From the IMG/VR virus record IMGVR_UViG_3300009071_000039, positions 1 to 29,911 of that record: a stretch of 29,911 nt of DNA. One strand, given 5' to 3'. This DNA is from a virus. Shown here one piece after another: positions 1 to 29,911 of this stretch. The position numbers and the translations under genes are program-made. The notes under the pieces are model-generated. The model was given only the letters and a program-made list of their open reading frames with translations. It searched no databases and was not told where the DNA came from. The stretch's first letter is position 1, and each line of letters opens with the position of its first letter.

Positions 1-1031
1 ATGCCTGCTTGTATTTCTCTAAGGAAATCACTTGCCCCATTGTATTCCTCCTGTGCTTTTGTCACATGTTGTTGATGTGTTTCCATGTGTGTAACACTTT
101 GTCCACAACTACCACAAGTACCAGATTCCAAACTTTCTAATGCACGTTTAGTTCTGTTTACATCTTTCTCTGCTCTAGTAATCTGTGCAGTTAGTGCGGC
201 AATGTCTTTTTGCAACTGTGTTTGTGTGTTATTTAATTCAGTCCATTTTAGGAGGTCAGCATGACATGCTAATTCTAACTCAATATTAACATGTGCAAGA
301 TCTTCAATTGCAGTTTCAAACTTTTTAACATCTTCTGCTTTCTTTTTCATCCACAGGGTTTGCCTACGTTTTAGTGCTTGTATTTGTTCACCAATTTTGT
401 CGTTAGCAGTTTGCAATGCTTTGATGGTCATTTCTTCTTGTTTAATATCATCACGTGTGCGTTTGCTAAGTTCTTTGATCTTGTCAGCACGTTCACTGAG
501 TTGTGTTATTCCTAACAGTTGCTCAATTATCTCTCTTTGGTCGTTTTGTTTTAAACTTAAAAAAGGTTCAGTGTAGGTGTTTAGTGCCACCAGATGCTTG
601 AACATGGTGTGACTCATACACAAAAGTTTTAGTATAGCACCTTGTGTTTCTCTACTGTCTCCTTGTGCATAGTCATCTGCTTCTTGTTCACTGTCGTTGA
701 TGTAAAATTTTAGTACGTTTGGTTTACGCCCACGTTCAATTCTGTAGCACTGTTCGCCAATACAAAAGTCTAAACTAACCAGCATGCCTTTTGAATTGGT
801 TTTGTTTATGAGATTGTCTCTGCGTATGTTTGTCAGTGCTTCGCCATAGAGTGCATAGCTCAGTGCATTAATGATTGTGGTTTTACCAGTTCCGTTACGT
901 GAACCATCACCACCTAAGTCAATATTCTCGCCAAGTACCAGTGTGAGGTCCTGTCTATCAAAGTTGATGGCTTGCGTAGCATTGCCCACACTCATGAAGT
1001 TTTTAACTGTAAGATCTTTGATTTGGATCAT
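1..1031 (-). CDS. 46: Recombination endonuclease subunit gp46 (Rad50/SbcC-like ATPase), C-terminus outside window
   Basis: Translating the minus strand from ATG at 1031 gives 343 codons that run off the left edge, so this is the N-terminal half or more. The protein is the ATPase of the gp46/gp47 complex, which resects DNA ends for recombination-dependent replication. Seen: an SMC/Rad50 N-terminus with P-loop GSRNGTGKTT at residues 43-52, preceded by LVLGEN (31-36); a Q-loop-like stretch after LVALNTYTEP; a charged coiled-coil arm from about residue 180; and a zinc-hook CGSC at residues 306-309, where Rad50 arms dimerise. The reading frame then turns into the returning coil. The start overlaps the stop of the upstream gene as ATGA, which suggests translational coupling; only a weak SD (AGAG) is visible. 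Family assignment is firm; only the missing C-terminus (Walker B and signature motifs) is unseen. Confidence 0.95.
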   Translation of the reverse strand, partial: MIQIKDLTVKNFMSVGNATQAINFDRQDLTLVLGENIDLGGDGSRNGTGKTTIINALSYALYGEALTNIRRDNLINKTNSKGMLVSLDFCIGEQCYRIERGRKPNVLKFYINDSEQEADDYAQGDSRETQGAILKLLCMSHTMFKHLVALNTYTEPFLSLKQNDQREIIEQLLGITQLSERADKIKELSKRTRDDIKQEEMTIKALQTANDKIGEQIQALKRRQTLWMKKKAEDVKKFETAIEDLAHVNIELELACHADLLKWTELNNTQTQLQKDIAALTAQITRAEKDVNRTKRALESLESGTCGSCGQSVTHMETHQQHVTKAQEEYNGASDFLREIQAG

Positions 1032-1582
1032 ATGTTTGATAATCTCTGTACTATTTTTTCAGTTTCGACTGTTTCTAAGTTCATTACGGTTTGGAAGTTA
1101 GATTCTAACGCATCTGCATATTGTAACACTGCTTTGCGTATAGAGTCAATCGGCAATGTTACCAAACGATCAATTTCCTGTAACAAAACTTGCATACGAT
1201 CAATAGGGTCTTCAATAGTATCATAGGTTTCGTCAATAAAAGGTTCAAAAGTTTTAAATCCTTTGGTTTTAATAAACTTGAGTGTGTGCGGTGGTCCTAC
1301 AAGTAAGAACATGCGTTTGTTTATCAGTGGTCTAAGTATTTTTTCTGAGGTACTTGGATATGGATAGTTAAACGCAGTTTCAGTTACAATATCAATACCA
1401 ATTTTTTTATAAAATACCTGTTGAAAATCGTTGGAGCCTGAGGCTGTCCTCCAGTGCCCGTTTGGTTTACCTGTGATCAAACTGTCTTTGTATCCTTTGT
1501 GTGGTGCAGTTTCTAGTATACCGTAGGGATTCCAATTTTCATTCCATCTTGTTTTGGTGTTTGTATACAATCTAACCTTCAT
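1028..1582 (-). CDS. Hypothetical protein, C-terminal half of a probable split gene
   Basis: 184 residues from ATG at 1582, chosen over a longer reading because GAGG lies 5 nt upstream. It contains a block at about residues 80-125 with TSEKILRPLINKRMFLLVGP and GFKTFEPFIDETYD followed by an R-rich helix. I recognise this pattern (EK-x-RPL, GP, GFKTF, DE-S/T-YD) from uncharacterised phage and bacterial proteins, some encoded near glycosyltransferases, where it forms the C-terminal part of a longer protein. Function is unknown. It overlaps the preceding frame by 11 nt in a +1-shifted register, and the end of that frame (HIQKNNYFDKIATSY) looks like the natural continuation. It may be translated separately by reinitiation, or the gene may be frameshifted. 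It sits between gp47 and gp46 and ends in the ATGA overlap with gp46. Confidence 0.72.
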   Translation of the reverse strand: MKVRLYTNTKTRWNENWNPYGILETAPHKGYKDSLITGKPNGHWRTASGSNDFQQVFYKKIGIDIVTETAFNYPYPSTSEKILRPLINKRMFLLVGPPHTLKFIKTKGFKTFEPFIDETYDTIEDPIDRMQVLLQEIDRLVTLPIDSIRKAVLQYADALESNFQTVMNLETVETEKIVQRLSNI

Positions 1583-2057
1583 CAACACCTCTGTAACTTG
1601 TGGCAATTTTATCAAAATAATTGTTCTTTTGTATATGATTGTATAGAGCGTTGCGATGTACCCGTGGTTCTCCAAGCATTGTTAGTGCATGCCGTTGTAT
1701 AGCATGTGCATCAATATCTATATCTTGCCATGCCGGAGTATCTAAGCAATTGTTGTCAAATACTGACCAGCAGTCATCAAAAACTATTGGCAATTCTTTT
1801 GTATCAGCTATAAGTGCCTTTAATCCGTTGATATACCCTGGTTGATTTGTAAAAATAATACATCGGTTAAGACTTATATCAACTTCTTGAAATGTACGAA
1901 CCAAATTAAAGGTTGTTAAGCTATAATTACAGTGTGGCAGATAGTAGTTGCCGTGCAAGTCTTCTGCTAGATAAAAGTCTTTAGGTTCAAAAATTGGTTT
2001 TTTGGTATCTAGTAGTTGTTGTTTAAGCAAATCAAAGTCATGATCTATCTCTAGCAA
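1572..2057 (-). CDS. Hypothetical protein, N-terminal half of a probable split gene
   Basis: 161 residues if read from TTG at 2057, ending at TAG 1572-1574. I do not recognise a domain. The C-terminal end (PRVHRNALYNHIQKNNYFDK followed by IATSY) resembles the centre of the family whose C-terminal half is the next frame, so the two probably derive from one gene of about 345-365 residues. The start is uncertain: the TTG has no visible SD, while the open frame continues upstream without stop through 21 protein-like codons to ATT (2120) or ATA (2123), placed 6 or 3 nt after a perfect AGGAG at 2127-2131. No ATG, GTG or other TTG is in frame there. Either a rare start codon is used or the true start has been lost. 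It lies directly after gp47, whose stop overlaps this region. Confidence 0.65.
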   Translation of the reverse strand: MLEIDHDFDLLKQQLLDTKKPIFEPKDFYLAEDLHGNYYLPHCNYSLTTFNLVRTFQEVDISLNRCIIFTNQPGYINGLKALIADTKELPIVFDDCWSVFDNNCLDTPAWQDIDIDAHAIQRHALTMLGEPRVHRNALYNHIQKNNYFDKIATSYRGVDEG

Positions 2058-2119
2058 ATTAATTCTACCAACAATGTTGATATACTGTTCAAGTGTTGCA
2101 ATTAAATTTTTGGTGAAAA

Positions 2120-3133
2120 TTATAAACTCCTGTAAATCTCTAGTAATAGTTTGTTGTCATAAAACTCACTATCAATGTTTATAATTTGTTCTGTAACAAT
2201 CTGATCAACACTTTCAAACTTAATATCTCCTGGTTGCAGTTCTTCTTCTAATGCACTGCGTTTGTTTGGTATAAGTGCCATCTCACGCAGTTTGTATTTG
2301 GTTGCAAACTGTTCTTTGATGTAGTTTGCTTCTTCATAGGATATTTCTATGTCCAAGTTTACTCTAACATGCATGTTTGGTTTCAGTATAGTGTCAGCAT
2401 AGTCAATTACCTGTGAAAGGTCCAACACCTTGTACAATGGTTGATCCGGCCAAGCAATGTATTCTGGTTCTTTACCCCATTCAAGTATCATGCAACCACG
2501 TTGATCATCGCCTGCATCTGAAAAGTTGTGCGGAAATGCATTGCCGATATAGTTGATGTTGTTTTTCTGTTGACGCAAATGAAAGTGTCCACTAAACACT
2601 GTGCCATACTGCTGGAAGTGTTCTGATTTAATCTCACCGTGATCCGGCATTTCAACCATGGCATTCATCTTAAAGTGTGGCAGTTCAAAGTGTCCAAACA
2701 TATACCGAGCACTTGCAGTTTTTATCTGCTTGTGATCGTCACCAACCAGCCAAGGACATAGTATCACATCATCTTGTTCAAACCAATCGTTACATATTTT
2801 TAGATTTGGAATATGCTTTGCCCATTCAAAACTGTAGATGTCACGTTTGTCACGATAGTACAAGTCATGATTGCCAGTTATGAAATATGTTATATCAAAA
2901 CTACGAGAAAGGTTTTCTAATGCACGTAAACTGTGGTGCATGGTTTGCAAACTTAGACTGGCTCTGTGATGATGCCAGTCGCCCATGAATATTGCAGTCT
3001 CGCAGTTGTGTAACTTTCCTTGTTGTACTGCCCATTCAACAAATTGTTCACAGTCTTGATTGTGCATGATGCTATTGCTTTTCATGCCAAAGTGAATATC
3101 TGTAAACACGAGAGCTTTTTTAAACAAACCCAT
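2120..3133 (-). CDS. 47: Recombination endonuclease subunit gp47 (Mre11/SbcD-like nuclease)
   Basis: 337 residues, close to the size of T4 gp47. It is the metallophosphoesterase partner of gp46; together they process DNA ends during recombination-dependent replication, and T4 also needs them for host DNA breakdown. All phosphoesterase motifs are visible in order: DIH at 12-14, GDWHHHR at 51-57, GNHD at 87-90, GHFE at 147-150 and GHFHLRQ at 182-188, supplying the metal-binding Asp, Asn and His residues. The C-terminal third (about 240-337) is the expected capping and partner-binding region. The start has AGGA 7 nt upstream, partly overlapping the gp55 stop (8-nt gap), so it is co-transcribed and probably coupled with gp55. 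Confidence 0.95.
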   Translation of the reverse strand: MGLFKKALVFTDIHFGMKSNSIMHNQDCEQFVEWAVQQGKLHNCETAIFMGDWHHHRASLSLQTMHHSLRALENLSRSFDITYFITGNHDLYYRDKRDIYSFEWAKHIPNLKICNDWFEQDDVILCPWLVGDDHKQIKTASARYMFGHFELPHFKMNAMVEMPDHGEIKSEHFQQYGTVFSGHFHLRQQKNNINYIGNAFPHNFSDAGDDQRGCMILEWGKEPEYIAWPDQPLYKVLDLSQVIDYADTILKPNMHVRVNLDIEISYEEANYIKEQFATKYKLREMALIPNKRSALEEELQPGDIKFESVDQIVTEQIINIDSEFYDNKLLLEIYRSL

Positions 3134-3141
3134 GTGTATTC

Positions 3142-4032
3142 CTATTTTTTAGTCGCTTCTGGTTGTAGTTTTTTTGCATCTGGTGAGTTGTTAAACTGTC
3201 TTGTCCAACTTGGATTCAACCCATTTTGTTCAAGTATATCATCTCTTATGTTTTGGTTTTTCTTTTCTATGTTCAACACTCTGGTAAAACTATTTGTGAT
3301 GGTTGCGGTATAGTATGCAAATGGATTTTGCGACTTGCTCTCATCAAATTGTAGCCCAATTTGACTAAGTTGCAACAGTGCTTGTCCACGCATTTCTTCG
3401 TTATATGTATAACCACGCCAGTTTGACCTTGTTGCATAACGTTCACACAGTTTTATAAACATGTGTGCTAGTTTGTCTGTCATTTTGCCATGATCTTTTG
3501 AAAAATATCCGTTTTCCATACCACCAATCCAATGTGATTTGCCAACAACATATGGCACACGATTTTCATCAATCATGTAGTGCCAAAAAGGAGGAAAGTT
3601 TAATTTAACATAGTTGAGATCTTGTTCAACGTCGCTCATAAGTTCTTGTAATCCATCATCTTCGATGTCCACATCGTCCATTTCTAGAAGTTCTTCAAGT
3701 TTGGATTTTTTCTTTTGCTGTGCTTTGGTGAGTTTCTTTGGCACCATTGGGATATGATCCCAGCAAATTACTCTGAATACCAATTCTTGATTGTTAAGTT
3801 TAACAGGATCAACAATCTCGCCAGTTTCTCTTTTGATACGATCTGCTTTATTGCGTCTTGCTTCTGCAACAGTACGTTGATTAATTTTGTCAACACTTGG
3901 TAAAATTATATCATACTGTGCATATTCACGTTCTAAATATGAACAGAAAGTGTTTTTGCTTTTCCAAACTTCTTTCAGTATGTCTCTGTTGTTTAGATAG
4001 TTTACTTTTCTAGGTGTTCTCACCTGTGGCAT
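3142..4032 (-). CDS. 55: Late-transcription sigma factor gp55 with a large internal extension
   Basis: 296 residues against about 185 in T4. gp55 replaces host sigma-70 on RNA polymerase and recognises TATAAATA late promoters, with gp33 and the clamp gp45 as co-activators. Similarity to T4 gp55 as I remember it lies at both ends: NYLNNRDILKEVWKSK (11-26) matches the T4 YVNNKELL segment, and residues about 185-262 (KLAHMFIKLCERYATRSNWR, GYTYNEEMRGQALL, FDESKSQNPFAYYTATITN) match the sigma region-2-like core of T4 (GYT, FDE, K-NP-AY). Between them, about residues 30-180, is material absent from T4, including a charged Lys/Glu/Asp stretch (100-140). The C-terminal tail differs from T4's clamp-binding end. 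ATG at 4032 has AAGGAG 6-7 nt upstream and lies about 23 nt from the predicted early transcript start. Confidence 0.87.
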   Translation of the reverse strand: MPQVRTPRKVNYLNNRDILKEVWKSKNTFCSYLEREYAQYDIILPSVDKINQRTVAEARRNKADRIKRETGEIVDPVKLNNQELVFRVICWDHIPMVPKKLTKAQQKKKSKLEELLEMDDVDIEDDGLQELMSDVEQDLNYVKLNFPPFWHYMIDENRVPYVVGKSHWIGGMENGYFSKDHGKMTDKLAHMFIKLCERYATRSNWRGYTYNEEMRGQALLQLSQIGLQFDESKSQNPFAYYTATITNSFTRVLNIEKKNQNIRDDILEQNGLNPSWTRQFNNSPDAKKLQPEATKK

Positions 4033-4061
4033 ACGATTCTCCTTAGCCTAATAACTGTAAC

Positions 4062-4090
4062 ATTATACAACATTACTTATCAGAAGTCAA
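4062..4090 (-). promoter_or_regulatory. Sigma-70 type early promoter for the gp55-gp47-gp46 block
   Basis: On the minus strand, -35 TTGACT (4085-4090) is followed by a 17-bp spacer and -10 TATAAT (4062-4067). This is five of six and six of six consensus bases at ideal spacing. Expected start is near 4055, giving a leader of about 23 nt with AAGGAG before the gp55 ATG. It would allow transcription by unmodified host polymerase. Confidence 0.88.
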
Positions 4091-4116
4091 TCATTAACTA
4101 CGCAGTTTTTGGTGAG

Positions 4117-4124
4117 CATAAATA
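4117..4124 (+). promoter_or_regulatory. T4-type late promoter for the baseplate operon
   Basis: CATAAATA differs from the T4 late consensus TATAAATA only at its first base. It lies 17 nt before the ATG at 4142; expected start near 4130, then AGGAG at 4132-4136. No -35 element is needed for gp55-type promoters. The same arrangement recurs before gp6. Confidence 0.75.
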
Positions 4125-4141
4125 AGACTATAGGAGATAAC

Positions 4142-6583
4142 ATGGCTGGTTACGATCCAAAAAAAGCCGCTAGAATGAACGCACTAGCACAACAGTATCC
4201 AAAGGCACCTCTTGGTACTTTGTTTGATTTGGCTAATATTCCTTCAAGTGAATATGGCAACTACACAACTGATAGCGTGGGTACACGTGCGGCTAATGCT
4301 AACTTTGGTCGTGTAACCAGTGAACGCTCGCAGAATGTTCAATCAACTGATACTCCAAGGACGACTCCTGGATCAGGATCTGCATTTACTGGTACAACTA
4401 CACCAACACCAACTGTAACATCGCCATCAAGTTCAACATCAAATACAAGAATAAATCCAGTTACAGGTAGGCCGTTTACAACACCTACAACTCCAACAGT
4501 AACATCACCAGCCTCATCAGAAACTGTAACAAATACCACAGGCTCGGGCACTGCATTTCAAGGCGGTGGTACTATTGCAAGTCAAGCATTTAGCGATAGA
4601 ACACCAGCTCCTGACCCATTTCCAGCACCACCGCCACCTAGGCCAGTACAACCTCAAGATTCAGATGTAGATTTTACTGATGCATATGGAGAAAATTATA
4701 GGCAAGCAACACCTATACCTGCACCAGTAGTAGAGTCAAATAATACAGAAGTTGATTTTGCAGATCCTTATAGCGAGAATTTTAGAAATCCTCAGCCAAT
4801 ACCAGTAGATACTAGACGTCCTGGTACACCGCCTAGCCCGTATCTTGATGATTTTCCAGATGATAATGTTGATGTAGCACAACCAACACCTCGACCAGAT
4901 ATAAATGCTCCTGCACCACCTCCATCCAGACCAGCACAAGAAATATCCCAAGTTGACGACTTTGGTGGTACTGGTATTACACAAGTTGATGACTTTGGCG
5001 GGCCTAGTCGTAATATAACACAGGTTGATGATTTCTCTGGATCTGCAGTTCCACCACAAGTTGATGATTTTGCAGAATTTCAAGCACCAGCACAAGTAGA
5101 CGACTTTGCTGAGTATCAAGCACCAGCACAAGTAGACGACTTTGCTGAAATTAACACACCAGCTCAAGTTGACGATTTTGCTGGATATTCAAACAACGAC
5201 TTTGGTGCAGAGGACCCAGGTTTAGATGCATTTGGACCTGGACCAGAACCAGCACAAGTAGACGACTTTGCTGATTATAGCAACAACGACTTTGGTGCAC
5301 AAGTAGATGACTTTGGTGAGATAAACACACCTGCTCAAGTAGACGACTTTGATGAATACAGTAACAATGACTTTGGTATAGCAGATGAAGAAGACTTTAG
5401 TGACTTTGCATCTCCAAATCAAGTAAACCAATTTGGCGTAGACGACTTTGGTGATAACAACCCATTAGGGCAAGTTGATGACTTTGGTGATCCAAGACGT
5501 AGTCCTGCCGAAGTCAATCCTTTTGGAGTAGACGACTTTGGTGACGGTGAAGTTGCACAATTTGATGAGTTTGGAAATCCAATATTAGCACCTGAAGATC
5601 GTGTTGACAATGATGGTGAAAGTCTTGTAGGTGACGACCCAGTTGGTGAAATAGATGATGAAACAGTTGCACCTGGTGATGCTACGGCAGGTCTCGATGG
5701 ACCAGAACAGGCCGCACTTGATGCACAAGCACTGAAAGAAAAAGCTAGACAACAACAAACTGTTAATGAAATGCGAGAAGCATCTGGTGTAAAAAACGCA
5801 GATGGCGATTGGCGTGTTAAGCTCCGTCTAGCTCCGCAAGCAACCTATCTGTACAAAGCACCTGATCCGGGCATACTTGCACCATTAGCTATTACTGATG
5901 GAATTATTTTTCCATATACACCCACTATAGACGTACAGTACAGAGCAGAGTACAATGCGTATTCGCCAACACATAGTAACTATCAACATTATTTTTACAA
6001 AAATTCAAGTGTACAAACTGTACAACTTCAAGCAGAATTTACTGCACAGGATACTGTTGAAGCAGAATATCTTTTAGCATGTATACATTTTCTAAAAAGT
6101 GCAAGTAAAATGTTCTACGGACAAGATGCACAACGAGGTTCGCCTCCGCCTTTGTTATATCTCACAGGGTTAGGAGAATATCAGTTCAACGAGTCCCCTT
6201 GTGCAATTACTGAATTTAACTACAACCTACCTAGTGATGTTAACTATATACGTGCAAGAAGTAGACATATAAACAGGGATGATCAGTTGCAGTTTCAAAA
6301 ACCTCTAGCAACTGCAACTTCAAATGGCAATTTTAGTGCATTAAACAGGCTTAAGACCGCAGTAACAAACGCACTTAACGGGGGCAGTGAACCATTGCAG
6401 GCAGGTGCTCAACCTTTTAAGCCATCGCCAGGAAACTTAGGATCAAAAGGTGCTACCTATGTACCAACCAAGATGTCAATGACTATTAACCTCTTACCAA
6501 TCGTAAGTAGACAAGCAGTCAGTCAAGTGTTTAGCCTTCAAGAATACGCAAATGGTAACCTAATCAAGAAAGGATTCTGGTAA
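4142..6583 (+). CDS. 48: gp48-like baseplate tail tube cap protein with VDDF repeat region
   Basis: 813 residues from ATG 4142 (AGGAG 5 nt upstream; a TTG at 4109 lies ahead of the promoter's start and is rejected). T4 gp48 is about 364 residues and caps the baseplate hub where the tail tube begins. The C-terminal part, from about residue 550, is the conserved module: WRVKLRLAP, GIIFPYTPTIDVQYRAEYNA, LLYLTGLGEYQFNESPC, FNYNLPSDVNYIRAR, and a final strand before GNLIKKGFW. The first 550 residues are Pro/Thr/Ser/Asn/Asp-rich and look disordered: Thr/Pro tracts at about 60-180, two EN(Y/F)R repeats at about 180-220, then a dense VDDF repeat region from residue 270 to about 480. It is the first gene of the late operon and overlaps gp53 as TAATG. 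The gp48 name rests on remembered similarity to marine T4-like phages; a gp54-like role is the alternative. Confidence 0.75.
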   Translation: MAGYDPKKAARMNALAQQYPKAPLGTLFDLANIPSSEYGNYTTDSVGTRAANANFGRVTSERSQNVQSTDTPRTTPGSGSAFTGTTTPTPTVTSPSSSTSNTRINPVTGRPFTTPTTPTVTSPASSETVTNTTGSGTAFQGGGTIASQAFSDRTPAPDPFPAPPPPRPVQPQDSDVDFTDAYGENYRQATPIPAPVVESNNTEVDFADPYSENFRNPQPIPVDTRRPGTPPSPYLDDFPDDNVDVAQPTPRPDINAPAPPPSRPAQEISQVDDFGGTGITQVDDFGGPSRNITQVDDFSGSAVPPQVDDFAEFQAPAQVDDFAEYQAPAQVDDFAEINTPAQVDDFAGYSNNDFGAEDPGLDAFGPGPEPAQVDDFADYSNNDFGAQVDDFGEINTPAQVDDFDEYSNNDFGIADEEDFSDFASPNQVNQFGVDDFGDNNPLGQVDDFGDPRRSPAEVNPFGVDDFGDGEVAQFDEFGNPILAPEDRVDNDGESLVGDDPVGEIDDETVAPGDATAGLDGPEQAALDAQALKEKARQQQTVNEMREASGVKNADGDWRVKLRLAPQATYLYKAPDPGILAPLAITDGIIFPYTPTIDVQYRAEYNAYSPTHSNYQHYFYKNSSVQTVQLQAEFTAQDTVEAEYLLACIHFLKSASKMFYGQDAQRGSPPPLLYLTGLGEYQFNESPCAITEFNYNLPSDVNYIRARSRHINRDDQLQFQKPLATATSNGNFSALNRLKTAVTNALNGGSEPLQAGAQPFKPSPGNLGSKGATYVPTKMSMTINLLPIVSRQAVSQVFSLQEYANGNLIKKGFW
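4949..5581 (+). repeat. VDDF/DFG amino-acid repeat region within the gp48-like gene
   Basis: Thirteen VDDF motifs occur here, eleven of them as QVDDF and two as FGVDDFG, plus YSNNDFG three times and variants GLDAFG, NQFG, NPFG and DEFG. Spacing is commonly 11-18 residues. Synonymous codons vary between copies (gttgacgac, gttgatgac, gtagacgac), which suggests selection on the peptide and not only recent DNA duplication. Confidence 0.9.
5081..5148 (+). repeat. Exact 32-bp direct repeat, 36-bp period
   Basis: Two identical 32-nt copies at 5081-5112 and 5117-5148 encode QAPAQVDDFAE twice in tandem. This is the most recent-looking duplication in the VDDF region and a likely slippage site. Confidence 0.9.
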
Positions 6584-6888
6584 TGGCCAATTCCTATGCA
6601 AGTACAAGTCCATATTTCGATACTCCAATAGTTCAAAATCAATATCTTGGCGTTATGGTTGATAGACCAATACCAAAACTCATTGATGATTTAAGTTTTA
6701 CCATTAACGAAACTTATAACCTGCGTCCTGATCTTTTGGCATTTGACTTATACGGTGATTCAAATCTTTGGTGGGTATTTGCACAACGTAATCCAAATCA
6801 ATTGCAAGATCCTTTGTTTGATTTTACAATTGGCACAACAATTTATCTGCCTCAAGAAGCTACACTAAAATCAGTATTAGGAATCTAA
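6583..6888 (+). CDS. 53: Baseplate wedge subunit gp53
   Basis: 101 residues, about half the length of T4 gp53 (196). gp53 joins baseplate wedges around the hub. The diagnostic run is DDLSFTINETYNLRPDLLAF followed by DLYGDSNLWWVFAQRNPN, DPLFDF and GTTIYLP, a LysM-like module known from short gp53 proteins of marine T4-like phages. The ATG overlaps the gp48-like stop as TAATG, with AAGGA upstream, so translation is coupled. One base separates its stop from the next gene's start. Confidence 0.87.
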   Translation: MANSYASTSPYFDTPIVQNQYLGVMVDRPIPKLIDDLSFTINETYNLRPDLLAFDLYGDSNLWWVFAQRNPNQLQDPLFDFTIGTTIYLPQEATLKSVLGI

Positions 6889-6889
6889 T

Positions 6890-9800
6890 ATGACAACTCC
6901 GGCAGAATTAAATGCAGCCAGGCTCACCCAACAACTTGAAATAAATCGCCAAAAACTTGCAGTAAAAAGTTTGCAACAACAAGCACGTACTGGTGCGAGA
7001 TGGAGCAACATTACTGATGAATGGAACAAAAGTGACGAAAGTGTAAAACTAACAAGAAAAACGTTACAAAATCTCAATGGGCAAAATGAAGGCCTAAAAA
7101 ACCAACCTGGATACGTAACTACCAAATCAAAAATTACACAGAATATTGTAGAAACAAATGTTCTTTCAAGCGAACTAGGCGAAGTACGTACAACAACTCA
7201 AAAAAATGAAAACAGTTTTGAAGTAACAAATAATCTACCACGTAATAGTGCTGGGTCAATTGTAAAAAATGCATCGATTGCATCTGTTGAGGATGGAAGA
7301 TTTACTACACCTATTGCTGGAAACAATTTCTTTTTTGACGATGTTGAGCAAGAAGTTAAACCTGTTATTGACAGTTTGAATAAACCTTCAAATGCAACTC
7401 AAAGCAACCTAAGAGTATTCGAAGATCAACAACTTGGAGATAACAAAGGTTCAGGATCAACTAGCACTGTAGGTGGTGCAACTCCTGTTGTAAAACTTTC
7501 GCAGACACAAAATCGAGGAGTTATAGGTCCAAATGGTGGTCCTACAATTGTACAAAGTGGCGGTGCTGGCGGTGCTGGCGGTGGCTCTTTAGCACGTGCA
7601 ACTGATGATGATGCAACCACTGTAACATCTAATAGTGTTGGTACTGCTAGTCAAGTGGTTGAAGGTAGAGTCGCTGTGGCTGCTGAATTCATGAAACCAA
7701 TAGTAGCAAAACCAAATAAACTGGCTGCACTGGCAAGTCAAACATACAGTATTTCAATCTATATTATGAACATGGATGAGTACAAACAGTTGTTAGCAAC
7801 AGATAAAAAAACTTTACCTACTGACCAGTTGATTATACAGTCAGGCGGTGCTCCTGTTGGACAACGTAATGAGTTTTTTGACTTAGATTTTTACGTTGAA
7901 GATTTAGAAATACGTTGTGCTATAGGAACACAAGAAACACAATCACCGCACAATGTTCAAACTATGAAATTCAACATCCTTGAACCACAAGGTATAACAT
8001 TTCTAAGTAGACTATCGCAGGCTTGTGCGGCACATGAAAACATTGAAAACGTAAATGTAAATTCACAAACTTTTTTGATGGTTATAAGATTCTATGGCTA
8101 TGATGACCAAGGCAATTTAATAAGCAGTGATCCTGCTAGTGGTGATGAACAAACCAGCGATCCTAATGCATTGGTAGAAAAATTTGTTCCGTTCCAATTT
8201 TCAAATATAACCTATCAAATTAAAACAGAGGCCGTGGTGTACAGCGTTGAAGCCACGGTACCGCAAACCACTGTTGGATATTCAACTGCAAGAGGAACAA
8301 TACCTTTTAACTTTCAACTTAGTGCCGCTGACGTACAAACACTATTCAACGGAAACACTCAGTTGGTCGATATTCAAAGACAACAGGTTGATACTGATGA
8401 TGATGAGGCATTAGAAGTTGCTGAACGTACTCCACCAGCAAAGAAAGTTGGACTTACTGACAGAACAGTCACCCAGGGTTTAGCAACGGCGTTAAATCAA
8501 CATCAACGTGATATTGTCGAAAAGAAAGGATACCTGATTGCAGACGAATATGTGATTGAATTAGAAGATGTTGCCGGACTTAAAGATGCTAAAATGAAAA
8601 AACAAGGTACTGTGGATAAAAAACGCACCGCATTTGAAAAAAGCAGTGATCCAAATCAAAAGCTCAATCAAAACAAACAAGCCCTGGATGTTAACAGTAG
8701 AGAATATAGTATTACTGCTGGTACACAAATAACACAATTAATTGACCAAGTGATGAAAAATAGCACCTATATTACTGCACAACAGACAGTTGCCTTTGAT
8801 GAAGTAACAGGAAAGCGTATTGAAAATCCTCCCGTGAAAACTGTGCAATGGTATAAAATAACACAGACTGCTACACCAATTGGATATGACAGGAAACGTA
8901 ATGATTTTGCTTACAGAATAAAATATTTTATCAGTAGATATCAAATCAATACTCCTCGTAGTCCATATTTTCCTCCAGCAATGTACAGAGGAGCACACAA
9001 AATATTCAACTATTGGTTCACTGGGCAAAACACAGAAGTAATAGATTTTCAAATTGATGTAAACAGTAACTACCTACAGTCAATTGGCAAAGACGGTTTA
9101 AATGACGAATCAACCACAGTAGTCGGAGATGCACGTTTTGCAGAAAAGAAATTTTTTGAAACGGCTCCAAACAGTAGTATGCAAGGTGGTGAAGGAGAAA
9201 GTACAAGACCTGCAGCAGAATTAGCATCAAGATTATATGATCCAGCAGACGTTGCAAAAAGTGAAATCACAATAGTAGGTGATCCTGATTTTATAACACA
9301 AAGTGAAATTTTTTACAACAATGTTACGCTTGGAAGTTTTGAAGCAGATGGTAGTGTGAATAGTAATGCAAGCGAAGTGCTTTACGAAATACGTTTTAAC
9401 CGAGTAGTTGATTATGATTATGCAACAGGGCTGACTCCTGTGTTTAAAGAAAACTTATCAAAGAGTGGCATTACTGGCGAAACAAATATTGCACAAGAAA
9501 GCATAGTATTTACTGGTGTTGAAATTTTTAACTATTTCAAAAACGGACAGTTCACACAAAGGTTACACGGAGCCATTAGAACATTTGATACAGCAGTTGA
9601 TAGTCCAGAACAAAAGAAAGCACAATCGAATGTTGTTGAAGAGCAACCAGGATTAGATGCATTTGGCGGCGCAGGTGAAACTGTACGGCCAACAAAAAAA
9701 CCAGCGGCACCGGTAGGGTCTAGAGGTAGTGGTGAGTTTCTTGATCCTAGAGGTCGTAAACAGGCAGCACCAACTGGTGTAAATCAAGTTCCTGATTATA

Positions 9801-10168
9801 TCTCTGGAAGTACAAGAAGCAGTGGGCCTACTCCAGTGAATAATACTGCAAGTAAAACTGTTCCCTATACAAGTGCAACAGTAAATAATGCAACAACAAG
9901 AAGAATTGCTGAATCAGGAATCAACGGCGATGTTGATTACACAGGCTCAACTATAGATACAGACACAGACAACTGGCAACCTCCGGTACAGCCTAAACCA
10001 GGAAGCAACACAATTAGTGATGACGCTGGTACCAACAGTGGGTTTAGAGGATCGTTGTTGAAAAAGAAAACGCAACGTTCCTTAGAAAGATCAAATCGTA
10101 GAGTAAAGGCTGGAGCAAAAGTAGTTGGCGGCGGTGGAGCTGGCACTAATTCAAGTGCATTTAGATAA
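6890..10168 (+). CDS. Large virion structural protein, probable baseplate hub (gp27-like position)
   Basis: 1092 residues, start ATG 6890 with AGGA upstream. I do not recognise a named T4 homologue by sequence. Seen: a Gln/Lys-rich, helix-prone N-terminus (1-80); a linker with GGAGGAGGGS (about 225-235); a folded region (about 260-500) with FFDLDFYVEDLEIRCAIGTQ and MKFNILEPQGITFLSRL; a second region (about 600-790) opening YSITAGTQITQLIDQVMKNS; a third ending FNYFKNGQFTQRLHGAIR (about 880-900); and a low-complexity tail from about 910 with PGLDAFG (920-926) and a basic C-terminus. The NG-x-F-x-Q-x-L ending is typical of tail hub proteins, and the gene sits between gp53 and gp5, so a hub role is inferred. 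The PGLDAFG motif also occurs in the gp48-like repeat region, hinting that the two proteins share a binding partner. Confidence 0.72.
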   Translation: MTTPAELNAARLTQQLEINRQKLAVKSLQQQARTGARWSNITDEWNKSDESVKLTRKTLQNLNGQNEGLKNQPGYVTTKSKITQNIVETNVLSSELGEVRTTTQKNENSFEVTNNLPRNSAGSIVKNASIASVEDGRFTTPIAGNNFFFDDVEQEVKPVIDSLNKPSNATQSNLRVFEDQQLGDNKGSGSTSTVGGATPVVKLSQTQNRGVIGPNGGPTIVQSGGAGGAGGGSLARATDDDATTVTSNSVGTASQVVEGRVAVAAEFMKPIVAKPNKLAALASQTYSISIYIMNMDEYKQLLATDKKTLPTDQLIIQSGGAPVGQRNEFFDLDFYVEDLEIRCAIGTQETQSPHNVQTMKFNILEPQGITFLSRLSQACAAHENIENVNVNSQTFLMVIRFYGYDDQGNLISSDPASGDEQTSDPNALVEKFVPFQFSNITYQIKTEAVVYSVEATVPQTTVGYSTARGTIPFNFQLSAADVQTLFNGNTQLVDIQRQQVDTDDDEALEVAERTPPAKKVGLTDRTVTQGLATALNQHQRDIVEKKGYLIADEYVIELEDVAGLKDAKMKKQGTVDKKRTAFEKSSDPNQKLNQNKQALDVNSREYSITAGTQITQLIDQVMKNSTYITAQQTVAFDEVTGKRIENPPVKTVQWYKITQTATPIGYDRKRNDFAYRIKYFISRYQINTPRSPYFPPAMYRGAHKIFNYWFTGQNTEVIDFQIDVNSNYLQSIGKDGLNDESTTVVGDARFAEKKFFETAPNSSMQGGEGESTRPAAELASRLYDPADVAKSEITIVGDPDFITQSEIFYNNVTLGSFEADGSVNSNASEVLYEIRFNRVVDYDYATGLTPVFKENLSKSGITGETNIAQESIVFTGVEIFNYFKNGQFTQRLHGAIRTFDTAVDSPEQKKAQSNVVEEQPGLDAFGGAGETVRPTKKPAAPVGSRGSGEFLDPRGRKQAAPTGVNQVPDYISGSTRSSGPTPVNNTASKTVPYTSATVNNATTRRIAESGINGDVDYTGSTIDTDTDNWQPPVQPKPGSNTISDDAGTNSGFRGSLLKKKTQRSLERSNRRVKAGAKVVGGGGAGTNSSAFR

Positions 10169-10178
10169 GAGGTTATAA

Positions 10179-12416
10179 ATGGCAAGTGAAAACTATCAAA
10201 GAAGTAGAGGCGTCCAATCTAACTATAAGCAAGATGTTGGAGGAACACCTGCTGAAAGCGGTCCGTTTATTGGAGAAGTTACAAATAATGTAGATCCAAC
10301 ACGCAGTGGTCGATTGCAAGTTTTTATAACACATTTAGCTGGTTCAGATAAAAACAATAAAAGTCTTTGGCGAACAGTAAGTTACCTAAGTCCTTTCTAT
10401 GGAGTTACGCAACAAAGTGCACCTCAACCTACAGGCCCGGGTAGTTTTACAGGTAATAATCAAAGTTATGGATTTTGGGGAACACCACCAGACTTAGGAA
10501 CAAAAGTATTGTGTTTCTTTGTAGATGGAGATCCAAGCAAAGGTTACTATATGGGTATGCCAATAGAACCTGGACTTAATCACATGCTACCAGCAATTGG
10601 AGCAAGTGACAAGTACGTAGATGATAGTAATAGTCCTCTGTTTGCAAACAAAAAAAAATTACCTGTGGTTGAGATCAATAATTCAAATCCTGCAATAAGT
10701 GAAAATCCAAGATTTTTTGAAGAAGTAAAACCAGTGCATAGTGTCCTTGCTGGACAAATGTTAGCACAAGGTGTAATAGCGGATCCACTGCTTGGACCTA
10801 TAACATCAAACAGTCAACGTGAATCTCCTAGTGCATGCTTTGGTATTAGTACTCCTGGGAGGGCAGTATACTCGGGTGGATTAACAGATGCACAGTTACA
10901 ACAAAAAATAAACAGTTCAACACTACAAGCAAATGAAGTTAATGTAATTGGCCGTAAAGGCGGACATAGTTTGGTAATGGATGACGGTAGTCAGGCCAAC
11001 GAAGACAATTTAATTAGATTGCGTACCAGTGGCGGACATCAGATAATGATGAACGATACACCCGATGGACAAACAATACATATTATGCATGCTAATGGAC
11101 AAAGTTGGGTTGAACTAGGCAAGGAAGGCACTATAGATGTCTATGCCTCAAATAGTTTAAACATAAGAAGTGCTGGTGAAATCAACATGCATGCAGATAA
11201 AAATATAAACATAAACAGTGAAACTGGCAGTATAAACATGCATGCAAAGACCTCTATGAGTTTGGAAAGTGCTGGTCTCAACCTCACAGGTACAAATAGT
11301 TTATTGGCCTATAGCAAAAGCATGATTGGATTGAAAAGCGACAGCTCAATGATGTTGAAAAGCAATACTGGAAGTTGGGGTGCTGGATCAGCACTTACAC
11401 TTGAAGCAGGTTGTATCAAACTAAACAGTGGATCTGCAGGCGATGTGCCCAAGGCTCAAGAAATTCCAAAACTTAGATTGCCTGATACAAAGTTCTCACC
11501 GCAACAAGGTTGGATACCCGAACCATCTGCAATAGAAACAATTGCCACAAGAGTACCAACTCATGAACCTTATGCTGAAAGAGGCACAGGAATAAACACA
11601 ACTACAAATTTGTCCAATACTAGTACGACGGTGCCTTTGGAGCCAAAAACACAAGAAGCAATCAACAAAACTGAAACTACAGAAATTAAAAAGATCGAAA
11701 AGGGCGATTATGAAAAGCAAGCCAATGCAACTAATAACGTTGGTAAAATACCGCCTGAAAAAGTAACAGGTATGTTGGCCCAATCTAGTAAACAAGTTGA
11801 GCAGAAGGCAAACGAAATATCAAACTCTAAAGGAGTAGGTAAATTTGGATTCAGTGCACCTGAACTAGAAGATGCTGGATTTTTAAAACCTGGTACCAGT
11901 GACTTCTTTTTGAAAGATGCTACCAGTGACCTCAGTACTGTTCTTAGCAGTTCAAGTGTATGGACCGGTAACCAAGGAATAAATGGTGTTAGTGATTTTC
12001 TAAACAATGAAACCATACAAGACATAACAAAAACTGATTTGTTCACCAAAGGACTTAATGGCTTGCAAAATGCAGGTGTTGTTACAGGCTTAGAAGACGA
12101 GGCTGATCTGGCTGGTTTAGTTAGTGGTGCTAGTAAGTTTGGAGTTGATGCTGTCAAAAAATGGACACAAGGTAGTGCAGTACTTGGTAAAACACTTAAT
12201 GGGGCACTAAGCGGAAATATCACTGCTGGACAAATGAATGAGCTCGTCAAAGGCGGACAGTATGCAGTTAATCTTACTACACAAAAAATCAGCAGTGAAA
12301 TACAAGGGTTTACCAAAGGATCATCAGGAGCAACTGGTACTGTAGTTCGTACTGAAATTGATACAGCAGTACAGTCAGTGATTGCTAGTCAAAAAGTCAC
12401 TGGAATAAGCACATAA
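10179..12416 (+). CDS. 5: gp5-like baseplate hub spike protein (OB fold plus beta-helix, no lysozyme domain)
   Basis: 745 residues, SD GAGG before ATG 10179. The N-terminus (about 25-135; GPFIGEVTNNVDPTRSGRLQ, VLCFFVDGDPSKGYYMG) is the gp5/VgrG OB-fold domain. A linker (about 135-250) contains RESPSACFGISTPGR. Residues about 252-420 are a spike beta-helix with short alternating strands (SGGHQIMMND, GEINMHADKNININSETGSI). T4 gp5 carries a lysozyme domain between OB fold and helix; none is visible here, and the linker is too short for one. A C-terminal extension of about 320 residues follows: a Thr/Lys/Glu-rich linker, then from about 552 a helical domain (GKFGFSAPELEDAGFLKPGT, VWTGNQGINGVSDFLN) that I recall from other phage tail proteins, resembling peptidoglycan-binding-like folds. 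It should form the membrane-piercing spike under the tail tube. Confidence 0.85.
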   Translation: MASENYQRSRGVQSNYKQDVGGTPAESGPFIGEVTNNVDPTRSGRLQVFITHLAGSDKNNKSLWRTVSYLSPFYGVTQQSAPQPTGPGSFTGNNQSYGFWGTPPDLGTKVLCFFVDGDPSKGYYMGMPIEPGLNHMLPAIGASDKYVDDSNSPLFANKKKLPVVEINNSNPAISENPRFFEEVKPVHSVLAGQMLAQGVIADPLLGPITSNSQRESPSACFGISTPGRAVYSGGLTDAQLQQKINSSTLQANEVNVIGRKGGHSLVMDDGSQANEDNLIRLRTSGGHQIMMNDTPDGQTIHIMHANGQSWVELGKEGTIDVYASNSLNIRSAGEINMHADKNININSETGSINMHAKTSMSLESAGLNLTGTNSLLAYSKSMIGLKSDSSMMLKSNTGSWGAGSALTLEAGCIKLNSGSAGDVPKAQEIPKLRLPDTKFSPQQGWIPEPSAIETIATRVPTHEPYAERGTGINTTTNLSNTSTTVPLEPKTQEAINKTETTEIKKIEKGDYEKQANATNNVGKIPPEKVTGMLAQSSKQVEQKANEISNSKGVGKFGFSAPELEDAGFLKPGTSDFFLKDATSDLSTVLSSSSVWTGNQGINGVSDFLNNETIQDITKTDLFTKGLNGLQNAGVVTGLEDEADLAGLVSGASKFGVDAVKKWTQGSAVLGKTLNGALSGNITAGQMNELVKGGQYAVNLTTQKISSEIQGFTKGSSGATGTVVRTEIDTAVQSVIASQKVTGIST

Positions 12417-12423
12417 ATACGTT

Positions 12424-12804
12424 ATGACATCAGTAATCGGATATAGCACAGTTGGCAGGTTTAAAAATTATACACTAACTGATTTTGAACTCATTAAAGC
12501 TGACCTCTTGAATGCACTTAATATAAGGCAAGGCGAAATGCCTGGCAGACCTGATGTTGGTACAACAATGTGGAGTCTAATATTCGAACCACAAAATGCA
12601 CAAACATCACAGGCTATAATCACTGAACTACAACGTGTTGTAGCACAAGACCCAAGAATAGAAATTTCAGATATAAATGTTTTTGCACAAGAAAATGGTT
12701 TTTTATGTGAACTTGAAGTACAAACCATTGCAGGACAGGATGCAAATACATTAACTGTATTCTTTGACAATCAACAACAACGAGCCGCATACTCAGACGT
12801 CTAG
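12424..12804 (+). CDS. 25: Baseplate wedge subunit gp25
   Basis: 126 residues, close to T4 gp25 (132). gp25 is a core wedge protein that helps start sheath assembly and is related to T6SS TssE. Seen: the N-terminal helix, QGEMPGRPDVGTTMWSLIFE at residues about 36-55, and a C-terminal strand pair. The EPR signature of the family reads EPQ here (FEPQN, 54-58), so the conserved Arg is replaced by Gln. No clear SD precedes ATG 12424, which lies 7 nt after the gp5 stop; translation is probably coupled to gp5. Confidence 0.9.
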   Translation: MTSVIGYSTVGRFKNYTLTDFELIKADLLNALNIRQGEMPGRPDVGTTMWSLIFEPQNAQTSQAIITELQRVVAQDPRIEISDINVFAQENGFLCELEVQTIAGQDANTLTVFFDNQQQRAAYSDV

Positions 12805-12805
12805 T

Positions 12806-12823
12806 ATAAACTACGTAGTTTAT
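12806..12823. repeat. 18-bp perfect palindrome between gp25 and gp6
   Basis: ATAAACTACGTAGTTTAT is perfectly self-complementary with no central spacer and starts 2 nt after the gp25 stop. It is followed by TTTTG and, 7 nt on, the gp6 late promoter. It could be an operator-like site, or an RNA hairpin trimming or slowing upstream transcripts. It is too AT-rich and its T-tract too short for a confident intrinsic terminator. Confidence 0.8.
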
Positions 12824-12829
12824 TTTGTA

Positions 12830-12837
12830 GATAAATA
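12830..12837 (+). promoter_or_regulatory. T4-type late promoter for gp6 and the giant structural gene
   Basis: GATAAATA differs from TATAAATA at the first base only. It lies in the 51-bp gp25-gp6 gap, 18 nt before the gp6 ATG. Expected start near 12843, immediately followed by SD AAGGA (12844-12848). Geometry matches the promoter at 4117-4124. Confidence 0.72.
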
Positions 12838-12855
12838 CTAGGTAAGGAAATACAC

Positions 12856-15800
12856 ATGGCTAAGACTACAAGACAAACTAGTATATTTGGGGTTGAGGAT
12901 TGGAAGAGAATTTACCAAACTTACCGCGAAGCAGACTTTCAAAGTTATGACTTTGAAACACTACGTAAGAGCTTTATAGACTACATTCGTTTATATTACC
13001 CAGAGAGTTTTAACGACTATATTGAGTCAAGTGAATTTATAGCACTGCTTGATGTTATGGCATTTATGGGCCAAGCTGGTAGTTTTAGAAATGACCTAAA
13101 CACAAGAGAGAATTTTATCGACACTGCTGAACGTAGAGACAGTGTCAATCGACTAGCAGAACTAGTAAGTTACACACCAAAGCGTAACACTGCAGCATCA
13201 GGCTTTTTAAAAGTACAAAGCATAAGCACCACAGAAGGTGTAGTTGACTTTACTGGTGTCAATTTATCAAATATCACAATCAATTGGAATGATACTACAA
13301 ATGCAAATTGGTTAGAACAATTCACAGTTATAATAAATGCAGCTTTGGATAACAGTCAGCGTTTTGGACGTCCAGCAAATTCACAAACTATACTAGGTGT
13401 CCAAACAGACGAATATGCTATAAATCTACTGCAAGGATTCTTGCCAGTGATACCGTTTACAAGCACAATAAACGGAACTTCAATGGGTTTTGAAGCAGTA
13501 TGTGCTACATCTCAAAACAAAACATATGTATACGAACCTTCACCTGCTCCAAATGGGGCATTTAACATATTGTATAGAAATGATAAACAAGGTTATGCTA
13601 GTGCAAACACTGGCTTTTTCTTTTTATTTAAACAAGGAAGTCTACAAGATTTAGATTTTAATTTAGGAGAAAGAATATCAAACAGGGTTGTAAATGTCAA
13701 CATCGAAGGAATCAATAACGAAGATGTTTGGTTATATCAACTTAATTCTCAAGGAAATATTGAGAATGAATGGGAATATGTTGAAAACATATACTCAGGT
13801 GCAGTTGAAGAGCTTACTCCTGAGCAACGTCGGTACTTTACAATAAGTTCTAGAACAAATGATCAAATCAATTTAAACTTTGGCGATGGCGTGTTTAGTA
13901 GCATACCAGTTGGCAGTTTCAGAACTTATGTACGTGCTAGTAACGGATTAAGTTATATTATCAATCAAGATGAGATGCAAAACGTAACTATCTCGATTGG
14001 CTATGTAAGTCGTACAGGTAGGAATGAAACACTTACTTTTACATGTGCTTTGACACAACCAGTAAGCAATGCCGCTAATAGAGAAAATATTAACGATATT
14101 AAACAACGTGCTCCTGCTAGATTTTATACGCAAAACAGAATGGTAAACGGTGAAGATTACAATAATTTTCCATATACACTTTATTCAACTATAATCAAGT
14201 CCAAAGCCGTAAACAGAAGCTCAATTGGTACTAGTAGATACTTGGATCTTGTTGATATCACTGGAAAATATTCAAGTACAAATGTTTTTGCTAGTGATGG
14301 CATGATATACGAAAATACTGCTGTGCCAAGTTTTACTTTTACATTTGTTGATCAAAATGATATTACTGATGTTATTGTTAATCAAGTTGAACCTGTAATA
14401 TCAAGTAGAGGAATGCAAGAGTTTTACTATCAAAACTTCACACGTCCTTCGTTAACAGTATTAAATCTAAACTGGAGCCAGAGTACCACAAGTAACAATG
14501 AAACCACTGGATTTTTTAGGTTTGTATCGAACAATGCACCTGCACCAGTTGGACCGCAGGCAAGTGACAATAAGAAATATATTGCTCAAGGCGGGCTGGT
14601 AAAATTTACTCCACCAACTGGACAATATTTTACTGCTACCAATAGGCTTGCAGTTGGATCTCCAACATTACCTGGTGATAAAATGGTGTTGTGGGCAACT
14701 GTTACTGCATTAGAACTTGATGGTACAAATTTTGGAGTTGGTAATAATGCTGATGGCACAGGTCCTGTAACACTTAATAATTTTATTCCAACTAATGCAA
14801 TTCCAACAGAGGTTATTCCAAACTTTATTACAGATTTACCAACCGCAATCGAAACCACAATGCGTGAAAACATTGAATTGTATCGAGATTTTGGATTAGG
14901 ATATAATAATTTAACCGGAACTTGGTATGTAATCACAACCACAAACTTAAATCCAGCCATTACTTTTAGTCTTACAAATGCACAAAACACTTCAGGTACA
15001 GGTTTAGACAATAGTTGGTTGGTTGCTTTTGAAACTGATGGAGTAACTTACACAGTAAGTTCACGTAGTTTACAGAGATTTTGGGCTAGTGTTTTAGAAA
15101 CACGGTTTTTCTATGATGGTACACAAAAAGTTTATGATCCAAAGACAGGCACAGTGATAAATGATTTTATTAATGTCTTAAAAACGAACAACTTACCCGA
15201 TAGCAGTGCAACACTTAACAGTGATGAAGTTTTAGACATTATTGACCAGCCTGTAGAAGCAGATGGTTTTGTAGATGACTTTAGAGTCAGAATATCATAC
15301 AAAGATTCTGACAATGACGGTATACCAGACAATCCAGATTATTTTCAAACACTTGTTGCTCCAACTGTCAACCCGAACAACAAGAGAATCTATTTGCAAC
15401 AGACAATTGACTTTGATAACTTAGAAAGATATTTGCCATTAGCAGAAGGTGTGGTAATTGGTTCTTTTGCAACAAAATCTGCAATTGAACTTGTGAAAAG
15501 CGAGTATGCAGACAAGCAAGTGTTTTATGCATATACAGACGAAAAGTTCTATCAACTGACAGTTGACTATGAAGGAACAAGAACTATAGTACTAGTAACT
15601 GGATACCAAACATATACAGGAAGGCAGGGATTGTATTTTCAGTATCGCCACAATGCTCCGTTGAGTAGACGTATTGATCCAGGCACAACAAATATCATTG
15701 ATTTGTATCTAGTAACACAATCATATTATATTGCTTATCAAAATTACATACGCGACAGTACAGGAACTGTAACTGAACCAACAAAACCTACAATCGACGA

Positions 15801-16263
15801 ACTAACAACTAGTTATAGTACACTTGATCAATACAAGATGATCAGTGATAATATTATTTTAAATAGTGTAACTTTTAAACCGTTGTTTGGAACAAAAGCA
15901 TCAGTTGAACTACAAGCCACTATCAAGTGTGTAAAAAATACATCAAGTACTGCCAGTGTTAGTGAAATTAAAAGTCAAGTTGTTAGTGCAATGAACACTT
16001 ATTTTACTATAGAGAACTGGGATTTTGGTGATACGTTTTTCTTTAGTGAGCTAAGTGCATATTTACATGACAGATTAGGAAGTATTATTAGTTCGGTGGT
16101 ATTAGTACCAACTGATCCTCTTAAATCGTTTGGTGATTTATATGAAATACGCTCACAAGCAAATGAGATATTTGTTAATGCAGCCACAGTTAACGATGTA
16201 CAGGTAATTGATGCACTTACTGGTACGCAGTTGCGAACTGCACCAAATAGCGGAGTAGTCTAA
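12856..16263 (+). CDS. 6: Baseplate wedge subunit gp6
   Basis: 1135 residues against 660 in T4. gp6 dimers form the ring that holds baseplate wedges together and triggers the shape change at contraction. The N-terminal signature is clear at about residues 55-120: SSEFIALLDVMAFMGQAGSF, RNDLNTRENFIDTAERRDSV, LVSYTPKRNTAASG. The C-terminal domain (about 1000-1135; VSEIKSQVVSAMNTYFTIEN, WDFGDTFFFSELSAYLHDRL) is the gpJ/gp6-like dimerisation region. The additional middle, about 500-900, is beta-rich and contains a calcium-loop motif DSDNDGIPDNPD at 817-828. SD AAGGA lies 7 nt before ATG 12856 and a late promoter just upstream. It ends one base before the giant gene begins. Confidence 0.93.
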   Translation: MAKTTRQTSIFGVEDWKRIYQTYREADFQSYDFETLRKSFIDYIRLYYPESFNDYIESSEFIALLDVMAFMGQAGSFRNDLNTRENFIDTAERRDSVNRLAELVSYTPKRNTAASGFLKVQSISTTEGVVDFTGVNLSNITINWNDTTNANWLEQFTVIINAALDNSQRFGRPANSQTILGVQTDEYAINLLQGFLPVIPFTSTINGTSMGFEAVCATSQNKTYVYEPSPAPNGAFNILYRNDKQGYASANTGFFFLFKQGSLQDLDFNLGERISNRVVNVNIEGINNEDVWLYQLNSQGNIENEWEYVENIYSGAVEELTPEQRRYFTISSRTNDQINLNFGDGVFSSIPVGSFRTYVRASNGLSYIINQDEMQNVTISIGYVSRTGRNETLTFTCALTQPVSNAANRENINDIKQRAPARFYTQNRMVNGEDYNNFPYTLYSTIIKSKAVNRSSIGTSRYLDLVDITGKYSSTNVFASDGMIYENTAVPSFTFTFVDQNDITDVIVNQVEPVISSRGMQEFYYQNFTRPSLTVLNLNWSQSTTSNNETTGFFRFVSNNAPAPVGPQASDNKKYIAQGGLVKFTPPTGQYFTATNRLAVGSPTLPGDKMVLWATVTALELDGTNFGVGNNADGTGPVTLNNFIPTNAIPTEVIPNFITDLPTAIETTMRENIELYRDFGLGYNNLTGTWYVITTTNLNPAITFSLTNAQNTSGTGLDNSWLVAFETDGVTYTVSSRSLQRFWASVLETRFFYDGTQKVYDPKTGTVINDFINVLKTNNLPDSSATLNSDEVLDIIDQPVEADGFVDDFRVRISYKDSDNDGIPDNPDYFQTLVAPTVNPNNKRIYLQQTIDFDNLERYLPLAEGVVIGSFATKSAIELVKSEYADKQVFYAYTDEKFYQLTVDYEGTRTIVLVTGYQTYTGRQGLYFQYRHNAPLSRRIDPGTTNIIDLYLVTQSYYIAYQNYIRDSTGTVTEPTKPTIDELTTSYSTLDQYKMISDNIILNSVTFKPLFGTKASVELQATIKCVKNTSSTASVSEIKSQVVSAMNTYFTIENWDFGDTFFFSELSAYLHDRLGSIISSVVLVPTDPLKSFGDLYEIRSQANEIFVNAATVNDVQVIDALTGTQLRTAPNSGVV
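15304..15339 (+). other. EF-hand/thrombospondin-3 type calcium-loop motif in gp6
   Basis: Encodes DSDNDGIPDNPD (gp6 residues 817-828), with Asp at loop positions 1, 3, 5, 9 and 12 and Gly at 6, the pattern of calcium-binding loops. Confidence 0.75.
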
Positions 16264-16264
16264 T

Positions 16265-19200
16265 ATGGCTAAGCGTATACGCTCAGAAGATTTTTTACCT
16301 GAAATTTTTCAAACACCTGCAAACAAGCAGTTGTTGCGTAGTACTCTTGATCAACTCACACAAAACCCAAAACTCAAACCAACTGAAGGTTATATAGGAC
16401 GTAAAATAGGTCCTGGAGTTACTGCCAGTGATAGCTACGTACTTGAACCAACACAAACACGCACCAACTATCAACTTGAACCAGGCGTTGTGCAAACAAA
16501 CGACAATGGCACAGAAATTAAAAATACCATTACCTATCCTGGCATAATTGATAGTTTAGCACTCCAAGGTTCTAATACCACACGTGACGATAGATTGTTT
16601 GACAGTGAATACTATAGTTTTGATCCAATGGTTGATTTTGACAAGTATGTAAATTTTGGTCAGTACTATTGGGTAGCGGCTGGTCCAGATAGCGTTAGTG
16701 TTTTTGCAAACGCTATTCCTATACGAGCAAGTTATGATGTAAAATATGAAAACACAGGTTATACATTCTCAGGTTACTCAGGAACATTGCCAACTATTTC
16801 ATTAGCTAGACAAGGTGAGTATAATTTCAACGTAAGCGACACAGGACGTAACTTTTGGATCCAATCGCAACCTGGTACATCAGGCGTGTTATCACAACAA
16901 CCAAATCAAAGTTCAAGAGATGTACTTGGTGTAACAAACAACGGCGACGATTTTGGCACAGTGACATTTAACGTTCCAAGTAATACTGCACAAAATTTTT
17001 ATTTTACTCTAACCGACATAGGTGCAACTGATTTAGTTGCTAGTACCCTTAACTTTAACCAAATCAATAATCAGTATGTTGATGTATTTTTAGCCGCAAA
17101 TGGCGGAATAGATGGAATTACAGATCTACAAAATCGCACACTTATTTTTGTAGGAGGACAATCTGATGGGTGGGCAGATGAAGAGCCATTTGATAGTCAA
17201 GGATTTGATAATACGGTGTTCTCGGACACTGACCCAATTGATGGCAACGCAAATAGACTTGTACAATGGAGAATAAATTACAACTATGCAGATCCTGAGC
17301 GTCCTTTTATGGAACTTACAAAAGTACAAAGTATTGCTAACCTAAGTAAAACTGTAATTGAATATGGTACAAGTAATGCTGGAAAAACATGGTACAAGAA
17401 TGCAGATGGTGTATTTGAATTACAACCATTGATTACTGCAAACCTTGATATACTTTACTATCAAGATGCTAGTGACGAACTAAACTTTGGTGTAATTAGA
17501 TTAGTTGACCAAGAAAATTTATCAGATTTAAATGTTGATGAAGATATTGTTGGAAAAGCAACATATACATCTCCTAATGGAGTGGTTTTTACTAACGGTC
17601 TGAAAGTAGAATTTACTGGAGCTATCGTACCAAACTCATACGAAGGTAAAGAATACTACGTAGAAGGAGTTGGCTCTGCAATAGAGCTTTTACCAGTTAC
17701 TGACTTTGTAACACCAGAAACCTATACAGTAAGTGCAACAACTCCATTTGATAGTTTAGCTTACGACGTCGGCGGATATGACGCAACTGCAAATGCGCCG
17801 ACTCAACAAGATTACATGACAATAAATCGAGCAAGCATTGATAAAAATGCTTGGAGTCGAAGCAATAGATGGTTCCATATTGATGTGTTAAGATCAACTG
17901 CAACCTATAATAATGTAACGCTAGTAATCGACAATAATGCAAGAGCAAAACGTCCAATACTTGAATTTAGAAAAAACCTTAAACTAATCAACGGCGGAAC
18001 TGAAGGTATAACTCCTGTTGATATAATTGACTTCAGTCAGGAAAATGCCTTTCAAAATGTCAATGGCAGTATAGGATACAGTGTTGACGGCTATACATTA
18101 ATAGCAGGGTCAAGAATAATATTTGCAAATGACAATGACCCACAGGTGAAGAATAAAATTTATACTGTGAGCTTTGTTGATTTAAAGGATGGTAGTGCAC
18201 CAACTATTGATTTACAAGCCGCTAGTTTGACATCACCTGAGGTGCCAATTAACAGCAATCTAGTTGTATTGAGCGGTATTACCGAGCAGGGAAAAAGTTA
18301 TTATTTTAACGGTACGTCGTGGATAAAAGGTCAGCAGAAAACTGATACTAACCAGGCTCCGTTGTTTGATGTCTTTGATCCCAATGGGTACAGCTACAGC
18401 GATACTAGTGTATATCCAAGTACCACATTTCAGGGAACCAAAATATTCAGTTACGCAGTTGGAACAGGTACTACGGATACAATTATTGATCAACCATTGA
18501 AATATAGTTCTATTAACAATGTTGGCGATATAGTATTTGATAACAATTTGTATACGGATACATTTACCTATGTAGTAAATGCTAGTAGTTCGACTCAAAA
18601 GATTGACACAGGTCTAATAAGACAGTATAACACAAGAACAACGTTTAATAAATTGCTGGGCTGGCAAACACACTTTAACACAAGTGTCCAACGACAAAGT
18701 TTCACATTTGATTATACTGGATTACCATTGGTATTAGATATACCCGTTATAACAGATACGTCGCAGGTTCCAGTAAAGGTTTTTGTTGATGGACAATTTG
18801 TACTGCCAGATACCTACACATATACTACTAATGCAGATAATGTAACAGAGATTACATTCAATCCAAATGTTACTGGTGAACCAAATACTGATCCACCAGT
18901 TGGAACAGTCGTTGAAGCTCAAGTTCTTAGTAACAGTGCCAGCACAATTGGTTTTTATACTGTTCCTTCTAACCTTGAATCCAATCCTATGAATAAAAAC
19001 AGTGAAGGATTCACTCTAGGAACAATAAGAACACACTACGAAACTATCTGTCAAAATCTAGAAGATTTTACTGGTAAGATACACGGAGCAAATAATTTAC
19101 GTGATCTTGGAAATGTTGTACCCTACGGTCAGCTAATACTACAACAAAGTTCTCCTCTTACAATGATGACTCCATTCATCAACGGTCGAGATACAGAGTT

Positions 19201-22200
19201 CTTTCGTGCATTAGAATTCAACAGTGCAGAATATGGAAAAACTAAAAATAAAATTCTTGATTTTGTAGCAAACAACGATTGGTCAGGAAAGTCAACTGCA
19301 TATATTCTTGACACCACACTTACTACAATAAATGCAGGTAAAGATGCAAATGCACCTTTTTACTGGACTGATTCTGTACCTTGTGGTAATGTATTTGAAA
19401 CAACCACATACACTTTTAGTGCAATATCAACATATACATTTGATACTTTGTATAGCTATGACTTCACAACTGCAAATTATAACGGTATTTTAGTATACCT
19501 TACTCCAAAAGCAACTGGAAAGCAAACACAATTAATAGGAGACGGCGAAGAATACACAGTTGCAACAGATGGACCAAGAATTACAATCAACAGCAGTACC
19601 GTTACTCTAGAAATTGGTGATATAATTACCATTAGAGAATATACTGCCACATATGGAAGTTATGTTCCTGCAACTCCTAGTATGCTTGGACTATATCCAG
19701 TATATCTGCCACAATCCTTTGTAGACAACACCTATGTAACTCCTACTACTGTGATTCAAGGTCATGATGGAAGTTTAACCGTTGCATGGGAAACAGGTGA
19801 TTATAGAAATGACGTCCTACTAGAACTAGAAAAACGCATATACAACAATATAAAAATTAATTCTGCTGAAAAATACGACCCACCATTGAGAGCAAGTGAT
19901 GTTATTCCAGGACAATTTAGAACAACTGACTACACGCTAACAGAAGTTAATAATATCCTTAATGTAAGTTTTCTTGCCTGGGTTGGTGCAAACAGAGTAA
20001 ATTACAAGGACCAATCATATGATGCTGATAATCAGTTTACTTGGAACTACTCTAATAGCTCAAATCGTCTCGATAATGATCCACTGTTAGGATTCTGGAG
20101 AGGCATATATTTTGATCTCTATGACACTGATAGCCCACATACACGTCCTTGGGAAATGGTAGGACTTAGTGTACGACCAAGTTGGTGGAATACTAAATAT
20201 GGCCCAGCTCCATATACATCAGGAAACCTTGTGTTGTGGAACGACATGGCCAAAGGTATTATTGCGTACCCAACAGGCGATGTTGTAGTTAAAGAATTTG
20301 TACGTCCACAATTGCTCGACTGCTTACCAACTGATAGCCAAGGAAACCTTGTAAGTCCAATGCAAAGTATAGTTGGAAGCTATGATCAAAGTAGTTTTGT
20401 TAAAAGTTGGGTAGCAGGAGATTTTGGACCAACACAAACTGCTTGGAGAAGAAGCAGTTACTATCCTTTTGCAATTCAAAGATTACTTGCATTATGTGAA
20501 CCAGCAAAATATTTTAGCTTATTTGCAGACAGAGATCTATACAAATACAACACTGAATTCAATCAGTACTTGTATAACAATAGATTTAGAATTGATCCAG
20601 CACAGGTTTCAGTATACGGTAATGGAATAATCAAAAATAGTTACATCAACTTTGTAGTTGATTATAACAGAGTCACTGGTACTGATAGCACAGTTTTAGT
20701 TACTGATAAACTTGCGAATCTTAATGTTAGATTGTGCTATAGAATGGCATCATTTAGTGATAAGAGTTATTTAAAAATATTTGCAGAAAAATCATCACCA
20801 AACAGTTTAAACAGTAGTTTGCTACTGCCCGATGAAAGCTTCAACTTGTACCTATATCAAAATCCAAGTTTTAGTGAAATCCAATACAGTGCAGTAACAG
20901 TACAAAGGACAACAAACGGATACTCAGTAAATGGATATAGTACTACGAAACCATATTTTGAGATACTGCAAAGTGTTCCAACTGGTAAGTTTACCAGTAT
21001 CGATGTTAACGGTCAGCAAAGTAGAATTAATAATACCTATACAAATAATGTCGTACAAGTACCTTATGGTTATGTGTTTACAAGTACTAATTCAGTTGTT
21101 GATTTTCTCACAAGTTATGGAGCATACCTTGATAAACAAGGACTAACATTTGACAGTCAAGTAAACGAAACAATAGTTGACTGGACACAAATGGCAAGAG
21201 AGTTTTTGTATTGGGTTGGTCAGAGTTGGACAGTTGGTAGTCTTATAAACTTGAATCCTGGTGCTGATATACTCAAGCTAAAGCAGAATTTTGCAGTTGT
21301 TGAAAGTTTAAAAAACGAAAATATAAATGACATAATGCTTGATCAAAACTTTGAACCTTTGTTTGGAAAAGACTATGCAGTTGAAAGATTAGACAACGAA
21401 TTAAAACTAATTGGTTTGAACAATCAAACATTCAGTTTTCTAAATGCTAGATTTACAAGTTACGAGCACATAATTGTTTTTGACAACACAACTATTTTTA
21501 ATGACCTAATTTATAACCCTATTACTGGTGCTAGACAAAACAGGTTGTTACTGAATGGAAATACTGTTTATGAATGGAACGGCACTTTAGATGCACAAGG
21601 TTTTATTTTAAATCAAGACAATATCAAGGAATGGGTGCCAAATCAACCATATACAAAAGGTCAAATTGTTTTATACAAAGAAGCATATTGGAGTGCTACA
21701 AGACTGTTACCACCAAATCCAGAGTTTGTTTTTGCTGATTGGATAAAAAGTGACTTTGATAGAATACAAACTGGCTTACTACCAAATATTGCAACCAAAG
21801 CAGATGCTCAAAGAGAAAACTATGATATACATACTGCAAATTTAGAAAGTGATTCAACGTTACTTGGTTTAGGATTAATTGGGTTTCGTCCGAGACAATA
21901 TATGCAGAACTTGAACCTTGATGATATTTCTCAAGCAGGTTTGTACTCACAATTTTTAGGAACAAAAGGTACTATTCGTGCTGCTGAACAACTAAAAAGT
22001 GCAAACCTTGGCAAAGAAGAAGCTGAGTATGAAATTAAAGAAAATTGGGCAATACAACGTGGTATCTATGGTGCTAATGCAAATAGAAGTTACTTTGAAC
22101 TTAGGTTAGATGAAAGCAAATTACTTGCTAATCCAAGTACAGTAGCAGTTGTTGACCCTGGAGACATAACTACTGCTAATCAAGAAATACTGATCAATAA

Positions 22201-25200
22201 TATTTGGAAACAAAGTTATAAGATTACTAATAAAAATATATTACCCACTGTAGCAACTATTCCTGAGGATAGAGCATTACCAAGTGCAGGTTATGTAAAT
22301 TATGATGATGTAGATATTAAAGTTTTTGACTTTGATGATTTAACCAATGTTGTAGCTAACTTAGATAAGATTGCAATAGGTACAAATGTTTGGGTTGCAA
22401 AAGCTAACTCATTTGATTGGAACATTTATCGAAATAATCTATTGAATGCCTCTTTGGAAATTGTAGTTGACAACTTAAATGACACATGTACTCTTACATT
22501 CAATACCAATCACAATTTGTCTGTTGGTAAAAGATTTGTAATTAAATATTTTGACGATGATGTTGATGGCGCATATATTGTAAACAGTATACCATCACTG
22601 AAAACCATTGTGATTTCTTTGAGCCTACCTGGTGACATAACTTCACTCACAGGAGATGGTTTAGTTCTTACTCTTGAGAGTGTTCGTGTTGCACAAACAA
22701 GTGATGTAGCAGATCTAAGTTTTGTAAACAATATTGTAACGGGCAATCAAGTTTGGGTTGACAATTTTGGCGACGATAAATGGGCAGTGTTACAAAAAAT
22801 TAATCCTTTTGGAACATCTACTGAACTAGACGCAGATGCTCCTATAATCAATGACCTCTACGGAACAACTGTTGAGCAGGGATTGGTTGGACAAGGGTTA
22901 GCTATTGGTGCACCGGGTTATGGTAGCGGAACTGGTGCAATTTACTGTCTTAACAAATCTGATACAAATACATACAAGCAAGTTGCCATAATGACACCTG
23001 GAGCTACTGGATTTTCAGGAGTTGGCACAAGTTTAAGCGTTGGTAATAATGAGCGTATAGTTACAGGTGCTCCTGCTAGTGATAGTAATAAAGGTTATGC
23101 ACTTGGCTTAAGACGTAATTCTTCAAATGGTACCTACACACAAACACAATTGTTCAACACAGGAACCAACAATGTTGATAATTTTGGACAGAGTGTTGCA
23201 GTAAGCGATGATGAACGTTGGTTGTACATTAGTGCTCCAACTGCAACTGCAAGTAGCAACTATGTGTACGCTTATCAGCAAATTGGTGTACAAGATCAAA
23301 CAATAGAATACACCGCAAACGGTACAACCACTGATTTTATTATCACAGGTACTATTGTTGTAAGTTCTGTGAATTCAACTGCTGAAACACAAATTGGAGT
23401 TACTCGTAATAATGTATCGCAAACAGTTACAACTGAGTATACGGTAGAAACTGTTGGTGGCAATCAAGTTGTAAGATTTGTAACTGCTCCAAATGAAAAT
23501 GATGAAATTAGAATAACTAGAAAACAAAGTGTTACCTATCTACCTAGTGTTCTTACCACAACTTTTTCAACTGCTACAGTGTTTAGCGTAACAGACATTT
23601 ACAGTTTTGCAGTGTATTATAATGGTGAATTATTACGTCCAATACATGATTACACATTTGCCGCAAACACAGTTACTTTGTTGTCCGGGATAAGCTCCGG
23701 AGCTCTTTTAATAAGTGCTAAAACATATTGGGATTTTGTAGCAAACATAAACATTTCAGGAAGTGTTGGCGATTTAATCGGACAAAGTATCTCCACAACC
23801 ACAGATGGTAGACAACTTATAATTGGTGCACCAGGATCAGATGTTACTGTGGGCTCGACTACAACTACCGACGCTGGTAAAGTTTATATCTATGATAGAA
23901 GTGTACAACGGTTTCAAGTTACTACTGCATCAACAACAACACAAAATTTTACAACAACAGATACTCCAGTAGGCACACCAGTTGTAACTGTAAATGGAAC
24001 ATACTTGATTCCTACTGCACAAAATAACAATTCACAATTCAGTCACTCAGGAACTACAATAACAATTGGTACTGCAACCAACCCCTACACACTGAATGTT
24101 GGCGACATTATTGAAGTTGAAACAAACACATTTAGATTGGTACAAACAATTAATTCACCAACACCTGGCGAAGAGTATAATTTTGGACAAGTGGTAGATA
24201 TGTGTTCAACCAATTGTAGTTTGTACATTGCAGAGCCAAATGATAGCACTATTACAGTTCAAGGCGGTAGTGTTGATAGATGGATTAATCAAAGCAGATT
24301 GTTTGGCACAATCACAGGAACTGAAACAAATCCCGTGCTTACTGCTACAGACAGTATAAGAATTAACAATTATTATGTCACACTCACTGGTACAACAGTT
24401 GCAAGTTTGGTTACGGATATAACAAATGCAGATATACCAAATGTTTCAGCTAGTGAAGTAAATGGTGCGTTACAAATAAATCTCACTAACATACAAGCAG
24501 GTGAAGAATTTATTAAATTACAAGTAGCACCAGGTAATGGAACTGCATTTGCAGATCTTGGTCTTGCTCAAATGGTGTTTGCACAGACTATTGTATCACC
24601 TGTAAAACAAAATTACGGTCACTTTGGTGAAAGTGTTAAGATCGATAGCACCGCAACTACTCTGGTAGTCGGTGCACCAGATGCTACTGCCAACCTTCCA
24701 ACAACATTTGACAATAACACCACGTACTTTGACAGCAAAAGTACAAACGTTATTGATTCGTTATCAGAATCAGGAGTTGTCTACACCTATAACTTCCTAA
24801 ACGCTGCAAACGCAAGTGCAACCAACCCAGGCAAATTTGTTTTTGGGCAACAATTGTATGACACCAGTATGGTTAGTTTTGACAAGTTTGGCAGTGCGGT
24901 TGATTACTATGACGGTGTTCTTCTAGTTGGTGCTCCTAACGATGATTTAGATGACAGTTCGGGCAATTATGGCAGAGTAACTCAGTTTGTAAATGCCAAT
25001 AAAGAATCTGCTTGGAAAGTTGTGTATAGCCAACAACCAATTGTTAACAGTGCATTATTGAATAGTGTTTTTACTTACAGCAAAGTCACAAATGAAGTTG
25101 ATACCTATCTTGACTTTATTGATCCATTACAAGGCAAAATACTTGGTTCAGCAAGTGCAAATATAAACTACACTGGCGGAATTGATCCTGCTGCTTACAA

Positions 25201-28200
25201 CACAGGCACAGTTAACAACTTTGGTTCACAGTGGAGAGATGAACACCTAGGAGAATTTTGGTGGGATTTAAGCACAGTAAGATTTATTGATTATCATCAA
25301 GACAACATAGAATATAAAGCAAGAAGATGGGGACAATTATTTCCAGGATCTACAGTAGACATTTATCAATGGACAAAAAATTCAGTAGCTCCTGCTGATT
25401 ATTCAGGCCCAGGCACAGTATACACAACTGAAAGTTATGTTGTTACAAGTAATTTAGATAGTGCAGGTACTTTTGTTACCAATTATTACTACTGGGTAAA
25501 AGGTTTAACTGCTATTCCGGCAAACAAGACACTGAGTTCAAATTCTATAACACAATACATTGCTGATCCAAGATCAAGTGGAGTATCTTATAGTGCTGCA
25601 CTTAGCCCAAGCACCATTGGTTTATATAATGTTCGTTCACAATTGGTTGCAAAAGATACTATACTACATGTAGAATTTGATAAACTTGAAAATACTGATG
25701 CTGTTCATAGCGAATATGATCTAATTACTACAAAGGATGCAAACAGTTTTCTTGGTACTGGACTTTACAGAAAGTTTTTAGACAGTTACTGTGGCATCGA
25801 TACGCTTGGAAATATTGTGCCAGACCCAACACTTTCTATTGCCGACAGATATGGTGTTGCTTTTAGACCAAGACAAAGTTTCTTTATAGACAGATTTCTT
25901 GCACTTGAAAATTACATGGTCCGTGCAAACAGAATAATGAAACAGTATCCTATTTCAGAGTCTAAGAGTTTTAGGTTACTGAATAGTGAAGATCCAGAAC
26001 CCACAAGCGTTAGTGGTTTATGGGATAAAAAACTCGCAACTTACGCTGAACTTACCTACCAAGATCTTAGACAGGTTCCAATTGGTTACAACTACCTAGT
26101 GCAGAGTGATAGTACACAAGAAGGCATGTGGACAATCTATACTGTGATTGCTGGTCCAAGTTTACAATTGGCAAGAGTGCAAAATTATGATACCAAGTTG
26201 TACTGGAGTTATGTAGACTGGAATGGAACAAATGCCGACGGGACCACCTATAGTGCGGCAAATGCCAGTGCATACGAAGTCGCAGTCTACAGTAACCTAC
26301 TAGCCCTTGAAAATGTAAGCGACGGCCAATGGGCAACTGTACTAGCAAATAGCTTTGGTAAGCGTGAAGTATATCAATATAGCACAACAACCAGTGAATG
26401 GACCAGAGTTTTCTTAGAAGATGGAACAATTGCAGTTGATAAAACTATTTGGGATTATTCAGTTGGAAACTTTGGTTTTTCAGTTGAGGCCTTTGATGCA
26501 CAACGTTTTGCACAAGCACCAGACGTTGAAACCAGACAAATTCTTAAAGCACTTAATGAAGAAATATTTACAAATGAACTAAAAATATTCCGTAATGAAT
26601 TGTTAATATTGACATTTGAATACATAATGTCAGAACAATCTGCTCCAGACTGGCTTATCAAAACTTCATTGATTGATGTAAATCATAAAATTAGAGATCT
26701 CAAAGAGTATCCAATATTTAGAAGAGACAACCAAGACTTTGTAAGTCAATATATTGAAGAAGTAAAACCATATCATGTACAGGTCAGAGAATTTAATTTA
26801 CGCTATGAAGGCGAAGATACCTATAACGGAAGCGTTACTGACTTTGATCTTCCTGCATACTATGATGCAACTCTTAATCAATTTGTTTCGCCTATACTTG
26901 ACGATAGCCAGTTTCCAAAAAGTTTAAGTGCAGTTCCTAGTACTTCGAGTGTCTGGACAACCTTTCCGTGGAGCCAATGGTATAATAACTACAAGTTACA
27001 AGTAAAAAGTGTCACAGTAATCAATGGTGGTTCAGGTTATACTCTAGCACCTGAAGTGGTTGTTACTGGCGATGCAACAACTCAAGCAACAATGACTGCC
27101 ACTGTTAACACTGCTGGTGTTGTTACAAGGATTAACGTAATTACTCCAGGAAGTGGTTATACAACTACTCCAACTGTTACTATATCAGGCGGTAATGGAA
27201 CAGGAGCAACTGCGGTTGTTGTTTTAGAACCACAACAGGTGCGTGACTTTACAACAACAATAAAATACGATAGAATTACATACACAAGTACTGTAAAAGA
27301 TTGGACTGCAAATACTGCATTTATTGCGGGCGAGCTAGTAAGATATCCGGTACCAACTGTTGGTGTTGTAAATGTAAGTTTACCAGAAGTATATAGTGTT
27401 ACTGCAAATTTCACAAGTGGTACAACATTTGATCCAGATAATTATACAAAAGTAGATCAATCAACTCTTGATGGTGCAGATAGAACAATTGGTTTGTACA
27501 CACCAGAACCAAATGAACCTGGTCGTGAACTTGCACAAGTTATGACAGGCATTGATTATCCTGGTGTACAAGTTGATGCACCAGACTTCGATGAAAACAC
27601 AGGTTATGATATTGGAAACTTTGATATCACACCTTATGATAATATTGACTTTGGTCCAGAGGGGTTGCCTACATATGATCCTGCAATATTAGATGTTATC
27701 TACGAAAGTTCTTTTACAGATACCTACTTAGGAACAAGAGCAACAGATATAAATGTTGATGGCGGTGCGTTTGTTGACACATACAGTTCGCATGCTCCAG
27801 AAGAATTGTTACCTGGGAGTGAATTTGATACACTTGATCTTAAAGTTTTTACTCGTCCAGGCAGTGACTGGAGCAGTGATGGTCATGGATTTGATATTGC
27901 AACAACTAATGTTACTTTTAATGGATCTGGCACAACAGTCGACTTTTCAAGTCAAATGCTACATCCAGTAGGCATAAAAGTAATTGATCTAAGTAGCGGA
28001 CAAGGTATTGGAACTACAGATTATTCTGTTAACTGGGTATCAAAAACTGTGTCACTTGGTGCAAGTATACCAAGTTCTATTGGAGACATAATATCAGTTA
28101 AGGTTTTTGGTCTAGGTGGAGGTTCACAGTTATACAAAGAAAGTATCATAGGCACTGATGTTGTAGCAAACACTTCTACTATACCTGTGGTGTTCAGTCA

Positions 28201-29839
28201 AATTGAAGAGCTAGTAATTTTTGTAAATGGTACAATTATTACAGATTACACTTTTGCCGCAAGTGGTAGTTTTGCAACTGCAATTACTTTTACAAGTTCC
28301 TATGGTGCCAGTGATTGGATTACATTCATAGCTCTCGGAGCAACAACACCAACACAGTATTCATGGAGTACGCCTCAAGTACAATATATTACATACGATG
28401 GTTCAAGTTTACTTGACAATCTAACAAACAGTATAGAGGGCACAAATCCTGCTAACTTAATAGTAGAACGTGAAGGGCTTAGGTTACGTCCGTCAGAAGG
28501 AATAGAATACACTGCTGATGGTTCAAGTGCTGGTCCATATTATATAAGCACTACAGGAAAAACAAATCAAGCTCTGATTGCAGATAATGATATACTTGTA
28601 TACGTAGATGGCGTAAAAAAGAATCTAGCAGTAGATTGGAATCTAAGCACATGGGATGGATCCAGTGATAGATATGTAGAATTTACATCAGGAAGTTTGC
28701 CAGAAGCAAACCAAAATATCAAGATCTTTACAACCACAGACGCCGATTATGTGTTGCTCGGTGACCAGATTGACCTACGTGTAAGTGCAATTGCTAATGC
28801 TCAGTTTGCAGTTACAACTTTCAATGACACAATGCAACAGAACATTATAACCAAAGTGTTTGTTGGTCCAACCACAAGTGGTGTAACAACATCGGTTGCA
28901 TACGATGAGGATGCTTATGATGAGAGCACTTTTGATGAGACAGTTGGTGTTACTGTGGACACAAATATTTTTAATCTTGGAAGAATTGTAACCAGTCCAG
29001 AGAGATTGATTGTAACACTTAATGGTCAGTTTATTAGTCAATCAGAGTTTACCCTTTCAGAAGGAGGTGTCACTACTACTCTAACACTAGATCGACCAAT
29101 TATAAGCAATGTTGATGTAGTAGTTGCAACTATTTTTACAAATACAGTAGTTCCAAATAGCCTTAATTTTAGAATTTTCCAAGACATGTTAGGCAACCAA
29201 AAGCTATTGAGAATGAACACTAAAAACACAACTCAACTTGCACAGGATCTTGCAATAACTGATGATACAATTTACATTAAAGATGCAACAAAATTAAGCG
29301 AACCAAATCTCGAAGCTAATATATTTGGACAACTCATAGTTGGCGGAGAGCGTATTACCTATAGAATAAGAAATACTAGCAACAATACTGTAAGTGATCT
29401 CAGAAGAGGAACTTCAGGTACTGGTGTGTATGCACATAGTTCGGGTGCTAGTGTAAGTGATGTTGGACCAGGTGAGCAGTTACCAGCAACCTATCAACAA
29501 AAAACAACCACAGACAAAACCAACGAGGGAGACGGCTCAACAAAAGTTTTTACAACATCGATTGTCATTCCTACACTTGTAGATAGCACTGAATTGTCTG
29601 ATGCAATCACAGTAACAGTTGCAGGCACTGTGCTAGTGCCAGAAACTGATTATACAGTAACACAAGTAAACACGACAACCACTGAAGTAACTTTAACTAC
29701 TGCACCAGCAGACGGAGTAGAAGTTTGGTTTAGTCAGGTTACTGCTAACGTAATGTATGCACAAGGCGCTGGTACTGCAAGTAACGGTATACCTTTGCAA
29801 GATCAAAAAACACCAGCAGTAGAATTCTTAAAGAGTTAA
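16265..29839 (+). CDS. Giant virion structural protein in the gene 7 position (baseplate/tail)
   Basis: One uninterrupted frame of 4524 residues, roughly 0.5 MDa. Start ATG 16265, one base after the gp6 stop, with GGAG 9 nt upstream. The N-terminus (SEDFLPEIFQTPANKQLLRS, TLDQLTQNPKL, GYIGRKIGPGV, VNFGQYYWVAAGP; 1-145) matches very large structural proteins I recall from marine T4-like phages. Further visible parts: FWRGIYFDLYD and SWWNTKYGPAPYTSG near 1280-1320; seven FG-GAP blades (2206 to about 2910); VKPYHVQVREF (about 3500); paired GSGYxxxP repeats (3587-3642); an Asp-rich piece with DGGAFVDTYSSHAPEELLPG (about 3829-3850); and repeated VxVNGxxL...DYT modules, concentrated after 3980. The C-terminus ends LQDQKTPAVEFLKS. 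Position after gp25-gp6 is that of T4 gene 7, the 1032-residue wedge protein, but I cannot show homology. Likely roles are wedge scaffold and host contact. Confidence 0.85.
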   Translation: MAKRIRSEDFLPEIFQTPANKQLLRSTLDQLTQNPKLKPTEGYIGRKIGPGVTASDSYVLEPTQTRTNYQLEPGVVQTNDNGTEIKNTITYPGIIDSLALQGSNTTRDDRLFDSEYYSFDPMVDFDKYVNFGQYYWVAAGPDSVSVFANAIPIRASYDVKYENTGYTFSGYSGTLPTISLARQGEYNFNVSDTGRNFWIQSQPGTSGVLSQQPNQSSRDVLGVTNNGDDFGTVTFNVPSNTAQNFYFTLTDIGATDLVASTLNFNQINNQYVDVFLAANGGIDGITDLQNRTLIFVGGQSDGWADEEPFDSQGFDNTVFSDTDPIDGNANRLVQWRINYNYADPERPFMELTKVQSIANLSKTVIEYGTSNAGKTWYKNADGVFELQPLITANLDILYYQDASDELNFGVIRLVDQENLSDLNVDEDIVGKATYTSPNGVVFTNGLKVEFTGAIVPNSYEGKEYYVEGVGSAIELLPVTDFVTPETYTVSATTPFDSLAYDVGGYDATANAPTQQDYMTINRASIDKNAWSRSNRWFHIDVLRSTATYNNVTLVIDNNARAKRPILEFRKNLKLINGGTEGITPVDIIDFSQENAFQNVNGSIGYSVDGYTLIAGSRIIFANDNDPQVKNKIYTVSFVDLKDGSAPTIDLQAASLTSPEVPINSNLVVLSGITEQGKSYYFNGTSWIKGQQKTDTNQAPLFDVFDPNGYSYSDTSVYPSTTFQGTKIFSYAVGTGTTDTIIDQPLKYSSINNVGDIVFDNNLYTDTFTYVVNASSSTQKIDTGLIRQYNTRTTFNKLLGWQTHFNTSVQRQSFTFDYTGLPLVLDIPVITDTSQVPVKVFVDGQFVLPDTYTYTTNADNVTEITFNPNVTGEPNTDPPVGTVVEAQVLSNSASTIGFYTVPSNLESNPMNKNSEGFTLGTIRTHYETICQNLEDFTGKIHGANNLRDLGNVVPYGQLILQQSSPLTMMTPFINGRDTEFFRALEFNSAEYGKTKNKILDFVANNDWSGKSTAYILDTTLTTINAGKDANAPFYWTDSVPCGNVFETTTYTFSAISTYTFDTLYSYDFTTANYNGILVYLTPKATGKQTQLIGDGEEYTVATDGPRITINSSTVTLEIGDIITIREYTATYGSYVPATPSMLGLYPVYLPQSFVDNTYVTPTTVIQGHDGSLTVAWETGDYRNDVLLELEKRIYNNIKINSAEKYDPPLRASDVIPGQFRTTDYTLTEVNNILNVSFLAWVGANRVNYKDQSYDADNQFTWNYSNSSNRLDNDPLLGFWRGIYFDLYDTDSPHTRPWEMVGLSVRPSWWNTKYGPAPYTSGNLVLWNDMAKGIIAYPTGDVVVKEFVRPQLLDCLPTDSQGNLVSPMQSIVGSYDQSSFVKSWVAGDFGPTQTAWRRSSYYPFAIQRLLALCEPAKYFSLFADRDLYKYNTEFNQYLYNNRFRIDPAQVSVYGNGIIKNSYINFVVDYNRVTGTDSTVLVTDKLANLNVRLCYRMASFSDKSYLKIFAEKSSPNSLNSSLLLPDESFNLYLYQNPSFSEIQYSAVTVQRTTNGYSVNGYSTTKPYFEILQSVPTGKFTSIDVNGQQSRINNTYTNNVVQVPYGYVFTSTNSVVDFLTSYGAYLDKQGLTFDSQVNETIVDWTQMAREFLYWVGQSWTVGSLINLNPGADILKLKQNFAVVESLKNENINDIMLDQNFEPLFGKDYAVERLDNELKLIGLNNQTFSFLNARFTSYEHIIVFDNTTIFNDLIYNPITGARQNRLLLNGNTVYEWNGTLDAQGFILNQDNIKEWVPNQPYTKGQIVLYKEAYWSATRLLPPNPEFVFADWIKSDFDRIQTGLLPNIATKADAQRENYDIHTANLESDSTLLGLGLIGFRPRQYMQNLNLDDISQAGLYSQFLGTKGTIRAAEQLKSANLGKEEAEYEIKENWAIQRGIYGANANRSYFELRLDESKLLANPSTVAVVDPGDITTANQEILINNIWKQSYKITNKNILPTVATIPEDRALPSAGYVNYDDVDIKVFDFDDLTNVVANLDKIAIGTNVWVAKANSFDWNIYRNNLLNASLEIVVDNLNDTCTLTFNTNHNLSVGKRFVIKYFDDDVDGAYIVNSIPSLKTIVISLSLPGDITSLTGDGLVLTLESVRVAQTSDVADLSFVNNIVTGNQVWVDNFGDDKWAVLQKINPFGTSTELDADAPIINDLYGTTVEQGLVGQGLAIGAPGYGSGTGAIYCLNKSDTNTYKQVAIMTPGATGFSGVGTSLSVGNNERIVTGAPASDSNKGYALGLRRNSSNGTYTQTQLFNTGTNNVDNFGQSVAVSDDERWLYISAPTATASSNYVYAYQQIGVQDQTIEYTANGTTTDFIITGTIVVSSVNSTAETQIGVTRNNVSQTVTTEYTVETVGGNQVVRFVTAPNENDEIRITRKQSVTYLPSVLTTTFSTATVFSVTDIYSFAVYYNGELLRPIHDYTFAANTVTLLSGISSGALLISAKTYWDFVANINISGSVGDLIGQSISTTTDGRQLIIGAPGSDVTVGSTTTTDAGKVYIYDRSVQRFQVTTASTTTQNFTTTDTPVGTPVVTVNGTYLIPTAQNNNSQFSHSGTTITIGTATNPYTLNVGDIIEVETNTFRLVQTINSPTPGEEYNFGQVVDMCSTNCSLYIAEPNDSTITVQGGSVDRWINQSRLFGTITGTETNPVLTATDSIRINNYYVTLTGTTVASLVTDITNADIPNVSASEVNGALQINLTNIQAGEEFIKLQVAPGNGTAFADLGLAQMVFAQTIVSPVKQNYGHFGESVKIDSTATTLVVGAPDATANLPTTFDNNTTYFDSKSTNVIDSLSESGVVYTYNFLNAANASATNPGKFVFGQQLYDTSMVSFDKFGSAVDYYDGVLLVGAPNDDLDDSSGNYGRVTQFVNANKESAWKVVYSQQPIVNSALLNSVFTYSKVTNEVDTYLDFIDPLQGKILGSASANINYTGGIDPAAYNTGTVNNFGSQWRDEHLGEFWWDLSTVRFIDYHQDNIEYKARRWGQLFPGSTVDIYQWTKNSVAPADYSGPGTVYTTESYVVTSNLDSAGTFVTNYYYWVKGLTAIPANKTLSSNSITQYIADPRSSGVSYSAALSPSTIGLYNVRSQLVAKDTILHVEFDKLENTDAVHSEYDLITTKDANSFLGTGLYRKFLDSYCGIDTLGNIVPDPTLSIADRYGVAFRPRQSFFIDRFLALENYMVRANRIMKQYPISESKSFRLLNSEDPEPTSVSGLWDKKLATYAELTYQDLRQVPIGYNYLVQSDSTQEGMWTIYTVIAGPSLQLARVQNYDTKLYWSYVDWNGTNADGTTYSAANASAYEVAVYSNLLALENVSDGQWATVLANSFGKREVYQYSTTTSEWTRVFLEDGTIAVDKTIWDYSVGNFGFSVEAFDAQRFAQAPDVETRQILKALNEEIFTNELKIFRNELLILTFEYIMSEQSAPDWLIKTSLIDVNHKIRDLKEYPIFRRDNQDFVSQYIEEVKPYHVQVREFNLRYEGEDTYNGSVTDFDLPAYYDATLNQFVSPILDDSQFPKSLSAVPSTSSVWTTFPWSQWYNNYKLQVKSVTVINGGSGYTLAPEVVVTGDATTQATMTATVNTAGVVTRINVITPGSGYTTTPTVTISGGNGTGATAVVVLEPQQVRDFTTTIKYDRITYTSTVKDWTANTAFIAGELVRYPVPTVGVVNVSLPEVYSVTANFTSGTTFDPDNYTKVDQSTLDGADRTIGLYTPEPNEPGRELAQVMTGIDYPGVQVDAPDFDENTGYDIGNFDITPYDNIDFGPEGLPTYDPAILDVIYESSFTDTYLGTRATDINVDGGAFVDTYSSHAPEELLPGSEFDTLDLKVFTRPGSDWSSDGHGFDIATTNVTFNGSGTTVDFSSQMLHPVGIKVIDLSSGQGIGTTDYSVNWVSKTVSLGASIPSSIGDIISVKVFGLGGGSQLYKESIIGTDVVANTSTIPVVFSQIEELVIFVNGTIITDYTFAASGSFATAITFTSSYGASDWITFIALGATTPTQYSWSTPQVQYITYDGSSLLDNLTNSIEGTNPANLIVEREGLRLRPSEGIEYTADGSSAGPYYISTTGKTNQALIADNDILVYVDGVKKNLAVDWNLSTWDGSSDRYVEFTSGSLPEANQNIKIFTTTDADYVLLGDQIDLRVSAIANAQFAVTTFNDTMQQNIITKVFVGPTTSGVTTSVAYDEDAYDESTFDETVGVTVDTNIFNLGRIVTSPERLIVTLNGQFISQSEFTLSEGGVTTTLTLDRPIISNVDVVVATIFTNTVVPNSLNFRIFQDMLGNQKLLRMNTKNTTQLAQDLAITDDTIYIKDATKLSEPNLEANIFGQLIVGGERITYRIRNTSNNTVSDLRRGTSGTGVYAHSSGASVSDVGPGEQLPATYQQKTTTDKTNEGDGSTKVFTTSIVIPTLVDSTELSDAITVTVAGTVLVPETDYTVTQVNTTTTEVTLTTAPADGVEVWFSQVTANVMYAQGAGTASNGIPLQDQKTPAVEFLKS
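22880..24990 (+). other. FG-GAP (integrin-like) beta-propeller region, seven blades, in the giant protein
   Basis: Seven blade-like units, each with an FG/VG-x-S/G turn followed about 10-15 residues later by (G/S)AP or AEP: residues about 2206 (GLVGQGLAIGAPGYG), 2249 (GVGTSLSV...GAPASDS), 2305 (NFGQSVAV...ISAP), 2503 (LIGQSIST...IGAPGSD), 2638 (NFGQVVDM...AEPNDS), 2786 (HFGESVKI...GAPDAT) and 2873 (KFGSAVDY...GAPNDDL). Insertions separate blades 3-4, 4-5 and 5-6. Confidence 0.8.
27023..27190 (+). repeat. Tandem GSGYxxxP repeat in the giant protein
   Basis: NGGSGYTLAPEVVVTG (from residue 3587) and PGSGYTTTPTVTISGG (from residue 3628) are two copies of a glycine-turn beta repeat of about 40 residues, common in phage tail proteins. 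Confidence 0.8.
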
Positions 29840-29870
29840 AACCCTGGTTAATAGATAAGGTAAATACAGT

Positions 29871-29911
29871 ATGGAACAAAAGACAGACAACGAGGCCATA
29901 GTGGACCAAGA
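29871..29911 (+). CDS. Start of the next gene, truncated by the window end
   Basis: ATG 29871 opens MEQKTDNEAIVDQ and runs off the right edge. It follows the giant gene by 31 nt. AAGG lies about 10 nt upstream. The position suggests another tail or baseplate protein, but 13 residues are too few to identify it. Confidence 0.55.
   Translation, partial: MEQKTDNEAIVDQ

Follow-up and report, generated by a model that had tools for sequence, protein, structure and literature searches.

A giant protein of 4,524 residues, encoded in the window (the 29,911-nucleotide stretch, positions 1 to 29,911 of IMG/VR virus record IMGVR_UViG_3300009071_000039, analyzed here), contains a predicted seven-bladed FG-GAP β-propeller. 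The alignments place it between two conserved parts of the protein body, in a slot where other members of the family have short linkers or unrelated sequence. We put at roughly one in two the probability that, as an accessory domain on the rim of the phage baseplate, the propeller displays its modules outward for first contact with the host surface. What appears to be new is the presence of a propeller in the slot of a giant jumbo-phage virion protein, the stepwise insertions in its C-D loops, and a recurring hairpin in blade 6. Coordinates are given in Table 1.

Table 1. Positions in the window of the giant gene, its baseplate-type neighbors, and the parts of the propeller
Feature	Residues	Window position	Strand	Remarks
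gp5-like baseplate hub and tail lysozyme		10179..12416	+	phrog_13211, 2.5e-32
gp25-like baseplate wedge subunit		12424..12804	+	phrog_43, 6.7e-12
gp6-like baseplate wedge subunit		12856..16263	+	phrog_10646, 5.5e-278
Giant ORF, 4,524 aa		16265..29839	+	Homologue of jumbo-phage "virion structural protein" phrog_10938
Conserved body, N-terminal of slot	1131-1965	19655..22159	+	Alignment; 24-28% identity over long stretches with cultured jumbo-phage homologues
Host strands QVWVDN..WAVLQK	2162-2180	22748..22804	+	Just before propeller; motif also in propeller-free relatives
Predicted seven-bladed FG-GAP β-propeller	2199-2922	22859..25030	+	FG...GAP motifs, alignment, AF2/DSSP strands
Blade 1		22859..22993	+	AF2/DSSP strands
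Blade 2		23021..23155	+	AF2/DSSP strands
Blade 3, insert in C-D loop		23183..23749	+	AF2/DSSP strands
Insert 3, two VNGxxL/DYT modules	2343-2487	23291..23725	+	Fastest-evolving part of propeller
Blade 4, insert in C-D loop		23777..24154	+	AF2/DSSP strands
Insert 4, one VNG module	2552-2622	23918..24130	+	
Blade 5, insert in C-D loop		24182..24595	+	AF2/DSSP strands
Insert 5, Flagellin_IN-like module	2677-2766	24293..24562	+	Conserved; Flagellin_IN match in L002 orthologue, entropy
Blade 6		24623..24856	+	AF2/DSSP strands
Blade-6 B-C hairpin TTFDNNTTYFD		24686..24769	+	Found in most relatives examined, also in those without insertions
Blade 7		24887..25030	+	AF2/DSSP strands
Conserved body, C-terminal of slot	2922-3230	25028..25954	+	

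Seven FG-GAP units and the predicted fold

The FG...GAP units lie at residues 2215 (YG..IGAP), 2268 (VG..TGAP), 2323 (FG..ISAP), 2521 (IG..IGAP), 2656 (FG..IAEP), 2803 (FG..VGAP), and 2889 (FG..VGAP); a regular-expression search over all 4,524 residues found none outside the propeller region. When the region was shuffled 5,000 times, 4,685 of the shuffles contained no unit, 308 contained one, and 7 contained two, the maximum, against seven observed. All seven FG and GAP columns keep their form when the window is aligned with 58 environmental relatives, which are 37 to 82% identical to it. The seven units proposed in the sequence-only reading are thus borne out. GAP-to-GAP spacings are 53, 55, 198, 135, 147, and 86 residues; five of the values proposed earlier agree within one residue, but the first, given as 43, was wrong. 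The earlier limits, residues 2206 to 2909, were also too narrow: they left out the FG motif of the first blade and cut blade 7 short. The Pfam model FG-GAP_2 (PF14312), which describes propellers from bacteria and viruses, scores 34.6 bits in the window (cutoff, 23) and is above the cutoff in two relatives, L240 and L249, as well. Compared with those propellers, the one in the window is embedded in a giant protein of the jumbo-phage baseplate region and carries stepwise C-D insertions.

AlphaFold2, run on the 59-sequence alignment, gave a model with a pLDDT of 89.9 and a pTM of 0.85, in which seven successive A-B-C-D strand sets form seven four-stranded units. A Foldseek search of the PDB with this model returned mostly integrin alpha heads, with E values of about 1e-7 to 1e-8, target-normalized TM-scores up to about 0.58, and rmsd values near 10 Å; the superposition is probably upset by the inserts, which add roughly 300 residues. 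L240, a relative without C-D insertions, gave a model (pLDDT 85.9; pTM 0.83) with 28 strands in seven sets; its top PDB match by Foldseek is integrin alpha-5 (TM 0.53/0.60; E, 6.7e-13), and it also matches the WD40 proteins CIAO1, WDR5, and WDR61 (TMt 0.70 to 0.78), which we take to be seven-bladed. The ring may be closed: Foldseek matched the models to closed seven-bladed propellers and the pTM is high, although the TM-scores are moderate. The models of the window and L240, together with Foldseek, support the seven-bladed, integrin-like propeller predicted earlier. A reading with eight blades was set aside because the extra strand before blade 1 belongs to a motif that also occurs in relatives without the propeller; each of the three slots with a count of eight hits has one match merely 25 to 28 residues from its neighbor.

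The predicted propeller resembles that of integrin alpha in blade number, FG and GAP positions, and fold, and both can carry inserted domains. Integrin alpha has Ca2+-binding DxDxDG loops in several blades, however, whereas the slot of the window has no match to them; the phage propeller is therefore integrin-like in fold and blade number but is not an integrin, and the earlier label of integrin type holds to that extent. In integrins the alpha-I domain is inserted between blades 2 and 3, while the phage inserts are in C-D loops, and a very large body surrounds the phage propeller. Identity in structural alignments is about 8 to 17%, and profile and single-sequence searches of PDB sequences found no significant relative of the propeller; for integrin alpha, the best E value of the profile search was 0.082 and the single-sequence search gave nothing. 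The "hemagglutinin" of phage Atu_ph07 (A0A2L0UZX4) and a protein of cyanophage S-TIM5 (H6WG31) match the fold over about 400 residues (TMt 0.62 to 0.64), but these are separate stand-alone proteins, too short for inserts, whereas the window propeller is a domain inside a giant protein.

Insertions in blades 3, 4, and 5

The C-D loops of the window propeller have 147 residues in blade 3, 63 in blade 4, and 94 in blade 5, against 5 to 11 in the other blades. The sequence-only reading had placed insertions at three blade junctions; there are indeed three, but they lie inside the blades rather than between them. Its assignment of VNGxxL/DYT modules to the insertions is right for inserts 3 and 4 but not for insert 5, which is a different, Flagellin_IN-like domain. 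The Flagellin_IN match was seen in insert 5 of the L002 orthologue (E, 2.8e-4, just under the Pfam cutoff); no significant match was found in insert 5 of the window itself.

Among 61 slots with seven hits, the distance from blade 3 to blade 4 clusters near 50, 110 to 140, 180 to 209, and 250 to 317 residues, that from blade 4 to blade 5 near 55 and 113 to 143, with one at 206, and that from blade 5 to blade 6 near 50, 140 to 159, 190 to 229, and 250 to 270; the other three junctions are nearly constant, with few outliers. Module counts obtained with HMMs fit the length of insert 4 (0, 1, or 2 modules) and, roughly, that of insert 3, a module-for-module match of length and count being only approximate. 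The longest variants of insert 3 hold a further, apparently different domain. The VNG module family recurs at about residues 3976 to 4487 of the giant protein. The C-terminal segment at 27026 to 29725 of the window (residues 3588 to 4487) contains GSGYT-type repeats (3589 and 3629) and further VNG/DYT modules; similarity to the GSGYT-repeat region is found at several points of the Atu_ph07 homologue, its slot among them.

The columns of insert 3 have a higher entropy than those of the blades (P values of 0.0003 and 0.024 for its two modules); the blades are not exceeded by insert 4 (P = 0.16) or by insert 5, whose entropy is lower (P = 0.20). For each close relative examined, nonsynonymous divergence (dN) from the window is 1.35 to 1.94 times as high in insert 3 as in the blades, a comparison in which all relatives are measured against one reference and are not independent. 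The dN of insert 5 is above that of the blades in the closest relatives and below it in the more distant of the close relatives. Blade dN/dS is about 0.05 to 0.15. No sign of positive selection was found: with dS saturated, every computable omega value lies under 1; the figures for the inserts are therefore rates and not evidence of such selection. The variable insert domains expected earlier thus reduce to step-like lengths and a fast-evolving insert 3; hypervariability of all inserts was rejected, since the variability of inserts 4 and 5 does not exceed that of the blades.

The slot and its distribution among relatives

Across its conserved body the giant protein matches the PHROG profile phrog_10938 with an E value of 1.6e-301, and its homologues include PA5oct gp355, Atu_ph07 gp180, SCTP-2 140, and 121Q 582. 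These cultured giants share with the window a collinear conserved body and the gene neighborhood, but no FG-GAP match was found in any of their four slots, which between the flanks used measure about 217 residues in 121Q, 328 in PA5oct, 518 in SCTP-2, and 1,543 in Atu_ph07. In propeller-free environmental relatives, the motif VWVDN..W.VY, which precedes the propeller, is almost directly joined to the sequence that follows it; the propeller is therefore a domain placed into an existing body. A weak match to CBM_5_12 (chitin-binding type), below the Pfam cutoff, was seen at 21629 to 21694 of the window (residues 1789 to 1810) and in the PA5oct, Atu_ph07, and SCTP-2 homologues.

At least 595 environmental contigs encoding the giant-protein family turned up when the conserved body was used for scanning. 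We examined 112 distinct slots, a biased sample drawn from the 80 best matches to each of two queries: 62 had seven blade hits, 22 had six, 14 (the four cultured phages among them) had none, and the rest had other counts. Lower counts are partly due to missed weak units, as in L249, which scored six but has seven by eye. Most of the environmental members examined thus carry the propeller, and the four cultured phages examined do not. Two relatives, L192 and L194, have slots of about 1,514 to 1,520 residues in giant proteins of more than 5,800 residues; six to seven blades were hit there, and large additional segments are present. A tblastn search of 50,697 phage records with the propeller gave no match, and a literature search, from which subscription papers were mostly absent, found no paper in which FG-GAP appears together with jumbo phage or with both phage and baseplate.

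Baseplate context and possible roles

The window and cultured jumbo phages share a gene order of SbcC, SbcD, a late sigma factor, structural genes, the gp5-like, gp25-like, and gp6-like genes, and the giant gene. Between the SbcD-like and SbcC-like genes, two overlapping minus-strand ORFs in different frames (1028 to 1675 and 1572 to 2057) span 1028 to 2057 of the window; they gave no clear family match and may be one protein split by a frameshift. The giant gene directly follows the gp6-like gene, the position of the gp7 gene, but hhalign with the single T4 sequence found no similarity to gp7, the probability being below 1% in all regions, as for other T4 baseplate proteins. Synteny would place the giant protein in the baseplate. 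Its homologue PA5oct gp355 was detected in the virion by mass spectrometry, and in the jumbo coliphage phAPEC6, gp245, a 382-kDa virion protein found by mass spectrometry, adjoins the wedge protein gp244 (PMC7247149, Table 1); by size and position, gp245 is presumably an orthologue. The baseplate context suggested earlier is thus supported by the neighboring genes and by the detection of homologues in virions (PMC7247149).

On the predicted fold, the modules of blades 3, 4, and 5 would share one face, since a propeller has all its C-D loops on the same side; B-C loops are on the opposite face, where the blade-6 hairpin would lie. The hairpin probably contacts the body or a neighboring virion protein, which would make its face the attached side and the insert face the displayed one.

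The propeller most likely serves as an accessory platform at the periphery of the baseplate, for display or for docking. In the display reading, the C-D modules at the baseplate edge would face outward, with insert 3 as the outermost and fastest-changing part, and their most likely use would be first contact with a glycan or protein of the host surface; a putative receptor- or glycan-binding role is plausible. A slot that cultured relatives leave empty or fill in another way, insert lengths that change in steps, the higher dN of insert 3, the baseplate synteny, and the detection of homologues in virions all argue for display. Against host contact, the cultured relatives do without the propeller, the virion position is read from synteny only, positive selection left no sign, and the conservation of inserts 4 and 5 equals that of the blades, a pattern that suits structural docking equally well. 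Docking is the main rival and a quite possible one: the propeller and its modules would bind tail fibers or neighboring wedge proteins and never touch the host. Some propellers of other phage tails have a structural role, as in nozzle proteins; the blade-6 hairpin and inserts 4 and 5 are conserved, and further VNG modules are present toward the C terminus of the giant protein, as would be expected of general virion building blocks. A fast-evolving insert 3 and a module number that varies freely between relatives would, however, be unusual for a fixed internal interface.

The breadth of slot content and length in the family, from about 217 to more than 1,500 residues, is what neutral accretion would produce if the slot tolerated any inserted domain and the propeller had no specific role. 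We consider this improbable given the constraint on the blades, the retention of seven blades in diverse lineages, and the conserved hairpin. Some phage tail propellers are glycosidases (endosialidases), but an enzymatic propeller that cleaves a surface polymer is highly improbable here, since integrins and WD40 scaffolds make up most of the matches and lactonase-type enzymes match more weakly. A more specific form of the display reading, which we offer tentatively, is a phage analogue of the integrin head, in which a fixed seven-bladed propeller would use three neighboring C-D loops as sockets that gain and lose whole modules and would so provide jumbo phages, at the edge of the baseplate, with a host-contact surface able to evolve.

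If outward display is correct, one of the largest uncharacterized phage virion proteins would gain a function-bearing domain, and the natural series of relatives with no propeller, a bare propeller, and one to several modules would offer a view of how host-contact surfaces are built and altered in giant phages.
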